Below, piece after piece: positions 1-64,000 of a DNA stretch of 64,000 bases. Position 1 is the stretch's first letter. Each line of letters starts with the position of its first letter. A program made the translations under genes and the position numbers. The notes below the pieces were generated by a model. The model searched no databases and had not been told where the DNA came from. It worked only from the letters and a program-made list of their open reading frames with translations. The stretch is taken from positions 62,001 through 126,000 of the forward strand of contig NZ_BMZG01000005.1 of NCBI RefSeq assembly GCF_014652675.1, in the 5' to 3' direction. The stretch comes from Formosimonas limnophila. Lineage in GTDB: Bacteria > Pseudomonadota > Gammaproteobacteria > Burkholderiales > Burkholderiaceae.

Positions 1-1
1 A

Positions 2-547
2 CACATTCCCAAACCATGCAAAACATGCCATGGCCAAGGTAAAGTTAAAAACAATAAAACCCTCGAAGTCAATATCCCTGCGGGCATTGAAGACGGCATG
101 CGGATCCGCAATGCAGGTAAAGGCGAGCCAGGCGTCAATGGCGGTCCTGCGGGTGATTTATTTGTTGAAATCCACATCAAAAAACACAACGTGTTTGAGC
201 GAGATGGTACTGACTTGCATTGCTCCGTCCCGATTTCTTTCTCGACTGCAGCACTCGGTGGCGACATCGAAGTCCCGACCTTGCACGGTGGCGCACATAT
301 GACAATTCCCGAGGGCACTCAAACAGGCCAGCGCTTCCGCCTACGTGGCAAAGGGATGCCTCATGTGCGTTCAGCCTCTACCATTGGTGATTTGTTCATT
401 CATGTCACATTAGAAACGCCCGTCAAGTTAAGTGGCGAACAGAAGGATCTGTTGCGTCAATTCGACGAATCTCTCAAATCCAATGGCGACAAACACAGCC
501 CACAAAGCAAGAGCTGGTTCGACAAGGTCAAAGGTTTTTTCGACTGA
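2..547 (+). CDS. dnaJ: Chaperone protein DnaJ, C-terminal part (5' end outside window)
   Basis: This is the C-terminal half of the Hsp40 co-chaperone that delivers unfolded clients to DnaK and stimulates its ATPase. The readable frame opens inside the zinc-binding region with the last CxxCxGxG repeat (CKTCHGQG). The C-terminal substrate-binding beta domains follow, including [13 protein letters not shown] and [10 protein letters not shown], both typical of DnaJ. The J domain and the first three zinc repeats lie upstream of the window. A strong rho-independent terminator follows the stop by about 30 bases. Family assignment is secure; only the 5' end is missing. Confidence 0.95.
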
Positions 548-574
548 ATGTACAGATAATCATTGCTCCCCCCC

Positions 575-600
575 AATCGCACCATAAGGTGCGATTTTTT
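575..600 (+). terminator. Rho-independent terminator after dnaJ
   Basis: A 9-bp perfect stem (AATCGCACC / GGTGCGATT) with loop ATAA is followed by a T run. It lies 28 bases after the dnaJ stop codon. Confidence 0.85.
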
Positions 601-793
601 GTGAAAAGCAGCATGTCTCGTATCGCTGCACGGATACTCACCAGTCGCGGGGCATTTAGTTTGATACAAAAATAGTTTTAATTTGAGGGAACCTCTAAAA
701 ATCCCCCAGCACTCCGCGACTGGCCAAATATCCTAAAAATCACAAAAAAACAGCTTAAAAGCGGATTTTAGAGTCAAGTAATATACATTTTGC

Positions 794-815
794 GACTAAT
801 TCTAACGAATTAGTC
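794..815. other. Perfect 9-bp inverted repeat at the 3' end of the MocR-type regulator
   Basis: GACTAATTC-TAAC-GAATTAGTC forms a perfect hairpin 13 bases beyond the regulator's stop codon. On the minus strand no T run follows it, so it is a weak terminator candidate at best. It could act as a 3' mRNA stabiliser. Confidence 0.4.
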
Positions 816-828
816 CCCAAGCATTAAA

Positions 829-2346
829 TCACGTCAACACAGCCCCAATCATGTCTCCCAACCGTTTACCACACTCAACCAAGTCATTGGTATCAACATA
901 AGCAAAGCCAACCACCAAGCCACGCACATCCGTCTCACCAATATAATACCGTGACAGAGGCCTGACCGATAAACCATTCGACTGACACTGAGCGGACAGA
1001 GCCACGTCATCAATGTGCGAGGGTAACTTAATCACCAATAACAACCCCGCATCAACCACCACTTGCTGCACTTTGCCTTTGAGCGCTCGGTCAAGCACAG
1101 CGAGCAACAATGTTCGACGCTGCGCATAGGCTTGGCGCAGGCGGCGGATGTGCGTGGTGAAGTGCCCTTGGTCAATGAACTCTGCAAGTGCTGCTTGCAA
1201 ATGTAATTGACCAGGGCGGTATAAGTCATAAAGAGCTGTTTTGAATGAAGGAATCAAAGCATGCGGCAAAACAACGTAAGCGAGTTTGATACCAGGGTAA
1301 ATAACTTTAGAGAATGTACCCATGTACAACACACGCGGCACCCCCGCTTCAGCCGCCAAGCCTTGCAGTGAAGCCACAGGGCGACCTGCATAGCGGAACT
1401 CACTGTCATAGTCGTCCTCGAGTATCCATGCATTGGCACGCTGGGCGTATTCGATGAGGCTTTTACGACGCGCGAGCGACATAACCGCGCCAGTCGGGTA
1501 TTGATGGGAAGGGGTCACATAAATAAACTTCGGCGGCGGACTGGCCAAGTCCTCTGCGGATGGATTCATACCCTCAAGATCAACCGCAATAGGGCGAATG
1601 TTTAAATCATTGGCGTAAAATGAGCTCCAAGCCCCCCAGTAACAAGGATTCTCAACCCAAGCGATGTCGTTTTGATCCGCGAGCATACGGCTGATGAGGT
1701 CAAGTGACTGCTGCGTGCCGCCCGTGATGAGCACTTGGTCAGCATCGAGTGCGACGCCACGCGATACACGCAGATAGTCTGCCACGGCGCGTTTGAGCTG
1801 CAAATAACCACCCGTGGTGTCATAGTCATACAGGTTGACATCATCGCGACGCCAAACTTGGTTCTGGACGCGCTGCCATGTTTTGATGGGGAAATTGAGC
1901 AAATCCATCTTACCAGACAGTGCCAGAGGCTGAACTTCGTAAGCATCCATACCTTCTTCACGCGTCAGTCGTGCGCCGCGCTTGGATAAACTCACCGCCT
2001 CATCGTCTTCTGCGGCATCACCGAGAAACTGGTAGCGAACATGACTGCCATCGTTCGAGAAGCCATCAGGCAAGGCTTCAGCCACATAAGTACCGCTGCC
2101 TGTCTGACTCTCCACATAGCCCTCTGCCTGCAGCTGATCATACGCCGCGACAATCATGTTGCGAGAGGCGTCTAACTCACGCGCCAAGTCACGCGAGCTG
2201 GGCAACTTCGCACCAGCGGGCAAGCGACGGTTGACAATCGCCCCGCGAATCGCCTCATAAACACGTTTGTAACCCGGTAAGCGCGGATGAAAGTCTTGAC
2301 GCTCCAATTCGGTTTGCAGCAATTCAGCCAGTGGCGTTCGTTTCAT
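829..2346 (-). CDS. MocR/GabR-family PLP-dependent transcriptional regulator
   Basis: A 505-aa regulator made of an N-terminal GntR-type winged helix (about residues 24-90, with LPSSRDLARELDASRN) joined to a fold-type I aminotransferase-like domain. The aminotransferase part keeps the PLP-site signatures ILEDDYDSEFRY (about 309-319) and TFSK, whose Lys347 is the expected Schiff-base lysine. Family members such as GabR, TauR and PdxR sense an amine or PLP adduct and bind direct repeats in a divergent promoter. Here it diverges from puuD across 283 bases and heads a putrescine/GABA catabolic cluster. I infer that it controls polyamine or GABA use and its own transcription. The ligand cannot be read from the sequence. 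The start is ATG, overlapping no other gene. Confidence 0.9.
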   Translation of the reverse strand: MKRTPLAELLQTELERQDFHPRLPGYKRVYEAIRGAIVNRRLPAGAKLPSSRDLARELDASRNMIVAAYDQLQAEGYVESQTGSGTYVAEALPDGFSNDGSHVRYQFLGDAAEDDEAVSLSKRGARLTREEGMDAYEVQPLALSGKMDLLNFPIKTWQRVQNQVWRRDDVNLYDYDTTGGYLQLKRAVADYLRVSRGVALDADQVLITGGTQQSLDLISRMLADQNDIAWVENPCYWGAWSSFYANDLNIRPIAVDLEGMNPSAEDLASPPPKFIYVTPSHQYPTGAVMSLARRKSLIEYAQRANAWILEDDYDSEFRYAGRPVASLQGLAAEAGVPRVLYMGTFSKVIYPGIKLAYVVLPHALIPSFKTALYDLYRPGQLHLQAALAEFIDQGHFTTHIRRLRQAYAQRRTLLLAVLDRALKGKVQQVVVDAGLLLVIKLPSHIDDVALSAQCQSNGLSVRPLSRYYIGETDVRGLVVGFAYVDTNDLVECGKRLGDMIGAVLT

Positions 2347-2484
2347 ATGTGTCTCAAATCAATCTGTTATTTATCATGTTTGCCAAACGAGTGTTCATTC
2401 AAAGAGCTCTGAACAAAAAGCATCCGCCACCAACTGGCTTAATTTTCACTCAGATTTTAACCACTAAATCAAACCATTTCAACA

Positions 2485-2542
2485 AAAAGTGGTTCAAGCC
2501 ATCATATAAAAGTGGCACTGCCTATAGAACCAATGCTACACT
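2485..2542 (+). promoter_or_regulatory. Candidate operator and promoter between the MocR-type regulator and puuD
   Basis: Two direct repeats, AAAAGTGGTTC (2485-2495) and AAAAGTGGCAC (2508-2518), are spaced 23 bases apart. An inverted half-site, GAACCAATG (2527-2535), follows. A possible -10 TACACT at 2537-2542 with a weak -35 over the second repeat would serve puuD. Direct repeats are the usual operator form for GabR/PdxR-type proteins. The motif recurs upstream of puuC. Binding itself is inference. Confidence 0.45.
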
Positions 2543-2629
2543 ACAATCATCATTAACCCACATTGCGCCCCACCATGCCTAACAAAAAGGCATCAAAAGC
2601 GTCTGCCGAACAGGAGTTTCACCCTCACC

Positions 2630-3382
2630 ATGGCTCGTCCTCCCATTATCTTGATTCCCTCATGCAGCAACGACATCCGTGGTCATGCGTCACACACGGT
2701 TCAGAGAAAATACACCGACGCGGTGTTTTATGGCAGCGACATGACACCACTACTCATTCCTGCAATGGGCTCAGCTCTGGACATTGAGGTACTACTGGGT
2801 GTGGCAAGCGGGATTTTCTTATCAGGCTCGCCATCAAATGTCGGCGCGGCACTGTATGGAGAAGAAGTGACACAGCCTCATTTGCCACAAGATCATTTGC
2901 GCGATGATGTAACGATTCCGCTGGTCAAGGCAGCGATTGCACGTGGCGTCCCGATTTTGGGGGTGTGCCGCGGATTTCAAGAAATCAATGTGGCGCTCGG
3001 TGGCTCACTGCATCAAGCCGTGCATGATTTGGATGACTACGACACACATCTTCTACAAGGTGATGTCACACCTGATGAGCGCTATGGCTTTAGCCACCCA
3101 GCTCGCTTGGTTGAAGGCGGCGTGTTGCACCAGATGCTGGGAAAAACCGACATTCAGGTCAATTCTGTCCATGGCCAAGGCATCAAGTTTTTGGCCCCCA
3201 GCTTGGTGGCAGAAGCCTTTGCCCCTGATGGTTTAATTGAAGCATTTAGAATGAAAGACCACCCCAATTTCGGAATTGCTGTGCAGTGGCACCCCGAATG
3301 GAAGATGTCAGAAAACCCAGACTCCATCGCCATGTTCAAAGCATTTGGACAAGCCTGTCTGGATTATAGCAACACCCAATAA
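2630..3382 (+). CDS. puuD: Gamma-glutamyl-gamma-aminobutyrate hydrolase (peptidase C26 / class I GATase-like)
   Basis: Hydrolyses gamma-glutamyl-GABA to glutamate and GABA, the last step of the PuuABCD putrescine route. The 250-aa protein has the C26 layout: nucleophile elbow GVCRGFQ with Cys113, and the late catalytic pair in QWHPEW (His221, Glu223). The length matches the family. The ATG at 2630 follows an AGGAG at rather long spacing (about 13 bases). puuA follows 72 bases downstream, and the MocR-type regulator is divergent. Some C26 relatives act on other gamma-glutamyl compounds, but the neighbours make PuuD the best reading. Confidence 0.9.
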   Translation: MARPPIILIPSCSNDIRGHASHTVQRKYTDAVFYGSDMTPLLIPAMGSALDIEVLLGVASGIFLSGSPSNVGAALYGEEVTQPHLPQDHLRDDVTIPLVKAAIARGVPILGVCRGFQEINVALGGSLHQAVHDLDDYDTHLLQGDVTPDERYGFSHPARLVEGGVLHQMLGKTDIQVNSVHGQGIKFLAPSLVAEAFAPDGLIEAFRMKDHPNFGIAVQWHPEWKMSENPDSIAMFKAFGQACLDYSNTQ

Positions 3383-3454
3383 CCTCACACAGCAACCGAA
3401 ACACATCGCCCCAATCACTCAAGCAGGCATACAGAATTACACAGGAGATACAAA

Positions 3455-4822
3455 ATGGCACTACAAAAATTCACCACCCTCAACGAGATGGATCGCTGGC
3501 TCGATGAAAATCGCGTCACCGAAGTGGAATGTCTCGTCCCCGACCTCACAGGCATCGCAAAAGGAAAAATCTTACCGCGCAACAAGTTCTCAGAGGAACG
3601 CGGGATGCGTCTGCCCGAAGCCATTTTTGGCTCAACGGTGACGGGCGAATACCCCGAAGACAAAGCTCTAGACGGCATCATCGCCCCAACCGACATGGAC
3701 ATGGAGCTACGTCCCGACCCATCGACGGTACGCCTCGTGCCTTGGGCGTCTGACGCTACAGCTCAAGTGTTGCATGATTGCTTCAATATGGATGGCACGC
3801 TGGTGGAGTTCGCACCGCGCTCGGTGCTGCGCCGCGTTGAAGAATTATTCGCTGCTGAAGGTTGGGTACCTGTCGTCGCGCCCGAACTGGAGTTTTACCT
3901 TGTCGCACGCAACACTGACCCAAATCAATTGCTCATCCCGCCGATTGGCCGAAATGGTCGCCGCGAAGCAGGTCGCCAATCATACTCGATTGACGCGGTA
4001 AATGAATTTGACCCTCTGTTTGAAGACATTTACGACTACTGCGAAGCGATGGATTTGGACGTGGACACATTGATTCACGAATGGGGTGCCGGTCAAATGG
4101 AGATTAACTTCCTCCACGGGGCACCACTCGATTTGGCCGACAAAGTGTTTTTCTTCAAACGCACCTTACGCGAGGCAGCCATTCGTCACGAGATGTTCGC
4201 CACGTTCATGGCCAAGCCAATGCAAAACGAACCTGGCTCGGCCATGCATATCCACCAGTCCATCGTGGATGCCAAAACCGGTAAAAACATCTTCTCAAAC
4301 GAAGACGGCACACGCTCTGAGACGTTCATGCATTACATCGGTGGGTTGCAAAAATACATGCCACTCGCCATGGCACTCGTAGCACCGTATGTCAATTCAT
4401 ACCGCCGCATCACCAAACACACCGCCGCACCGATTAACGTGCAATGGGCGCAAGACAACCGAACCGTCGGCCTGCGCGTTCCAGCATCAAGCCCTCAAGC
4501 TCGCCGTGTCGAAAACCGCGTCGTCGGCTCGGATGCAAACCCCTACGTTGCACTTGCTGTCACTCTGGCCTGCGGCTACCTTGGTATGAAGAACAAAATC
4601 AAGCCATCTGCCGAAACCTTTGGCGCAGTCAACGACTTAGACTTTGAGCTTCCACGCAGCCTCGGCGAAGCCCTCGACGCCCTGCGCGAATGCCCAGAAC
4701 TCCACGAAGTACTCGGCCCGAAATTCGTTCAGGTTTACCTTGCAGTGAAAGAAGCTGAGTATGAGGAATTCATGAAAGTGATTAGCCCGTGGGAGCGGGA
4801 GAATTTACTGCTGAACGTTTAA
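3455..4822 (+). CDS. puuA: Glutamine synthetase-family protein, probable gamma-glutamylputrescine synthetase
   Basis: A 455-aa GS-fold ligase predicted to join glutamate to putrescine with ATP, the first committed step of the gamma-glutamylated pathway. GS signatures are visible: the N-terminal beta-grasp (about 1-110), the metal/glutamate site in EFYL and QMEINFLHG, the ATP-site motif GSAMHIHQS, and NSYRRITKHTAAP with NRTVGLRVP. It lacks the C-terminal adenylylation tyrosine motif of GlnA, as expected for PuuA-type paralogues. It is translated from a clear AGGAG site and sits directly after puuD. Biosynthetic GlnA is an unlikely alternative given the context. Confidence 0.88.
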   Translation: MALQKFTTLNEMDRWLDENRVTEVECLVPDLTGIAKGKILPRNKFSEERGMRLPEAIFGSTVTGEYPEDKALDGIIAPTDMDMELRPDPSTVRLVPWASDATAQVLHDCFNMDGTLVEFAPRSVLRRVEELFAAEGWVPVVAPELEFYLVARNTDPNQLLIPPIGRNGRREAGRQSYSIDAVNEFDPLFEDIYDYCEAMDLDVDTLIHEWGAGQMEINFLHGAPLDLADKVFFFKRTLREAAIRHEMFATFMAKPMQNEPGSAMHIHQSIVDAKTGKNIFSNEDGTRSETFMHYIGGLQKYMPLAMALVAPYVNSYRRITKHTAAPINVQWAQDNRTVGLRVPASSPQARRVENRVVGSDANPYVALAVTLACGYLGMKNKIKPSAETFGAVNDLDFELPRSLGEALDALRECPELHEVLGPKFVQVYLAVKEAEYEEFMKVISPWERENLLLNV

Positions 4823-4829
4823 TGATTCA

Positions 4830-4856
4830 GGTGGGCTTTTTGCCCACCTTTGTTTT
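4830..4856 (+). terminator. Rho-independent terminator after puuA
   Basis: The stem GGTGGGC / GCCCACC with a TTTTT loop is followed by TTTGTTTT, seven bases after the puuA stop. It would separate puuDA from the aminotransferase gene or only attenuate read-through. Confidence 0.8.
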
Positions 4857-5005
4857 GAGCCGCATAATTGTGCTGTCGAACAAAGGCTTTAACCACAACT
4901 TCAAGCTTCACCATCCACTTTTACGCCATCATCCCATCCATTCCACCCACCGCAGAACACATTCACTACACTGCGTTTACAAATATTTAAACTCATGGAG
5001 ACAAC

Positions 5006-6385
5006 ATGACCCAAATCAACACCGCTGCGCTGCAAAAACTCGACTCTGCACACTATCTGCATCCCTTCACCGATCACACTGATTTGGCGAAAAAAGGAGC
5101 ACGAATCATCACGAAAGCGCAAGGCGTGCACATTTGGGATTCAAATGACAACCAGATTCTCGACGGCATGAGCGGGCTGTGGTGTGTGAACATGGGCTAT
5201 GGTCAGCAGTCGCTGGTCGATGCCGCCACGAAACAGATGCAAACACTGCCGTTTTACAACAGCTTTTTCAACACCTCGGTCGAGCCTGCAATTGAACTGG
5301 CGACGTTGTTGTCTGAAATCACGCCGCCGCAGTTCAATCATGTCTTTTATAGCTCGTCTGGTTCAGAATCAAACGACACGATTTTGCGTATGGTTCGTCG
5401 CTACTGGGACATGCAGGGCGAGAAGCAACGCAAAACCATCATCAGCCGTAAAAACGCGTACCACGGCTCAACCGTCGCGGGCGCATCTCTTGGCGGCATG
5501 ACGGGCATGCATGAGCAGGGTGACTTACCGATTCCAGGGATTGTCCACATTGAGCAACCGTATTTGCGCGAAGCGGTCAAAGACAAGCCAGAACTCAAAG
5601 ATCTATCCGAGGACGAATTCGGCATCGTCGCCGCTGGCTGGTTAGAGGAAAAAATCCTTGAAATCGGCAAAGACAAAGTCGCCGCTTTCATCGGCGAACC
5701 TGTCCAAGGCGCAGGTGGCGTCATCATCCCGCCGAAAACCTACTGGCCAGAAATCCAACGCATTTGTGACAAATACGGCATCCTGCTCATTTCTGATGAA
5801 GTCATTTGCGGCTTCGGTCGCCTCGGCACATGGTTCGGCTGCGAAACAATGGGCACAAAGCCTGATTTCATGACATTCGCCAAAGGTGTCACCTCAGGTT
5901 ACATCCCTCTCGGCGGCGCGATGGTCAGTCAGCGCGTGGTCGATGTGATTTACAAAGACGGCGACTTCAACCATGGTTACACCTACTCGGGCCATCCTGT
6001 AGCCTGCGCTGTGGCTCTGGCAAACATCAAACTGATGCAAAAGCTCGACATCGTCAACACGGTCAAAAACGACACGGCACCGTATCTGAAAAAAATGTTT
6101 GAAGCCCTCAATGACCATCCACTCGTCGCCGATGCTCAGACACTCGGTATGGTTGGCGGCTTGGTTCTTGTGAAAGACAAAGACAAAAACATCGGTTTTG
6201 ATGACGACGACAACGTCGGTATGATTTGCCGAGGCCACTGTTTTGACAACGGCCTCGTCATGCGCGCCGTCGGCGATCGCATGATTATCGCGCCGCCACT
6301 CACCATGGCACATGACAACATCGACGAGTTGTTAAGCAAAGCGCGCAAAGCCCTCGATGCAACGCTCAAGGATGTCTCAAAATAA
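5006..6385 (+). CDS. spuC: Class III omega-aminotransferase, probable putrescine-pyruvate aminotransferase (SpuC-like)
   Basis: A 459-aa fold-type I PLP enzyme. Class III signatures are the PLP-phosphate region SSSGSESNDT, the cofactor aspartate in LLISDEVICGFGR, and the Schiff-base lysine in FAKGVTSGYIPLGG. SpuC-type enzymes transaminate putrescine with pyruvate, giving 4-aminobutyraldehyde, which an aldehyde dehydrogenase such as the one at 16163 can oxidise. The start at 5006 has a GGAG six bases upstream. Placement between puuA and the potFGHI importer supports polyamine use over other omega-amino acids. The cell would have two routes from putrescine to GABA. Substrate preference is inferred. 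Confidence 0.85.
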   Translation: MTQINTAALQKLDSAHYLHPFTDHTDLAKKGARIITKAQGVHIWDSNDNQILDGMSGLWCVNMGYGQQSLVDAATKQMQTLPFYNSFFNTSVEPAIELATLLSEITPPQFNHVFYSSSGSESNDTILRMVRRYWDMQGEKQRKTIISRKNAYHGSTVAGASLGGMTGMHEQGDLPIPGIVHIEQPYLREAVKDKPELKDLSEDEFGIVAAGWLEEKILEIGKDKVAAFIGEPVQGAGGVIIPPKTYWPEIQRICDKYGILLISDEVICGFGRLGTWFGCETMGTKPDFMTFAKGVTSGYIPLGGAMVSQRVVDVIYKDGDFNHGYTYSGHPVACAVALANIKLMQKLDIVNTVKNDTAPYLKKMFEALNDHPLVADAQTLGMVGGLVLVKDKDKNIGFDDDDNVGMICRGHCFDNGLVMRAVGDRMIIAPPLTMAHDNIDELLSKARKALDATLKDVSK

Positions 6386-6547
6386 ACGACACAGTTTTTC
6401 GTGCATTTTGCCCACTTTTGGTGCAAAATCACTGCTCATGAACGTCCGTGCGCAATCATAAGGCATGACACTCAGCTCAAACCGCTTTACTATAAGTTGT
6501 GGTATTTTTTCCAATGATTCACTTTGCTTTGTTTAGGAGACAAACTC

Positions 6548-7714
6548 ATGAATGCAAAAAACCTCCGCCATTTTGGCCTATCAATGTTTGCAGCTTTAGT
6601 TTTAACCGCTTGTGGCGGTGACAAGCCAGCTGAAAAACCAGCTGATGCAGCACCAGCGGATGCCAAATCAACTGAAGCGGCTCCTGTAAAGCTATCAGGT
6701 CAAGTCAGCATCTATAACTGGGCAGAATACATCCCTGAAGCCATGGCTGCTGATTTTGAAAAGCAAACCACCGTTAAAGTCAATTACGACACGTTTGACA
6801 CCGACGAAACGCTCAATGCAAAAATCATCGCGGGCAACACAGGCTACGACATCGTGATACCAGGTTCTGCTTGGGGCGAGCAACAAATCAAACAAGGCAA
6901 ATACCTCAAGCTCGATAAGAGCAAAATCCCGAACTACAAAAACCTCGACCCAGCGCTGATGGAACAAGTCGCCAAGATGGATCCAAACAATGAGCATTTA
7001 ATTCCTTGGGCATGGGGCTTTACAGGTATAGGTATCAACGAAGACAAGGTTATGAAAGCACTGGGCGGCATGCCTTTGCCAGAGAACCCGTTTGACTTGG
7101 TATTTAAGCCTGAGTACACCAGCAAACTCAAATCTTGCGGTATTTTCATGCTCGACTCACCGTCAGAGGTTTTGCCAGCTGCCTTGCAATACATGGGCAA
7201 AGAACCAAACAGCTCTAATGTGGCTGACTACACAGACGCTCTGAACAACTTACTCAAACCTGTGCGCGCCGACGTTCGTAAATTTGGCGACTCAGGTGTG
7301 GTCAATGACTTTGCAAATGGCAATCTGTGTGTGGCATTGGCATGGTCAGGTGACATCAACATGGCTGCAAAACGCGCCAACAACCCAAAAATGCGCATGT
7401 TGCTCGGCAAGGGCGGTATCGTGTTCTTCGATACCATGGCGATTCCAGCTGACTCTAAAAACGTGGACAATGCTTATGCATGGATTAACTACTATTTAGA
7501 TGCCAAAGTCGGTTCAGCCATGACCAATGAACTCGGTTATGCCACTGCAAACAAAGCGTCATTGGAGTTCGTCGCTCCAGAAGAAGCGGCAAACAAAACG
7601 ATTTTCTTAGACGCGGCGGTTCTGAAAGAAATGGCACCTCGCCGCTTACCAGAGTCTGAAGACGCTCGCAAAGCCATGACTGACGTATTCCGTCAATTCA
7701 AGTCAGGCAAGTAA
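6548..7714 (+). CDS. potF: Polyamine ABC transporter periplasmic substrate-binding lipoprotein (PotF/PotD family)
   Basis: The extracytoplasmic receptor of the putrescine/spermidine importer encoded by the next three genes. The start chosen at 6548 has TAGGAGACAAACTC directly upstream and gives a lipoprotein signal peptide ending in the lipobox LTAC, so the mature protein is lipid-anchored. The alternative in-frame ATG at 6524 would add eight residues before the signal. Family motifs include VSIYNWAEYIPE and GYDIVIPGS. An Ala/Lys/Pro-rich linker follows the cysteine. A strong hairpin separates it from potG, which would favour an excess of receptor over the membrane complex. Confidence 0.92.
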   Translation: MNAKNLRHFGLSMFAALVLTACGGDKPAEKPADAAPADAKSTEAAPVKLSGQVSIYNWAEYIPEAMAADFEKQTTVKVNYDTFDTDETLNAKIIAGNTGYDIVIPGSAWGEQQIKQGKYLKLDKSKIPNYKNLDPALMEQVAKMDPNNEHLIPWAWGFTGIGINEDKVMKALGGMPLPENPFDLVFKPEYTSKLKSCGIFMLDSPSEVLPAALQYMGKEPNSSNVADYTDALNNLLKPVRADVRKFGDSGVVNDFANGNLCVALAWSGDINMAAKRANNPKMRMLLGKGGIVFFDTMAIPADSKNVDNAYAWINYYLDAKVGSAMTNELGYATANKASLEFVAPEEAANKTIFLDAAVLKEMAPRRLPESEDARKAMTDVFRQFKSGK

Positions 7715-7718
7715 GCCC

Positions 7719-7758
7719 ATAAGCCTCGCAGTGCTGTTCGCTGCGAGGCTTATTTTTT
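7719..7758 (+). terminator. Strong intra-operon terminator between potF and potG
   Basis: ATAAGCCTCGCAG pairs with CTGCGAGGCTTAT (13-bp stem, 9-base loop) and is followed by TTTTT. It starts four bases after the potF stop. Read-through or a second promoter in 7759-7932 must supply potGHI. Confidence 0.85.
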
Positions 7759-7932
7759 CTTCGCTTTGCTTGAGTCCTCATCACAGCACCGTGTTTCGCA
7801 CTCTGTTTCGTCATTCACAACGCGTCACGAAAAGAACCACGATGCTGTCATGACTGCTTTGGTCATTTTCAATGGATTTATTCTTTCACACCCACTGGCG
7901 GACACAACCGCCCGCCACATGAGGAGACACAC

Positions 7933-9042
7933 ATGACGGCCACCCCTGCACGCGATGCGTCATTTTTAAGCATTGATAACCTTGAAAAAAAATTCGGCGA
8001 CATGACCGCCGTCAACAAGGTGTCTATCGACATTGCCCAAGGCGAGATTTTTGCGCTACTGGGCAGCTCAGGCTGTGGTAAATCCACTCTGCTGCGTATG
8101 CTGGCTGGCTTTGAGTCGCCGACCTCTGGGCGCATTTTGCTCGGTGGCCAAGACATCTCAAATGTCCCACCCTACAAACGCCCCATCAACATGATGTTTC
8201 AATCCTACGCGCTGTTCCCACACTTAAATGTTTGGGACAACATCGCCTTTGGTCTGCGTCGTGATGGTTTATCTAAGGACGTTGTGGCTGAAAAAGTAGA
8301 GTCCATGCTCAAGCTCACGCAGCTGACCAAATTTGCTAAACGCAAACCACACCAACTATCAGGTGGCCAACAACAACGCGTCGCACTCGCCCGCAGTTTG
8401 GCCAAAGAGCCAAAACTATTGCTGCTTGATGAACCACTCGGTGCATTGGACAAAAAATTACGCGAAGCCACACAGTTTGAGCTCGTTAACATCATCGAAA
8501 AAGTCGGCGTGACCTGCGTCATGGTGACACATGACCAAGAAGAGGCCATGACCATGGCCAACCGCATCGCCATCATGTCCAACGGCGAATTCCTCCAAGT
8601 CGGCTCGCCCACAGAAGTGTACGAAACTCCGCGCACAGAGTTCGTTGCGGACTTCATTGGTAACGTGAACTTGTTTGAAGGCGAAATTATCTTAGAAAAC
8701 TTAGAAACCGCCGAAGTCCAAACCGCCGATGCGCTGCACGTCATCGACCATGCCATCACAGGTCAAGTCGGCTCGAAAGTCACCATCGCCATCCGCCCAG
8801 AAAAAATCGACATCACCCGCGAAGCACCGAGCCATCGCGGCAACCAAACCAAAGGTGAAGTCACCGAGGTCTCATACTACGGCTCAGACACGATTTATCA
8901 CGTCAAACTGAACGGCACAGGCAAAGTGGTTAAAGTACAAAACGCAAACACCTCTCGCCTGTCTAATGAAGACAAATTCACATGGGGTGAGCAAGTGCAC
9001 CTGTCGTGGACATCTGAAGCCATCGTACCTTTGTACCTATAA
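7933..9042 (+). CDS. potG: Polyamine ABC transporter ATP-binding protein
   Basis: The 369-aa ATPase of the PotFGHI-type importer. Walker A is GSSGCGKST (from residue 44), the signature is LSGGQQQRVALARS, Walker B is LLLLDEPLGALD, and the switch histidine is in MVTHDQEEA. The C-terminal ~120 residues form the TOBE/OB regulatory domain (IAIRPEKIDI). The ribosome site GAGGAGA precedes the ATG. It is followed 12 bases later by potH. PotA of the spermidine system is nearly indistinguishable, but the order F-G-H-I argues for PotG. Confidence 0.93.
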   Translation: MTATPARDASFLSIDNLEKKFGDMTAVNKVSIDIAQGEIFALLGSSGCGKSTLLRMLAGFESPTSGRILLGGQDISNVPPYKRPINMMFQSYALFPHLNVWDNIAFGLRRDGLSKDVVAEKVESMLKLTQLTKFAKRKPHQLSGGQQQRVALARSLAKEPKLLLLDEPLGALDKKLREATQFELVNIIEKVGVTCVMVTHDQEEAMTMANRIAIMSNGEFLQVGSPTEVYETPRTEFVADFIGNVNLFEGEIILENLETAEVQTADALHVIDHAITGQVGSKVTIAIRPEKIDITREAPSHRGNQTKGEVTEVSYYGSDTIYHVKLNGTGKVVKVQNANTSRLSNEDKFTWGEQVHLSWTSEAIVPLYL

Positions 9043-9054
9043 AAGGGGACTGAC

Positions 9055-9975
9055 ATGAAAAAAAGCAACAAAAGCCCAACCACGCCCAGAAGCGCATGGG
9101 GCAAATGGACAGTCATCGGTATTCCATACTTTTGGCTATTCGTCATGCTTCTGGTGCCGTTTATTTATTTGGCCATGATCAGTGTCGCCGAAATGGTCTC
9201 AGGCGGCGGTTTCATGCCTGTTTATCGTGATGGCGGCTGGTTCTTTAAAGACAATTACAGCCCGATTTTGACTGACATCATCGAAGGTGGCCCTTATCGC
9301 ACCGCTTATCTGTCATCGGTTTATTACGCAGGTTTAACCGCCATCGGCTGCCTCATCATTGGCTACCCGTTTGCCTACTTCATGGCTCGCGCACCGAAAG
9401 AATTGCAGCCGACACTGCTCATGTTTGTCATGCTGCCTTTCTGGATTTCGATGCTCATCCGTGTGTATGCGATTAAAATTTTGTTTGACGACTCAGGGTT
9501 TTTGGTCACCACGCTCACTGGTGCACTCACCTCGATGGGGTTGATTGATGAACCGCTGCACTTACTCGGCACATCGTTTTCCATGATGTTTGGCATGATT
9601 TATGTGTATTTACCATTCATGATTTTACCGCTGTACTCGACATTGTCAAAAATGGATTCACGCTATTGGGAAGCCGCTGCTGACTTGGGCTCGACGCCTT
9701 TGAAAACATTTTTTCTCATCACCGTCCCGCTGTCTAAAGCAGGCATCATCGCGGGACTAATGTTGGTATTCATCCCATGCATTGGCGAATACGTCATTCC
9801 ACAGCTACTCGGTGGCGCAGACACACTCATGATTGGTCGTGTATTGGCTGACGAATACTTCCAAAATGCCGATTGGCCGCGTGCTTCTGCATTGGCAATC
9901 AGCATCATCCTCATGGTCATCGTCCCAATGATGATTCTCAACAAGTACCAAGAAGTCGCAGGAGAAACGAAATGA
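9055..9975 (+). CDS. potH: Polyamine ABC transporter permease, PotH/PotB family
   Basis: The first membrane subunit of the importer, 306 aa with about six membrane helices. The first is near residues 22-45, after a basic cytoplasmic N-terminus. The EAA loop that docks on the ATPase is readable as EAAADLGSTPLKTFFLITVPLS. The start has AAGGGGAC upstream. Its stop overlaps the potI start (ATGA), a sign of translational coupling. Confidence 0.92.
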   Translation: MKKSNKSPTTPRSAWGKWTVIGIPYFWLFVMLLVPFIYLAMISVAEMVSGGGFMPVYRDGGWFFKDNYSPILTDIIEGGPYRTAYLSSVYYAGLTAIGCLIIGYPFAYFMARAPKELQPTLLMFVMLPFWISMLIRVYAIKILFDDSGFLVTTLTGALTSMGLIDEPLHLLGTSFSMMFGMIYVYLPFMILPLYSTLSKMDSRYWEAAADLGSTPLKTFFLITVPLSKAGIIAGLMLVFIPCIGEYVIPQLLGGADTLMIGRVLADEYFQNADWPRASALAISIILMVIVPMMILNKYQEVAGETK

Positions 9976-10796
9976 AAGCACAACACCGTTGGTTCTCCCT
10001 GTCGTGGATGACACTGGTTTATGGTTTTTTGTACCTGCCCATTTTCATCCTCATCCTCTTCTCTTTTAATAGTGGTCGCTCATCCGTGTGGCAGGGCTTC
10101 TCCATCAAAGGCTACCAAGCCCTCCTGCGAGACAGTCAAATGATGAGTGGTCTCATGGTCTCGCTCAAAATCGCGCTGACCTCTGCCACCTTCTCCGTCA
10201 TGATTGGCACACTCATCGCCTTTGTACTGGTGCGCTACACACGTTTTTCTGGACGAACCTTGTTCAGTGGAATGGCCAGTACACCGCTGGTGATGCCTGA
10301 GGTCGTGCTCGGTTTGTCGCTTTTGTTGGTATTTAAAAGCTGGGTTGGTATCCAAGGCGGCTACACAACCATCATCCTCGGCCACATCCTGCTCGGCGCG
10401 GCGTATGCCTCTGTCGTGATTCAAGCACGCATGACCGAAGTGCCAAAATCATACGAAGAAGCTGCATTAGACCTCGGCGCGAAACCACTGAACACCTTCT
10501 TCCTTGTCACACTGCCCCTGATTGCTCAGTCGCTGTTATCCGCATGGTTGCTGGTGTTCACCATCTCATTTGATGATGTGGTCATTTCACAATTCTTAAG
10601 TGGTCCAGGTGTGAAACCTCTACCCACTGTGATTTTTGAGAATGCCAAATTTGGTGCAAAACCCGTCGTCAACGCCGTCGGCACAGTCATCGTGCTCGTG
10701 GTCTCCACGCTGCTCATCGCAGGCAGCATCTGGCTACAAAAACGAGAGAAACGCATCCAGCGAGAAATCGCCGCAGCGTATCGCGATGCCTCTTAA
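9972..10796 (+). CDS. potI: Polyamine ABC transporter permease, PotI/PotC family
   Basis: The second membrane subunit, 274 aa with six predicted helices. The EAA loop EEAALDLGAKPLNTFFLVTLP is present. The start at 9972 overlaps the potH stop by four bases and gives a normal N-terminus (MKAQHRWFSLSWM) leading into the first helix. Longer starts back to 9873 would encode a hydrophilic stretch inside potH and are rejected. A bidirectional terminator follows. Confidence 0.92.
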   Translation: MKAQHRWFSLSWMTLVYGFLYLPIFILILFSFNSGRSSVWQGFSIKGYQALLRDSQMMSGLMVSLKIALTSATFSVMIGTLIAFVLVRYTRFSGRTLFSGMASTPLVMPEVVLGLSLLLVFKSWVGIQGGYTTIILGHILLGAAYASVVIQARMTEVPKSYEEAALDLGAKPLNTFFLVTLPLIAQSLLSAWLLVFTISFDDVVISQFLSGPGVKPLPTVIFENAKFGAKPVVNAVGTVIVLVVSTLLIAGSIWLQKREKRIQREIAAAYRDAS

Positions 10797-10816
10797 AGTA
10801 TTGCGCTGCACTTCAG

Positions 10817-10849
10817 AAAAAACCGAGCCAATCACTGGCTCGGTTTTTT
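10817..10849 (+). terminator. Terminator between convergent potI and nrtR
   Basis: AAAAACCGAGCCA pairs with TGGCTCGGTTTTT around a five-base loop, with T and A runs on both flanks. It can serve both the plus-strand pot operon and the minus-strand NAD operon ending at 10862. Confidence 0.85.
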
Positions 10850-10861
10850 ACTCACTACTTT

Positions 10862-11590
10862 TTACAGCAAAACATCCAACGCACGTGGAAACACAAAATC
10901 CAATGACAACGCTGCTGCGCGGTAAAGCTGCGCGCTGCGTTTGCCGCTTTTTTTACTGAACTCGGTTGGCAGCACCACTCCCGCATCCAGCACCCGCCGT
11001 CGAAATGATTTTTTCTCAAGGCCGTGCCCCAAAATCACCTCAAACACCTGCTGCAACTCCGTCAAGGTAAACAACTCAGGCATCAGCCCAATCGGCAATG
11101 CGGTATAGAGCGTTTTGCTACGTAACCGCTCAACCGCCAACCGTAACAGCATCTGATGATCAAACGCCCAGTCTAAATTCGACGCCTCATCGACAGGCAG
11201 CCATTGGGCATTCATGGCAAGCGGCGTGGCATGATCAATCAACGCAAAATACAATGCCGTCACCGACCACCCACGCGGGTCCCGTGTGGCATCCCCCACA
11301 GTTTGCACCTGCTCCAAATAAGGCGATGCAATGGCTGTCTTCTCAAATAATTTTCGATGCGCAGCCGCATCTAAACTCACGTCTTTTTTTAAATCAATAA
11401 ACCCACCCGGCAACGCCCAGCGCCCAAGCTGAGGCGACTCCTCACGCGTCACCACCAGCACATGCAAACGCTGCTCAACAATCGAAAAAATCGCCATATC
11501 CACCGTGGTCAGCGGCACGTCATAATCGTGGATGTTGTACGTTTTGAGAAACTCAACGTCGCTTGTCGTTTCAAGTTTGCTCATGGTCAT
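10862..11590 (-). CDS. nrtR: NrtR-type Nudix-domain transcriptional regulator of NAD metabolism
   Basis: A 242-aa protein with an N-terminal Nudix domain (about 20-145) and a C-terminal winged helix (about 155-230, with FTLTELQQVFEVILGH and SFRRRVLDAGVV). The Nudix box is degenerate. Where hydrolases have REXXEE it reads RKLFEK, as expected for regulators that bind ADP-ribose rather than cleave it. NrtR proteins repress NAD salvage genes, and this one is the last gene of a prs-nadV operon. Its ATG overlaps the stop of the pentapeptide gene (ATGA). The likely operator is the palindrome at 15965-15991. A plain Nudix hydrolase is less likely given the box and context. Confidence 0.9.
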   Translation of the reverse strand: MTMSKLETTSDVEFLKTYNIHDYDVPLTTVDMAIFSIVEQRLHVLVVTREESPQLGRWALPGGFIDLKKDVSLDAAAHRKLFEKTAIASPYLEQVQTVGDATRDPRGWSVTALYFALIDHATPLAMNAQWLPVDEASNLDWAFDHQMLLRLAVERLRSKTLYTALPIGLMPELFTLTELQQVFEVILGHGLEKKSFRRRVLDAGVVLPTEFSKKSGKRSAQLYRAAALSLDFVFPRALDVLL

Positions 11591-13593
11591 TTCATTTTCA
11601 GGTGGTTTCTCAAAGCCAAACCCACCAAGAACGTCAACGTATAACCGATAACCTTGAAAATCTCAGTTAAGACGGGAATTGACTGTAAGCCTTCACAACT
11701 CTTCGGTGAACCCAATAGCGGAACCAAGGTCGAAATAGCACATGACAACCGCGAAAAACCATTCCAAACGCCATCCCCGCTTAAATTAAACGCAAAGCCA
11801 TTTTTAAAACCCAGACTCACCATCATGGCAATCAAAACAACAAGCAACGCCAGCAACGGCCTTTTCACACTGACCCCATAGCCCATCAATCGGTAAAGAA
11901 TAATCAACCGAGAACGTCCCGTTTCATAAAACACAAATCGCCACATCTTTTTAGCAGTTACACCAATGTTGTGAAGACAAGACTTAGACCAATTAAGTTT
12001 CGGTTTACTTTCGATTCGAGCCAGCTCTTCTGCCATTTCTAATTGAAAGAACCGCTGCTCCTCCCGAATCGAACCGTGTTGGGCAAGCGCAAGCTTCAAG
12101 GTGCGGTAGCTGCGCTCATACTCTTCTTTACCTAAGGGGTCTGGGAAGTTGGCGTGAACAAAACTGCAATCTTGCGGCAACTTTGCGCCGTGAAATATTG
12201 GTGGAACTTTAAAAAAAACGGTATCTCTACTCTCAAGTTTCTTCTCTTCCGCAACGACTTCTCCATTGGCCTGCTTGACCATTTTCTTGTAGATCAAATC
12301 ATGGCTTTTAGTCCAGATCGCTGCACTGATAAACTCTCTGTTTCTAAAATCAACCTCGCTTTTAAACTCACAGCCATTAAAATGAGCTTCATAGAATTTA
12401 TTGGGTGACAGATCATTCGCCTTCGAAAACTCATCGGTTCGCTTGTTGTAGTCTTCGCTACACAGACTACGCATGAGATCTTTTGTTATCCCAGCGAAGG
12501 ATGCTTCCTTAACAAAACTACAGTTAGTCAATCCAATTACTTGAGTCTGAACACCTGTTAAATCAAACGTCGAATGAAAATATTCATCTGTGAAAAGTAC
12601 AGCAAGCTTCCAGCTAGAGAGCTTGGCATCGAATTTACGATGCCAAACATTGCCTAGAAACTGAACAGAATGCCCAAAGATTTTTTGGAAACTCACATTG
12701 CCTTTCCACTCACAGCCATTAAACTCTAACTCTGAATGAAACGTTACATTTATGAAATCAAAATCACTACCATGAAAATCTGTCGCATGAAATGTCACCT
12801 TTTTTTCGAAAATCGAGTCTTTAAAAACAACAGTCGTATCGAAAGTATCGCCTGAAAAAGAAACCTCCCCCTTGAATGTTGCATCAGAAAAACTTGTCGA
12901 AGTCCATTTTGAACGGTCAAAAAAAACTTGGCTGAAGGTTACATTAGAAAATTTACACGCGTTAAGAGTAGCGCCGTCTTTAAATTCAGCTTTATTATGA
13001 AAAACGGTGTTGGAAAATGTGGTGTTAAGCAAAAATTTAGCATTGTTAAATATGGCTTGCCCATAAAATTGGCTACCAACAAAGTGACAATAGGCATCAA
13101 AAGTGCTCATTTCAAAGTTTGCGTTAAACAATCTTCTCGTAAACTGACTCTCAGTACCAAATCGTGCAGCATTGAAAGAACTGTTAGCACCAAATGTGCA
13201 ATTTACAAAATTAGCCGCCCCCTTAAATTCTGCATCGCTAAAAGTGCAGTTGTTTCCAAACTTAAAGTTCTGAAACTCAGCTTCGCCATCGATGAATACC
13301 GTTTTGCTGAAATCAGCAATATTGCGATTCTCAATTTCACCATTTTCGTGTTTTATTTGCGTCACGGGGTGGTCTTTTCGCCATTGATTCCACACCCGAT
13401 GACCGAGTTTTGCCAGTGCCAAGCAGCCGTCTTTGCTGATGTTGTCAGCCGTTCCGTAAGCGGCGGGATTGCTGGCAAAAAGATTTTGATATTGTTGTTT
13501 CAGCTCTTCAGAGCTTGTATCGTGATGGTTATTTGATGTATTCATTGTTTCGCAGGGGTTGTGGGTGGATGACACTTTTGTCTCGATCAGCAC
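11587..13593 (-). CDS. Pentapeptide-repeat protein with C-terminal two-helix membrane domain, function unknown
   Basis: I do not recognise a named family. The 668-aa frame starts at GTG (13593); an ATG at 13545 would shorten it by 16 residues. Neither has a good ribosome site. After a short hydrophilic head, residues of about 75-420 show many degenerate pentapeptide-type units with a central Phe (for example FSDAEFKGAANF, FSNTVFHNKAEF), expected to fold as a right-handed quadrilateral beta helix. A mixed region of about 150 residues follows. Then come a membrane helix (about 578-596), a hydrophobic segment with STLVPLLGSP, and a last helix (about 640-662) with a cytoplasmic basic tail. It sits 14 bases after nadV and overlaps nrtR by four bases, so it is co-transcribed with NAD salvage genes. 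Base composition is visibly more AT-rich than its neighbours. Confidence 0.85.
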   Translation of the reverse strand: MLIETKVSSTHNPCETMNTSNNHHDTSSEELKQQYQNLFASNPAAYGTADNISKDGCLALAKLGHRVWNQWRKDHPVTQIKHENGEIENRNIADFSKTVFIDGEAEFQNFKFGNNCTFSDAEFKGAANFVNCTFGANSSFNAARFGTESQFTRRLFNANFEMSTFDAYCHFVGSQFYGQAIFNNAKFLLNTTFSNTVFHNKAEFKDGATLNACKFSNVTFSQVFFDRSKWTSTSFSDATFKGEVSFSGDTFDTTVVFKDSIFEKKVTFHATDFHGSDFDFINVTFHSELEFNGCEWKGNVSFQKIFGHSVQFLGNVWHRKFDAKLSSWKLAVLFTDEYFHSTFDLTGVQTQVIGLTNCSFVKEASFAGITKDLMRSLCSEDYNKRTDEFSKANDLSPNKFYEAHFNGCEFKSEVDFRNREFISAAIWTKSHDLIYKKMVKQANGEVVAEEKKLESRDTVFFKVPPIFHGAKLPQDCSFVHANFPDPLGKEEYERSYRTLKLALAQHGSIREEQRFFQLEMAEELARIESKPKLNWSKSCLHNIGVTAKKMWRFVFYETGRSRLIILYRLMGYGVSVKRPLLALLVVLIAMMVSLGFKNGFAFNLSGDGVWNGFSRLSCAISTLVPLLGSPKSCEGLQSIPVLTEIFKVIGYTLTFLVGLALRNHLKMK

Positions 13594-13607
13594 GTAGTTT
13601 ATTCACT

Positions 13608-15098
13608 TTACTGAGACAGCCTCACCCGCACATCATCCAACGTGATGTCTTTGATGAGTTTGCCGTTTTCAAACACCACTTCAAGTGCGCCTTGTTGCTC
13701 TTGCTCTGCGGTTTGCTCATCAAATAATTGATAGCCGTTGTCGGTCGCCTCGATGCGGAGCAGACCTTTCGCGGATTTTTTGGTGCCGTTGTCGGTGATG
13801 GGGTCTTTGAATAGCGCACGACCTTCGCCGTTGACTTGTCCCCACGTCGCTTTCATGGCAAAGCCGAAGCTGTCGCGGGTGTTGTATTGATAAGTGAAGC
13901 TGCCGATACCAAAGACCATGTTGGTTGAGGCGAAACCTTTGGCGGTCATGCCTTCTAAAATCGCCTGCGCGCGTTTGAGCGTGATGGAGTCGCCGTAGAT
14001 TAAGCCGACACGTTCGTGTAATTGCTTGTAGCCTTTGTCCGTAATTGTCCCACCAAAAATGTCCCACAAGCATTCGACCGCGCCTTTGTGAGCGGGGGAG
14101 CCAGCAGGTGCTTCGGGATCACCACAAATGATTTTCACAGGATCGCCGCTGTCTGGACGGAATACCACTTTGGCCAGCCCAGTCGCGTTCGGCTGACGAT
14201 TTAAAATATCGTCTTTGAGCACAGCAGCAAACTCGCTCACCACTTGCCAAAAGTCCCAAGTGTCCGACACGATGCTGACAATGCCCGTCGGGTATACATC
14301 ATTAATCAGGCGGCGAAATGTGTCTAACTCGTCGTCCTGCGTACCCATACACATCACGCTGTGTTCGGTGGCAGGGACCGATAAGCCAATCACACCCGTG
14401 GCGTTGTAGTACTGCTCGGCATAATCAATCGCCGATACCGTGTCAGTGCCCACAAACGAGGTCAAATGCCCTACGCCAGATTGCGTCGCATCATAAATGC
14501 CACTCATGCCACGGCAACTAAAGTCGTGACCTTGCAACGCAACAAACCCCTCGTCGCCGCCCGTGCGTCGTGCGTAATCAAGTAGGAGGCGTTTGTACTC
14601 ATAAGCAATCGTGGCGGTGGTGCAGGCTTTCCATAAATCGGCACTCATCACCGTTTCAATATAATTGGTCAACCAGAAGAAGTCTGGGTGCGTATTCACC
14701 ACGGTCAAAACAGGGACTTTGATGTTCACGCGCGCGCCTTCGGGTAATGCTTTGATGCGCAATGGTAAGTAGCCCAAATCGTGCAACGCCTCAATGTGAT
14801 CGGTCGGCACCGCACCTTCGCCCAGTGAGGCATCCATGCGGCGTTTGTATTCAGCGACCACTTGCGCTTTTGGCAGGTTAAAAAATCCTTCATTCCATGT
14901 TTCTATCAAAAAGTGTTTGATGAATCCCTGCAAACCAAAGAACACCACACGTTCATCAAAACCTTCCAGTACAGGTGCGAGACGCGACGAGCGCGGTGTC
15001 AGGTTTGAGTACACATATTCTGTACCGACTGGGTACTGACGGCGGTGATCCGCTTTGTAGAAGTCTATGGCGTTGAGTGGGTTGATTTTGATGCCCAT
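13608..15098 (-). CDS. nadV: Nicotinamide phosphoribosyltransferase (NadV/NAMPT family)
   Basis: A 496-aa enzyme expected to make NMN from nicotinamide and PRPP. It has the NAMPT-type type II phosphoribosyltransferase fold. Visible signatures are FYKADHRRQYP near the N-terminus, HDFSCRGMSG, FVGTDTVSAIDYAEQYY, EHSVMCMG, and VFRPDSGDPVKIICGDP in the phosphate/ribose-binding barrel. The length matches NAMPT homologues. It follows prs by one base, so enzyme and PRPP supply are coupled. An alternative is the phage Namat-type activity that uses ADP-ribose pyrophosphate. The sequence alone does not settle which ribosyl donor is used, though NrtR linkage favours ordinary NMN formation. Confidence 0.92.
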   Translation of the reverse strand: MGIKINPLNAIDFYKADHRRQYPVGTEYVYSNLTPRSSRLAPVLEGFDERVVFFGLQGFIKHFLIETWNEGFFNLPKAQVVAEYKRRMDASLGEGAVPTDHIEALHDLGYLPLRIKALPEGARVNIKVPVLTVVNTHPDFFWLTNYIETVMSADLWKACTTATIAYEYKRLLLDYARRTGGDEGFVALQGHDFSCRGMSGIYDATQSGVGHLTSFVGTDTVSAIDYAEQYYNATGVIGLSVPATEHSVMCMGTQDDELDTFRRLINDVYPTGIVSIVSDTWDFWQVVSEFAAVLKDDILNRQPNATGLAKVVFRPDSGDPVKIICGDPEAPAGSPAHKGAVECLWDIFGGTITDKGYKQLHERVGLIYGDSITLKRAQAILEGMTAKGFASTNMVFGIGSFTYQYNTRDSFGFAMKATWGQVNGEGRALFKDPITDNGTKKSAKGLLRIEATDNGYQLFDEQTAEQEQQGALEVVFENGKLIKDITLDDVRVRLSQ

Positions 15099-15099
15099 G

Positions 15100-15942
15100 T
15101 TATCCTCCGAATGGGTGTTGAAAGTTGATTTGTGTTAATTGTGGTTGAGATGCGTGAATAAAGCTGTTGCTGGTATAAATCTGGTCAATCAAGCCATCAA
15201 ACACCGACAGCCCTTTGCTAAAAATACCGTGAGTGGCATACAGCACGATGCGCTGACAATTCAATGCACGCAAACCTTGTGCAATACCAATAAACGTCAT
15301 GCCTCCATCGCAAATATCATCGGTAATCACCGCGGTTTTACCGCTTAAATCATCAGCCAGCACTTCGCTGCGCAGAATGCGTCCAGTGCTCGGGTCTCGC
15401 TTTTTTTCGCAATACACCATGCGCGGTGTGTTAAAGGCTTTTTGTATCGCTTCACAACGTGGCACAGCACCTTTATCAGGACAAATCAACACCGTGTTTT
15501 GGTCGCGCAGTAAGGTGCTTAACGACTCACTGTGCGCGATGATGGTTTCGGGCAACACATTGTGCGCTTGGGTGAGTGACAGACTGACTGCGCTGTGCGC
15601 ATCCCAGACGGCTATTTGACGTTTTGGATGGAGATGTAACAATTTCGCCATGACATCCATCGAGAATGCTTGCCCCGTCGCACACACGCGATCTTGGCGC
15701 GCGTACGGCAGGTAAGGCAACTCCAGATCAATCTGCACATCAGGTGAATGACGCAACAGCGCATCTTCGAGCAACAACAAATCCATCATCCCGTCACTGC
15801 TTCGCACATTCGCACGAATAAGCACCTCTGTCATTGGCTCCTCGGGTAAGTTCGTTAGCTGCACATGACGCTCACCGCCAGAAAAGCCGATGAACTGAGC
15901 AATGATTTGAATCTGGTTTGATATTTGGACGGTGATGCTCAT
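15100..15942 (-). CDS. prs: Ribose-phosphate pyrophosphokinase homologue of the NAD-salvage type
   Basis: A 280-aa PRPP synthetase-like protein, shorter than the roughly 315-aa housekeeping enzyme. It keeps the ATP-binding PYLPYARQDR and a PRPP loop variant VITDDICDGGMT (housekeeping form VLVDDMIDTGGT). The flag-region DLHAEQ motif is changed to VWDAHSAV. The N-terminus lacks about 20 residues of the usual first strand and loop. It is expected to turn ribose-5-phosphate plus ATP into PRPP for NadV, one base downstream. Divergent Prs homologues beside NadV homologues can instead act on ADP-ribose (Adps of the phage NARP1 pathway), so the substrate is uncertain. The start has AAGGAGCG upstream. 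Confidence 0.85.
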   Translation of the reverse strand: MSITVQISNQIQIIAQFIGFSGGERHVQLTNLPEEPMTEVLIRANVRSSDGMMDLLLLEDALLRHSPDVQIDLELPYLPYARQDRVCATGQAFSMDVMAKLLHLHPKRQIAVWDAHSAVSLSLTQAHNVLPETIIAHSESLSTLLRDQNTVLICPDKGAVPRCEAIQKAFNTPRMVYCEKKRDPSTGRILRSEVLADDLSGKTAVITDDICDGGMTFIGIAQGLRALNCQRIVLYATHGIFSKGLSVFDGLIDQIYTSNSFIHASQPQLTQINFQHPFGG

Positions 15943-15964
15943 GAGGCGCTCCTTGTTGATTGGC

Positions 15965-15997
15965 TATATATTGGCATAAAGCCAATATATATGTCAA
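15965..15997 (-). promoter_or_regulatory. Candidate NrtR operator overlapping the prs-nadV promoter
   Basis: TATATATTGGC (15965-15975), five bases, then GCCAATATATA (15981-15991) is a perfect 11-bp inverted repeat 23 bases upstream of prs. On the minus strand a consensus -35 TTGACA (15992-15997) abuts it and the -10 must fall inside it. This geometry suits repression. Assignment to NrtR is inferred from gene context. Confidence 0.6.
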
Positions 15998-16050
15998 GTG
16001 AGTTTACGGTGTTTATGCTTTGGCGTAACAGGTGACAAGGTGATTAAAAT

Positions 16051-16134
16051 GGTTCTAAATCAGAACCACTTATTCCTTAATTTTAAGTCCACTTCCGCTT
16101 TTTACTGGCGCTGCATCCACCCCGCTTCTATAAT
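16051..16134 (+). promoter_or_regulatory. puuC upstream region: inverted-repeat operator and -10 box
   Basis: GGTTCT-N5-AGAACC (16051-16067) is a perfect 6-bp inverted repeat. Its two outer flanks give AAATGGTTC and, on the minus strand, AAGTGGTTC, matching the repeats upstream of puuD. A consensus TATAAT lies at 16129-16134, 17 bases after a weak -35 (TGGCGC). The operator would be centred about 80 bases before the start point, an activator-like position. Confidence 0.45.
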
Positions 16135-16162
16135 CCCCCCATCAACCTCAGGAGGGTACAAA

Positions 16163-17656
16163 ATGAGTATTAATTGGAAAGAAAAAGCCGCGCAAGTCAA
16201 AGCCAATTTAGATGGTCGTGCATTCATCAACGGCGTTCGTGTCAACGCAGTGGACAACGACACTTTCGCTTGCATCAGTCCTTTAGATGGCACCAAGCTA
16301 ATTGATATCGCCCGTTGCAAAAAGGCAGACGTGGACAACGCCGTCACCGTGGCGCGTGCTGCATTTGAAGATGGACGTTGGGCGCACATGTCACCGAAGC
16401 GTCGCAAAGAAATTTTGATTAAGTTCGCTGATTTAATTGTGGCAAATGCACACGAACTGGCCGTAACCGAAACATTGGATATGGGTAAACCCGTGTCGAA
16501 CGCTCTGGCGGTTGACGTGAATGCCGCACAAAACACGATTCGTTGGTTCGGTGAAGCGATTGATAAAGTGTATGACGAAGTCGCACCGACGCCGCGCGAT
16601 TCGCTTGCACTGATTACGCGTGAACCCGTCGGCGTGGTCGCCGCGATTGTGCCGTGGAATTATCCTTTGCTCATGACCAGCTGGAAAATCGCGCCCGCAT
16701 TAGCAACAGGTAACTCCGTGATTCTCAAACCATCCGAAAAATCGCCACTAACAGCATTTCGTTTGGCAGAGTTGGCATTAGAAGCTGGCATTCCAGCAGG
16801 TGTCTTTAATGTGCTGCCCGGTTATGGTCACGAAGCGGGTGCAGCCATGGCCGAACACATGGACATCGACTGTGTCGCTTTCACTGGCTCAACCGCCGTG
16901 GGTAAACGCATCATGGCCGCCGCTGCGAACTCAAACCTCAAACGGGCATGGATGGAGCTCGGCGGTAAATCACCGAACATCGTCTTCGCCGACGCGCCAA
17001 ACCTTGACGAAGCAGCTGCCGCTGCCGCTGGCAATGTGTTTTACAACCAAGGCGAGAGCTGCAACGCTCCAACGCGCCTGTATGTCGAAGCATCTATCAA
17101 AGACGAATTCATGGCAAAGGTCGCCGCACACGTTGCATCATTCAAACCGGCTGACCCGCTCGATGGCGACACCACCATGGGTGCCATTGTTGATGACATC
17201 CAAATGAACTCCGTGCTCAAGTACATTGAGTCTGGTAAAAACGAAGGTGCAGAGCTCATCGCAGGCGGCTCTCGCGCGCGTGTGGAGACAGGCGGCTACT
17301 ACATTGAACCGACGATTTTCATCGCCAAACCTGAGATGACGATTGTACGCGAAGAAATTTTCGGCCCAGTTCTTGCCGCCATGACATTTGAGACTGAAGC
17401 TGAGGCCATCGCACTGGCCAACGACACCGAATACGGCCTACAAGCAGCGGTTTGGACAGCGAACATCTCTAAAGCACACCGCGTCGCTCGCGCCATCAAA
17501 GCAGGCACCGTACACGTCAATCAATACAATGACGACGACATCACCGTGCCATTTGGTGGTTACAAACAGTCAGGCAACGGCCGCGACAAGTCACTGCACG
17601 CATTGGACAAATACACCGAATTAAAAACAACGTGGATCAAAATAGACGAGGCTTAA
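16163..17656 (+). CDS. puuC: Aldehyde dehydrogenase, probable gamma-glutamyl-gamma-aminobutyraldehyde dehydrogenase
   Basis: A 497-aa NAD(P)-dependent aldehyde dehydrogenase. The coenzyme motif FTGSTAVGKRI, the catalytic-glutamate region MELGGKSPNIVF and the nucleophile region YNQGESCNAPTRL (Cys) are all intact, as is the C-terminal PFGGYKQSGNGRDKS. PuuC oxidises gamma-glutamyl-gamma-aminobutyraldehyde to gamma-glutamyl-GABA. The same enzyme could also oxidise 4-aminobutyraldehyde from the aminotransferase route. The ATG at 16163 has a perfect AGGAGG eight bases upstream. In-frame extension to 15998 lacks support. puuB follows 49 bases later. Confidence 0.92.
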   Translation: MSINWKEKAAQVKANLDGRAFINGVRVNAVDNDTFACISPLDGTKLIDIARCKKADVDNAVTVARAAFEDGRWAHMSPKRRKEILIKFADLIVANAHELAVTETLDMGKPVSNALAVDVNAAQNTIRWFGEAIDKVYDEVAPTPRDSLALITREPVGVVAAIVPWNYPLLMTSWKIAPALATGNSVILKPSEKSPLTAFRLAELALEAGIPAGVFNVLPGYGHEAGAAMAEHMDIDCVAFTGSTAVGKRIMAAAANSNLKRAWMELGGKSPNIVFADAPNLDEAAAAAAGNVFYNQGESCNAPTRLYVEASIKDEFMAKVAAHVASFKPADPLDGDTTMGAIVDDIQMNSVLKYIESGKNEGAELIAGGSRARVETGGYYIEPTIFIAKPEMTIVREEIFGPVLAAMTFETEAEAIALANDTEYGLQAAVWTANISKAHRVARAIKAGTVHVNQYNDDDITVPFGGYKQSGNGRDKSLHALDKYTELKTTWIKIDEA

Positions 17657-17705
17657 GCCCTCATCAATGAATCAGAACGTTTAACACCTACTTATCACAT
17701 ACATC

Positions 17706-18992
17706 ATGACAACATTACACGCTCCTACTTATTACGCCGCCACGGCCAATCCATCACCAGATCGCCCTGCTCTCAACACTGACGTTGAGATTGACATCTG
17801 TATCATTGGTGCGGGCTATACGGGTTTATCAACGGGTTTATTTTTGGCAGAGAACGGCTTTAAAGTCGCCATCGTCGAGGCCGCCAAAATCGGGTTTGGT
17901 GCAACAGGTCGCAACGGTGGCCAAATCGTCAACAGCTACAGCCGAGACATCGACACCATCGAGAAACAAGTTGGCGTGGACGGCGCGAAAGTATTTGGCC
18001 AAATGGCTTTTGAAGGCAATCGCATCATCCGCGAACGCATTGCCAAATACAACATTGATTGTGATTTAAAAAATGGTGGCGTATTTGCCGCGTTCACCAG
18101 CAAGCAAATGGGTCACTTGGAACACCAAAAGAAACTCTGGGCTCGCCATGGTCACAACGAAGTCGAGTTGCTCGATAAAAACCAATTGCGTGACATTGTG
18201 AACACAGATATCTACGTGGGCGGCTCGATTGATCATTCTGGCGGTCACTTCCATTCTTTGAATCTGGCACTGGGCGAAGCAGCAGCTTTTGAATCACTCG
18301 GTGGCGTAATTTATGAGCAATCACCGGTAACCAGCATTGAGCGCGGTGCTCAACCGATTGTCCGTACTGCCAAAGGCAGTGTCAAGGCACGTATTGTCGT
18401 CGTGGCTGGCAACGCTTATTTGGGTGGAATTGTCCCTGAATTGGCGGCAAAATCGATGCCTTGCGGCAGCCAAGTCGTCACCACTGAACAACTGCCTGAT
18501 GACATGGCAAAAAGCCTGCTGCCCAAAGGCTACTGTGTCGAAGACTGCAACTACCTGCTCGACTACTATCGCCTCACAGGCGACAATCGACTGTTGTTCG
18601 GCGGCGGTGTTATTTATGGCGCGCGTGATCCTGCCAATGTTGAAGCCATCATCCGTCCGAAACTCGAAAAAACATTCCCACAACTCAAAGGCGTCAAAAT
18701 CGACTTTGCATGGACGGGGAATTTCTTGCTCACGCTGTCACGCTTACCACAAGTGGGTATCCTTGGTGACCACCAAAATATCTTTTACTCACAAGGCTGC
18801 TCAGGTCACGGCATCACTTATACCCATTTGGCGGGTAAAGTGCTATCAGAAGCCATCATGGGACAACGCGACCGATTCAACGCATTTGCCAAACTGCCGC
18901 ATTACCCATTTCCTGGTGGACGATTGTTCCGCGTGCCTTTCACAGCAGCAGGTGCCGTTTACTACTCACTGAGAGACAGATTTGGGCTGTGA
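17706..18992 (+). CDS. puuB: FAD-dependent oxidoreductase, probable gamma-glutamylputrescine oxidase
   Basis: A 428-aa DAO-family flavoenzyme. The dinucleotide-binding motif IIGAGYTGLSTGLFLAENG starts at about residue 34, followed by the acidic ribose-binding end VAIVEA and the FAD contact GATGRNGGQ. The C-terminal FAD motif is in QGCSGHGITYTHLAGK. PuuB oxidises gamma-glutamylputrescine to the aldehyde used by PuuC, releasing ammonia and hydrogen peroxide. The peroxidase gene downstream could cope with the peroxide, though that link is speculative. The start has no clear ribosome site, so it may be coupled to puuC. Confidence 0.9.
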   Translation: MTTLHAPTYYAATANPSPDRPALNTDVEIDICIIGAGYTGLSTGLFLAENGFKVAIVEAAKIGFGATGRNGGQIVNSYSRDIDTIEKQVGVDGAKVFGQMAFEGNRIIRERIAKYNIDCDLKNGGVFAAFTSKQMGHLEHQKKLWARHGHNEVELLDKNQLRDIVNTDIYVGGSIDHSGGHFHSLNLALGEAAAFESLGGVIYEQSPVTSIERGAQPIVRTAKGSVKARIVVVAGNAYLGGIVPELAAKSMPCGSQVVTTEQLPDDMAKSLLPKGYCVEDCNYLLDYYRLTGDNRLLFGGGVIYGARDPANVEAIIRPKLEKTFPQLKGVKIDFAWTGNFLLTLSRLPQVGILGDHQNIFYSQGCSGHGITYTHLAGKVLSEAIMGQRDRFNAFAKLPHYPFPGGRLFRVPFTAAGAVYYSLRDRFGL

Positions 18993-19015
18993 TGGTTTTC
19001 AAAGTTTCACACTTT

Positions 19016-19045
19016 AGAGACGCGATTCATCGCGTCTCTTTTATT
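19016..19045 (+). terminator. Rho-independent terminator after puuB
   Basis: AGAGACGCGAT pairs with ATCGCGTCTCT around a TC loop and is followed by TTTATT. It closes the puuCB unit. Confidence 0.85.
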
Positions 19046-19154
19046 GTCCACAAAATCCTCCGTAAAATGCGTTTTCAATATCTGTCTATTTTTAAATTTG
19101 ACTATAATTCTTCATCTGGATTCACCATCATAAAACCCAACAAGAGAGAACAGC

Positions 19155-20042
19155 ATGCAACTCATCCAGTCAGCCATCCTATTTCCCACCGCTCCACACG
19201 CACGATATTTGACCTTTGATTTAAAAGCGGGCGTGGATACAGCGACGATAAGCGCATCACTGAAGTCATTATCAACCCAGACGGATGGCCAGTATCTGTT
19301 AATTGGTATTGGTGTACCTTTGGTATCGGCGTTGGGTTGCAGCATTCCTGATTTGCGTGAATTTCCACGCGAATTGCGCATGGGCGACTCACAACCTGCA
19401 GCTGCGTTATGGTGTTGGTTGCGCGGCGATGAGCGTGGTGAGCTGTGGCAACGCGGGCATGAGCTGACCGCGTTACTACAGTCGGCTTTCATTCTACGTC
19501 AATGCGTGGATGGTTTCACACACCGAGGCGGCCATGATTTGACAGGTTTTCAAGACGGTACGGAAAATCCCAAAGGCAATGCCGCTGTGGCTACCGCGAT
19601 TGTGGGCAAAACCGCACCCGATGGTTTGCACGGCTCAAGCTTCGTCGCTGTTCAGCAATGGTTACATCAGTGGGCAACGTTTAATGCGATGAGCAAAACA
19701 GATCAAGACAACGCCATCGGCCGCGAACGCGTGAGCAACGATGAGTTAGAAGACGCGCCAGAATCTGCACACGTCAAACGCACGGCGCAAGAAAGTTTCG
19801 AGCCTGAAGCGTTCGTTGTGCGTCGTTCCATGCCGTGGACGAATGGAGATGAGGGCGGCTTGATGTTCACCTCGTTTGGCCACAACCTTGATGGGTTTGA
19901 AGTTCAGTGGCGACGTATGCTGGGCTTGGATGATGGTATCAAGGATGCCTTGTTTCAATTCTCCGAACCAATGACCCATGATTATTTTTGGTGCCCACCC
20001 ATGCTTGAAGGACATTTGGATTTACGTGCTTTGGGTCTATAA
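19155..20042 (+). CDS. DyP-type heme peroxidase (YfeX-like)
   Basis: A 295-aa dye-decolourising peroxidase. The family signature with the distal catalytic aspartate is GFQDGTENPKGN (about residues 131-142). The C-terminal part has SFGHNLDGFEVQWRRMLG, typical of the heme-pocket end of DyP/YfeX proteins. The proximal histidine is expected near residue 200 in the segment with SAHVKRTAQESFE. No twin-arginine or Sec signal is seen, so it is probably cytoplasmic. No encapsulin gene is adjacent. It stands alone after the puuB terminator. Confidence 0.88.
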   Translation: MQLIQSAILFPTAPHARYLTFDLKAGVDTATISASLKSLSTQTDGQYLLIGIGVPLVSALGCSIPDLREFPRELRMGDSQPAAALWCWLRGDERGELWQRGHELTALLQSAFILRQCVDGFTHRGGHDLTGFQDGTENPKGNAAVATAIVGKTAPDGLHGSSFVAVQQWLHQWATFNAMSKTDQDNAIGRERVSNDELEDAPESAHVKRTAQESFEPEAFVVRRSMPWTNGDEGGLMFTSFGHNLDGFEVQWRRMLGLDDGIKDALFQFSEPMTHDYFWCPPMLEGHLDLRALGL

Positions 20043-20145
20043 GACAAGTACAGAAAAACTAAAAAACTTGATTTATCAAGCGTACATGGAAAGCGAACAC
20101 TTACTTTTTGTACACCTTTAGTTCATTTGAATCGATTTTTGACGT

Positions 20146-20475
20146 ATGACTCAGCCTTGCACCACTTGTGGCGCATGTTGCGCCCATTTTCGCGTGTCTT
20201 TTTACTGGGGACAAACCACCGCCCATCCTGAGGGCACAGTCCCCGAGGCACTTACGACAGCAGTTTCGCCGTACTATGTTGCCATGCGGGGCACAAATCA
20301 AAAGAATCCGCGTTGCGTGGCTTTGACGGGGGAAATAGGCCAACGCAGCATTTGCCAAATTTATGAGCAGCGTTCTACCACGTGTAGGGAGTTTGCCATG
20401 GGGTCTGAGCCTTGCCAGAGAGCACGGGCGCACTGCGGTTTACCGCCTGTGACCGTTTTGTCGACGGGTGTGTAA
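20146..20475 (+). CDS. YkgJ-family cysteine-cluster protein
   Basis: A 109-aa protein with the UPF0153/YkgJ cysteine pattern: CTTCGACC at the N-terminus, then single cysteines in NPRCVAL, SICQIYEQRSTTCREF and EPCQRARAHC. The family is thought to bind iron-sulfur or zinc. No specific function is established. The frame runs cleanly from ATG to stop, with no nearby partner. Confidence 0.8.
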   Translation: MTQPCTTCGACCAHFRVSFYWGQTTAHPEGTVPEALTTAVSPYYVAMRGTNQKNPRCVALTGEIGQRSICQIYEQRSTTCREFAMGSEPCQRARAHCGLPPVTVLSTGV

Positions 20476-20538
20476 CACCCAATCAAAAAACAAGTTCGAT
20501 TTGACAGCCACCCCACTCTTACTGCATGATGGCTCATC

Positions 20539-20967
20539 ATGTTGATCTATTTACTCAAATCCCGATTTCAAAATCTACTACGCCCACTGGTGGTAACCTT
20601 ACATACATGTGGTATCACCGCCAATCAAGTGACCCTCACCGCTTGCGCCATTTCGGTTGTGCTCGGCCTATCGTTGTACACCCTCGATGCGCCACGTTGG
20701 GGGTTTTTTCTCATACCACTCTGGTTTTTTATTCGCATGGCATTTAATGCCATTGATGGCATGTTGGCACGAGAATTTCACCAGCAGTACACGCTGGGCG
20801 CGTACCTCATTGAATTAACCGATGTGCTATCTGATGCGGCTCTCTACCATTTGGCTTGTGCAATTAATTGGCTGCGGGCTACTAATCCGCATGACAATAA
20901 GTCATTCAAACAACTCTTTCCAAAACACCTATTTCGACTTCACGATATAATGGCCAACCTTAAATAG
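20539..20967 (+). pseudogene. CDP-alcohol phosphatidyltransferase family, C-terminally truncated
   Basis: The first ~112 residues match a CDP-alcohol phosphatidyltransferase: an N-terminal helix, TANQVTLTACAISVVLGL, and the catalytic motif readable as NAIDGMLAREFHQQYTLG followed by LTDVLSD. The first aspartate of the motif is replaced by Asn. After ALYHLACAINWL (about 20875) homology stops. The remaining 30 codons are hydrophilic and run into the promoter of the next gene. The usual product is about 200 aa with six helices, so roughly half the membrane part is missing. I read it as a deletion remnant. Confidence 0.65.
20946..20951 (+). promoter_or_regulatory. Candidate -10 box of the DUF2167 gene
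   Basis: A consensus TATAAT lies 26 bases upstream of the ATG at 20978. No convincing -35 is seen at the right distance. Confidence 0.35.
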
Positions 20968-20977
20968 TGGAGGAATC

Positions 20978-21979
20978 ATGAAAAAAAATATCTTTGGCCT
21001 AATTTTATTGTGCTTTGGCACACAAGCCATGTCTGCGCCCAACGAAGTAGAAATCGAAAGCGCGTGGGCTGCCGCCGAAAAAGCCCAAGTCGTGGGACCA
21101 ACCAAAGTCACCATCGCCAACCAAGCAGACATCAGCATCCCAAAAGGCTTTAGCTTCATCCCAAAACAAGAAGCTCAACTTACCATGACCGCCATGGGTA
21201 ATGGCATCGACGAAGACTTACAAGGCTTGATTGTACCCACCGACGCAAGTCAAGCTGGCATGTACACTATTGACTACAGTGCCGAAGGCTACATCAAGGA
21301 TGATGACGCCAAAGACTTAAATGCCAAAGACATTTTGGCCGATTATAAAGAAGGTACTGAGCAAGGCAATAAAGAACGTGTAGCAAAAGGCTTTCCAGCC
21401 ATGGAGTTGTCTGGTTGGGCACAAGAACCTGTTTATGATGAAAAGCTGCATCGTCTGACGTGGGCATTAAAGGCCAATGACAAAGGCATTGCTCCAAGTG
21501 ACGAAGACACCATCAACCACCAAACCCGCCTTTTGGGACGTGAGGGTGTCATCAGCATCACTTGGCTCGCTTCTTTAAAGGACCTTAATGCTGCCAACAA
21601 ATCACAAATCGACGCAATAACGGCTGGTGTGCAATACGTTGACGGTAAGAAATATGAAAACTTCAGTGCCAGCGCAGGCGATAAGGTCGCCGAATACGGT
21701 TTAGCGGCTCTAATCACTGGTGCTGCAGCGAAGAAGCTCGGTTTGTTTGCCATTATTGCTGCATTCTTGGCCAAATTTGCCAAATTTGGCATCATCGCGC
21801 TGTTTGCCGCATTTCCTATATTCAAACGACTGTTTAAGAAAAAGGATCTGCCCGCTTCAGAATCAAGCACACATGCGGAATCAAAGAACTCAGCAGAATC
21901 CGAGCAACAGACGCCACCTGCATCAGCAACCACTGAAGCACAGGCTCAACAAGAATTAAAAGACACCACAAAACTGTAA
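20978..21979 (+). CDS. DUF2167 family membrane protein
   Basis: A 333-aa envelope protein of unknown function. Residues 1-20 form a cleavable signal peptide (LCFGTQAMSA). The DUF2167 body includes VVGPTKVTIANQADISIPKGF near its start and a later SGWAQEPVYDEKLHRLTWAL. Two closely spaced membrane helices follow (about 228-285), then a basic stretch and a Glu/Thr/Gln-rich cytoplasmic tail. The start has a clear GGAGGAATC site. Downstream is a strong terminator, so it is a single-gene unit. Confidence 0.85.
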   Translation: MKKNIFGLILLCFGTQAMSAPNEVEIESAWAAAEKAQVVGPTKVTIANQADISIPKGFSFIPKQEAQLTMTAMGNGIDEDLQGLIVPTDASQAGMYTIDYSAEGYIKDDDAKDLNAKDILADYKEGTEQGNKERVAKGFPAMELSGWAQEPVYDEKLHRLTWALKANDKGIAPSDEDTINHQTRLLGREGVISITWLASLKDLNAANKSQIDAITAGVQYVDGKKYENFSASAGDKVAEYGLAALITGAAAKKLGLFAIIAAFLAKFAKFGIIALFAAFPIFKRLFKKKDLPASESSTHAESKNSAESEQQTPPASATTEAQAQQELKDTTKL

Positions 21980-22022
21980 CAAGCACCCGATTCATTTAAC
22001 CTGGTAGGACTCAGACATACTG

Positions 22023-22053
22023 AAAGGCCAATGACCGATCATCATTGGCCTTT
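22023..22053 (+). terminator. Rho-independent terminator after the DUF2167 gene
   Basis: AAAGGCCAATGA pairs with TCATTGGCCTTT around a 7-base loop. The following T run is short. Confidence 0.75.
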
Positions 22054-22223
22054 CTATATTCTCAAGATATTTTTATGAGTAGGCTCTGTCGGCCGTACCC
22101 AGACAACTCGTCAAAGCGTATAATTGAGCGGCATTCTTCACCTACTTGTATGCACTCCCAATCAAGTCACGGGAGTACTTTTGATGATTCTTAACATCTT
22201 TTTGACAGATTTTTGGAGCCTAT

Positions 22224-22577
22224 ATGTCTATTCAACGCATCGACAGCAACAACCGCATGAGCCAACTCGTCATTTATAACGGCATCGCCTATCTTGCAGG
22301 CCAAGTGGACGAAACCAGTGTCATCGGCCGTCCTGCAGGCGAACAAACAGCCAACATCCTCAAACAAATCGACGCTTATTTGGCCAAAGCAGGCACAGAC
22401 AAAACCAAGCTACTGACCACCACGATTTATTTGGCTGATATGGCAGACTTCGCAGCCATGAACGCGGCTTGGGAAGCATGGGTATCACCACAAGGTTTGC
22501 CCACACGCGCCACAGTTGAAGCTAAGCTTGCTAGTCCCGAATACACCGTTGAAATCGTCGTCAGCGCAGCGATTTAA
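22224..22577 (+). CDS. RidA family protein (enamine/imine deaminase)
   Basis: A 117-aa YjgF/YER057c/UK114 protein. Signatures are IYNGIAYLAGQVDE, TANILKQIDAYLAKAGTDKTKLL and, near the C-terminus, PTRATVEAKLASPEYTVEI, which contains the Arg that binds carboxylates in active members. RidA proteins hydrolyse reactive 2-aminoacrylate-type intermediates from PLP enzymes. This looks like the longer RidA-subgroup form often linked to amino-acid catabolism. The gene is monocistronic, ended by a terminator. Confidence 0.85.
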   Translation: MSIQRIDSNNRMSQLVIYNGIAYLAGQVDETSVIGRPAGEQTANILKQIDAYLAKAGTDKTKLLTTTIYLADMADFAAMNAAWEAWVSPQGLPTRATVEAKLASPEYTVEIVVSAAI

Positions 22578-22603
22578 TCTCTGAAATCAACGATTTCATC
22601 CCC

Positions 22604-22634
22604 AAAAAGCCAAGCGCCTCGCTTGGCTTTTTTT
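22604..22634 (+). terminator. Rho-independent terminator after ridA-like gene
   Basis: AAAAAGCCAAGCG pairs with CGCTTGGCTTTTT around CCT, with a long T tract. Confidence 0.88.
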
Positions 22635-22706
22635 CACCCGTAAAATCCCGTATAATCATGCGGTTATGATTTAATCAACACTCAACCCCCTCTTATTGGA
22701 GATAAA

Positions 22707-23300
22707 ATGTTTTCACAAGATGAAGATCAAGACCAAAAAGTAGTACTCATCGTCGTTGCCGCATTGGTCAGTTTAATCATTGCAGGCGTCATTGCTTTCT
22801 CAGCCATGAGTGGTTCTTCAAGCGACACGAAAAACAATGCCGCGACCACAGCCTCTACATCGACTATTGAGCAGAATAAAGACGCAGGCGCAACAGCGAA
22901 TGCAACAGCGAATGCAACAGCGAATGCAGCAGCGACAAGCGGTACTGCGACACTCGAACTCAAAGACGACGAATCAAAGGTCATTGTTGAAAATGGCGTA
23001 GTTAAGTTTTACTTCGCTTCAGGCAAAGCGGACTTAGCCGCTGGTGCCAACGACGCCTTGGCTGATGTCGTCAAAGGCATCAAAGGTGGTCAAAAAGCCA
23101 CCATCTCTGGCTATCATGACAGCACTGGTGATCCAGCTAAAAATGCTGAGTTGGCAAAAAAACGTGCCACATCTGTGCGTGATGCCATCGTTGCACTTGG
23201 TGTCCCAGCAGATGCTTTGGAGTTGAAAAAGCCTGAGCAGATGGAAATCAAAGGCAACAACGCTCAAGCCCGTCGTGTTGAAGTGACACTGGTTAAGTAA
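22707..23300 (+). CDS. Membrane-anchored OmpA-like (OmpA/MotB C-terminal domain) protein
   Basis: A 197-aa protein with a single membrane anchor (about 12-33) and a short Ser/Thr/Ala-rich linker. The linker contains a tandem Asn-Ala-Thr-Ala repeat encoded by 12-bp units. The C-terminal OmpA-like domain is about 85-197. The peptidoglycan-binding core is readable as ATISGYHDSTGDPAKNAELAKKRA and NNAQARRVEV. It probably binds the cell wall from an inner-membrane anchor. The start has TTGGAGATAAA upstream. No secretion partners are adjacent. Confidence 0.85.
   Translation: MFSQDEDQDQKVVLIVVAALVSLIIAGVIAFSAMSGSSSDTKNNAATTASTSTIEQNKDAGATANATANATANAAATSGTATLELKDDESKVIVENGVVKFYFASGKADLAAGANDALADVVKGIKGGQKATISGYHDSTGDPAKNAELAKKRATSVRDAIVALGVPADALELKKPEQMEIKGNNAQARRVEVTLVK
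22890..22937 (+). repeat. 12-bp tandem repeat inside the OmpA-like gene
   Basis: Three perfect GCAACAGCGAAT units (22890-22925) and a fourth imperfect one encode the flexible Ala/Thr/Asn linker. Unit gain or loss keeps the frame and would change linker length. Confidence 0.9.
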
Positions 23301-23318
23301 TCTTGACATCATCCACCC

Positions 23319-23353
23319 AAAAACACCTTCGTTGAGTAAACGAAGGTGTTTTT
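23319..23353. terminator. Bidirectional terminator between the OmpA-like gene and the parvulin gene
   Basis: AAAAACACCTTCG pairs with CGAAGGTGTTTTT around nine bases. It lies between convergent genes and carries A and T runs on both sides. Confidence 0.85.
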
Positions 23354-23356
23354 AAT

Positions 23357-24130
23357 TTATGGTGACACCAGCGCATTTTTCTGGATTTGGCCTAGATATT
23401 TTTGTTTGGCCAACTCAATTAATTGCGCCCTAACCAATTCGAATGGAGGTAAGTCTTTTGGAACACGTGGTTCATCAACCATCAAAATCACATGATAACC
23501 AAACTGTGTTTTGGCAGGAATGCTAGAGTACTCACCTTTTTTTAGTTTTGCAGCAGCTTCTGCAAACTCAGGAACCCACGTATTAAGCCGCGCCCAACCA
23601 AGATCACCGCCCTTATTCTTATTGCCATAATCTAATGATTTTTTGGCCAGTTTTGTAAATGCAACACCACGGTCTAGCTGCTTAATAACCTCAATCGCCT
23701 GTTCCTCTGTTTTCAGCAAAATATGCCGCAAGTGATACTCCGTGAACGAACTCACCTGTTCATCATATACTGCCCTCAAGTCCTCATCTGTTGGCTGGTA
23801 AGCTTGTACTTGCCGTCTCAAATACTCTATAGCCAAAAGCTGACTTTCCTGCAGATACAACCTGGCCTTCATGGGACGTGAGTCAGCAATCCCTTGTTTT
23901 TTGGCCAGCTCTGCCAAGGCTAGATACTCACGCAATGATCGTTGCAGTTCAGATATTTGTAACGAATCTGGCTCTTCATTATTGTTGCTGTCAATTTCCT
24001 GGGTCATCAACACTGACAACAATTCTTCCTCACTAAACGTTTGCGCACGGGCAGGAAAAAACAACAATATGGAACAAAGTGATATACACGAGACCAGCAG
24101 CCTGTGGTTGAATTTAGGTAATGTATTCAT
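23357..24130 (-). CDS. Periplasmic peptidyl-prolyl isomerase, parvulin (PpiC) type
   Basis: A 257-aa exported foldase. An N-terminal signal peptide (residues ~1-29, ending PARA) is followed by a helical chaperone-like segment. The rotamase domain (about 130-225) has YHLRHILLKTEEQA, GGDLGWA and PAKTQFGYHVILM. It helps outer-membrane or periplasmic proteins fold. It is 17 bases downstream of hemY and may share the transcript. It resembles the short PpiC/PrsA-like proteins rather than full SurA. Confidence 0.87.
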   Translation of the reverse strand: MNTLPKFNHRLLVSCISLCSILLFFPARAQTFSEEELLSVLMTQEIDSNNNEEPDSLQISELQRSLREYLALAELAKKQGIADSRPMKARLYLQESQLLAIEYLRRQVQAYQPTDEDLRAVYDEQVSSFTEYHLRHILLKTEEQAIEVIKQLDRGVAFTKLAKKSLDYGNKNKGGDLGWARLNTWVPEFAEAAAKLKKGEYSSIPAKTQFGYHVILMVDEPRVPKDLPPFELVRAQLIELAKQKYLGQIQKNALVSP

Positions 24131-24147
24131 ACGTTTTCTTTAAATGT

Positions 24148-25353
24148 TTAAACCTCAGCCAATTGTGCGGCAAGCCTTTCTTGCTCCTGCGCATGCGTCA
24201 CGTCATCCATGGCTCGATATGCTTGAGCGAGGCCGTAATGTGCTTGAGCAGTGGGGCGAATACTGATGCTGTCGACAAAACTTTTTTTGGCACGCCCCCA
24301 GATTTGGGCTTTAAGACACAGTTGACCTGTGGCCAAGTGGAGTTGTGCATCTGGCTGATTGAGTGCTTGACGTTGTTTGTCCCACGCGTCAAGCATTTTG
24401 AGTTGAGCAGTCAGAGACTCTGCGTCACTGGCTTGAGTATAAAGTTTGAGAAGCTGAGGACGCCAAGTATCACGTTGAGCCTCTTCGATAACACGGCGTG
24501 CGTGACCCAGTGCCTCGGTACGAATCAGCGCTTTGGCATAAGCTGTGATGACGTCATCATTGGCACGAACATCGTCGGGCATGTCTTTATATAAAGCAGT
24601 CAAATAACTCGCACTGCTGGTTTCGTCGTTGGATAGGCCAATGATGGCTTGGGACTGCCAGTGGCTTTTTGTGGCCAAAGGAACCTGCCATTTTTTGTCC
24701 AATGAAATCTGCAAAACCTCGTGCCAGTGATTTGCCGCAGCGTGAGCACTGACGCGCAAGGCTTGGTAACGCTCACTGTGCTTTCGCAGCTGTCCCGAAA
24801 CGCCATCCAAATGAGTCAAAGCCGCCGATGCATCACCTTTAGCCAAAGCCATTTCCGCATTTTGTAACGCTTTGGCATCCGCGAAGTCAGCTTTGTCATC
24901 CAGACTGTCGAGTTGACCAAGCCATTCTGTGGCTTCATGTGGCTTGTTTTGCGCATGAGCACTCGCCGCACCGAGCAAGGCAGCCAAACCTGCGGCTTGT
25001 GGATGACACGCAGCGATTTTTGCCGCTTTGTCCGCATGAGCCCAACGACCTTCGTGCAAGGCTAAAGTGGCTGTTTGCAACGCAGACAGAGAGCGATTTT
25101 CACGCTTTTGGCTACGCCAATCACGCCAACGTTCGGGCAAACCCACCATCGTGGCATACAAGCGCCATAAACCAATTAAAACCGCAACCGTGGCCAGCAG
25201 TAACAAAGCCACAACAAACAACTTCATCGTGACGCGGTATGACGCGACGTTAACGATGACTTCACCAGGATAGTGACGGGCAGTATAGGCAATCCCTGCA
25301 GCGAGCGCGACAATGAGCAAAAGCCAAAAAATCTGTTTGAACAATTTCATCAC
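24148..25353 (-). CDS. hemY: HemY family membrane protein of heme biosynthesis
   Basis: A 401-aa inner-membrane protein with two N-terminal helices (about 4-24 and 43-64) and a long cytoplasmic or periplasmic tail of TPR-like helical repeats rich in Ala and Leu. It is the proteobacterial HemY linked to hemX, not the protoporphyrinogen oxidase of the same name in Gram-positives. The exact biochemical role is not established. Its ATG overlaps the hemX stop by four bases. Confidence 0.88.
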   Translation of the reverse strand: MMKLFKQIFWLLLIVALAAGIAYTARHYPGEVIVNVASYRVTMKLFVVALLLLATVAVLIGLWRLYATMVGLPERWRDWRSQKRENRSLSALQTATLALHEGRWAHADKAAKIAACHPQAAGLAALLGAASAHAQNKPHEATEWLGQLDSLDDKADFADAKALQNAEMALAKGDASAALTHLDGVSGQLRKHSERYQALRVSAHAAANHWHEVLQISLDKKWQVPLATKSHWQSQAIIGLSNDETSSASYLTALYKDMPDDVRANDDVITAYAKALIRTEALGHARRVIEEAQRDTWRPQLLKLYTQASDAESLTAQLKMLDAWDKQRQALNQPDAQLHLATGQLCLKAQIWGRAKKSFVDSISIRPTAQAHYGLAQAYRAMDDVTHAQEQERLAAQLAEV

Positions 25354-26546
25354 ACACCGCCTTTCACACCAGATTGACCATCAGGTGTATTCGGCGCAGC
25401 AGGTGTGGTAGATGGCATAGGATTTTGCGCTGCCCCAATCGCCTGCGCACTCATTGCCGCTCGGGTCTGCTGCAGTGCGAGGGTGACAACATTTAAATCT
25501 GGTACTGTCGCCCAAGTGGTTTGCTCAATCAGTGGCTTTAAACCACTAAGCACCGACTGGCTACCGCCGTCTCCCCATTGGGTCAATAAGTCGTTTGCAG
25601 CCTTGGCATGTGTTTGGGCTTGTGGCCACTGACCGCTTTGCGCAGCGAGCTGAGCAAGCAGTAAGCGCGCATGGATGCTTTGTTTAATCAATGCTGCTTT
25701 TGACTCATCAAGCACTTTTTCAGATGACGCATCGACTTTTTCAACAACAATCACATCCTTCAAACTGGCCATCAAGCTGGCCCAAAATCCTGTGGCTGGC
25801 GCGCTGTCAACAGCGGCAGCTGGTTCGCTGACTTTGGTTCGCAGTTGAATACTGTCAGCAGCCACACTGGCTTGCTGCAATGCCGTTAAATAAGACACCG
25901 ATTGCGTGCTTTGCCATGCTTGAACTTGGGTTTCAGCCTGCGTAAGGGCAGCAAGGGCAGGTGCAAAGTTGGCGTCACGAGACGATTGCAATTGTACTTT
26001 CAAAGATTGAATTTGCTGCAACAGCGCCGCACTATCCCAACGTTGTTTGAAATCCTGCTGCGCGGCTTGCCACTGCCACTGAGCATCCACTGCCGTTAAA
26101 AGCGCATTGCCTTGCGCACTATTGATGGACAGTGTAATGGGTGTGAGATTGTTGACGGTGGGTGTAGGCGTGCTGGTTGTATTCGTGGCATTCGCAGCAA
26201 CACCCGACTCAGCGGGCGCCACAGTGGTCACTGGCGCTACGCTTGATGGCGTAGTCGCATCATTGATAACTGGGTTGGGAGTGACAGAGGTGGTTGGTGC
26301 GGCTGCATTGGGTGTAGCTGTCGTAGAGTTATCAGCAACCGCCGTAGGTGCAGAGACTGCCGTCTCTTGCTTTGCCTTCATCGCCACAGGCAGATACTGG
26401 TCCAAAGCACCTTGTTCATAAGCGATATAACCTGAGCCACCCAAAACGCCGAGTACCAGCAGATACATTAACGAGCGTTTGAAGCCAGAGCGCTTTTTGG
26501 TCTGCTCAACAGCAACGCTGGGGGTGTTTTCGGTAGAGTGTTCCAT
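25350..26546 (-). CDS. hemX: HemX, uroporphyrinogen-III C-methyltransferase-like membrane protein
   Basis: A 398-aa HemX-family protein. The start taken is the ATG at 26546 (MEHSTENTPS), giving a cytoplasmic basic head and one membrane helix (about 25-43). A long Ala/Thr/Pro-rich linker and a helical C-terminal domain follow. The frame stays open upstream to 26675, but that stretch overlaps the end of hemD and lacks HemX character. Despite the database name, HemX proteins lack the SAM-binding methyltransferase fold, and their role in heme synthesis is unproven. Confidence 0.85.
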   Translation of the reverse strand: MEHSTENTPSVAVEQTKKRSGFKRSLMYLLVLGVLGGSGYIAYEQGALDQYLPVAMKAKQETAVSAPTAVADNSTTATPNAAAPTTSVTPNPVINDATTPSSVAPVTTVAPAESGVAANATNTTSTPTPTVNNLTPITLSINSAQGNALLTAVDAQWQWQAAQQDFKQRWDSAALLQQIQSLKVQLQSSRDANFAPALAALTQAETQVQAWQSTQSVSYLTALQQASVAADSIQLRTKVSEPAAAVDSAPATGFWASLMASLKDVIVVEKVDASSEKVLDESKAALIKQSIHARLLLAQLAAQSGQWPQAQTHAKAANDLLTQWGDGGSQSVLSGLKPLIEQTTWATVPDLNVVTLALQQTRAAMSAQAIGAAQNPMPSTTPAAPNTPDGQSGVKGGV

Positions 26547-26649
26547 TGGTTTATGTCTTTCATGGTTCGAGCCGCTCGATGCGACTGTTGCAAATAAGTA
26601 TTGCACCATTGTAAAACAAAACATCTTGGGACTGAATGTTCTTGTACCT

Positions 26650-27426
26650 TTAATTGATTTGGCGCGAATACTCAATCAATGCATTCGCCATCAATGAAGC
26701 AGGCACCACAACCACATCCGTAAAGCCTTTTCCATGAGCGGCAGCCGCAATCGCAGGATGTAGGGTGACTAATTTTTGCTGACGCAACAACGGCCAATCA
26801 GATTCGGGCACATTCGCCATCAATGCCAATAAGCCATCCGCACTGGTCACAGAGAGCACAACGCCACTTGTATTCAAAGCGGAGCAAAAAGCACCGCGTT
26901 GTGCCGCAGACCACGCGAGCGCATCTCGCCGATAACACGACCACACATCGACAGACACATTGGCTTGCTGCAGTCGTTGTATGAACGTGTCTCGCCCGAT
27001 TTGGGCTCGCACGATGAGCACGGTTTGCCCAGACTGAACGAGATTGTTTTGCCGCAAGGCACGCCACAAACCATCCGAATCCTGAGCATCATCCAAAGCT
27101 GGTGTCACCAATCGTACATGAGGCCAATGCTGCGCAATCGCTTGTGCACTGCCCTGCCCCACAACCGCTGCCCAAGTGGGTTCGTGCCAATCCAAGCCCA
27201 ATTGAGTTAATCGCTGCCCAGCAAATGCCACAGCATGTTGGCTGACAAACATCACCCCCGCATAAGACGACCAGCTTTGACATAAATGCTGCTCTTGTTC
27301 TGCATCCACATAAGGAGAAACAGTCATCGTCGGCAACTCTAGAACAGGCACAACCTCTGCCTCTAAAACGGCCATAACACGATCGTGCACAGGCAGCGGG
27401 CGAGTGAGAATGACCGTACGGCTCAT
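26650..27426 (-). CDS. hemD: Uroporphyrinogen-III synthase
   Basis: A 258-aa two-domain enzyme that closes and inverts ring D of hydroxymethylbilane to give uroporphyrinogen III. The N-terminal VILTRP motif, SQHAVAFAGQRL, the hinge-region VVGQGSAQAI and a late SVTSADGLLALM are typical of this weakly conserved family. It follows hemC by two bases, so the pair is co-translated. Confidence 0.9.
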   Translation of the reverse strand: MSRTVILTRPLPVHDRVMAVLEAEVVPVLELPTMTVSPYVDAEQEQHLCQSWSSYAGVMFVSQHAVAFAGQRLTQLGLDWHEPTWAAVVGQGSAQAIAQHWPHVRLVTPALDDAQDSDGLWRALRQNNLVQSGQTVLIVRAQIGRDTFIQRLQQANVSVDVWSCYRRDALAWSAAQRGAFCSALNTSGVVLSVTSADGLLALMANVPESDWPLLRQQKLVTLHPAIAAAAHGKGFTDVVVVPASLMANALIEYSRQIN

Positions 27427-27428
27427 GA

Positions 27429-28361
27429 TTAAACCGCAGCAGAAGACAGGTGATCAAGAATCTCCTGAGCACCCTGCTTGTACAAATCATGGACAACTTG
27501 CTCGCCCAACTGTTGCGCCGCCATCAGCGCCCCACGAGCTTGGCTATGCAATACACGAGAACCATCAGGCATGGCCAAACTGGCACGTAAAAACAATTGC
27601 CCAGCCTCAACCACCGCGTGCGCGGCCAATGGTGTTTGACAAGAACCTCCCAATGCACGAGAAACCGCTCGCTCCGCTTCTGTACACGCGGTGGTGTCTA
27701 CATCCTGCAAAGGTTTAAGCAACTGCGCCACATCCTCTCGATGGCTGGCAATCTCAATACCCAACGCACCTTGACCAGCAGAAGGCAGTGATTCATCCAA
27801 ACTCAATAGGGCTTTGATACGCACAGCCATATCCAGGCGCTTGACACCCGCTGCAGCGAGAATAATGGCATCGTATTGGCCTTCGTCTAATTTACGAAGC
27901 CGGGTATCCAGATTACCGCGCAACGATTCTATGATCAGATGTGGGTAGCGGTGCTTGATTTGTGCAGCACGGCGCAAGCTGGATGTGCCCACCACTGCAC
28001 CGTGAGGTAAATCGCTTAAATTCGTATACTGATTTGAGATAAAAGCATCGTGCGCATCTTCACGAGCCATCACACAGGACAAGGTGAACCCATCGGGCAA
28101 CGTCATCGGCACATCTTTCAACGAATGTACCGCCAAGTCAGCTCGACCGTCGGCCAATGCGGCCTCAAGCTCTTTGACAAACAGACCTTTGCCACCGATT
28201 TTGGACAAACTCTGATCCAAAATCTGATCACCGCGTGTGGTCATCCCCAGCAACTCAACGGTTAAATCAGGATGGCAGCGCATCAACTGCGCTTTGACGA
28301 AATGGGCCTGCCACAAAGCAAGACGAGACTCGCGCGTGGCGATGATGAGTTTTTGAGTCAT
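27429..28361 (-). CDS. hemC: Hydroxymethylbilane synthase (porphobilinogen deaminase)
   Basis: A 310-aa enzyme that polymerises four porphobilinogens into hydroxymethylbilane. The start at 28361 gives the standard N-terminus [32 protein letters not shown] and [20 protein letters not shown] are the substrate-binding signature. The cofactor cysteine lies in [16 protein letters not shown]. An upstream in-frame ATG at 28442 would run through a terminator hairpin and is rejected. Confidence 0.95.
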
Positions 28362-28380
28362 AATTTTTTTACTGAAAAAT

Positions 28381-28411
28381 AATATGGGGTGAGCCATGCT
28401 CACCCCATATT
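28381..28411 (-). terminator. Terminator downstream of the glutathione S-transferase gene
   Basis: AATATGGGGTGAGC pairs perfectly with GCTCACCCCATATT around CAT. On the minus strand TTTTT follows within a few bases. It separates gst from hemC. Confidence 0.8.
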
Positions 28412-28438
28412 GTAACGCGAAGCGATTAAAGCCCGATA

Positions 28439-29083
28439 TCAAATCGGCGCAATACCCTGCTCTTCTAATGCTTTAATGACCGCAGGGCGCGCTTGAATCG
28501 CGGCAACCATTTTTTTCAATCCGCTGTATGGTGCCAACGGCAAGCCCATGCTAGCCGCCCAACGATAAGTCACATAAATATAAATATCCGCAGATGAATA
28601 TTGGTTATTCGCAATCCAATCGTTCTGTTGATACTCACCATCGACATGGGCGAACAAATCAAGCAACTGTTCTGTGGCCAATTGTTTCACCATCGGGAAA
28701 TCGGCTTCGTTCTGAGTAAATCGTTGCGGACGAAACAGTGGCGCAAAAGTTGGGTGAATGTCAGAGTTGGCAAACGACAGCCAGCGCAACGCTTGTGCAT
28801 GCGCCAACGTACCCAATTTTGGATAAACCACGCCCATTTTTCCAGCCGCTTCACCCAATGCAGCCAAATATTCAACAATCGCTATGTTTTGTGTAATCAC
28901 AGTGCCATCGTCTAACTGTAATGCGGGCACTTTTCCCAGCGGATTAATCTTGTCCAAATACTCAGCTCGGCCACTGTCATTAGGACGGGGAGCAGGTTTT
29001 GCAACAACGTCTAAACCCAACTCACGCGCAGTGATATGAGGCACCAGTGAGCAAGCACCTGCAAAGAAATATAACGTACTCAT
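28439..29083 (-). CDS. Glutathione S-transferase family protein
   Basis: A 214-aa GST. The thioredoxin-like N-terminal domain (about 1-80) has [14 protein letters not shown] with the usual active-site Ser/Cys region, cis-Pro in [11 protein letters not shown], and [11 protein letters not shown]. The all-helical C-terminal domain has [14 protein letters not shown]. It resembles the beta-class proteobacterial enzymes. It is isolated from hemC by a terminator. Its substrate is unknown. Confidence 0.87.
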
Positions 29084-29111
29084 TAAAAACTCCTTATTAA
29101 AAAATTATCCA

Positions 29112-29315
29112 TTACAAACGAGGCTTAACACACTGCAAAAAACCATCAATCTTCTCGCGCGCATCAAGAGGAAAACGTGGGAGTGTTTGACGTGCCACAT
29201 CGCGTGACATCGCCCCCATCGCGGCACCGACATACGTCCAGCTATTGATGTGAAAAACTCCTTGCTTACCATGCTTCACATAGCCATCGGCATCAATCAA
29301 GCTATGCGCACGCAC
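29112..29315 (-). CDS. Short hypothetical ORF, possibly the 3' remnant of a larger gene
   Basis: The 67 codons start upstream of a segment readable as GYVKHGKQGVFHINSW and end in DGFLQCVKPRL. I do not recognise it. The peptide looks like the tail of a globular protein, with no signal or membrane segment. The region upstream on the same strand is non-coding and AT-rich, so it may be a leftover of a deleted gene. It ends 28 bases before the gst start. Confidence 0.35.
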   Translation of the reverse strand: MRAHSLIDADGYVKHGKQGVFHINSWTYVGAAMGAMSRDVARQTLPRFPLDAREKIDGFLQCVKPRL

Positions 29316-30361
29316 TTGCTAAAAAGGTGTATCTCGACACAGGCCGTCATAGTGCATTCGCAGAAAATTTCGAATGCCTTCCCAAACCATCAATTAGCAC
29401 TGTTAAAGTCACCAATCACAGGTTGTGCCACCACCTTGTTTGTATTTGAATATACGAACCAGATTACGCAATTGTTCCAAAATCTGGCCACTAAAGACCC
29501 CCACAAAGTCAGATGATAAACCAAGTGCTACTACACATTGCCGACACAAACCTTTTCAAAGCAGCCCAGTTCAAATGTCAACGTGGGCATCAGCTCAATC
29601 AAAACCCAAACACGATTTAACTTCATCGGCAGCATGCTCTGCATTCATGTGTTTGCCACTTAATACATACCCCACAATAACAAGCTCTTGTAACGCAATC
29701 TGCCACATCCAATCAGCATTCATCGCAATCGCTTGTTTGAGCAACGAAGAATTTTTTCTGGTATTGCATATAGAATAGCACGGCATTATCCAACAGCAAA
29801 TATGCAGAAAATGAATACCATTAACTCTTTATGGCATTGCCAATACCCATACGAGACAAAACAACTTACCATGCTGCGCCGCACCCAAAATCACAATTGT
29901 TTTTACTTCTCGTAAACATAGCCTAGAAACATCCTTTTGTACAGCAAAGAAAATGAGGCATGCGCGCCATTTTCTTTGCGAGTTTATCTAAGACCCAATT
30001 TTGAGCCAAATATTATGGCCTCATCTGCTTCTAAATGTCCAGACTCACAGTACGAGGCACCAGCTTAACGATTGAAGGCGTAAGCGTCACATGTAGCCAC
30101 CTTGAATGAGTCCAAATGACGTGGATATTATGGGCTCTAAAAATCAAATGAGCGTAGATTGAAGCCAGTGGATTGTCTCAAATTGAATATGCCAAACGCC
30201 AAGACTTACCACGCAAACAGTTATCGCAATGGGTCAATAAGGTTCGTCAGAACAAAATCCCTCAATCGAAGGGCACGCACAACTGGATGATTTTAAATCA
30301 GCAAAAACATTAGCTGCTCTCAATAAGCAACTTAACTTTAAAACCAAAATTTATAATGTTT
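29316..30361. other. 1-kb stretch without an intact gene
   Basis: AT-rich sequence with only short, unconvincing frames on both strands and no tRNA or long hairpin that I can see. Near its right end lies a degenerate transposase fragment (30130-30313), followed by an open but startless frame running into the pyrE 3' end. The stretch looks like decayed accessory DNA. Confidence 0.6.
30130..30313 (+). mobile_element. Degenerate transposase fragment (helix-turn-helix OrfA-like)
   Basis: One frame from the ATG at 30130 reads MGSKNQMSVD and stops. The neighbouring frame then reads IEASGLSQIEYAKRQ followed by LPRKQLSQWVNKVRQ. That is the pattern of the N-terminal helix-turn-helix of many insertion-sequence OrfA proteins (SGLSQxEFxxR ... 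W). The two pieces need a frameshift to join. No terminal inverted repeats or OrfB are found, so only a scar remains. Element family is not assignable. Confidence 0.45.
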
Positions 30362-31030
30362 TTAAATCCCGTATCGCGCACGGTAGGCTGTGACTTTTTC
30401 GCGGTACTCGGTCAGCTCGGTACTGTCGGTTTGACTGAGGTAGATGATAAGATCGGCGAGACTGGCAATGGCGTACACAGGGAGGTTGTATTCTGCCTGA
30501 ACGGCTTGAACCGCCGAGTGCACACCGATATCGGTGTCTGTGCCGCTGCGCTCCATGCGATCTAGTGCGATGAGCACCGCTGCGGGTGTGGCGTTGACCG
30601 CTTTGATGATGTCGACCGATTCGCGCACAGATGTCCCCGCTGAGATGACGTCGTCGATGATGACGACCCGCTGACCCGCCATGTCGGCACCTACGAGATG
30701 ACCGCCTTCGCCGTGGTCTTTGGCTTCTTTTCGGTTGTAGGCGTAGGGGACGTTGTGGCCTTTGGCGGCGAGTGCCATGGCAGTGGCGGCGGCAAGCGTA
30801 ATTCCTTTGTACGCTGGGCCAAACAGCATGTCAAATTCAAACCCTGCTGCGCGTCGCTCAATCAAGACATCGGCGTACGCATTCGCTAAGGTGAGCAAAC
30901 TGCTGCCGTCATTAAACAAGCCTGCGTTAAAAAAGTAGGGCGACAGACGACCTGCTTTGGTCTTGAATTCGCCGAAGCGCAGGACGTTTTGATTAAGGGC
31001 GAATTGGATGAAGTCGGTGGCGATGGTCAT
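30362..31030 (-). CDS. pyrE: Orotate phosphoribosyltransferase
   Basis: A 222-aa enzyme that makes OMP from orotate and PRPP in pyrimidine synthesis. Characteristic segments are FKTKAGRLSPYFFNAG, MLFGPAYKGITLA, YNRKEAKDHGEGG and the PRPP loop VVIIDDVISAGTS. The length is normal for the betaproteobacterial form. It stands alone with decayed DNA downstream. Confidence 0.95.
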   Translation of the reverse strand: MTIATDFIQFALNQNVLRFGEFKTKAGRLSPYFFNAGLFNDGSSLLTLANAYADVLIERRAAGFEFDMLFGPAYKGITLAAATAMALAAKGHNVPYAYNRKEAKDHGEGGHLVGADMAGQRVVIIDDVISAGTSVRESVDIIKAVNATPAAVLIALDRMERSGTDTDIGVHSAVQAVQAEYNLPVYAIASLADLIIYLSQTDSTELTEYREKVTAYRARYGI

Positions 31031-31133
31031 GGCTGTTTTGAGATAGTGTGGGTAAGAGGGTTATGGCGTTTGTAGCGAGTAGATGAAACCATTGTATATT
31101 GTCGGGCGCAATTCATTACGGCCTTGTCGTTTT

Positions 31134-31157
31134 GGGCTTGATGAATCAAGCCCCTAC
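31134..31157. repeat. REP-like palindrome ending in CCTAC
   Basis: GGGCTTGAT-GA-ATCAAGCCC followed by CTAC lies between pyrE and tatC. A second element of the same style lies at 35668-35687. Two copies are too few to prove a family. Confidence 0.35.
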
Positions 31158-31226
31158 AGTTTGAGAGCTTTGCATCGTTTTATGTCAACCTGAACAGGAA
31201 ATGGTTTGCAGACGAATCATCTGTAT

Positions 31227-32018
31227 TTAATCTTTGGTGAACTCACGGTTGCTTGATTCATCCGTCGCTGGCTGCGCCCAACGAGCGAGCTGCAATCCAA
31301 CTTCATAAAGAATCACCAACGGTATTGCCAGCAAAAGCTGCGACGCGATGTCTGGCGGTGTGATAATCGCTGCAATCACAAATGCGCCAACAATCACGTA
31401 GGGGCGAGCGATTTTGAGCTGCTCAATGGTGACAAAACCCAAGCGAACCAAGACAATTACGACCACAGGTACTTCAAATGTCAAACCAAAAGCCAAAAAA
31501 GTGGTCAGCCCAAAGCTCAAATACGCGTCAATGTCCGTAGCCATTTCAACACCCAGTGGCGTGAGGTTGGCCATGAATTTAAATACGGTCGGGAAGACAA
31601 GGAAATACGCAAACGCAGTGCCGATGAGAAACAATATATAGCTTGAGGCAATGATGGGCAAAACAAGTTTTTTTTCGCATGTGTACAGCCCCGGCGCGAC
31701 AAATGCCCAAATCTGGTGCAGCACAATCGGCAAGGCGATGGTGAAAGCGACCCATAGCACGAATTTGAGCGGAACAAAGAAGTTGGATGTGACTTCGGTG
31801 GATATCATGCGCGAGCCTGCGGGCAGGTTGTCGAGCATGGGTTTGGCAAACATGCCAAAGATGTCGTTGCTCCAGTAGAGCAACACCGCAAAGACCAGCA
31901 AAACCGCTAGCGCGGCCTTGGCCAGACGCGAGCGCAACTCAACGAGGTGGCTCATCCAGCCTGTCAGGCCAATGTCGTCGGTGGCATCATTGGGGTTCGG
32001 GAGATTCGCTTGGGTCAT
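31227..32018 (-). CDS. tatC: Sec-independent protein translocase protein TatC
   Basis: The 263-aa multi-spanning receptor of the twin-arginine translocase, with about six helices. The cytoplasmic N-terminus carries the conserved SHLVELRSRL motif that binds signal peptides. Later signatures are FVAPGLYTCEKK and FGLTFEVPVV. It ends the tatABC set, 45 bases after tatB, and exports folded cofactor proteins. Confidence 0.95.
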   Translation of the reverse strand: MTQANLPNPNDATDDIGLTGWMSHLVELRSRLAKAALAVLLVFAVLLYWSNDIFGMFAKPMLDNLPAGSRMISTEVTSNFFVPLKFVLWVAFTIALPIVLHQIWAFVAPGLYTCEKKLVLPIIASSYILFLIGTAFAYFLVFPTVFKFMANLTPLGVEMATDIDAYLSFGLTTFLAFGLTFEVPVVVIVLVRLGFVTIEQLKIARPYVIVGAFVIAAIITPPDIASQLLLAIPLVILYEVGLQLARWAQPATDESSNREFTKD

Positions 32019-32063
32019 TAATGGCTTAGGATTTTTGTGATTCGACGTTGGTCAATATGGGGA

Positions 32064-32555
32064 TTAACTAAAAAACGAGTGTCGTTTTTTGCCCAGATGC
32101 GCCGCATAGCGACGGTGACGCGCCATGCGAGCCGCCTCGGAGGTAACTTTGGTTTTCAGGCCGTTTTGCTGTTTGTACCAGAGGGGGACGCGACCGATCC
32201 TGACCCGCCAGTGGTCACGGCCATTGCGCGATGCCGCGAGATTCAGATAAGGTTGTGCGTTGTAGGGCTGTCCGGTACTCGACTCTGAGCGAAGCTCATT
32301 TTCGGCCTCTGACCATGTGGCGCGCATGGTGCTTTGGACGTCGGAGAATTCTTCGTTGACGCTTTTACCCATTTCGCGCAGCTCGGCCAGCTCAATATCA
32401 CGCGAGACCTCATCCTTGACATCTCGAATATAGCGCTGGGCGCGGCCGAACAGCGTCCCCGCAACCCGTGCCACTTTGGGCAAGCGTTCAGGACCCAAAA
32501 CGATGAGCGCGACCACCCCGATAACGGCGATTTTTGATAGACCTAAATCAATCAT
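32064..32555 (-). CDS. tatB: Sec-independent protein translocase protein TatB
   Basis: A 163-aa TatB. An N-terminal helix (about 5-20) leads to the LGPERLPKVAR motif, then an amphipathic helix and a long charged tail. It works with TatC as the substrate receptor. It is six bases after tatA. Confidence 0.93.
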   Translation of the reverse strand: MIDLGLSKIAVIGVVALIVLGPERLPKVARVAGTLFGRAQRYIRDVKDEVSRDIELAELREMGKSVNEEFSDVQSTMRATWSEAENELRSESSTGQPYNAQPYLNLAASRNGRDHWRVRIGRVPLWYKQQNGLKTKVTSEAARMARHRRYAAHLGKKRHSFFS

Positions 32556-32561
32556 CGGTGA

Positions 32562-32777
32562 TTATGACTGGTGGTCACGGGTTTTGCTGTCAGCAGAGTC
32601 GATGGTTTTGTCGGTTTGATCGGCGATTTTTTTGTCTTCTTCGCCTTTCATGCCGTCCTTGAAGCCTTTAACTGCCGTACCCAAATCACTGCCCATGTTG
32701 CGCAGTTTTTTGGTGCCAAATACCATGACGACAACGAGCAATACAATCAACCAGTGCCAAATACTTAAACCGCCCAT
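32562..32777 (-). CDS. tatA: Sec-independent protein translocase protein TatA
   Basis: A 71-aa pore subunit: one membrane helix (about 5-21), the [14 protein letters not shown] motif and an acidic/basic tail. It lies first in tatABC, after hinT, as in other Burkholderiales his clusters. Confidence 0.95.
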
Positions 32778-32856
32778 GACGTTCTCCTAAAAGGTGTATG
32801 TTTTTCAAAGCCAGCCGCGTCACACGCGATTGACCGATAAAATGCTGTGGTGCGAC

Positions 32857-33222
32857 TTAGTTCGCATTCTGCGCGAAACCGCGCCAAGGCCGCTCACCCG
32901 CGAGGACATGCAGGTGAATGTGATAAACCTCCTGACCACCGTCAGGACCGACATTCATCACCACGCGCATTCCACCTTCGGGCAATGCGCGCGCACCGTG
33001 CTCAAGCGCGAGCTTGGGTGCAAGTGACATCATTTTGCCCAACAAAGCTTCATCATCTGCCGTGCAATCGGCCAATGTCTCAATGTGCTTTTTCGGCACA
33101 ATCAGCAAGTGCGTCGGCGCGGCAGGGTTGATGTCGTGAAAGGCGATGAATGCATCGTCCTCATAAACTTTTTTTGCAGGGATGTCTCCTGCGATGATTT
33201 TGCAAAAAATACAGTCAGCCAT
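32857..33222 (-). CDS. hinT: Histidine triad (HIT) nucleotide-binding protein, HinT type
   Basis: A 121-aa purine nucleoside phosphoramidase-like protein. It starts with CIFCKIIAGDIPAKKVYED, typical of HinT/PKCI. The catalytic triad HIHLHVLAG is present. It lies 14 bases after hisE, continuing the his transcript. Confidence 0.93.
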   Translation of the reverse strand: MADCIFCKIIAGDIPAKKVYEDDAFIAFHDINPAAPTHLLIVPKKHIETLADCTADDEALLGKMMSLAPKLALEHGARALPEGGMRVVMNVGPDGGQEVYHIHLHVLAGERPWRGFAQNAN

Positions 33223-33236
33223 GTGTGTTTGCCTTG

Positions 33237-33614
33237 TTATGCATCATTCAATCGGGAAGGATGAAGCTCTGCAGACGATGATTCGTCCAAAGAGTCAACG
33301 CGAGCGGCTTTTTCAACCAATCCAGACAGCCCCTCACGACGCGCCAATTCACCCGCGATATCGTCAAAACTCAAATTATAGTGCGCCAACATGACCATTG
33401 TGTGAAACACCAAGTCAGCGGTTTCATAAATGATTTTTTCGGTGTCGTGCGATTTGGCCGCAATCACGACTTCGGTGGCTTCTTCGCCAATTTTCTTCAG
33501 TACCGTGTCTTCGCCCTTGTTCAACAGACGAGCCACGTAGGACACGTTGGGATCGGCCTCTCGGCGCGAATCAATAACAGCTTCTAATTGTTTCATCACA
33601 TCAGCGGTGTTCAT
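33237..33614 (-). CDS. hisE: Phosphoribosyl-ATP diphosphatase
   Basis: A 125-aa all-alpha MazG-like pyrophosphohydrolase that performs the second step of histidine synthesis. The metal-binding helix region is readable as KIGEEATEVVIAAK and YETADLVFHTMVML. HisE and HisI are separate proteins here, as in most betaproteobacteria. Confidence 0.94.
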   Translation of the reverse strand: MNTADVMKQLEAVIDSRREADPNVSYVARLLNKGEDTVLKKIGEEATEVVIAAKSHDTEKIIYETADLVFHTMVMLAHYNLSFDDIAGELARREGLSGLVEKAARVDSLDESSSAELHPSRLNDA

Positions 33615-33632
33615 ATGGTGGTCTTTGGTGAA

Positions 33633-34031
33633 TTATTTCTGATAAATGTCGTCAGGCGACTTGAGCACGGGTTCAGTCACGCACCATTGCTGCTGTTCAA
33701 AGTCATAAGCCTCAAAAAAACAGCTTTTTCGACCCGTGTGACAAGCAATGCCACCGTCCTGAACCACTTGCAACAGCAAAACATCTTGATCACAATCCAC
33801 ACGCACCGACACCACATGCTGTGTGTGGCCTGATTCTTCGCCCTTGAACCAAAGCTTTTTGCGTGAGCGGGAGAAATACACCGCACGGCGCAACGCCAAG
33901 GTTTTTTGCAATGCTTCACGGTTCATCCATGCAAACATCAGCACATCACCCGTCGCATGTTCTTGCGCAATCACGGGCACCAAACCTTGCTCATCCCAAC
34001 AGATGCGGCTCAATATTTCGGCTTCTGACAT
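33633..34031 (-). CDS. hisI: Phosphoribosyl-AMP cyclohydrolase
   Basis: A 132-aa enzyme of the third histidine step. It contains [11 protein letters not shown], the [18 protein letters not shown] signature and the zinc-ligand cysteines in VDCDQD and [10 protein letters not shown]. It lies 18 bases before hisE. Confidence 0.95.
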
Positions 34032-34083
34032 AGCGATTTTACGCCTTTTTTCTTAATTAATTCAATCAATTAGCAGACTCAAT

Positions 34084-34854
34084 TCAGAATCGAATCGAAA
34101 TCCCCTGCTCGCTCATCAGCTGTTTCGCCTCACCCACCGTGTGCTGGCCAAAGTGAAAAATACTCGCCGCCAAAACCGCATCGGCGTGTCCTTTGAGAAT
34201 CCCATCGGCCAAATCCTGTAAACCACCGACACCACCCGACGCAATCACAGGAATGCTCACGGCGTCGGACACCGTACGCGTTAAATCCAAATCAAAACCG
34301 CTTTTCGTGCCGTCTCGATCCATACTGGTGAGCAAAATCTCGCCCGCACCGAGCTGATTCATCTTCATCGCCCACTCAATCGCATCAATCCCTGTCGGAG
34401 TGCGACCGCCGTGAGTGAAAATTTCCCAACGCAGCGACTCACCCTCTTTTGACACTTTTTTGGCATCAATCGCCACCACAATGCACTGCGAGCCGTATTT
34501 ATTGGCAGCATCGGCGACGAGCTGAGGATTGGTCACGGCTGCGGAGTTAATACCCACTTTGTCCGCACCCGCGTTCAACAAACGACGCACATCCGCCACC
34601 GTGCGTACACCGCCACCGACCGTGAGCGGGATGAACACTTGATCAGCCACCGACTCAATAATCGGCAAAATCAAATCACGATTATCCGACGTCGCCGTGA
34701 TGTCCAAAAAGGTGACCTCATCCGCACCTTGTGTGTCGTAACGCTTGGCAATCTCGACGGGATCGCCCGCGTCACGCAAGCCGACGAAATTCACGCCTTT
34801 GACGACGCGGCCATCTTTGACATCGAGGCAAGGGATAATGCGTTTGGTTAGCAT
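34084..34854 (-). CDS. hisF: Imidazole glycerol phosphate synthase, cyclase subunit
   Basis: A 256-aa TIM barrel that pairs with HisH to make imidazole glycerol phosphate and AICAR. The start [20 protein letters not shown] has the catalytic Asp in [20 protein letters not shown] and [16 protein letters not shown] follow, with the second catalytic Asp in SMDRDG. Its start codon overlaps the hisA stop by one base. Confidence 0.96.
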
Positions 34855-35600
34855 TATTGCGCCGCCAATAATTCATCCGCGCGCGCCTGCGCTGCGGCAA
34901 AGTCCAAGTCACCACTATAAATCGCGCGACCACAAATAACACCCTCAACACCCTCACGCGTCACCGCACACAATGCGTCGATGTCAGCGAAATTGGTCAA
35001 ACCACCCGAAGCAATCACAGGGATAATTGAGGCTTGCGCTAATTTCACTGTCGCGTCGATGTTGATGCCTTGCAGCATACCGTCACGGCCAATGTCGGTG
35101 TAGATAATGCTGTCCACGCCATAGTCTTCAAATTTTTTTGCTAAATCGGTCACATCGTGTCCCGTGATTTTGCTCCAGCCATCGGTGGCAGCTTTGCCGT
35201 CTTTGGCATCCAATCCGACAATGATGTGACCAGGGAATTCAACGCAGGCATCCTGCAAAAAGCCCGGATTTTTCACCGCTGCCGTGCCAATGATGACGTA
35301 GCTCAAACCCATATCAAGGTAACGCTCAATCGTCTCAAGGTCACGAATACCGCCCCCAATCTGCACAGGAATGTCATCACCGACCTCAGCCAAAATCGCT
35401 TTAATCGCCGCGTTGTTCACAGGTTTACCAGCAAACGCACCATTCAAGTCCACCAAGTGCAAACGGCGCGCGCCTTGTTCAACCCAATGCGCTGCCATTT
35501 GTTCTGGCGCATCGGAGAAAACCGTCACACGATCCATTTCTCCTTGTTGCAGGCGCACACATTGGCCGTCTTTTAAATCAATGGCTGGAATCAACAACAT
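34854..35600 (-). CDS. hisA: HisA (ProFAR isomerase)
   Basis: A 248-aa TIM barrel for the fourth histidine step. It begins [17 protein letters not shown] with the catalytic Asp in [14 protein letters not shown] and [13 protein letters not shown] (second catalytic Asp) follow. I chose the ATG at 35600. A GTG at 35609 (adding three residues) has a better-placed GAGAAA and cannot be excluded. Confidence 0.94.
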
Positions 35601-35667
35601 GCTCAACACTTTCTCACTTAGTGTGGGATGAAAGCATGGCTTTCAGTCGCCCACCGTTCTTAAAAAA

Positions 35668-35687
35668 GGCGGGAACCCCGCCCCTAC
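35668..35687. repeat. Second REP-like palindrome ending in CCTAC
   Basis: GGCGGG-AAC-CCCGCC followed by CCTAC lies between hisH and hisA. It shares the form of the element at 31134 but not its stem sequence. Confidence 0.3.
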
Positions 35688-35700
35688 CTTTTGGCAAAAC

Positions 35701-36336
35701 TCACGGCTGCCAACCCGCAAAGTTACGATAAATTTGCAGCCCAAACGCACCGCTTTTTTCAGGGTGAAACTGCGTGGCGAAAACATTGTCCTGCGCCACA
35801 GCACAGGTAAAGTCCACCCCGTAAGTCGCATCGCCGACGCTCAAGCTCGTGGCACATTGTACATAATAACTATGGACAAAATAAAAGTAGGACTCGTCAG
35901 GCACACCCGCCCACAGCGGATGCGCGCGCATCTGGCGCACACGATTCCAGCCCATGTGCGGCACTTTGAGTTTCGCACCGTTGGCATCTGTCATGCCATC
36001 AATGGCAAAACGCACCACGGAACCTTCGAGCCAACCAAGCCCGTGCGAGTTGCCTTCTTCGGCTGCGCCAAATAGCATTTGCTCACCGACACAGACGCCA
36101 AGCAACGGTTTGTGTTTCGCGCTTTCTGTTAAGGCTTCGAGCAAGCCACTGGCGCGCAGATTGGCCATGCAGTCAGGCATAGCGCCTTGACCCGGCAAAA
36201 TCAGCTTATCCGCCGAGCGCACCACATCGGGCGAATCGGTGATGAGCACATTCACATCAGGCGCGGCGGTGCGCATCGCCTGCGCAACACTGCGCAAATT
36301 ACCCATCCCGTAGTCTAGAATTGCAATTGTCGTCAT
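35701..36336 (-). CDS. hisH: Imidazole glycerol phosphate synthase, glutaminase subunit
   Basis: A 211-aa class I glutamine amidotransferase that feeds ammonia to HisF. The start at 36336 gives [17 protein letters not shown]. The oxyanion turn [10 protein letters not shown], nucleophile GVCVGEQ (Cys) and catalytic His/Glu in TQFHPEKS are intact. The earlier in-frame ATG at 36351 adds five non-family residues. Confidence 0.95.
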
Positions 36337-36340
36337 AAAT

Positions 36341-36979
36341 TTAAAGCCCACCCAAAGCAGGCAACATCGTCTTCAGCCCTTCAACAATGAACTCCACCGC
36401 CACTGCCGCAACCAACAAACCCATAATTCGCGTCGCAATGTTAATCCCCGAACGCCCCATAACACGATTAATCGGCTCAGCTAACTGTAAAACCAGCCAA
36501 ACCAGCGCGGCCAAAACTACCCCACAGCCAATAATCACAGCGTAATCGCCCAGCCCTCGAGCTTTATCAGCATAAACAATCACGGTTGAAATTGCTCCTG
36601 GCCCTGTCAGCAGGGGAATGCCGAGCGGCACAACGCCGAGCGTAGATTTATGTTCTGCTTCATCCTGCTCTTCAGCAGTGGTTCGCGCGCCGCCCATTTG
36701 CGCATTCAACATCGCCAAAGACATCAACAAAATCAGTAAGCCTCCCGCCACTTGCAACGAAGCTGTTGAAATGCCAAAAAACTCTATGATTTGCTCACCC
36801 AGTAACACACAAATCGAAATGACTGCAACCACCGTAAGCGCTGCAGCGCGAATCGTGCGCTGTTTTTCCTTGCGCGTGTGTCCTTGCGTCAAGCTAATGA
36901 ACATCGGCAACACGCCCAATGGATTAACCAACGCCAGTAGTGCGATGAAAGTTTTGAATGGATCCACGAAGACCGCCAA
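36341..36979 (-). CDS. marC: MarC family integral membrane protein
   Basis: A 212-aa protein with six predicted membrane helices. MarC signatures are [20 protein letters not shown] and [15 protein letters not shown]. The function is unknown; it is not the multiple-antibiotic-resistance determinant its name suggests. It sits between hisB and hisH, a conserved position in this group. The frame opens with TTG at 36979. A GTG at 36967 is an equal candidate, and no ATG fits. Confidence 0.9.
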
Positions 36980-37015
36980 TCATTGATGTATTTTGTTTTG
37001 GAACAATCCTGAAAG

Positions 37016-37612
37016 TTAACCCACCAAGCTACCCTTAGTCGAGGCAATCGTTTCGGGGGCGCGAACATCAATCGTCAACGCCATGCGCAACGCTCGGCCA
37101 AAGGCTTTAAATACCGTTTCGATTTGATGATGGGCGTTCACACCGCGCAGATTGTCTATGTGCAAGCTCGCGCCCGCGTGATTGACAAAGCCACGAAAGA
37201 ACTCAATCGACAAATCCAAGTCAAAGTTACCGACCCGTGCTCGTGTAAAAGGCACATGAAACTCCAGCCCAGGACGCCCCGAAAAATCAATCACCACACG
37301 TGATAAAGCCTCATCGAGTGGCACATATGAGTGCCCATAACGCGTCAAACCTTTTTTATCACCAATCGCTTGCGCAATTGCTTGCCCGAGCGTGATGCCA
37401 ACATCTTCCACTGTGTGATGGTCGTCAATGTGCGTGTCACCCGTGGCTTGCACATTTAAATCAATCAAGCCATGACGCGCGATTTGGTCGAGCATGTGGT
37501 CGAGAAACGGCACACCCGAATTCAACTCAGATTTGCCAGTCCCATCAAGATTGAGGCTGATAGAAACCTGCGTTTCGGATGTGTTGCGAGTGACTTGAGC
37601 GATGCGAGACAT
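37016..37612 (-). CDS. hisB: Imidazoleglycerol-phosphate dehydratase
   Basis: A 198-aa monofunctional HisB for the sixth histidine step, without the phosphatase domain of the enterobacterial fusion. Metal-ligand signatures are [23 protein letters not shown] and [17 protein letters not shown]. It is 36 bases upstream of marC. Confidence 0.96.
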
Positions 37613-37769
37613 GGGATTTTTCCATTGAAATGATGCAAAGCGGTATTTTAATGGAATTTAAAGGATATGGGGCGGGTAAATCAAGCACCACATAGCTTTG
37701 TAAGAGCATCAAACTTGATTTTTAACATGATTGTGCGCCGCTTTATCATTGGCAAAACACGACATTAAG

Positions 37770-37806
37770 CGTAAAATAACCATATTAACTTTGTGGTTAT
37801 TTTACG
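37770..37806 (+). promoter_or_regulatory. Perfect 13-bp hairpin in the leader of the 60-aa membrane ORF
   Basis: CGTAAAATAACCA pairs exactly with TGGTTATTTTACG around 11 bases. It ends two bases before the GAGAGG-type ribosome site of the plus-strand ORF at 37818. No T run follows, so a leader or operator role fits better than termination. Confidence 0.55.
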
Positions 37807-37817
37807 AGAGGATTAAA

Positions 37818-38000
37818 ATGTTACTGTCATTTGTGATTCATATTTTAGTGAGTACTGTTTTGATGGGTATTGCATTCACCGCGGCATTGGTGATGGACTA
37901 TAAAACAGCGCAAGACCTTCTAATCGCTTTGGCGGCGGGTGTTTTACTGTCCATACCTATTTCATACAGCATCACCAAGCGTTTGCGCAGCCTCAAATAA
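37818..38000 (+). CDS. Small two-helix membrane protein, opposite to the his operon
   Basis: A 60-aa protein with two membrane helices (about 5-27 and 37-55) around a short charged loop (MDYKTAQD) and a basic tail. The start is supported by ACGAGAGGATTAAA directly upstream. It resembles small conserved proteobacterial membrane proteins whose function is unknown. It lies between hisC and hisB on the opposite strand and ends one base before the hisC stop, so it splits the his transcription unit in sequence though not necessarily in expression. Confidence 0.7.
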   Translation: MLLSFVIHILVSTVLMGIAFTAALVMDYKTAQDLLIALAAGVLLSIPISYSITKRLRSLK

Positions 38001-38001
38001 G

Positions 38002-39117
38002 TTACACCAACGTTCGTATCGCATCGATTAAGTTCTGATTTTCTTCCACCGAGCCAACCGTTAGACGCAAACAATAGCGCAGCATCGGATGTACGCGTGT
38101 CATGTTTTTGACCAAAACGCCGCGTGCTTTTAAGCCCTCAAACGCCGCATCAACGTCGGGAAAGCGCACCAAGACGAAATTGGCGTCACTGTCAAACACA
38201 TGCAAACCATGCATCGCGCGCAACGCCGTCATGAGTTCAGTTCGTGTACTGCGAATTTGCCTGGCTTGTTGTTCGAGCACCTCTGAATGCTGCAAAATAA
38301 AAGTCACCGCTGCTTCAGTCAGTACGTTGATGTTGTACGGCGGACGAACTTTATCCAACTCACCAATCACATCAGATCGCCCGACCATATAACCGAGGCG
38401 AACGCCAGCCAAGCCCAATTTGGACACCGTGCGCATAACGAGTAAATTCTCGAACTGAGCCAAATCATTCATCCACGTATACGACGCGAACGGTTGATAG
38501 GCCTCATCAATCACCACAAACGCCTGCCGCTGATGGGCCGCCTCAATCACCGCGACCATATCGGCGCGGTCAAACTGCGCGCCTGTTGGATTATTGGGAA
38601 ACGGCAAATAGACCAACGCAGGGCGATGCTCCTCAATCGCCATCACCATCGCCATCGGGTCAAGCTGAAAACCATTGTCGGTCTCGACTAAATCTACCTC
38701 AACATACTGCACATGATTGAGCAACGCCGACGCGCGATACATCACAAAGCTCGGCGCAGGTGCGAGTATCACTGGCCGCTCGTGGTGATTTTCAGCAGGT
38801 GTTTTGGACAACGCCATACTCAGCAAATGAATCAACTCGTCCGAGCCGTTGCCCAAAATCGTCGCAAAGCCATCAGGGATGTTTGCATATGTTTTCAGCG
38901 CATTTTGCAAACCGCTGTATGTCGGCACAGGATAGCGATTCAACGCTACCTCAGCTAAATGGGCGGCGAGTTGCTGTTTTAATTCGGCAGGTAACTCGTA
39001 CGGATTCTCCATCGCATCGAGCTTAATCAAACCCGATGCATCGGGCACGTGATATGCCGACATGGCGCGAACATCTGAGCGCAGATTATCGAGGAGGGAT
39101 TGAGGAGAAATGAGCAT
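38002..39117 (-). CDS. hisC: Histidinol-phosphate aminotransferase
   Basis: A 371-aa class I/II PLP aminotransferase. Signatures are LDAMENPY, NGSDELIHLL, FPNNPTGAQF, VVIDEAYQPFA and the PLP-lysine in TVSKLGLAGVRLGY. It makes histidinol phosphate from imidazole acetol phosphate. The upstream nuclease-like gene ends two bases before its ATG. Confidence 0.94.
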   Translation of the reverse strand: MLISPQSLLDNLRSDVRAMSAYHVPDASGLIKLDAMENPYELPAELKQQLAAHLAEVALNRYPVPTYSGLQNALKTYANIPDGFATILGNGSDELIHLLSMALSKTPAENHHERPVILAPAPSFVMYRASALLNHVQYVEVDLVETDNGFQLDPMAMVMAIEEHRPALVYLPFPNNPTGAQFDRADMVAVIEAAHQRQAFVVIDEAYQPFASYTWMNDLAQFENLLVMRTVSKLGLAGVRLGYMVGRSDVIGELDKVRPPYNINVLTEAAVTFILQHSEVLEQQARQIRSTRTELMTALRAMHGLHVFDSDANFVLVRFPDVDAAFEGLKARGVLVKNMTRVHPMLRYCLRLTVGSVEENQNLIDAIRTLV

Positions 39118-39119
39118 AT

Positions 39120-39575
39120 TTAATTTATTTCTTCGTATTTTTGTTTTTGGAGATCGAGCGTAATATGAAATGCAAATTGATAACTCAGTTCGTTTTTGAA
39201 GGCTCTAAGTTTATCTTTATCATGTTCTGGACTTTCACTAGAGGATGCTTTTTTAACTTCTATCACCAGTAAGTTATTGTCATTATTACCTCGATCGTGA
39301 ACGACAATATCAGGAAAAACTGTTTTTGCATCCAGTGCATCACTGGAAACATTTGAACAAACAGGTAGCCTCAACATTTTCGGATCGCAACCATTTCTGT
39401 TGTACTCACAATCAACATGGTGATTTGGAAAGTATTTTGCTAAATGAATTGCCAATTGATGCGTTAAACTTCTTTCACTTGAATTCACTGCCATCAGATG
39501 GTGATCATGTTGATACAGATCACCAATCGAGCTTTTAATTGCGAGTTCTACATAGCTCCGAGTTATAGGATACAT
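39120..39575 (-). CDS. PD-(D/E)XK nuclease-like hypothetical protein
   Basis: A 151-aa protein of unknown role. The C-terminal half has the spacing of a PD-(D/E)XK endonuclease core: VFPDIVVHDRG then LLVIEVKKAS. An upstream Glu (in HVDCEY) could be the helix ligand. The N-terminal half is helical with a SERSLTHQLAIHLAKYF segment, a pattern also seen in restriction-like and virus-type repair nucleases. It has a strong ribosome site (AAGGAG) and is two bases from hisC. The codons are AT-rich against the his genes, suggesting insertion. Confidence 0.6.
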   Translation of the reverse strand: MYPITRSYVELAIKSSIGDLYQHDHHLMAVNSSERSLTHQLAIHLAKYFPNHHVDCEYNRNGCDPKMLRLPVCSNVSSDALDAKTVFPDIVVHDRGNNDNNLLVIEVKKASSSESPEHDKDKLRAFKNELSYQFAFHITLDLQKQKYEEIN

Positions 39576-39607
39576 AACAACTCCTTCTTTTTAGCTCCGG
39601 CTCGCAG

Positions 39608-40030
39608 TTAATTACAAATAGTCTTCCATATATGCCAGTCAGCAGTTCCAAACGGGGCAATTTGAAATCTTGGATCCCAATCTTTACTTGATTGAGTCCG
39701 TTTGGTAAATGTTGTGCCTGGTTGCTGCATACAGGCGTATCCCTTTGTATAGTATTGAACACCACCATGTGGAAACGATTTCGCCACCGAAACCACCATT
39801 ACAGTAGTTGTTTCAATATTTTTATGCACAGAGTTAATGGAATCAATTTTATGCTCGTATTTACTTTCTGGGGCAATATAATATTTGAACATTCCCCCAC
39901 CTGAGCCTTTATAAGCTATCTCAACGACTGGCTCATAACCCGCCGACGGTTTATCTTGTAGTATGTTTTCCGAAATCGCCGCACAGCCAGTAAGAGACAG
40001 AACTAATATTATATAAAAAACTATACGCAT
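39608..40030 (-). CDS. Hypothetical lipoprotein
   Basis: A 140-aa protein with a clear lipoprotein signal: hydrophobic residues 4-14 and lipobox LTGC. The mature part is Lys/Tyr/Thr-rich with no recognised domain. It contains a Cys near each of GYACMQQ and KTICN that might pair. The ribosome site AAGG is nine bases before ATG. It forms an AT-rich pair with the nuclease-like gene, between hisD and hisC. Confidence 0.65.
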   Translation of the reverse strand: MRIVFYIILVLSLTGCAAISENILQDKPSAGYEPVVEIAYKGSGGGMFKYYIAPESKYEHKIDSINSVHKNIETTTVMVVSVAKSFPHGGVQYYTKGYACMQQPGTTFTKRTQSSKDWDPRFQIAPFGTADWHIWKTICN

Positions 40031-40108
40031 TTAATTTACCTTTTTAAAAAATCCGAAAACCAATAAACAGCTTTCACACATTACTACCTGCTCAAGCCCC
40101 CCCCCCAC

Positions 40109-41422
40109 TTACTTCAACCGCATCTCAGCACTTCTCGCATGTGCCGTTAAACCCTCACCATGCGCCAGTGTCGAGGCGATTTTGCCGAGGGTTTGTGCGC
40201 CTGCCTCAGACACGTGAATAATCGATGAGCGTTTTTGAAAGTCGTACACGCCGAGCGGTGAGGAAAATCGCGCTGTGCCTGAAGTCGGCAGGACGTGATT
40301 TGGGCCTGCGCAGTAGTCGCCGAGTGACTCAGACGTGTACGCGCCCATAAATATCGCACCTGCGTGGCGGATTTTTTTCGCCCATTCGTCTGGATTAAGC
40401 GCAGAGATTTCGAGATGTTCTGGCGCGATGGTGTTGGCGATGTCGCATGCCTCATCCATGCTGCGTGTGAGAATGAGCGCGCCGCGGTTTTGCAACGATG
40501 TACGGATCACTTCTGCACGTGGCATATCGCTAATCAATCGGTCAATCGAATATTGTACCGCACGGATGTATTCAGCATCGGGGCAAAGCAAAATCGACTG
40601 CGCAAGTTCATCGTGCTCGGCCTGAGAGAATAAATCCATCGCGACCCAATCAGGATCGGTCGTACCGTCAGCGATGACGAGAATCTCAGATGGGCCTGCA
40701 ATCATGTCAATACCTACTTGGCCAAACACACGCCGTTTGGCTTCGGCGACGTAGGCATTGCCTGGGCCGACGATTTTGTCGACACGCGGAATCGTGACAG
40801 TACCGTACGCCAGAGCAGCGACCGCTTGTGCGCCGCCGATGGTGAACACCTGCGTCACGCCCGCAATGTACGCAGCGGCAAGCACGAGCGGATTGCGCAC
40901 GCCGTCGGGTGTGGGAACCACCATGATGATTTGCTCGACGCCTGCGACGTGTGCGGGTATGGCGTTCATAAGGACGGATGAGGGGTAAGCGGCTTTGCCA
41001 CCAGGTACGTAAATCCCAACACGGTCCAGCGGTGTGACTTTTTGACCAAGCACCGTGCCGTCGGATTCGGTGTATTGCCACGAGTTACCCGATTCGCGAT
41101 CTTGCGCTTCGTGATAACTTCTGACGCGTGCCGCCGCAGCCTGTAGTGCTTCGCGTGGTGCAACGTCGAGGCTGTCGAATGCTTGCTTTAGGTCTGCTTG
41201 ACTGAGGGTCAAATCCGCCATCGACTGCGCTGTGATGCGGTCAAAACGATTGGTATATTCGATGACAGCCACATCGCCACGCGAACGAACGGCGGTGATG
41301 ATTTCGCTCACCGCCGCACCAACACGCTCGTCAGTGGAGTCGTCGAAAGCGAGGCGGGTTTTGAGCTGTTGGTCAAAATCGGCGGCGGTAGTTTTGAGGA
41401 GTGGAATGTGTACTGAGGTCAT
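40109..41422 (-). CDS. hisD: Histidinol dehydrogenase
   Basis: A 437-aa zinc- and NAD-dependent enzyme of the last two histidine steps. [21 protein letters not shown], the [14 protein letters not shown] signature, [11 protein letters not shown] and [17 protein letters not shown] are present. A run of ten G residues on the coding strand lies two bases after the stop. Confidence 0.96.
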
Positions 41423-41481
41423 AATTTCGTTGATTATTAAATTTTTGCGTGGGTCGAAGAGACAGTCGCATGATAAAAAGT

Positions 41482-42000
41482 TTAATTTGATAACTGTTGC
41501 TTAATGTCGAGGGCACTCATGACAGTTGCATACTCGCCTTGCAAGTTGGCCAATGCGATGTCATGAACTTCTTGTGCGGTTCGTTGACGCCCCGAACAAT
41601 CAGATTTGGCAAAAGTAAAACAAGCATCCGCAGCGACATAGACGTTAAATCCCAAATTTCCCGCTGTCCTTACGCTGGCTTCAACTGAGTTTTCGGTGCT
41701 CACCCCCGCGATAATCAACTGATTAATGCCACGAACGTGTAACCAACGCTCCAAACCCGACCGGATAAAAACATCTGGCACATTTTTCTCAACCACATGT
41801 TCGTGCGGCAAAGGTGACAGCGCCTCTTGAAACTCTGCCCCCGCTTGCCCTGGCCAAAAGCTTGAGCCAACCGTGCGCGAAATATGCCGCACATGCACAA
41901 TGGGAAATGACTGAGCGCGTGACCATTGCACCAAATCCAGCACTGGTGATTGCATTCCCTTTTGCATGTCGATAATGATTAGGGCGAGTTTGGCTTGCAT
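41482..42000 (-). CDS. Isochorismatase-family (cysteine hydrolase fold) protein
   Basis: A 172-aa alpha/beta hydrolase of the isochorismatase superfamily. The catalytic Asp is in LIIIDMQKG and the Lys in [10 protein letters not shown]. At the nucleophile position the usual T-x-x-CV-E is [10 protein letters not shown], so Cys is replaced by Ser. Related proteins without the Cys include hydrolases using other chemistry, so activity is uncertain. It sits between hisG and hisD in the his direction, with no functional link apparent. Confidence 0.8.
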
Positions 42001-42108
42001 AATTAACTCTCGATTTAAGTCATTGATGGCAAAGGCAATTTCGTCATTTTGTCTATAAGATATTGGGGCTTAATAATAAACCAAAGCAAAAAACCAGCAC
42101 CTATTTAA

Positions 42109-42744
42109 TTATCCCACTGCCGCCTCAAACGCCGCTAATATCGGTCGTAGCCGCGTGGCTTTCAACTTCAACGATGCTTGATTGACAATCAAGCGTGATG
42201 AAATATCGCAGATGTGTTCAACTTCCAACAAATTATTCGCGCGCAGCGTACCTCCCGTGCTGACCAAGTCAACAATGGCGTCACCCAAACCAACCAATGG
42301 GCCAAGTTCCATCGAACCATAGAGTTTGATTAAATCGACGTGCATGCCTTTGGCAGCGAAATGCTGTTTGGCGGTTTCGACATATTTGGTGACGACGCGG
42401 ATGCGTGCGCCGCTTTTAACAGCAGCTTCGTAGTCAAAACCGTTTTGCACGGCGACGGACATGCGGCATTTGGCGATTTGTAGGTCAATCGGGCTGTATA
42501 AGCCCTCTAAACCTGATTCGAGTAAAGTGTCTTTGCCCGCGACGCCAAAATCCGCCGCACCGTAGCGCACGTAGGTCGGTACGTCGGAGGCGCGCACGAT
42601 GATGACTCGCAGAGCGGCATCATTGGTAGGCAAAATCAGCTTACGTGAAGCTTCGGGGTCTTCAAGCACTTCGATGCCTGCGGCGCGCAGCATGGGTAAG
42701 GTTTCGGTGAAAATTCGGCCTTTGGATAACGCTAATGTGAGCAT
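42109..42744 (-). CDS. hisG: ATP phosphoribosyltransferase, short form
   Basis: A 211-aa HisG that starts histidine synthesis from ATP and PRPP. Typical parts are [23 protein letters not shown] and [14 protein letters not shown], the PRPP site. It lacks the C-terminal regulatory domain and so should need HisZ, which is not in this window. It heads the his block. Confidence 0.95.
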
Positions 42745-42917
42745 GGTGGTTCGCTGGTTGTGTATTGGTTTCGCGTCATGCGGCGACGCAACAAGGGTAA
42801 AATTATCCCATGAAATGCCGATTGGCGGGCGGTGATTTGAGCAGGCGATGCACCCGATGCGGGATGAAGGGAATTTGGGTTATGATGCGTGGTCATTCAC
42901 ACCAGTTATAGACTTTT

Positions 42918-43787
42918 ATGAACACTCGCATTTTAAATATTCACGGAAAAAACGCGCCGCTGCACATTTGGCAACCCGCGCATGAAACGAGTCAAGTGCC
43001 GCTGCATTTCGCGCATGGCAATGGATTTCCCGCAGGGACTTATACAGCGATGTTGCGTGAGTAGGCACACGAGTGCACAGTTTATGCGACGGAGCATCGC
43101 GCGGTTTGGACAGGCGTGGGTACACCACCCTCACGGTTTTCGTGGGATCATGCGGCGGATGACATGATTACGGCGATTGAGCAAATCTCGCCCTCGGGAG
43201 TGATTGGCGTGGGGCATTCGTTGGGCGGTGTGATGACGCTGTTAGCGGCAGCGAAGCGGCCTGATTTGTTTCGGCAAATTGTTTTGATAGAGCCTGTGAT
43301 GTTTCCAACACGGGCGTTTGTGCAAATGGGCTGGATGCCGATGTGGTTGCGAGAACGACTATTCAGCGTGGCCAAACGCACAGTGCGCCGACGTGCGCAC
43401 TGGTCATCGCACGATGAATTTGTCGATTATCACATTGATAAAGCTCCGTTTCTCGGGATTTCGCGCGAGGTGATGATGGATTATGCGCAGCATGGATTGC
43501 GTCCGCATGGCGATGCGTGGCAGCACAGTTTTCCAACGAGCTGGGAAGCGCATATTTTCCGAACACCCGCTTACGTGTGGGGTGCTGTGGCAAAGTTGTC
43601 CGTACCGTGCACCATTTTTCGCGCCGAGCAAAGTAATTGGGTTCCAGACGTTTCGTGGCAAAAATGGAAAAAGATGCGCCCCGACTATCCGATCAGCGTG
43701 TTGCCGAAATTAGGGCACATGGCGCCGCTGCAAAATCCATCGGCAGTCGCGCAAGCGGTATTGGAAAAAATTCAGAGCGTCTCATAG
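42918..43787 (+). pseudogene. Alpha/beta hydrolase interrupted by one amber codon
   Basis: One continuous frame runs from ATG 42918 to the stop at 43787 apart from a TAG at 43062-43064 (codon 49). Upstream of it HFAHGNGFPAGTY carries the oxyanion-hole HG motif. Downstream VGVGHSLGG-type elbow (GVGHSLGGVM), an acid region and the catalytic His in PKLGHMAPL are intact. Without the stop it would be a normal 289-residue hydrolase. A GTG at 43116 could start only the C-terminal part. Only one base is needed to restore the gene, so it is a recent lesion, a sequencing error, or a suppressed codon. Confidence 0.75.
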
Positions 43788-43799
43788 CGTTTACCCATA

Positions 43800-43827
43800 A
43801 AAAATGGCGGGATGACCCGCCATTTTT
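43800..43827. terminator. Bidirectional terminator between the hydrolase pseudogene and the PhnA-type gene
   Basis: AAAAATGGCGGG pairs with CCCGCCATTTTT around ATGA. It lies between convergent genes. Confidence 0.85.
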
Positions 43828-44162
43828 CACGCCTTTTTCAAGAACTCCGATTTGAGCGACAATGCCACACCATCGACTTTGCAATCAATGTCATGGTCGC
43901 CTTCAACGATGCGGATGTTTTTCACTTTTGTGCCTTTTTTGATGACGATGGATGAGCCTTTAACTTTAAGGTCTTTGGTGAGAATCACGGAGTCGCCGTC
44001 AACCAGTACATTACCATTCGCATCTTTCACCACACGCACTTCATCACTGGTGGGCGCGTCTGCTGCTGACCATTCGTGGCCACAATCAGCGCAGATGAGC
44101 ATTTCACCGTCTGGGTAAGTATTCGACATGTGACAAACAGGACAAGCAGGTAGTGTACTCAT
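43827..44162 (-). CDS. PhnA/YjdM family zinc-ribbon protein
   Basis: A 111-aa protein. The N-terminal zinc ribbon reads CPVCHMSNTYPDGEMLICADCGHEW. The C-terminal SH3-like domain has VKDANGNVLVDGDSVILTKDLKVKG, the YjdM signature. The name PhnA comes from an old link to alkylphosphonate use that is not supported biochemically. The start at 44162 gives the standard N-terminus; further in-frame ATGs lie at 44171 and 44213. Confidence 0.88.
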   Translation of the reverse strand: MSTLPACPVCHMSNTYPDGEMLICADCGHEWSAADAPTSDEVRVVKDANGNVLVDGDSVILTKDLKVKGSSIVIKKGTKVKNIRIVEGDHDIDCKVDGVALSLKSEFLKKA

Positions 44163-44293
44163 GGTTTTCATCCAAAAAATAAAACCGCATTGTAGCGCGT
44201 CATGCACAGTCAATGCGGTTTTGGTGAAAACAAATATGCTTAAAGCATATGACTCACTAATATTAAATACAGAGTCAACAGTGAGAACTCCGA

Positions 44294-44713
44294 TTACTGC
44301 TCCATCGGTTTTTCACAATTAATCATCCACGACACACCGAACTGATCATACGTCATGCCAAATCGCTTGGCCCAAAACGTTTCCTCCAGCGGCATCACAA
44401 CACGACCACCATCTGCCAACACGGAAAAAATACGCTCAGCTTCAGACTCATCATAGATATTGACCGCCATCATCACACCCGTCATGTTTTCGTATTGCCC
44501 TGTGTGCGTATCGCCGCCCATGAGAACTTGATCACCATTGATGACCATGCGGGCGTGCATGACTTTGTCTTTCATATCAGCGGGCATTTCATCGGCCATC
44601 GGCGATTCGCCATTGGTCAGCATCATGAGGATTTCGCCCCCAAGGTGCTTTTGGTAGTAGGCAAAGGCTTCACGGCAATTGCCATCAAAGCTCAGATATG
44701 CATTGATTTTCAT
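44294..44713 (-). CDS. VOC family protein (PhnB/glyoxalase-like)
   Basis: A 139-aa protein of the 3-demethylubiquinone-like VOC group. It shows the paired beta-alpha-beta-beta-beta units, with INAYLSFDGNCREAFAYYQKHLGG at the start and DGGRVVMPLEETFWAKRFGMTYDQFG at the end. PhnB-type members lack known activity. It is 20 bases downstream of an SRPBCC gene on the same strand, a common pairing. Confidence 0.85.
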   Translation of the reverse strand: MKINAYLSFDGNCREAFAYYQKHLGGEILMMLTNGESPMADEMPADMKDKVMHARMVINGDQVLMGGDTHTGQYENMTGVMMAVNIYDESEAERIFSVLADGGRVVMPLEETFWAKRFGMTYDQFGVSWMINCEKPMEQ

Positions 44714-44732
44714 GATGTCTCCTGTGTATTAA

Positions 44733-45272
44733 TTAAATGGATTGTTTCGCTTTTTCTGCTGCGTTTTTTAAGTTTGTCAGCCCCGTTTCAAACTGCGTGC
44801 CAATCATTTTATCCATATTTATGAATAAACCCATGACTTTTGATATCAGCGGACTCGGGCCGTACATGGCCCACGCGACTTCGGTGTTATCGCCTTGCTG
44901 CGTGAGTGTAAACTCTGCGATGTTATTCGCGGCGAAGGGCTTGATGAACTGCAAGGCGATTTTGATGAACGAGTGAGGCGTAGACTCGAGAATCGTCATA
45001 TTGCCTTGCCCCATATTTTTATTGCCCTGCCACGCATAGTGCGCGCCCACACCCATGTCAGGACCGCTGTATGAGCGCGTGAGATTGGGGGCAATATTTT
45101 CCCAAGGCGACCAGTGCGTCCACTGGTGAAAATCATTGATGTAGGCAAACACAGTCGCAGATTCAGCATGGATAAGGATTTTTCGCTCAACACGAAACGA
45201 ATTCGGCTTGCGCGAGGCCAGAATCAGCACCGCAACAACAGCGAGAATAATCAAAATAAGCAACCATTTCAT
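44733..45272 (-). CDS. SRPBCC family protein with N-terminal membrane anchor
   Basis: A 179-aa protein: one membrane helix (3-20) followed by a START/Bet v1-like domain (about 28-175) with FRVERKILIHAESATVFAYINDFHQW and WAMYGPSPLISKVMGL. Such proteins bind hydrophobic ligands. No specific function can be read. It probably forms a two-gene unit with the VOC gene. Confidence 0.82.
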   Translation of the reverse strand: MKWLLILIILAVVAVLILASRKPNSFRVERKILIHAESATVFAYINDFHQWTHWSPWENIAPNLTRSYSGPDMGVGAHYAWQGNKNMGQGNMTILESTPHSFIKIALQFIKPFAANNIAEFTLTQQGDNTEVAWAMYGPSPLISKVMGLFINMDKMIGTQFETGLTNLKNAAEKAKQSI

Positions 45273-45371
45273 GGCACGCTCCTATAAAAAAGACAGAGAG
45301 TCATTTTGCCCCAAATCCATTCGTCGCGCCATCAAAAAGCCATCAATCAAAATACCCTTTCACATAATTAT

Positions 45372-45998
45372 TCACCGCCGCCAGCGGTTTGCGTAATACG
45401 CCTCTAAAAAACACCCAAAATTTGCCAGCAGTAGCTGGGCACAGCGGCGTATTGAACATTTAACCCATCACCAAGGTGTCCGGTGTTGACGAGCCTCTCA
45501 ATGCGCCACAGATGGTAAGGCTCTGAAACAACGATGACCGTTTTTGATGCGATTTGCACACAGCACTGCCGCACTAAAATACAAATTTTCAAGCGTTGAA
45601 GACGAAGCGGACTCTTCATGTACCACACCAGTATAACCAATATCACGAGCGTGCTGCATCATGAGCTGTGACTCGACTCGGCCATCTTCCTCATCAACGC
45701 CACCTGACATGACCAGTTGTGTCACTTGGCCAGAGCTGCCCAGTTGCACAGCGGCATCGACACGTCCCGTCAAACATGGGTTCGGTGCACCATTGAGATA
45801 CGCGCGGTTACCTAGCACCAATGCTGCATCGGCTTTATTCATCGGCGGTTGCGCAAGGGCTTGATACGAATGCACCATAATCGTCAACCACAAACCCACA
45901 TACAATAAAACCACAGCCAGTCCCAACAAAACAGGATAACGCAGCCACGCACGCTGCCAAATCAAGTGGCACAAACCAGACAAATACCGACGAATCAT
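45372..45998 (-). pseudogene. YdcF-family (DUF218) membrane protein with two frameshifts
   Basis: From the ATG at 45998 (ribosome site GGGGGAG) the frame encodes a membrane helix (about 20-40) and the DUF218 core: ALVLGNRAYLNG, LVMSGGVDEEDG and SSSTLENLYFSAAVL. At about 45541-45546, in a run of five T on the plus strand, the frame must shift. The new frame gives SKTVIVVSEPYHLWR and SYCWQILGVF. A second shift in a six-A run at 45406-45411 gives a plausible end, LEAYYANRWRR. Both shifts fall in homopolymers, so either the gene is dying or the read has indel errors. Confidence 0.75.
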
Positions 45999-46087
45999 CA
46001 CAAACTCCCCCTTTAAGAAACCACATATTAAATGCCATGTATGTGGGCAAGGTGAAGTGCACAATCCATTGATTCACTTCAAGAGCC

Positions 46088-46117
46088 AAAAAAGCCATGC
46101 AATCGCATGGCTTTTTT
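46088..46117 (-). terminator. Terminator after murA
   Basis: AAAAAAGCCATGC pairs with GCATGGCTTTTTT around AATC, 33 bases after the murA stop on the minus strand. Confidence 0.88.
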
Positions 46118-46149
46118 GAAAGAATCACAGCTAAAGAAATTTCTATAAA

Positions 46150-47445
46150 TCAAACTTCTTCTTCGCCCATACCGCTGACGCGCTCAATCTTTGCACCGAC
46201 AGCGGAGAGTTTTCGTTCCATTTGTTCGTAACCACGATCCAAGTGGTAAATGCGGTCAACGATGGTTGTGCCAGAGGCGATCATGCCCAAAATCACCAAG
46301 CTAGCCGACGCGCGCAAATCTGTGGCCATCACCATCGCACCTGATAGCGCAGCAGGTTCAACACCTTTGGTGATTGCCGTATGACCATCCACAACAATGC
46401 TTGCACCCAAGCGGTTCATTTCTTGAACGTGCATAAAGCGATTTTCGAAAATGGTTTCGGTCACATGCGATGTACCATCGGCAATCGCGTTCACGGCCAT
46501 GAATTGCGCCTGCATATCTGTCGGGAAACCAGGGTACTCAGTGGTGCGAAAGCTCACTGGTTTGGGGCGTTGGTTCATGACGGCACGGATGGTGGTATCG
46601 CCCACTTCGAGTTCCACACCCATTTCGCGCAGCTTCTCAAGCACAGCATCCATTATGGTCGGGTCAACATGGGTCAGGCGCACATCACCACCCGTCGCAG
46701 CGACAGCGCATAAAAACGTCCCCGCCTCAATGCGGTCAGACACGACCGTGTGTGTCGCGCTGTGTAGGCGCTCAACACCTTCAATCACGAGGCGGTTTGT
46801 GCCAACGCCTTCGATTTTCGCGCCCATGCTGATGAGGAGTTTGGCCAAATCAGTCACTTCTGGCTCACAAGCGGCGTTCTCTAAAATCGTTGTACCATCA
46901 GCCAACGTCGCGGCCATGAGCAGATTCTCAGTTCCCGTGACTGTAATCATGTCGGTGACGATTCGTGCGCCCTTGAGGCGACCGCCTTCGGGCGCACGCG
47001 CGTGGATGTAACCGTGTTCGATGGTGATTTCGGCGCCCATCGCTTGCAAGCCTTTGATGTGTTGATCAACAGGACGCGCACCAATGGCACAACCACCAGG
47101 CAAAGACACCCAAGCTTCACCAAAACGCGCGAGTAATGGACCCAGTACGAGTATCGATGCACGCATGGTCTTGACCAACTCATACGTCGCTTTGGTAGAA
47201 ATCGAACCATAAGCATGAACCGTCACTTTGTCGTGCTCTAAATCAGACACCGTCACACCCAGCTCACGCAATAGTTTAATGGTGGTGCGGATGTCACGTA
47301 AATCCGGCACATTGCGCAATTGAATCGGGTCGCCTGTGAGAAGCGTGGCACACATGATTGGCAGTGCGGCGTTTTTTGCTCCGCCAATGCGAATGTCACC
47401 ATTCAAGCGTGTATCGGGGCTTCCGCTGATTTTGAGTTGTTCCAT
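46150..47445 (-). CDS. murA: UDP-N-acetylglucosamine 1-carboxyvinyltransferase
   Basis: A 431-aa enzyme that adds enolpyruvate to UDP-GlcNAc, the first committed step of peptidoglycan. The N-terminus [18 protein letters not shown] contains the Lys-Asn pair that binds substrate. The fosfomycin-target Cys is in [27 protein letters not shown] follows. The start is the ATG at 47445; upstream codons back to 47496 overlap the ibaG end. Confidence 0.96.
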
Positions 47446-47477
47446 GGTTGTCTTTCTTATTTGTTGTAATGGTAATC

Positions 47478-47723
47478 TTAGTTTTTGCTCGCCCACTCAG
47501 CTGGCGTATAAGTTTTCATCGACAGCGCATGGATTTCTTCTTTCATGCGCTCGCCGAGCACAGCGTAAACAGCACGCTGCCGCGCAAGCGTGCGCTGGCC
47601 TTCAAAGGTACTTGAAACGATGGTTGCATAAAAATGCTGGCCATCGCCCTCAACACTCAAGTGCTCGCAGGTTAAACCTGCCGCAATGTAGGATTTAATT
47701 TGTTCGGGTGTGGGTAAAGTCAT
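47478..47723 (-). CDS. ibaG: BolA/IbaG family protein
   Basis: An 81-aa BolA-fold protein. The [23 protein letters not shown] start and the late [29 protein letters not shown] are typical of IbaG, the BolA paralogue encoded before murA in many proteobacteria. The invariant His is in GQHFYATIV. It is thought to act with monothiol glutaredoxin in iron-sulfur or acid-stress functions. Confidence 0.92.
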
Positions 47724-47724
47724 A

Positions 47725-48486
47725 TCAATATCTTAATTTATAGCCGCGCTGCAACAGAGTCAGCGCCAAAGCAGACAACAGCATCAAAGCCACAGCCACC
47801 ACCGCCAAACTGGTTAATGGCGACACATCTGATTGGCCAAAAAAGCCGTATCTAAAGCCGTCTATCATATAGAAAAACGGATTGAAATGAGAGAGTTTTT
47901 GCCAAAAATTCGGTAATGAATGAATGGAATAAAACACCCCTGACAAAAATGTCGCAGGCACAATCACAAAGTTTTGAAAGGCTGCAAGCTGGTCAAACTT
48001 ATCCGCCCAAATCCCCGCAATCAAGCCCAAAACCCCCATAATCGCAGCACCAAGCACAAGAAATAGCAACACCCAAAACCAACTCGTGACAGACACATTA
48101 ATAAACCACACCGTGACCACCATCACCCCCAACCCCACCACCACACCACGCACAATCGAAGCGGCAATATACGCGATGAAAATCTGTAACGCAGTCAGTG
48201 GCGTGAGCAACATAAAAATCAGGTTGCCCATGATTTTTGATTGGATTAAGGATGAAGACGAATTCGCAAACGCATTTTGTAACACACTCATCATGACCAA
48301 TCCTGGGACAAGGAAACTGGTATAAGCCACCCCCTCATAAACACGCACTTGGTCACTCAGCACATGACCAAAAATCATGAGATAAAGCAATGCCATCATG
48401 ACGGGTGCGGCAATGGTCTGAAAACCGACTTTCCAGAATCGCCGAACCTCTTTGAGAAACAAGGTATAGGTCGCCATCATATTCAT
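47725..48486 (-). CDS. ABC-2 type exporter permease (YadH-like)
   Basis: A 253-aa membrane subunit with six helices. It begins with TLFLKEVRRFWKVGFQTIAAP. The re-entrant signature near the C-terminus is VPATFLSGVFYSIHSLP followed by NPFFYMIDGFRYGFFG. It is partnered with the ATPase whose stop overlaps its start (ATGA). The substrate is unknown. Confidence 0.9.
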   Translation of the reverse strand: MNMMATYTLFLKEVRRFWKVGFQTIAAPVMMALLYLMIFGHVLSDQVRVYEGVAYTSFLVPGLVMMSVLQNAFANSSSSLIQSKIMGNLIFMLLTPLTALQIFIAYIAASIVRGVVVGLGVMVVTVWFINVSVTSWFWVLLFLVLGAAIMGVLGLIAGIWADKFDQLAAFQNFVIVPATFLSGVFYSIHSLPNFWQKLSHFNPFFYMIDGFRYGFFGQSDVSPLTSLAVVAVALMLLSALALTLLQRGYKLRY

Positions 48487-49427
48487 GCCACACCTCGATT
48501 CTGCTCACTCATCATGCGCATAAACACATCCTCTAAATCTGCCTGTGATACGCCAACATCCTCTAATTCGCCACCCGCTTCACGCACGGCGGCCAAGGTG
48601 CTTTCCACTTGTCCTGCATTTTTTAACGTAAACAGCAATTTGTTAACCTCTATAACAGACTCATCGACGCGCAGCAGTGACTGGATACCCACAGGTAAGG
48701 CCGCTGGTACAATGGTGTTGTGTAATTTGACTTGCAATTGCACGCCAGCGATTTGTTGCAGCAAGTGACTGGTTCGGTCTAATGCCAACAAACGACCATT
48801 TTTCAGCATGGCAATCCGTTCGCACAGCTGCTCAGCCTCCTCAAGGTAATGAGTGGTCAGCACAATCGTGTGCCCTTCTCGATGCAATCGTGTAACAAAC
48901 TGCCACAACGTTTGGCGCAATTCGACATCCACACCCGCTGTCGGCTCGTCTAGGATAATCACAGGCGGACGGTGCACCAAGGCCTGAGCCACCAACACAC
49001 GCCGCTTCATACCCCCAGACAAAGCGCGCATATTCGCATTCGCTTTATCGGTTAAACCCAAATTCTCTAATAACTCGTCAATCCAAGCATCATTTTTTCT
49101 CAAACCAAAGTAACCCGACTGCCAAACTAAGGTTTCACGCACCGTGAAGAACGGGTCAAACGCCAACTCCTGCGGTACAACACCCAGCTGACGACGCGCC
49201 ATCTGCGCATCTTTCTGCACATCCGCCCCCATGATGCGAATCGAGCCACTGCTCGGCTTGGCCAAACCCGCCATCATGCTAATCAATGTGGTTTTCCCCG
49301 CGCCATTGGGGCCGAGCAGTCCAAAAAACTCGCCCTGATTCACCGTAAAACTCACGTCGTTCAGGGCAGTCAAATCTTTGTAGTGTTTCACGACGTGTGA
49401 CACGTCTATCGCAACTGTCATATTCAT
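48483..49427 (-). CDS. ABC exporter ATP-binding protein (YadG-like)
   Basis: A 314-aa ATPase. Walker A GPNGAGKTT, signature LSGGMKRRVLVAQAL, Walker B VIILDEPTAGVD and switch TTHYLEEAE are complete. The C-terminal ~80 residues are a regulatory extension usual in this subfamily. It overlaps the permease gene by four bases. No STAS gene lies between it and mlaC. Confidence 0.92.
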   Translation of the reverse strand: MNMTVAIDVSHVVKHYKDLTALNDVSFTVNQGEFFGLLGPNGAGKTTLISMMAGLAKPSSGSIRIMGADVQKDAQMARRQLGVVPQELAFDPFFTVRETLVWQSGYFGLRKNDAWIDELLENLGLTDKANANMRALSGGMKRRVLVAQALVHRPPVIILDEPTAGVDVELRQTLWQFVTRLHREGHTIVLTTHYLEEAEQLCERIAMLKNGRLLALDRTSHLLQQIAGVQLQVKLHNTIVPAALPVGIQSLLRVDESVIEVNKLLFTLKNAGQVESTLAAVREAGGELEDVGVSQADLEDVFMRMMSEQNRGVA

Positions 49428-49483
49428 CCTTTTGTGTGATGCCTCTATTATAGTGCCTTACAAAGCAATCCGTCGCACAATGA

Positions 49484-49513
49484 AAAAACCCGTTCAATAA
49501 TGAACGGGTTTTT
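49484..49513 (-). terminator. Terminator after mlaC
   Basis: AAAAACCCGTTCA pairs with TGAACGGGTTTTT around ATAA, just after the mlaC stop. It separates the mla genes from the exporter pair. Confidence 0.88.
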
Positions 49514-49531
49514 CGAAAACCATCAAAGGCA

Positions 49532-50113
49532 TCAACGCTTGTTTTTCAAGTAAGCAGTCAAACCTGCAACACCTGACTTATCCGCAATCGGTTTAAACTG
49601 CGAGCGGAATGTGCTGATAACAGACACGCCTTGGACATTAACGTCATACACTTTCCAGCCGCCGCTGTTGCGCAGACTGTAGGTCACAGCAATCGGTTTG
49701 CCGTTGTTGCGATTGATGCGGGTACGCACGACATTGCCATTGGTGGGAGCAACATCAATACTGGTGATATCACCACCTTTCAAACTACTCGCATACGTAC
49801 GAGCCAAATAGCGCTTAGACTCAACCAGCAATTCATTTTGCTCTGCAGCACTCGCCTTACCCCACGCTGGACCGACGACAGAACCAACCATGCTGCGAAA
49901 ATCAACATAAGGCATGATATTGGTATCCACATACGACATGACGCGAGCAGCACTGCCATTTTTTAAACCAGCATCGGTTTTAATAGCAGTTGTGACATTG
50001 CTGCTTAAACGACGAATCAGTTGTTCAGGCGTTTCAGCATACGCAGAGACACTAACACCGAGACCCAAAACACACAGACCAACTAAAAACTTCTTAAAAA
50101 CAGACGAAAACAT
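49532..50113 (-). CDS. mlaC: Phospholipid-binding periplasmic protein MlaC
   Basis: A 193-aa shuttle that carries phospholipid between MlaA at the outer membrane and MlaFED at the inner membrane. It has a signal peptide (to about VSAYA, residue 26). The MlaC body includes MPYVDFRSMVGSVVGPAW, typical of the YrbC/Ttg2D family. It ends in a terminator. Confidence 0.92.
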   Translation of the reverse strand: MFSSVFKKFLVGLCVLGLGVSVSAYAETPEQLIRRLSSNVTTAIKTDAGLKNGSAARVMSYVDTNIMPYVDFRSMVGSVVGPAWGKASAAEQNELLVESKRYLARTYASSLKGGDITSIDVAPTNGNVVRTRINRNNGKPIAVTYSLRNSGGWKVYDVNVQGVSVISTFRSQFKPIADKSGVAGLTAYLKNKR

Positions 50114-50189
50114 AACTTTCCTTTATAACCATAAAACGAATGAACAAAAGTGGTACCTAACCAATGAATTCAACACTCAAACGGTTGAC

Positions 50190-51113
50190 TCATAATGTGA
50201 TTTTTTCGTCAATCAAATGAATCACAGGTTCAACCACAGGCTGAGCAGCTTGCTCAACACGCTGTGTAGAAACAGTAGGGGCTTGAATAGTTACCTCAGC
50301 AATCACCTGTGCATCGCCAATTGAAATAGAAGCAGATTCATCAAAGCCTTCAAAATCATCCACATCGCTCACATCTGCTTCGCGCTTTTGTGACCAAGCA
50401 TCACGCGAAAATGCGTATTTATCTAAAGCAACTTCATCAATCAAATCAAGTGTGCCTTGCAATTGGACACGCGTATCCACAACTTTCAGTAAGGTTGTAT
50501 AGTTTCTGATTTTGATAAATTTTTTGTAACCCAGCGGATTTGCGAAGAAATCTACTGGCATCGCCAATGTGTCGCGAATATTGGATGGACCCAACAACGG
50601 CAACATCACATAAGCCCCAGGCTTCACGCCCCACTTGCCGAGCGTTTGCCCAAAATCCTCATTGTGCTTGGGAATTTTTGCCTTACTCGCGACATCAATA
50701 CACCCGCCCAAACCAACCGTACTGTTGATGACAAAGCGGCAGACATCCTGACCTGCGGCTTTGAACTTGCCTTGTAACAAATTATTCACAGCGGTGTAAG
50801 GCACAGAAAGATTTTGAAAGAAATTCGTGACACATGACTGAATGGGCTTCGGCACAACCTTGCTGTAACCACGCGAAACTGGCCCGAGCGTGTATTTATC
50901 AATCACTGTGTTGCTGTCATACATCGCTCGATTAAATTTCTCAAAAGGGTCATATACCTCAGACTCATCATTTGCTACTGTCAGTGCGACACCGTCAGAG
51001 GACGGCTGCACACTTTGAGTTTCTTGGGCTTGAGCCAAACCAATGCTGGACATGAACAATGCCGAGGCCAACCAGTACGAATGTTTATGTGAGTAATGAA
51101 TGGTGTTCATCAT
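50190..51113 (-). CDS. mlaA: Phospholipid-binding protein MlaA (VacJ)
   Basis: A 307-aa MlaA with DPFEKFNRAMYDSNTVIDK, the GKFKAAGQDVCRFVINSTVGLGGCIDVASK region and GPSNIRDTLAMPVDF. The start taken (51113) has CGGAG upstream; the frame is open to 51173 inside the mlaD end. The signal peptide ends around GLAQAQ and there is no lipobox Cys, unlike the classical VacJ lipoprotein. An acidic C-terminal tail of about 65 residues extends beyond the family core. Confidence 0.9.
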   Translation of the reverse strand: MMNTIHYSHKHSYWLASALFMSSIGLAQAQETQSVQPSSDGVALTVANDESEVYDPFEKFNRAMYDSNTVIDKYTLGPVSRGYSKVVPKPIQSCVTNFFQNLSVPYTAVNNLLQGKFKAAGQDVCRFVINSTVGLGGCIDVASKAKIPKHNEDFGQTLGKWGVKPGAYVMLPLLGPSNIRDTLAMPVDFFANPLGYKKFIKIRNYTTLLKVVDTRVQLQGTLDLIDEVALDKYAFSRDAWSQKREADVSDVDDFEGFDESASISIGDAQVIAEVTIQAPTVSTQRVEQAAQPVVEPVIHLIDEKITL

Positions 51114-51138
51114 GTGCTCCGTATGCCTGAACGGCGTT

Positions 51139-51627
51139 TTATTTTTTTTCAACATCAGTAGCTGCCGTTTCATCGACCTTATTGGATATGAAGGTGCGTA
51201 CCAAATCCTCTAAACCCATGGCCTGCTCAGTACGCTCAATTTCATCACCTGCCACCAGTTTATCCTGCTCGAAACCCTGCGTCAAATGAACATATTGTTC
51301 ACCAATCAAACCTGATGTGTTGATAGCCAAACTGGTATCTTTCGGTAACGTCACCGCCGTACTAATCGAGATCACAACCTCGGCTTTATAGACGCTGTCT
51401 AAGTTATTTAACGTGATTTTTTCAACACGACCAACGGTGACACCCGCCAATTTCACAGGAGAGCGCACTTTTAAATTCCCGATTTCAGTGATATTGGCTC
51501 GCAGCTCGTAAGTATCACTTGAGTTGAAGCCGCCTTTACCGCCGACGCGAAGCACGAGTGCAACCAATGCAATCGCACCCAGCAAAACAAATAGCCCTAC
51601 CCAAACATCAATTCTTTTTTGTTGCAT
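51139..51627 (-). CDS. mlaD: MCE-domain protein MlaD
   Basis: A 162-aa single-pass protein: helix at 9-30, then one MCE domain (about 38-120) with LRANITEIGNLKVRSPVKLAG-type lead and GLIGEQYVHLTQG. It forms the hexameric periplasmic ring on MlaE. Confidence 0.94.
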   Translation of the reverse strand: MQQKRIDVWVGLFVLLGAIALVALVLRVGGKGGFNSSDTYELRANITEIGNLKVRSPVKLAGVTVGRVEKITLNNLDSVYKAEVVISISTAVTLPKDTSLAINTSGLIGEQYVHLTQGFEQDKLVAGDEIERTEQAMGLEDLVRTFISNKVDETAATDVEKK

Positions 51628-51640
51628 GATTTTTCCTATA

Positions 51641-52423
51641 TCAACTAAACATCACCGCAGTGAGCAAAAAGTCCAAAGCCAGTACCATTAAAGCCGACTT
51701 CACCACTGTCCGTGTCGTGGCCTGCGCCACACCTTCTGGTGTGGGACGCGCCATCGCGCCCTCATACACAGCCAGAAAGCTCACCGCCAAACCAAAAACA
51801 AAACTTTTGAGCAAACCTTGCATAATGTCTGCCTGCACATCCACGCCGCTGTTCATCACTGACCAATACGCACCTTCGTCCACACCCAGCCACAGCACAG
51901 CCACAGCATAGCCACCATACACCCCCACTAATGCAAACAGGGTCGTCAAAACGGGGACGACAAACCCACCAGCCCAAAACCGTGGTGCAAACACACGGTT
52001 CATCGGGTCAACACCCATCATCTCCATCGCAGCCAACTGCTCACCCGCTTTCATCAGTCCTATTTCAGCGGTCACTGCCGTCCCTGCGCGTCCAGCGAAC
52101 AATATTGCCACAATCACAGGAGCGAGCTCACGAACCAGTGCCAAAGCCACCAATAGACCGACCGCTTGTTCAGCGCCCAAACGACTCAGTGTATAAAATG
52201 ATTGCAGACCAAGTACAGCACCAATAAACGCAGCCGATACCACCATGATTAGCAACGAATAATTGCCCAAAAAATGAATCTGCCCGACGACCAAACGTGT
52301 GCGTGTGAACCAAACACCGACATTAGCCAACATACCCGCCAACATCCGCACAGCAAAACCCAGTCCTGTGACACCTTCACGTGTAGAAGTGCCAATACGC
52401 TCAATCCAAGTCACGATACTCAT
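51641..52423 (-). CDS. mlaE: Phospholipid ABC transporter permease MlaE
   Basis: A 260-aa permease with five or six helices. The MlaE/YrbE signature FAGRAGTAVTAEIGLMKAGEQL with MEMMGVDPM is intact. Its start overlaps the mlaF stop by four bases. Confidence 0.95.
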   Translation of the reverse strand: MSIVTWIERIGTSTREGVTGLGFAVRMLAGMLANVGVWFTRTRLVVGQIHFLGNYSLLIMVVSAAFIGAVLGLQSFYTLSRLGAEQAVGLLVALALVRELAPVIVAILFAGRAGTAVTAEIGLMKAGEQLAAMEMMGVDPMNRVFAPRFWAGGFVVPVLTTLFALVGVYGGYAVAVLWLGVDEGAYWSVMNSGVDVQADIMQGLLKSFVFGLAVSFLAVYEGAMARPTPEGVAQATTRTVVKSALMVLALDFLLTAVMFS

Positions 52424-53166
52424 GCATGCACCTCACTCACTGTTGCACCGCGCACAAATCGGCGAATAAAAGGATCATCGCTGGCCAATAAATCACGCGG
52501 TGTTCCCTGCGCTAAAATTCGCGCCTGATGCATCACATACACATAATCTGCAATAGCGAATGTTTCCTGAACATCGTGAGACACCACGATGGACGCCGCA
52601 TCCAAACTATCCGTCTGCTCACGAATCAATTGAGCAATCGTGTCCATCGCAATCGGGTCTAATCCTGTAAATGGCTCATCGAACAACATAATCTTTGGAC
52701 TCTGTGCAATCGCACGCGCCAAAGCCACACGACGCGCCATCCCGCCTGAAATTTCTGAAGGCATTTTTTCTGCCACGTCAGCCAAGCCAACCGCCGTCAA
52801 TTTGCTCATGACCACAGTTTTAATTTCTTCTAGTGATAACAAAGTGTTTTCTCGCAATGGGAAGGCCACATTATCAAACACCGACATATCCGTAAATAAG
52901 GCACCAAACTGAAACAGCATACCCATCTGTGTGCGCAGCGTGCGCAATGCCTTGGCATCATCGTAGGGCAATGCCGAACCCAGCAAACTGGCCGAACCCT
53001 GTGATGGCTTGAGCAAGCCAGCGACCAAGCGCAATAGCGTCGTTTTACCACAACCCGAAGGCCCCATCACCGCCACAATCTGTCCGCGCGCGACACTCAG
53101 TGACACATCACTGACAATGGCTGCACTGGTTGTATAAGCGAAATGAACGTGGGTTAATTCAATCAT
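52420..53166 (-). CDS. mlaF: Phospholipid ABC transporter ATPase MlaF
   Basis: A 248-aa ATPase of the Mla retrograde lipid system. Walker A GPSGCGKTT, signature ISGGMARRVALARA, Walker B IMLFDEPFTGLD and switch VSHDVQET are present. It heads mlaFEDAC. In E. coli it needs MlaB for stability, yet no mlaB is seen here. Confidence 0.94.
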   Translation of the reverse strand: MIELTHVHFAYTTSAAIVSDVSLSVARGQIVAVMGPSGCGKTTLLRLVAGLLKPSQGSASLLGSALPYDDAKALRTLRTQMGMLFQFGALFTDMSVFDNVAFPLRENTLLSLEEIKTVVMSKLTAVGLADVAEKMPSEISGGMARRVALARAIAQSPKIMLFDEPFTGLDPIAMDTIAQLIREQTDSLDAASIVVSHDVQETFAIADYVYVMHQARILAQGTPRDLLASDDPFIRRFVRGATVSEVHA

Positions 53167-53322
53167 GTTTATTTATATACTCTACTCTTGATAAAAACGA
53201 ACTCTGAATCAGATGACGTATGTTTGAAAAACAACAATCTGCAATATTGAGGCCAAGAGTGACAATCGCCACTTTGATATGAACCACGCCTCTTACTTAC
53301 TGCGTAGCAGCATTTTACCAAC

Positions 53323-53357
53323 AAAAAGCCCGCTGCATCAGCTCAGCGGGCTTTTTT
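53323..53357 (-). terminator. Terminator after the ATP synthase operon
   Basis: AAAAAGCCCGCTG pairs with CAGCGGGCTTTTT around eight bases, about 65 bases beyond the atpC stop. Confidence 0.85.
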
Positions 53358-53423
53358 ACAACTTGTTTGACAGTGGCGCATGCAATGTGTTGTTTAATTG
53401 GCACTTTACCAATTACAACATTC

Positions 53424-53840
53424 TTATTTTTTCAACATTTTGTGTAATGCAGCAATTTGTGCCATAGCCACAGACAATTCAGACTGTGCACGAGCGTAGT
53501 CAATGTCAGAGTTATTCTCTGCCAAAATTGCTTCAGCACGCGCTTTTGCTTCCAGTGCACGGGCTTCATCCAAATCCTCACCACGAATCGCCGTATCAGC
53601 CAAAACAGTCACATGGTTCGGCTGAACTTCTAAAATACCACCAGCGACAAAAACCAACTCTTCAGTTGCATCAGACATTTGAATACGAACCGTGCCAGGT
53701 TTAATGCGCGTAATGAGCGGTGTATGACCCGGTAAAACACCCAACTCACCCGACTCACCAGGAAGAGCAACAAAATGTGCTTCGCCGGAAAAAACTTCTT
53801 TTTCTGCGCTCACAACATCAACGTGTAATGTAGATACCAT
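53424..53840 (-). CDS. atpC: ATP synthase epsilon subunit
   Basis: A 138-aa central-stalk subunit that couples rotation and inhibits ATP hydrolysis. The N-terminal beta sandwich has [34 protein letters not shown]-type motifs (for example [12 protein letters not shown]). The C-terminal helical hairpin starts around residue 88. It is last in the operon. Confidence 0.95.
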
Positions 53841-53934
53841 TTGTAAACCTTAATCAAGCGTAGGATGGGATAAACCCATCACTTTCAAAAATGCTCAGTG
53901 GGCAATCATCAACTTGCCCACTTTGCAGATTTTA

Positions 53935-55338
<1,404 letters not shown>

Positions 55339-55370
55339 TTAAATGACTCGTTGTGACCTAACCAACATCG

Positions 55371-55679
55371 TTACTGCGCCACACCACATGCTGCTTGCCA
55401 AAACTGTTGAACGTCTTGGCAAATTCTCAACTGCTCAGCCGCTGGGGCTGTTTGTAACTGCTCACTTAATACAGCGAGCAGCTTTTTTACTTCTGATTCT
55501 GTTTGAACAGTGCTTCTGCACCTCACCACCAACAGCGGCTCAATCGGTTCGCACGCCTTGGGCAATATAAACATTTTGCCCACTTTATGTTGCTCTGTGT
55601 CTGTGGTCAATGACTCATTTCTAGGAGAACAGGCCCCCACCATCACTAACGACACACACATTACAACAGCCCGCTTCAT
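55371..55679 (-). CDS. Small hypothetical lipoprotein inside the atp operon
   Basis: A 102-aa protein from the ATG at 55679. A hydrophobic signal ends in the lipobox VGAC, so it should be outer- or inner-membrane anchored. The mature part has two pairs of cysteines (KACEP, VRCRS, RICQD, AACGV) that could form disulfides, and an amphipathic helix in the middle. I know no family. The frame is also open to an ATG at 55724, which would bury the signal. It lies between atpG and atpD, where usually nothing is found, behind a hairpin at 55691-55721. Confidence 0.6.
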   Translation of the reverse strand: MKRAVVMCVSLVMVGACSPRNESLTTDTEQHKVGKMFILPKACEPIEPLLVVRCRSTVQTESEVKKLLAVLSEQLQTAPAAEQLRICQDVQQFWQAACGVAQ

Positions 55680-55690
55680 ATTACTAATGA

Positions 55691-55721
55691 CGCCACGGCT
55701 AAAATCATTCAAACCGTGGCG
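55691..55721 (-). promoter_or_regulatory. Hairpin between atpG and the small lipoprotein gene
   Basis: CGCCACGG pairs with CCGTGGCG around 15 bases. It ends 11 bases before the lipoprotein ATG (minus strand) and has no T run. It may modulate translation or mRNA stability within the atp transcript. Confidence 0.45.
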
Positions 55722-55833
55722 CATTTCATTACTTCTTAGATGATGCGTCGAGCACTGGTTTCATTTGAGCTGCATTTTTCATTTTACATATCCCAATTAA
55801 AAATTTAAACCAGAGTAAAAAGCGGAAACGGTT

Positions 55834-56712
55834 TTAAACCGCCGCAGCACCACCGACGATTTCCGATAGTTCTTTGGTAATCGCTGCTTGACGAGACTTG
55901 TTGTACACCAACTGCAGCTCACCAATCACGTTCTTCGCATTGTCTGAAGCGGCTTTCATCGCCACCATACGTGCGGACTGTTCAGACGCGATATTTTCAG
56001 CAACGGCCTGATAAACCAAAGCCTCGACATAGCGCACAAGCAACTCGTCAACCACAGCTTCGGCTGAAGGCTCGTAGACATAATCCCAAGAATATGCCTT
56101 TTTCTCATCGTCAGACTGGGACATACTGTCCTGAGTCAACGGCAATAGCTGCACCAACGTCGGCTCCTGCTTAATGCTGTTAATAAACTTGGTATAACCC
56201 AAGTACAACACATCAATCTCACCAGCCATATAAGCATCTAACTGAACTTTAATAGAACCAATTAAGTCATCAATGCGTGGCGCATCGCCGACATGGGTGT
56301 TGTGTGAGACAACGCGAGCGTTAATACGATTCAAGAAGCCCAAGCCTTTGCTACCAATGGCTGTTGTCTGCACCGTCACACCTGAGTCTGTCCACTTTTT
56401 CATCTGCGCAGTTGAAGCGCGAATGATATTAGTGTTCATGCCACCACACAGCCCTTTGTCCGTCGAAATTAAAATCAGCCCAGCGCCTTTAACCTCTTCA
56501 CGCTTCGTCAAAAACGGGGGTTTGTACTCGGGATTTGCCTCTGACATGTGCGCAGCAATATTGCGCACTTTATCAGCATACGGACGCGCAGCGCGCATGC
56601 GCTCTTGCGCCTTGCGCATTTTTGAAGCGGCGACCATTTCCATGGCTTTGGTGATTTTGCGCGTGTTTTGTACGCTCTTAATCTTGCCGCGAATTTCTTT
56701 CATGCTTGCCAT
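55834..56712 (-). CDS. atpG: ATP synthase gamma subunit
   Basis: The 292-aa rotor shaft of F1. The N-terminal helix has [25 protein letters not shown], and the C-terminal helix has [15 protein letters not shown] and [21 protein letters not shown]. These coiled-coil ends insert in the alpha/beta ring. Confidence 0.97.
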
Positions 56713-56735
56713 TGTTTAGCCCTCAATAGCCGCGA

Positions 56736-58289
56736 TTAAAATGCTGCGTTTTGTTTGAATGACGTTACTGCTGCGCTCAAAGTCGCTTCATCTTCCTTAG
56801 AAATCTCTAATTTTGACTCAATTGACTCAATCAAAGCAGGGTTGTTGGTTTTGAGGTAATCATGCAAACCTTTTTCAAATGCCAAAACGTCTTTCACTTC
56901 AACATCATCAAACGCACCTGAGTTGGCAGCGTACAAAGAGGCCGACATTTCCCAAACTTGTTGTGGTTTGTACTGTTGCTGCTTCAACAATTCAGTCACG
57001 CGACGACCGCGCTCTAATTGCTTGCGTGTGGCTTCGTCCAAATCAGAAGCGAACTGGGCAAATGCAGCCAACTCACGATATTGAGCCAAGTCGGTACGAA
57101 TACCACCTGAGAGCTTTTTAACCGCTTTGGTTTGTGCAGCACCGCCCACACGAGAAACCGAAATACCCGCGTTAATCGCTGGGCGAATACCCGCGTTGAA
57201 CAAGTCTGTTTCCAAGAAAATCTGACCATCCGTAATCGAAATCACATTGGTTGGTACGAACGCAGTCACGTCACCCGCTTGCGTTTCAATAACTGGCAAT
57301 GCCGTCAGTGAGCCTGTTTTGCCTTTAACAGCCCCATTGGTGAATTTTTCAACATAATCTTCATTCACACGCGCTGCACGTTCGAGCAAACGGCTATGGA
57401 GATAGAACACGTCACCAGGGTAAGCTTCACGTCCTGGAGGACGGCGGAGCAACAGAGAAATTTGGCGGTATGCCCATGCTTGTTTGGTCAAGTCATCATA
57501 AATAATCAATGCATCTTCACCGCGATCACGGAAGTATTCGCCCATTGAGCAACCTGCGTATGGCGCGAGGTATTGCATAGCAGCTGAATCAGATGCTGAA
57601 GCAGCAACGATGGTGGTGTATTCCATTGCACCGTGCTCTTCGAGTTTACGCACCACGTTCATGATCGATGACGCTTTTTGACCAATAGCAACGTAAATAC
57701 ACTTCAGGTTTTTGCCTTTTTGGTTGATGATTGCATCAATCGCCACCGCAGTTTTACCTGTTTGGCGGTCACCAATAATCAACTCCCGTTGACCGCGACC
57801 CACTGGAACCATCGCGTCAATCGCTTTAATACCTGTTTGCACAGGCTGATCAACCGATTTACGCCAAATCACACCTGGCGCCACTTTTTCAATCACGTCT
57901 TTTTCTTTGGCATTGACTGGGCCTTTACCATCAATCGGCGCACCCAAGGCATCAACCACACGACCGAGCAATTCTGGGCCGACCGGAACTTCCAAAATAC
58001 GACCCGTACATTTCACGATATCGCCTTCAGAAATAGATTCGTATTGACCCAAAATCACCGCGCCAACTGAATCACGCTCCAAGTTCAAGGCCAAGCCAAA
58101 CACGTTGCCTGGAAATTCCAACATTTCACCTTGCATCACGTCAGACAGACCGTGTACGCGGCAAATACCGTCGGTGACAGAAACAACGGTGCCTTGCGTG
58201 CGCAAGTTTGCAGCGTCGTCCACGCCTTGAATGCGATTTTTAATCAGCTCACTGATTTCTGATGGGTTGAGTTGCATATTCTGCTCCAA
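56736..58289 (-). CDS. atpA: ATP synthase alpha subunit
   Basis: The 517-aa non-catalytic F1 subunit (513 if the Met at codon 5, MQLNPSEIS, is the start). P loop [13 protein letters not shown], the arginine-finger segment [15 protein letters not shown] and the C-terminal helical domain are complete. Confidence 0.97.
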
Positions 58290-58348
58290 AATGGTTCACG
58301 ATGACACGCGGTTTAAAAGCGCGCCACTCCGAATTCAATACTTTTTAC

Positions 58349-58882
58349 TTATGCCGTGAGAGCAGTCTGCATACGAACGAGCTTCGCACGAACAGACATA
58401 TCTAACACTTCATCGCCAACGGCAACACTAAAGCCACCAATCAACGACTCATCGACTGAGACAGTCGCGTTTAACTTCTTGCCAAATTTCTTTTCAAGCG
58501 CTGCTGTTACATCAGCCACTTCGCTATCGGCCATCGGATACGCTGAAACAATGTGCGCATCGGCCGAACCCTCGAATGCGTGCTTGTGTGCCAAAAAAGC
58601 AGTGCTAATGGCAGACAGCGCGTCCACACGACCCTCATTGACCAATGTAGCCAAAAAGTTGCGCTGTGAATCGTGCGTCACACCAATCGCTGCCTCAAAT
58701 AAGCTCAGCAACTGCGCAGCTGAAACACGTGGGTTATTTGCAATTTCATGCACTTCAGGTTGCGATGCCACTGTTGCAGCATCGCTTAAAAACGTCGCCC
58801 AGTTCGACAGAGCATTATCTGATTGAGCCACATCAAATGCAGCTTGAGCATAAGGACGAGCAATGGTGCTGATTTCAGCCAT
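58349..58882 (-). CDS. atpH: ATP synthase delta subunit
   Basis: The 177-aa peripheral-stalk cap that joins F1 to subunit b. The N-terminal STIARPYAQAAFDVAQ and C-terminal DESLIGGFSVAVGDEVLDMSVRAKL are characteristic. Confidence 0.96.
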   Translation of the reverse strand: MAEISTIARPYAQAAFDVAQSDNALSNWATFLSDAATVASQPEVHEIANNPRVSAAQLLSLFEAAIGVTHDSQRNFLATLVNEGRVDALSAISTAFLAHKHAFEGSADAHIVSAYPMADSEVADVTAALEKKFGKKLNATVSVDESLIGGFSVAVGDEVLDMSVRAKLVRMQTALTA

Positions 58883-58896
58883 AGTTTTTACCTATC

Positions 58897-59367
58897 TTAC
58901 AGTTGTGCTTTAAACTGCGCCAACAAATCCGAGTGGTTTTGCGCGTTGATTTCACGACGCAAAATTTGCTCAGCACCCGCCACCACCAAACCTGACACTT
59001 GGTCACGTAAGATTTCTTTGGCACGTACAATTTCCTGTGCCGCATCGGCTTTTGCAGCATTAATGATGCGCTGCGCTTCAAGCACTGCTTTTTCTTTGGC
59101 TGACGCTTCAATGGCTTGCGCACGCTTTTCGGCGTCTGTCAAGATATCGTGCGCTTTGGCACGACCCTCTTTCTCAAACGTCATAGCAGCAATTTTTGCT
59201 GCTTCGAGGCTTTTGTTGCCACGGGCAGCGGCATCCAAACCTTCTGCGATTTTTGCACGACGCTCATCGATCGCCTTAATCATTGGCGGCCAAATGAATT
59301 TCATGGTTACCCATGCTAAGACTAAAAAGACTAAGCATTGGATAAATAAAGACGAATTGATATTCAC
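58897..59367 (-). CDS. atpF: ATP synthase b subunit
   Basis: A 156-aa stator: one membrane helix (about 8-26, FLVLAWVTMKFIWPP) followed by a long charged coiled coil. It forms the peripheral stalk with delta. Confidence 0.95.
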   Translation of the reverse strand: MNINSSLFIQCLVFLVLAWVTMKFIWPPMIKAIDERRAKIAEGLDAAARGNKSLEAAKIAAMTFEKEGRAKAHDILTDAEKRAQAIEASAKEKAVLEAQRIINAAKADAAQEIVRAKEILRDQVSGLVVAGAEQILRREINAQNHSDLLAQFKAQL

Positions 59368-59477
59368 AACAGAATTCCTTATGAAACAGGGTCAGCAAAG
59401 CTTAGCCGCCCATCACACAATGCCGCGAGCGCAACAATTAAGCAGCTGCACTCGCAACACCCCACGAAGAAATCTGA

Positions 59478-59729
<252 letters not shown>

Positions 59730-59815
59730 TTAAGTTTAAAAAAGTACTGCTTTAAAACCACAAAAACCACTCAAACCATGACCGCCAATATTTGGCAGCC
59801 GCCCTTACTTCATAA

Positions 59816-60670
59816 TCAGTGCTTGTCGTGCGCTTGGCCAATATACACCAAGGTCAACATCATGAAAATAAACGCTTGCAACAAAATCACCATGATATGG
59901 AAAATAGCCCAAATTGAGCCAGCCAACAAATGCCCGAAGCTCAAAGCAACACTGGTAAAATTCCAACCAGTCCATGCCGCGCCCATCAAGGCGATCAAGG
60001 CAAAGACCAGCTCACCCGCAAACATGTTACCAAATAACCGCATACCCAGCGAGACGAACTTTGCCAAATATTCAATCAAATTCAAAATGAAGTTGAACGG
60101 CATCAGCAAAACATTCGAACCAAATGGCGCGGTAAATAACTCATGGAAAAAGCCACCCAAACCTTTGATTTTCAAACCATAATAAAACATCAAAATCAAC
60201 ACACCCAGCGACATACCGAGTGGCGCATTCACGTCAGCCGTTGGTACGATGCGCGTGTAGTGAACACTATGACTCAAACCCGTCCACTCCAAAACTTTGG
60301 CGGGCAAGTCAATCGGCACCAAATCGAGCGCATTCATAAACGCGACCCAAAAAAACACCGTCAACGCCAAAGGAGCAATAAACGTCAAGTTGCCATGTAC
60401 AATCGACTTGGCCTGCTCGTCCACCCATTCAATGAGCGCCTCAACCGCAGCCTGAGTTCGACTGGGCACACTAGAGGTGACCTTACGCGCCACCAACCAC
60501 AAAAACAGCAAACCCAACAAACCGACCAAACCAGACCAAATCAGAGTATCAACATTAAAGACGCTAAAGTCCACAATGGTCTTTTGCGCTTCACCAGCGC
60601 TGGTTAAGTTGGTTAAATGGTGTTTAATATACTCCGATGGTGTTACACCACCCGCTGCATCTCCAGCCAT
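59816..60670 (-). CDS. atpB: ATP synthase a subunit
   Basis: A 284-aa membrane stator with about six helices. The essential Arg is in [13 protein letters not shown], and the C-terminal helices form the proton half-channels. The N-terminal ~35 residues are hydrophilic and the start has no rival. Confidence 0.95.
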
Positions 60671-60697
60671 AAAAACCTCAAATTAAGTTAAACCTAT

Positions 60698-61027
60698 TTA
60701 TGTCGATCGCAATAATGCCAAACCACTTGCTTTTAACACCACAATCAATGCCACCCAAAACGCGACGGGCTCAATCTGACTACCATAATCGCGCCAAACG
60801 AGCAACGAGAGCAGAAGCACCATCCCAACTTTGACTGCCTCACCAACAAAAAACCTTATAGCTGACGGCTGAACGGACAATGTTAAATACATTGCGAACA
60901 GCAGATTGGGCACCAAAACTACTGCTGCACCCGCCATAGCAGAGTAAACAGCAGACACACCAAAAAAAGCAGAGATGCCAACAGCTAACACAGCAAACGC
61001 AGCCTGCAAGGCAACGGCAAACCACAT
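60698..61027 (-). CDS. atpI: ATP synthase subunit I
   Basis: A small four-helix membrane protein (about 109 aa from ATG 61027) thought to help c-ring assembly or Mg transport. I chose 61027 because GAAGGTG is correctly spaced. Another ATG at 61042 lacks a site, and the frame runs open to 61132 through non-family sequence. It is first in the atp operon. Confidence 0.85.
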   Translation of the reverse strand: MWFAVALQAAFAVLAVGISAFFGVSAVYSAMAGAAVVLVPNLLFAMYLTLSVQPSAIRFFVGEAVKVGMVLLLSLLVWRDYGSQIEPVAFWVALIVVLKASGLALLRST

Positions 61028-61285
61028 AATTGACACCTTCATAATTGAGGAGATCACTATTAGAGCGCCCCTCCGCAAAATCCTTCGAATTGTACAGGCG
61101 GCCTGTGAGCATGTCAACGTACAATTCCCCAAGTTTATGATTAAGTTGGATAATTATTTCACAATCGCTTTGGCATCATTTTTTTGTGTGGGGATTTTGC
61201 ACTCTTTACGAGACATTGCAAAGAGCCTCAACACATGGGGCGGCTGATAAAAGCACATCATGTGCCAACTTCTTGAAGTGTCGTT

Positions 61286-62812
61286 TCAAACCGTTTTGAG
61301 CGCTCGTCGATATTGAACCGCCTGCGCCATGTGAGGCAAGCCAATGGTATCCAACCCCTCTAGATCCGCTATTGTACGAGCAACGCGCAGAACTCGATGA
61401 TACACACGAGCTGACCAACTGAGCTGCCCCATCGCCTTAGCAAGCAACTGGCGAGCGGCATCATCAGGAACGCAGTATGAATCAACTTGCTTGACAGAAA
61501 GCCTGGCATTGACAACACCTTGTCGTTTTATTTGCCGATCAAAAGCTGTGCACACACGCTTAGCGACGCTACTGCTTTTTTCGCCCAAGCTCATTTTATT
61601 TAAATCACTGACCGCAACTGCTGGAACTTCGATTTGCATATCAATGCGATTGAGAAAAGGGCCTGACAAACGCGCCTGATAACGCAGTACATTATCCGGC
61701 GAGCATCGACAGACTTGTGTCGGATGTCCGAGGTAGCCGCACGGGCATGGGTTCATGGCGGCGATGAGCTGAAACTTCGCAGGAAAAGTCGCTTGCCGTG
61801 CTGCACGTGAAATGTGAATTTCACCTGACTCTAAAGGTTCACGTAAAACCTCCAAAACTTTTCGGTCAAACTCTGGCAACTCATCAAGAAACAGCACGCC
61901 ATGATGGGCCAGCGAAATTTCACCAGGACGTGGAATTGAACCACCGCCAACGAGCGCAACAGCAGATGCAGTGTGATGAGGGTTTCGGTATGGCCGTTTT
62001 TTCCAATTCGACGGTTTAAATTGTGCTGCACTGCTCTGTACCGTGGCTGACTCCATCGCATCAACCTCGCTCATAGGTGGCAATATGCCCGGCAATCTCG
62101 CCGCGAGCATGGACTTTCCTGTTCCGGGCGGCCCGACCATCAGCACGCTATGGCCACCGGCTGCGGCAACTTCGAGGGCACGCTTAACGGTAAGCTGACC
62201 GCGCACATCCGACCAATCGAGCTCTTGCTCATCGAGCACACTCAATAATGTATCGTCAACCTCAACCTCGCTTTGCGCCTCTGGTGAACGCAGTTTGGCA
62301 CAGACTTCGAGCAACGAGCACGCCGACCAAACACGCGCGTTCGAGACCAGCGCAGCTTCAACACAGTTGTCCAACGGCAATATGACAATCGGTGGTTCGC
62401 GCTGCTCACTCATCGCCTCTTGGGTGAGGCCAAAAGTCATGGCAAGCGCCCCTTGGATGGGACGCAGCTCACCCGACAACGAGAGCTCGCCTGCGAACTC
62501 ATATTGGTGAATGTTTTTTACCTGCAATTGCCCACTGGCCAGCAAAATCCCCAAAGCAATCGGCAAATCAAAGCGCCCACCCGCTTTCGGCAAATCGGCA
62601 GGTGCGAGATTAACCGTGATTCGCTTAGCAGGAAAGTTGAGCTGTGCATTTAATATAGCGGCACGCACACGGTCTTTGGATTCTTTAACTTCAGTTTCAG
62701 GTAGCCCGACGATATTGAATGAAGGCAGACCATTTGCCAAGTGCACTTCAACCGTGACCTGCGGCGCAGCCATACCAAGCAACGCACGAGATTTAATAAC
62801 CGCCAAACTCAT
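61286..62812 (-). CDS. comM: YifB/ComM family AAA+ Mg-chelatase-like ATPase
   Basis: A 508-aa protein. The N-terminal Lon-protease-like domain begins MSLAVIKSRALLGMAAP and includes FNIVGLPETEVKESKDRVRAAI. The chelatase-type AAA+ module has Walker A VGPPGTGKSML and Walker B VLFLDELPEF. A C-terminal Mg-chelatase domain with four-cysteine insertion (NPCPCGYLG, QVCRCSP) follows. ComM is a branch-migration helicase in natural transformation. The start is the ATG at 62812; upstream codons to 62941 overlap the channel gene. Confidence 0.93.
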   Translation of the reverse strand: MSLAVIKSRALLGMAAPQVTVEVHLANGLPSFNIVGLPETEVKESKDRVRAAILNAQLNFPAKRITVNLAPADLPKAGGRFDLPIALGILLASGQLQVKNIHQYEFAGELSLSGELRPIQGALAMTFGLTQEAMSEQREPPIVILPLDNCVEAALVSNARVWSACSLLEVCAKLRSPEAQSEVEVDDTLLSVLDEQELDWSDVRGQLTVKRALEVAAAGGHSVLMVGPPGTGKSMLAARLPGILPPMSEVDAMESATVQSSAAQFKPSNWKKRPYRNPHHTASAVALVGGGSIPRPGEISLAHHGVLFLDELPEFDRKVLEVLREPLESGEIHISRAARQATFPAKFQLIAAMNPCPCGYLGHPTQVCRCSPDNVLRYQARLSGPFLNRIDMQIEVPAVAVSDLNKMSLGEKSSSVAKRVCTAFDRQIKRQGVVNARLSVKQVDSYCVPDDAARQLLAKAMGQLSWSARVYHRVLRVARTIADLEGLDTIGLPHMAQAVQYRRALKTV

Positions 62813-62858
62813 ACCCAAACCCCTGAATATTTGACACAATTGGATAAAACGGCCATTA

Positions 62859-63950
62859 TCAACCACCAAACATCGGACGCATAACCAAAAGCGTCGCGAT
62901 GACATAAACCACCAAACAAGCGAGCGCAGTAAATCGATCAAACCTTACCGCTCGACGAATCGCTTTTGTATCCACTTCACCATCATGGATATGCGCGATT
63001 TTAGTCGATAGCGCCAATGCAGCCACTACAGAAATACAGTAAAAATACCCAATAACATACAACTTATCTAACAATGTCATATACTCAATTGTCGGCAGGT
63101 CTTGGCTTGTTGTCATTTGCAATGCTACGATTGACAGCAAGGACACGACTGCAATTTGAAATCTAGCATCAACCAGTGAGGGGTGTAACAGAAAAGCAAG
63201 CGAACAACAAATCACGGCAAGTAATATTGGCACAATGTTTTTCATAAACGCATTGACATGCGGCCGCTCAATAGGCAAATCAAATGTTAAACGAGAGTAC
63301 GTTGAAGCTGTCTCTGAGCGAGGATCACCAAACGTCGTCTGGTGTTTGTAATCACTCGCAACTAACGTGGGAGGCTGAAACAAAAAACCTGGTAATTTCA
63401 AATCCGAGTTCACCGATACCTTATCCACGGTGTACTGAAGGGCAGATGCATCTGATATGCCATCCTCAATCACCACACGGATCAGTTGCTTATCAAAGGG
63501 ATAATGTCGCAAATCCATTTTTCGGCTCATTTTACCCTGCACGTGTTTGACTTGATAAAAACTACCGTCCTCTAACTTTTCTGGCTTCTCATACGTATCT
63601 GTCAGCATAGAGCTCCAAGACTCCGAGTGGTTCACAAACTCCATGGAAGCAGCAGGGTTTATATCCTCGCCTTTCCAGCGAAACCAAATATAAAAATCCA
63701 CCATATAGTTATGCAGTTTTAAATCAATCGCCTGCACATCGTTTAAATAAACCCCCACGAGCACCTGTTTTGCTGTGGCTGGTTGAGAGTTTTTTGCAAG
63801 CTCTTTAACTTTTGCCATCGTCGTTTGATTCATAGCATCTGCGGCTGAAGATGGCGTGTGTGATTGCGCAGACACAGCTGGCACGAACAAGAAAATACAC
63901 AACACCATACAGATTTTCACTAACCAGTTATTTTTAGTTGATTGGTTCAT
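62859..63950 (-). CDS. Pentameric ligand-gated ion channel homologue (Cys-loop receptor family)
   Basis: A 363-aa protein. The signal peptide (about 1-28, ending VSA) is followed by a ~210-residue beta-sandwich ligand-binding domain. The loop signature is readable as RHYPFDKQLIRVVIEDG, which is the family YPFD motif without the flanking cysteines. Four membrane helices follow: M1 (about 230-250), M2 (about 258-276), M3 (about 290-312) and M4 (about 334-356). M2-M3 carries SQDLPTIEYMTLLDK, close in form to GLIC/ELIC channels. It has a basic intracellular loop between M3 and M4. The ligand is unknown. It lies upstream of comM by 46 bases, same strand. Confidence 0.85.
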   Translation of the reverse strand: MNQSTKNNWLVKICMVLCIFLFVPAVSAQSHTPSSAADAMNQTTMAKVKELAKNSQPATAKQVLVGVYLNDVQAIDLKLHNYMVDFYIWFRWKGEDINPAASMEFVNHSESWSSMLTDTYEKPEKLEDGSFYQVKHVQGKMSRKMDLRHYPFDKQLIRVVIEDGISDASALQYTVDKVSVNSDLKLPGFLFQPPTLVASDYKHQTTFGDPRSETASTYSRLTFDLPIERPHVNAFMKNIVPILLAVICCSLAFLLHPSLVDARFQIAVVSLLSIVALQMTTSQDLPTIEYMTLLDKLYVIGYFYCISVVAALALSTKIAHIHDGEVDTKAIRRAVRFDRFTALACLVVYVIATLLVMRPMFGG

Positions 63951-64000
63951 TTTTTCCCATCCTTGTTTATCATTCTTTCGTAGTGTCCATCATTCGACAA

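Follow-up and report, generated by a model that had tools for sequence, protein, structure and literature searches.

Introduction

The closest described systems to the channel reported here are two prokaryotic pentameric ligand-gated ion channels (pLGICs), namely ELIC of Erwinia chrysanthemi, which is gated by amines, and GLIC of Gloeobacter, which is gated by protons. To our knowledge, few bacterial pLGICs have known ligands. The ligand pocket of ELIC, as outlined by Zimmermann and Dutzler 2011 (PMC3119659), consists of the following 11 residues: Phe19, Tyr38, Val40, Glu77, Ile79, Arg91, Asn103, Glu131, Phe133, Tyr174 and Phe187. According to the same report, the amine sits near Glu77 and Glu131, and alanine at Phe133 or Asn103 abolished the response to cysteamine. 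GLIC and sTeLIC have both been described as pH-responsive, and the carboxylate site of GLIC is formed by Arg77, Glu181 and Arg105 (PMC7336382). For the superfamily as a whole, Table 1 of Jaiteh 2016 (PMC4795631) gives seven residues characteristic of Pro-loop receptors. Moreover, Tasneem 2005 (PMC549065) reported that the hWxP motif is common to animals and only some bacterial channels, including those of Gloeobacter and Erwinia, and that bacterial channels fused to periplasmic binding domains exist.

In this study, a 64-kb stretch of DNA (the window) was analysed in which a prokaryotic Cys-loop receptor homologue next to comM had been predicted, with amines as candidate ligands. The predicted protein was compared with the known channels, its candidate ligand pocket was mapped and its distribution was surveyed in related genomes.

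Results

The open reading frame at 62859-63950 on the minus strand of the window is intact, starts with ATG and encodes 363 amino acids, and the sequence AAGGA at 63960-63964, 9 nt 5' of the ATG, is its likely ribosome-binding site. The homology of the product to known pLGICs was far above chance. Searches of the PDB with phmmer returned a GLIC-GABA-A chimera (E 4.1e-12), ELIC (2vl0; 8.9e-11) and GLIC (3eam; 1.5e-9), and a 28-sequence profile returned a GLIC-glycine receptor chimera at 8.7e-30 and ELIC at 5.5e-28; by name, the best 60 of 255 distinct sequences found with the profile were GLIC, ELIC or their chimeras. In addition, hhalign aligned the window channel to ELIC with a probability of 99.2 over 268 columns at 21% identity. 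The channel scored 21.1 bits against Neur_chan_LBD of Pfam (cut-off 26) and 11.8 bits against Neur_chan_memb (cut-off 28.1), and it remained far under the cut-offs of the NCBIfam models LIC and LGIC_1 despite E values of about 1e-11. Because the Pfam scores lie below the cut-offs, routine annotation could miss the gene. Its orthologues in Hydromonas duriensis (L001) and in a Burkholderiaceae MAG (L002) cleared the Neur_chan_LBD cut-off with 35.1 and 31.2 bits; among four further subfamily members (L041, L062, L042 and L009), two cleared the cut-off of Neur_chan_memb and none that of the LBD model.

The seven coupling residues listed by Jaiteh 2016 (PMC4795631) were all present, that is Y150, P151, D153, F189, R229, P241 and P286. 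The (F/Y)PxD motif at the beta6-beta7 tip is Y150-P151-F152-D153, the beta9 aromatic residue is F189, which aligned to W160 of GLIC (Phe in 20 and Tyr in 2 of the 22 subfamily rows), and the arginine preceding M1 is R229 (R192 of GLIC); P241 and P286 are the prolines of M1 and of the M2-M3 link. Four transmembrane helices follow the extracellular domain, and M2 carries the basic residue at 0' (R263) and the leucine at 9' (L272) typical of the superfamily. Cysteines occur only at positions 14, 18, 248, 249, 305 and 345. Since the extracellular domain is free of cysteine, the protein belongs to the Cys-less Pro-loop receptors and the disulfide pair of animal Cys-loop receptors is absent; the original prediction was right about the superfamily, and its term "Cys-loop receptor" was loose. 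Between the window channel and the MAG orthologue, a dN of 0.31 was obtained for this one pair and no dS, which was read as saturation; taken together, this is suggestive of purifying selection on the gene. As judged from these sequence comparisons, the prediction of a prokaryotic pLGIC homologue was confirmed, and the gene is a real, intact and conserved member of a known family.

The layout of the protein comprises a putative signal peptide of 28 residues with AVSA at its end, a linker of about 30 residues, a beta-rich domain at about residues 61-230 and the four transmembrane helices. The signal peptide (residues 1-28; 63867-63950, minus strand, as are all features of the gene below) has its hydropathy peak at residue 19, and its cleavage site was placed by eye. 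The periplasmic beta-sandwich domain (residues 61-230; 63261-63770) was delimited by alignment to ELIC and GLIC and by strands in a low-confidence model, and its Pro-loop YPFD (residues 150-153; 63492-63503) was located from the sequence and from alignment to PDB relatives. AlphaFold2 helices span residues 231-255, 263-282, 288-324 and 328-361, and the hydropathy centres of the four segments past the signal peptide lie at 251, 268, 306 and 348. These helices correspond to M1 with P241 (231-255; 63186-63260), which was also supported by alignment, pre-M2 and M2 (261-282; 63105-63170), M3 (288-324; 62979-63089) and M4 (328-361; 62868-62969). The predicted beta-rich extracellular domain, YPFD loop and four helices were accordingly recovered by alignment, hydropathy and model, and so was the GLIC/ELIC-like M2-M3 link, as M2 and the link align to ELIC without gaps. 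The AlphaFold2 model, built from a four-row alignment, had a mean pLDDT of 53.9; Foldseek placed GLIC at the top with E 2e-14, yet with a TM-score of 0.37 at 11 A, and a model of this quality (pLDDT 54, TM 0.37 to GLIC) is too poor for checking the geometry of the pocket.

According to the ELIC alignment, the pore-lining helix carries D261 at -2', A262, R263 at 0', Q265 at 2', V269 at 6', L272 at 9', A276 at 13' and M279 at 16'. The residue at -2' is Glu or Asp in all 21 subfamily rows that have a residue there. GLIC carries Glu at -2', and by analogy the acidic -2' position predicts a pore that would pass cations.

The region preceding loop A is short in the window channel. The distance from the beta2 tryptophan to the proline of the Pro-loop is 58 residues (W92 to P151), compared with 76 in ELIC (W43 to P120) and 72 in GLIC (W47 to P120), from which it follows that the segment bearing hWxP is missing. 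With about 16-21 residues lacking before loop A, the pocket geometry may differ from that of GLIC and ELIC. Of 83 distinct ORFs found, 67 allowed this measurement, and 64 of these had the same short region; the sample is biased to relatives, and the 16 unmeasured ORFs include W.P or long loop A types by eye (for example L050, L055, L075, L078, L080 and L081), so that the share of short types is overstated for bacteria at large. The split of the family by hWxP is already known from Tasneem 2005 (PMC549065) and is not new here.

The candidate ligand pocket was mapped onto the 11 positions of ELIC. By MAFFT, Phe19, Tyr38, Glu77, Glu131 and Phe187 of ELIC correspond to Y68, Y87, E104, E162 and Y218 of the window channel, and Asn103, Phe133 and Tyr174 are changed to V134, G164 and H203; Arg91 falls on D118 in a mapping that is unreliable, and ungapped runs place Val40 and Ile79 at W89 and V106. 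Glu131 equals E162 in three alignments, and HMMER concurs for loops B, C and D. For loop A, hhalign and MAFFT agree that Glu77 equals E104, and HMMER puts loop A of ELIC elsewhere; in its alignment to the GLIC domain, HMMER matches MEFVN, the same stretch, to loop A. Loop D is represented by Y87 (63690-63692), which is Tyr in 22/22 subfamily rows, loop A by E104 (63639-63641), which is Glu in 22/22 rows and is preceded by the missing segment, and loop B by E162-D163 (63462-63467), where Glu and Asp are each kept in 22/22 rows. At loop C, the window channel has H203 (63342-63344) where Tyr stands in the 18 subfamily rows outside Hydromonas that extend this far.

Six of the 11 pocket positions are invariant in the 22-row subfamily, namely Y68, Y87, W89, E104, E162 and Y218, with residue 218 absent from one row. 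Compared with 36 invariant positions among 168 of the extracellular domain, this gives a hypergeometric P of 0.013 when kinship is ignored. Identity to ELIC within the pocket is 3/11, about the background expected at 21% overall identity, and pocket identity was accordingly discarded as evidence of ELIC likeness. The loop B aromatic residue and Asn103, which would mark an ELIC-like amine receptor, are replaced by G164 and V134. The suggested comparison of the orthosteric box with ELIC and GLIC, made here by sequence, thus gave a divided result: Y68, Y87, Y218 and E162 are retained, as is E104 by two of three methods, and neither the loop B aromatic nor Asn103 is conserved. A pocket devoid of aromatic residues, which would have spoken against the original idea, was not what the sequence contained. 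Provided that loop A is aligned correctly, Glu occupies both positions of the ELIC amine clamp in 22/22 rows, which is a new observation. As read from these alignments, a candidate cation-binding pocket is the best-supported idea of how the channel may be gated, and amines are plausible ligands.

Another reading is a pH-gated channel, similar to GLIC (acid) or sTeLIC (alkaline), in which the response would be set by titratable residues, D71, H80 and H203 among them, without any need for an organic ligand. The residue at GLIC E26 is D71, an Asp in 22/22 rows, H80 occupies the position of GLIC E35, and H203 replaces Tyr in 3/3 Hydromonas orthologues. The position of GLIC E35, which we take to be the main proton sensor, is however non-acidic throughout the subfamily (Asn in 15 and His in 5 of 22 rows, with Gln and Tyr once each), and H203 is confined to Hydromonas within it. 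GLIC-like proton gating would call for an acid at E35 and for the carboxylate-site Arg77, and H80 and E104 stand in these places instead. Gating by a small cation is ranked as most likely, and pH gating comes next as a possible but rather unlikely mechanism.

The E162-D163 pair, invariant in 22/22 rows, could alternatively bind calcium together with nearby acids, so that removal of calcium would open the channel as in DeCLIC. Calcium inhibition has been described as common in the family, but the DeCLIC-type site lies in loop F, the beta1-beta2 loop and the Pro-loop rather than in loop B (PMC9897478). Moreover, the window protein has no room for the extra N-terminal domain of DeCLIC, and we regard control by divalent ions as improbable.

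Ranked after it, and likewise improbable, is gating by some other organic ligand, possibly presented by a periplasmic binding protein (SBP). Tasneem 2005 (PMC549065) reported both fusion to and association with such proteins, and both themes were encountered here. A distant relative (L007) is fused to Peripla_BP_6; it is one of 21 measured ORFs longer than 600 aa, the domain being identified in it by Pfam, and 17 of the 21 have Lys, Arg or Gln at the E162 position. In G416, a subfamily channel gene (L105 6922-7977) is followed on the same strand by a gene for an NMT1_3 (TAXI-type) SBP (8033-9343), assigned from the gene list and Pfam, with 55 nt to its first possible start. Against this, SBP families were absent from the four scanned Hydromonas neighbour ORFs and from 14 scanned neighbours of L100, L101, L102, L104 and L106.

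Amines had originally been proposed for testing because polyamines gate ELIC-type channels and the genome was said to invest heavily in polyamine uptake. Within the 64-kb window, there is some basis for this: the genes at 6524-10796 (plus strand), about 52 kb from the channel, have PotF, PotG, PotH and PotI as their best matches and are preceded by a glutamine-synthetase-like gene and an aminotransferase gene. Among polyamine-transport models, only TIGR01187 (potA subfamily) cleared its cut-off in this cluster. The cluster and the response of ELIC to diamines (PMC3119659) would fit a polyamine sensor tied to the putrescine uptake of the genome. However, a potF homologue is present in 6/6 genomes of the window's genus (partial in G003, with one in-frame TAG in G005) and the channel in 3/6, and in family f132 PotF-like matches occurred in 6/17 channel-positive and 3/13 channel-negative genomes. 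As potF is present with or without the channel, the polyamine link is not supported, and the argument from uptake to an amine ligand fails as evidence. Together with the 52-kb separation, these counts make a sensor tied to putrescine uptake highly improbable. Putrescine, furthermore, acts on ELIC only at high pH (PMC3119659). The interrupted potF homologue of H. duriensis lies at G005:C12:29479-30645. Elsewhere in the window, a 668-aa ORF at 11587-13593 (minus strand) adjoins a nicotinate phosphoribosyltransferase gene and had no NCBIfam match at 1e-10.

The neighbouring gene was identified as comM, as had been predicted: the gene for a YifB family AAA ATPase at 61286-62812 (minus strand) scored 602 bits with TIGR00368 (cut-off 362) and 542 bits with PRK09862 (cut-off 530). 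In 3/3 cases the channel gene immediately precedes comM, with both on one strand and a gap of 46 nt in the window, a 4-bp ATGA overlap in L001 and 1 nt in L002. The channel-comM junction lies within L094 3500-5400, a stretch in which no terminator-like site was detected, so that co-transcription of the two genes appears likely. This arrangement might suggest that the channel is an accessory of natural transformation. However, comM is present in 6/6 genus genomes and the channel in 3/6, so that three genomes carry comM and lack the channel, and comM gave no match when 9 stretches of 3.7-17 kb that surround the subfamily's channels in other families were searched by tblastn at 1e-5. A role in transformation therefore appears extremely improbable.

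The channel-negative genomes G001, G002 and G004 gave no channel match. In G001 and G004, comM is directly preceded by the small ORF that precedes the channel gene in H. duriensis (G005), and in G002 by an unrelated gene. This small ORF, of 97 aa (L098 8414-8707, minus strand), is hydrophobic in its N-terminal part and matched nothing in Pfam at 0.001, and it lies upstream of comM in G001, G004 and G005 with or without the channel in between. In a midpoint-rooted tree of comM, channel-positive genomes fall on both sides, which is most simply explained by a single old acquisition at the site with losses thereafter.

The orthologues L001 and L002 share 64-72% identity with the window channel, depending on stretch and method. 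As proteins, they are identical to the channels of G005 and G003, two genomes of the window's genus, which is therefore probably Hydromonas; the three channels are referred to as the Hydromonas trio. Any channel relative at E 1e-3 was detected in 7/249 sampled genomes of the window's family, three of which are Hydromonas, and in 41/398 genomes of the phylum sample. Outside the genus, the nearest relatives come from family f132 (17/30 genomes match, one of them only at 2.6e-4), from two genomes of family f102 (G416 and G579) and from a Chloroflexota MAG, the last as a fragment. Families f132 and f102 belong to one order in another class of the same phylum, which we guess to be Alphaproteobacteria. 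Three channels (L103, L107 and L108) were found by tblastn. The Hydromonas trio is firm in the tree (99/100); as its neighbours among the other subfamily rows are not fixed and the ELIC branch is very long, no donor is claimed. A phage origin was rejected, as 50,697 phage records contained no match and two pattern-based scans of viral contigs yielded no confirmed one, and so was a plasmid origin, with distant plasmid matches only (10 records, at most 30.3% identity).

Decayed copies of the channel gene were observed in G698 of the window's family (L085, three in-frame stops) and in G626 (L071, two pieces with stops), which suggests that the gene is dispensable. Two subfamily channel genes stand in tandem in G569 (L041 1402-2523 and 2610-3662), possibly encoding a heteromeric channel, and G196 has adjacent short-type channel genes on opposite strands (L011 223-1338, plus, and 1348-2379, minus) with spacings of 54 and 60 residues.

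A role in MCP-based chemotaxis, as proposed for such channels by Tasneem 2005 (PMC549065), is unlikely in the window's genus, as PF00015 (MCPsignal) had no match in 6/6 genus genomes; 7/14 control genomes matched. The neighbouring genus Puribacter has been described as non-motile (PMC12634028). On a plasmid of Azospirillum sp. B510, a channel gene (L040 3782-4870) is directly upstream of annotated CheW, MCP four-helix-bundle and mechanosensitive channel genes, and these neighbours may point to a chemosensory role in Azospirillum. In the literature collection searched, no report joining Hydromonas with a ligand-gated ion channel was found, and a broader search on receptors of this kind and on comM or YifB had no YifB among the matches listed.

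Discussion

The best explanation of these findings, which we put forward tentatively, is a channel gated by a small positively charged ligand at an acidic pocket and equipped with a cation-selective pore. The gene product would be one subunit of a homopentameric Cys-less Pro-loop receptor of the inner membrane, with five identical pockets at the subunit interfaces of the periplasmic domain. Each pocket would be lined by the carboxylates E104 (loop A) and E162 and D163 (loop B) and by the tyrosines Y68, Y87 and Y218. The ligand would be a small cation, most simply a primary amine or an amino compound, and its binding would move the Pro-loop against the M2-M3 link and open the pore, whose gate is expected at L272 (9'). 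The open pore would let cations into the cell, and the channel may thereby allow a rapid response, by membrane potential or ion flux, to a solute outside the cell or in its periplasm. Nothing that would link the channel to a ligand, a transporter or an enzyme gene was found.

The alignments also allow a broader and rather doubtful proposal, in which the plain channels lacking hWxP would form a functionally distinct clade of cation-ligand receptors. In this clade, the Glu-Glu amine clamp would have been kept, the Asp of loop B would replace the aromatic box and loop A would be truncated, so that amines or dications might be bound by charge and not by cation-pi interaction, which would represent an early ligand-binding solution in the superfamily. 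Which elements of the ligand site of animal receptors are ancient could be learned from a channel that lacks hWxP and whose acidic pocket is invariant. Moreover, the presence and absence of the channel at one site in close genomes offers a natural comparison for its physiological role.

Compared with known systems, the channel is most similar to the members of its own subfamily in f132 and f102, with which it shares 31-37% identity and the pocket signature Y-Y-E-F-N-E-D. Those channels differ in the 18 rows reaching these positions, where Thr stands at 6', Gly at 2' and Tyr in place of H203, and comM was absent from the stretches examined around them. Like the bacterial ART-LGICs without hWxP of Tasneem 2005 (PMC549065), the window channel has a short loop A region, and unlike the ART-LGICs with PBP-I fusions, it is a plain channel with Glu-Asp at loop B. 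With GLIC, it shares the fold by homology, the YPFD Pro-loop and the acid at the E26 position (D71); it differs by H80 at E35, by a region before loop A that is about 16 residues shorter and by loss of the carboxylate site, in which Arg77, Glu181 and Arg105 are replaced by E104, Y218 and H136. At 21% identity, it departs from ELIC in lacking the hWxP segment, being about 21 residues shorter before loop A, in the replacement of the loop B Phe by Gly, of Asn103 by Val and of Tyr174 by His, and in carrying its acid at -2', where ELIC has one at -1'. Nevertheless, it resembles ELIC in its fold by homology, the Pro-loop (FPFD in ELIC), the pre-M1 arginine, the M2-M3 link LP..Y.T..D, Arg at 0' and Leu at 9', and in the pocket residues Tyr38 and Glu131, with Glu77 added by two of three methods.
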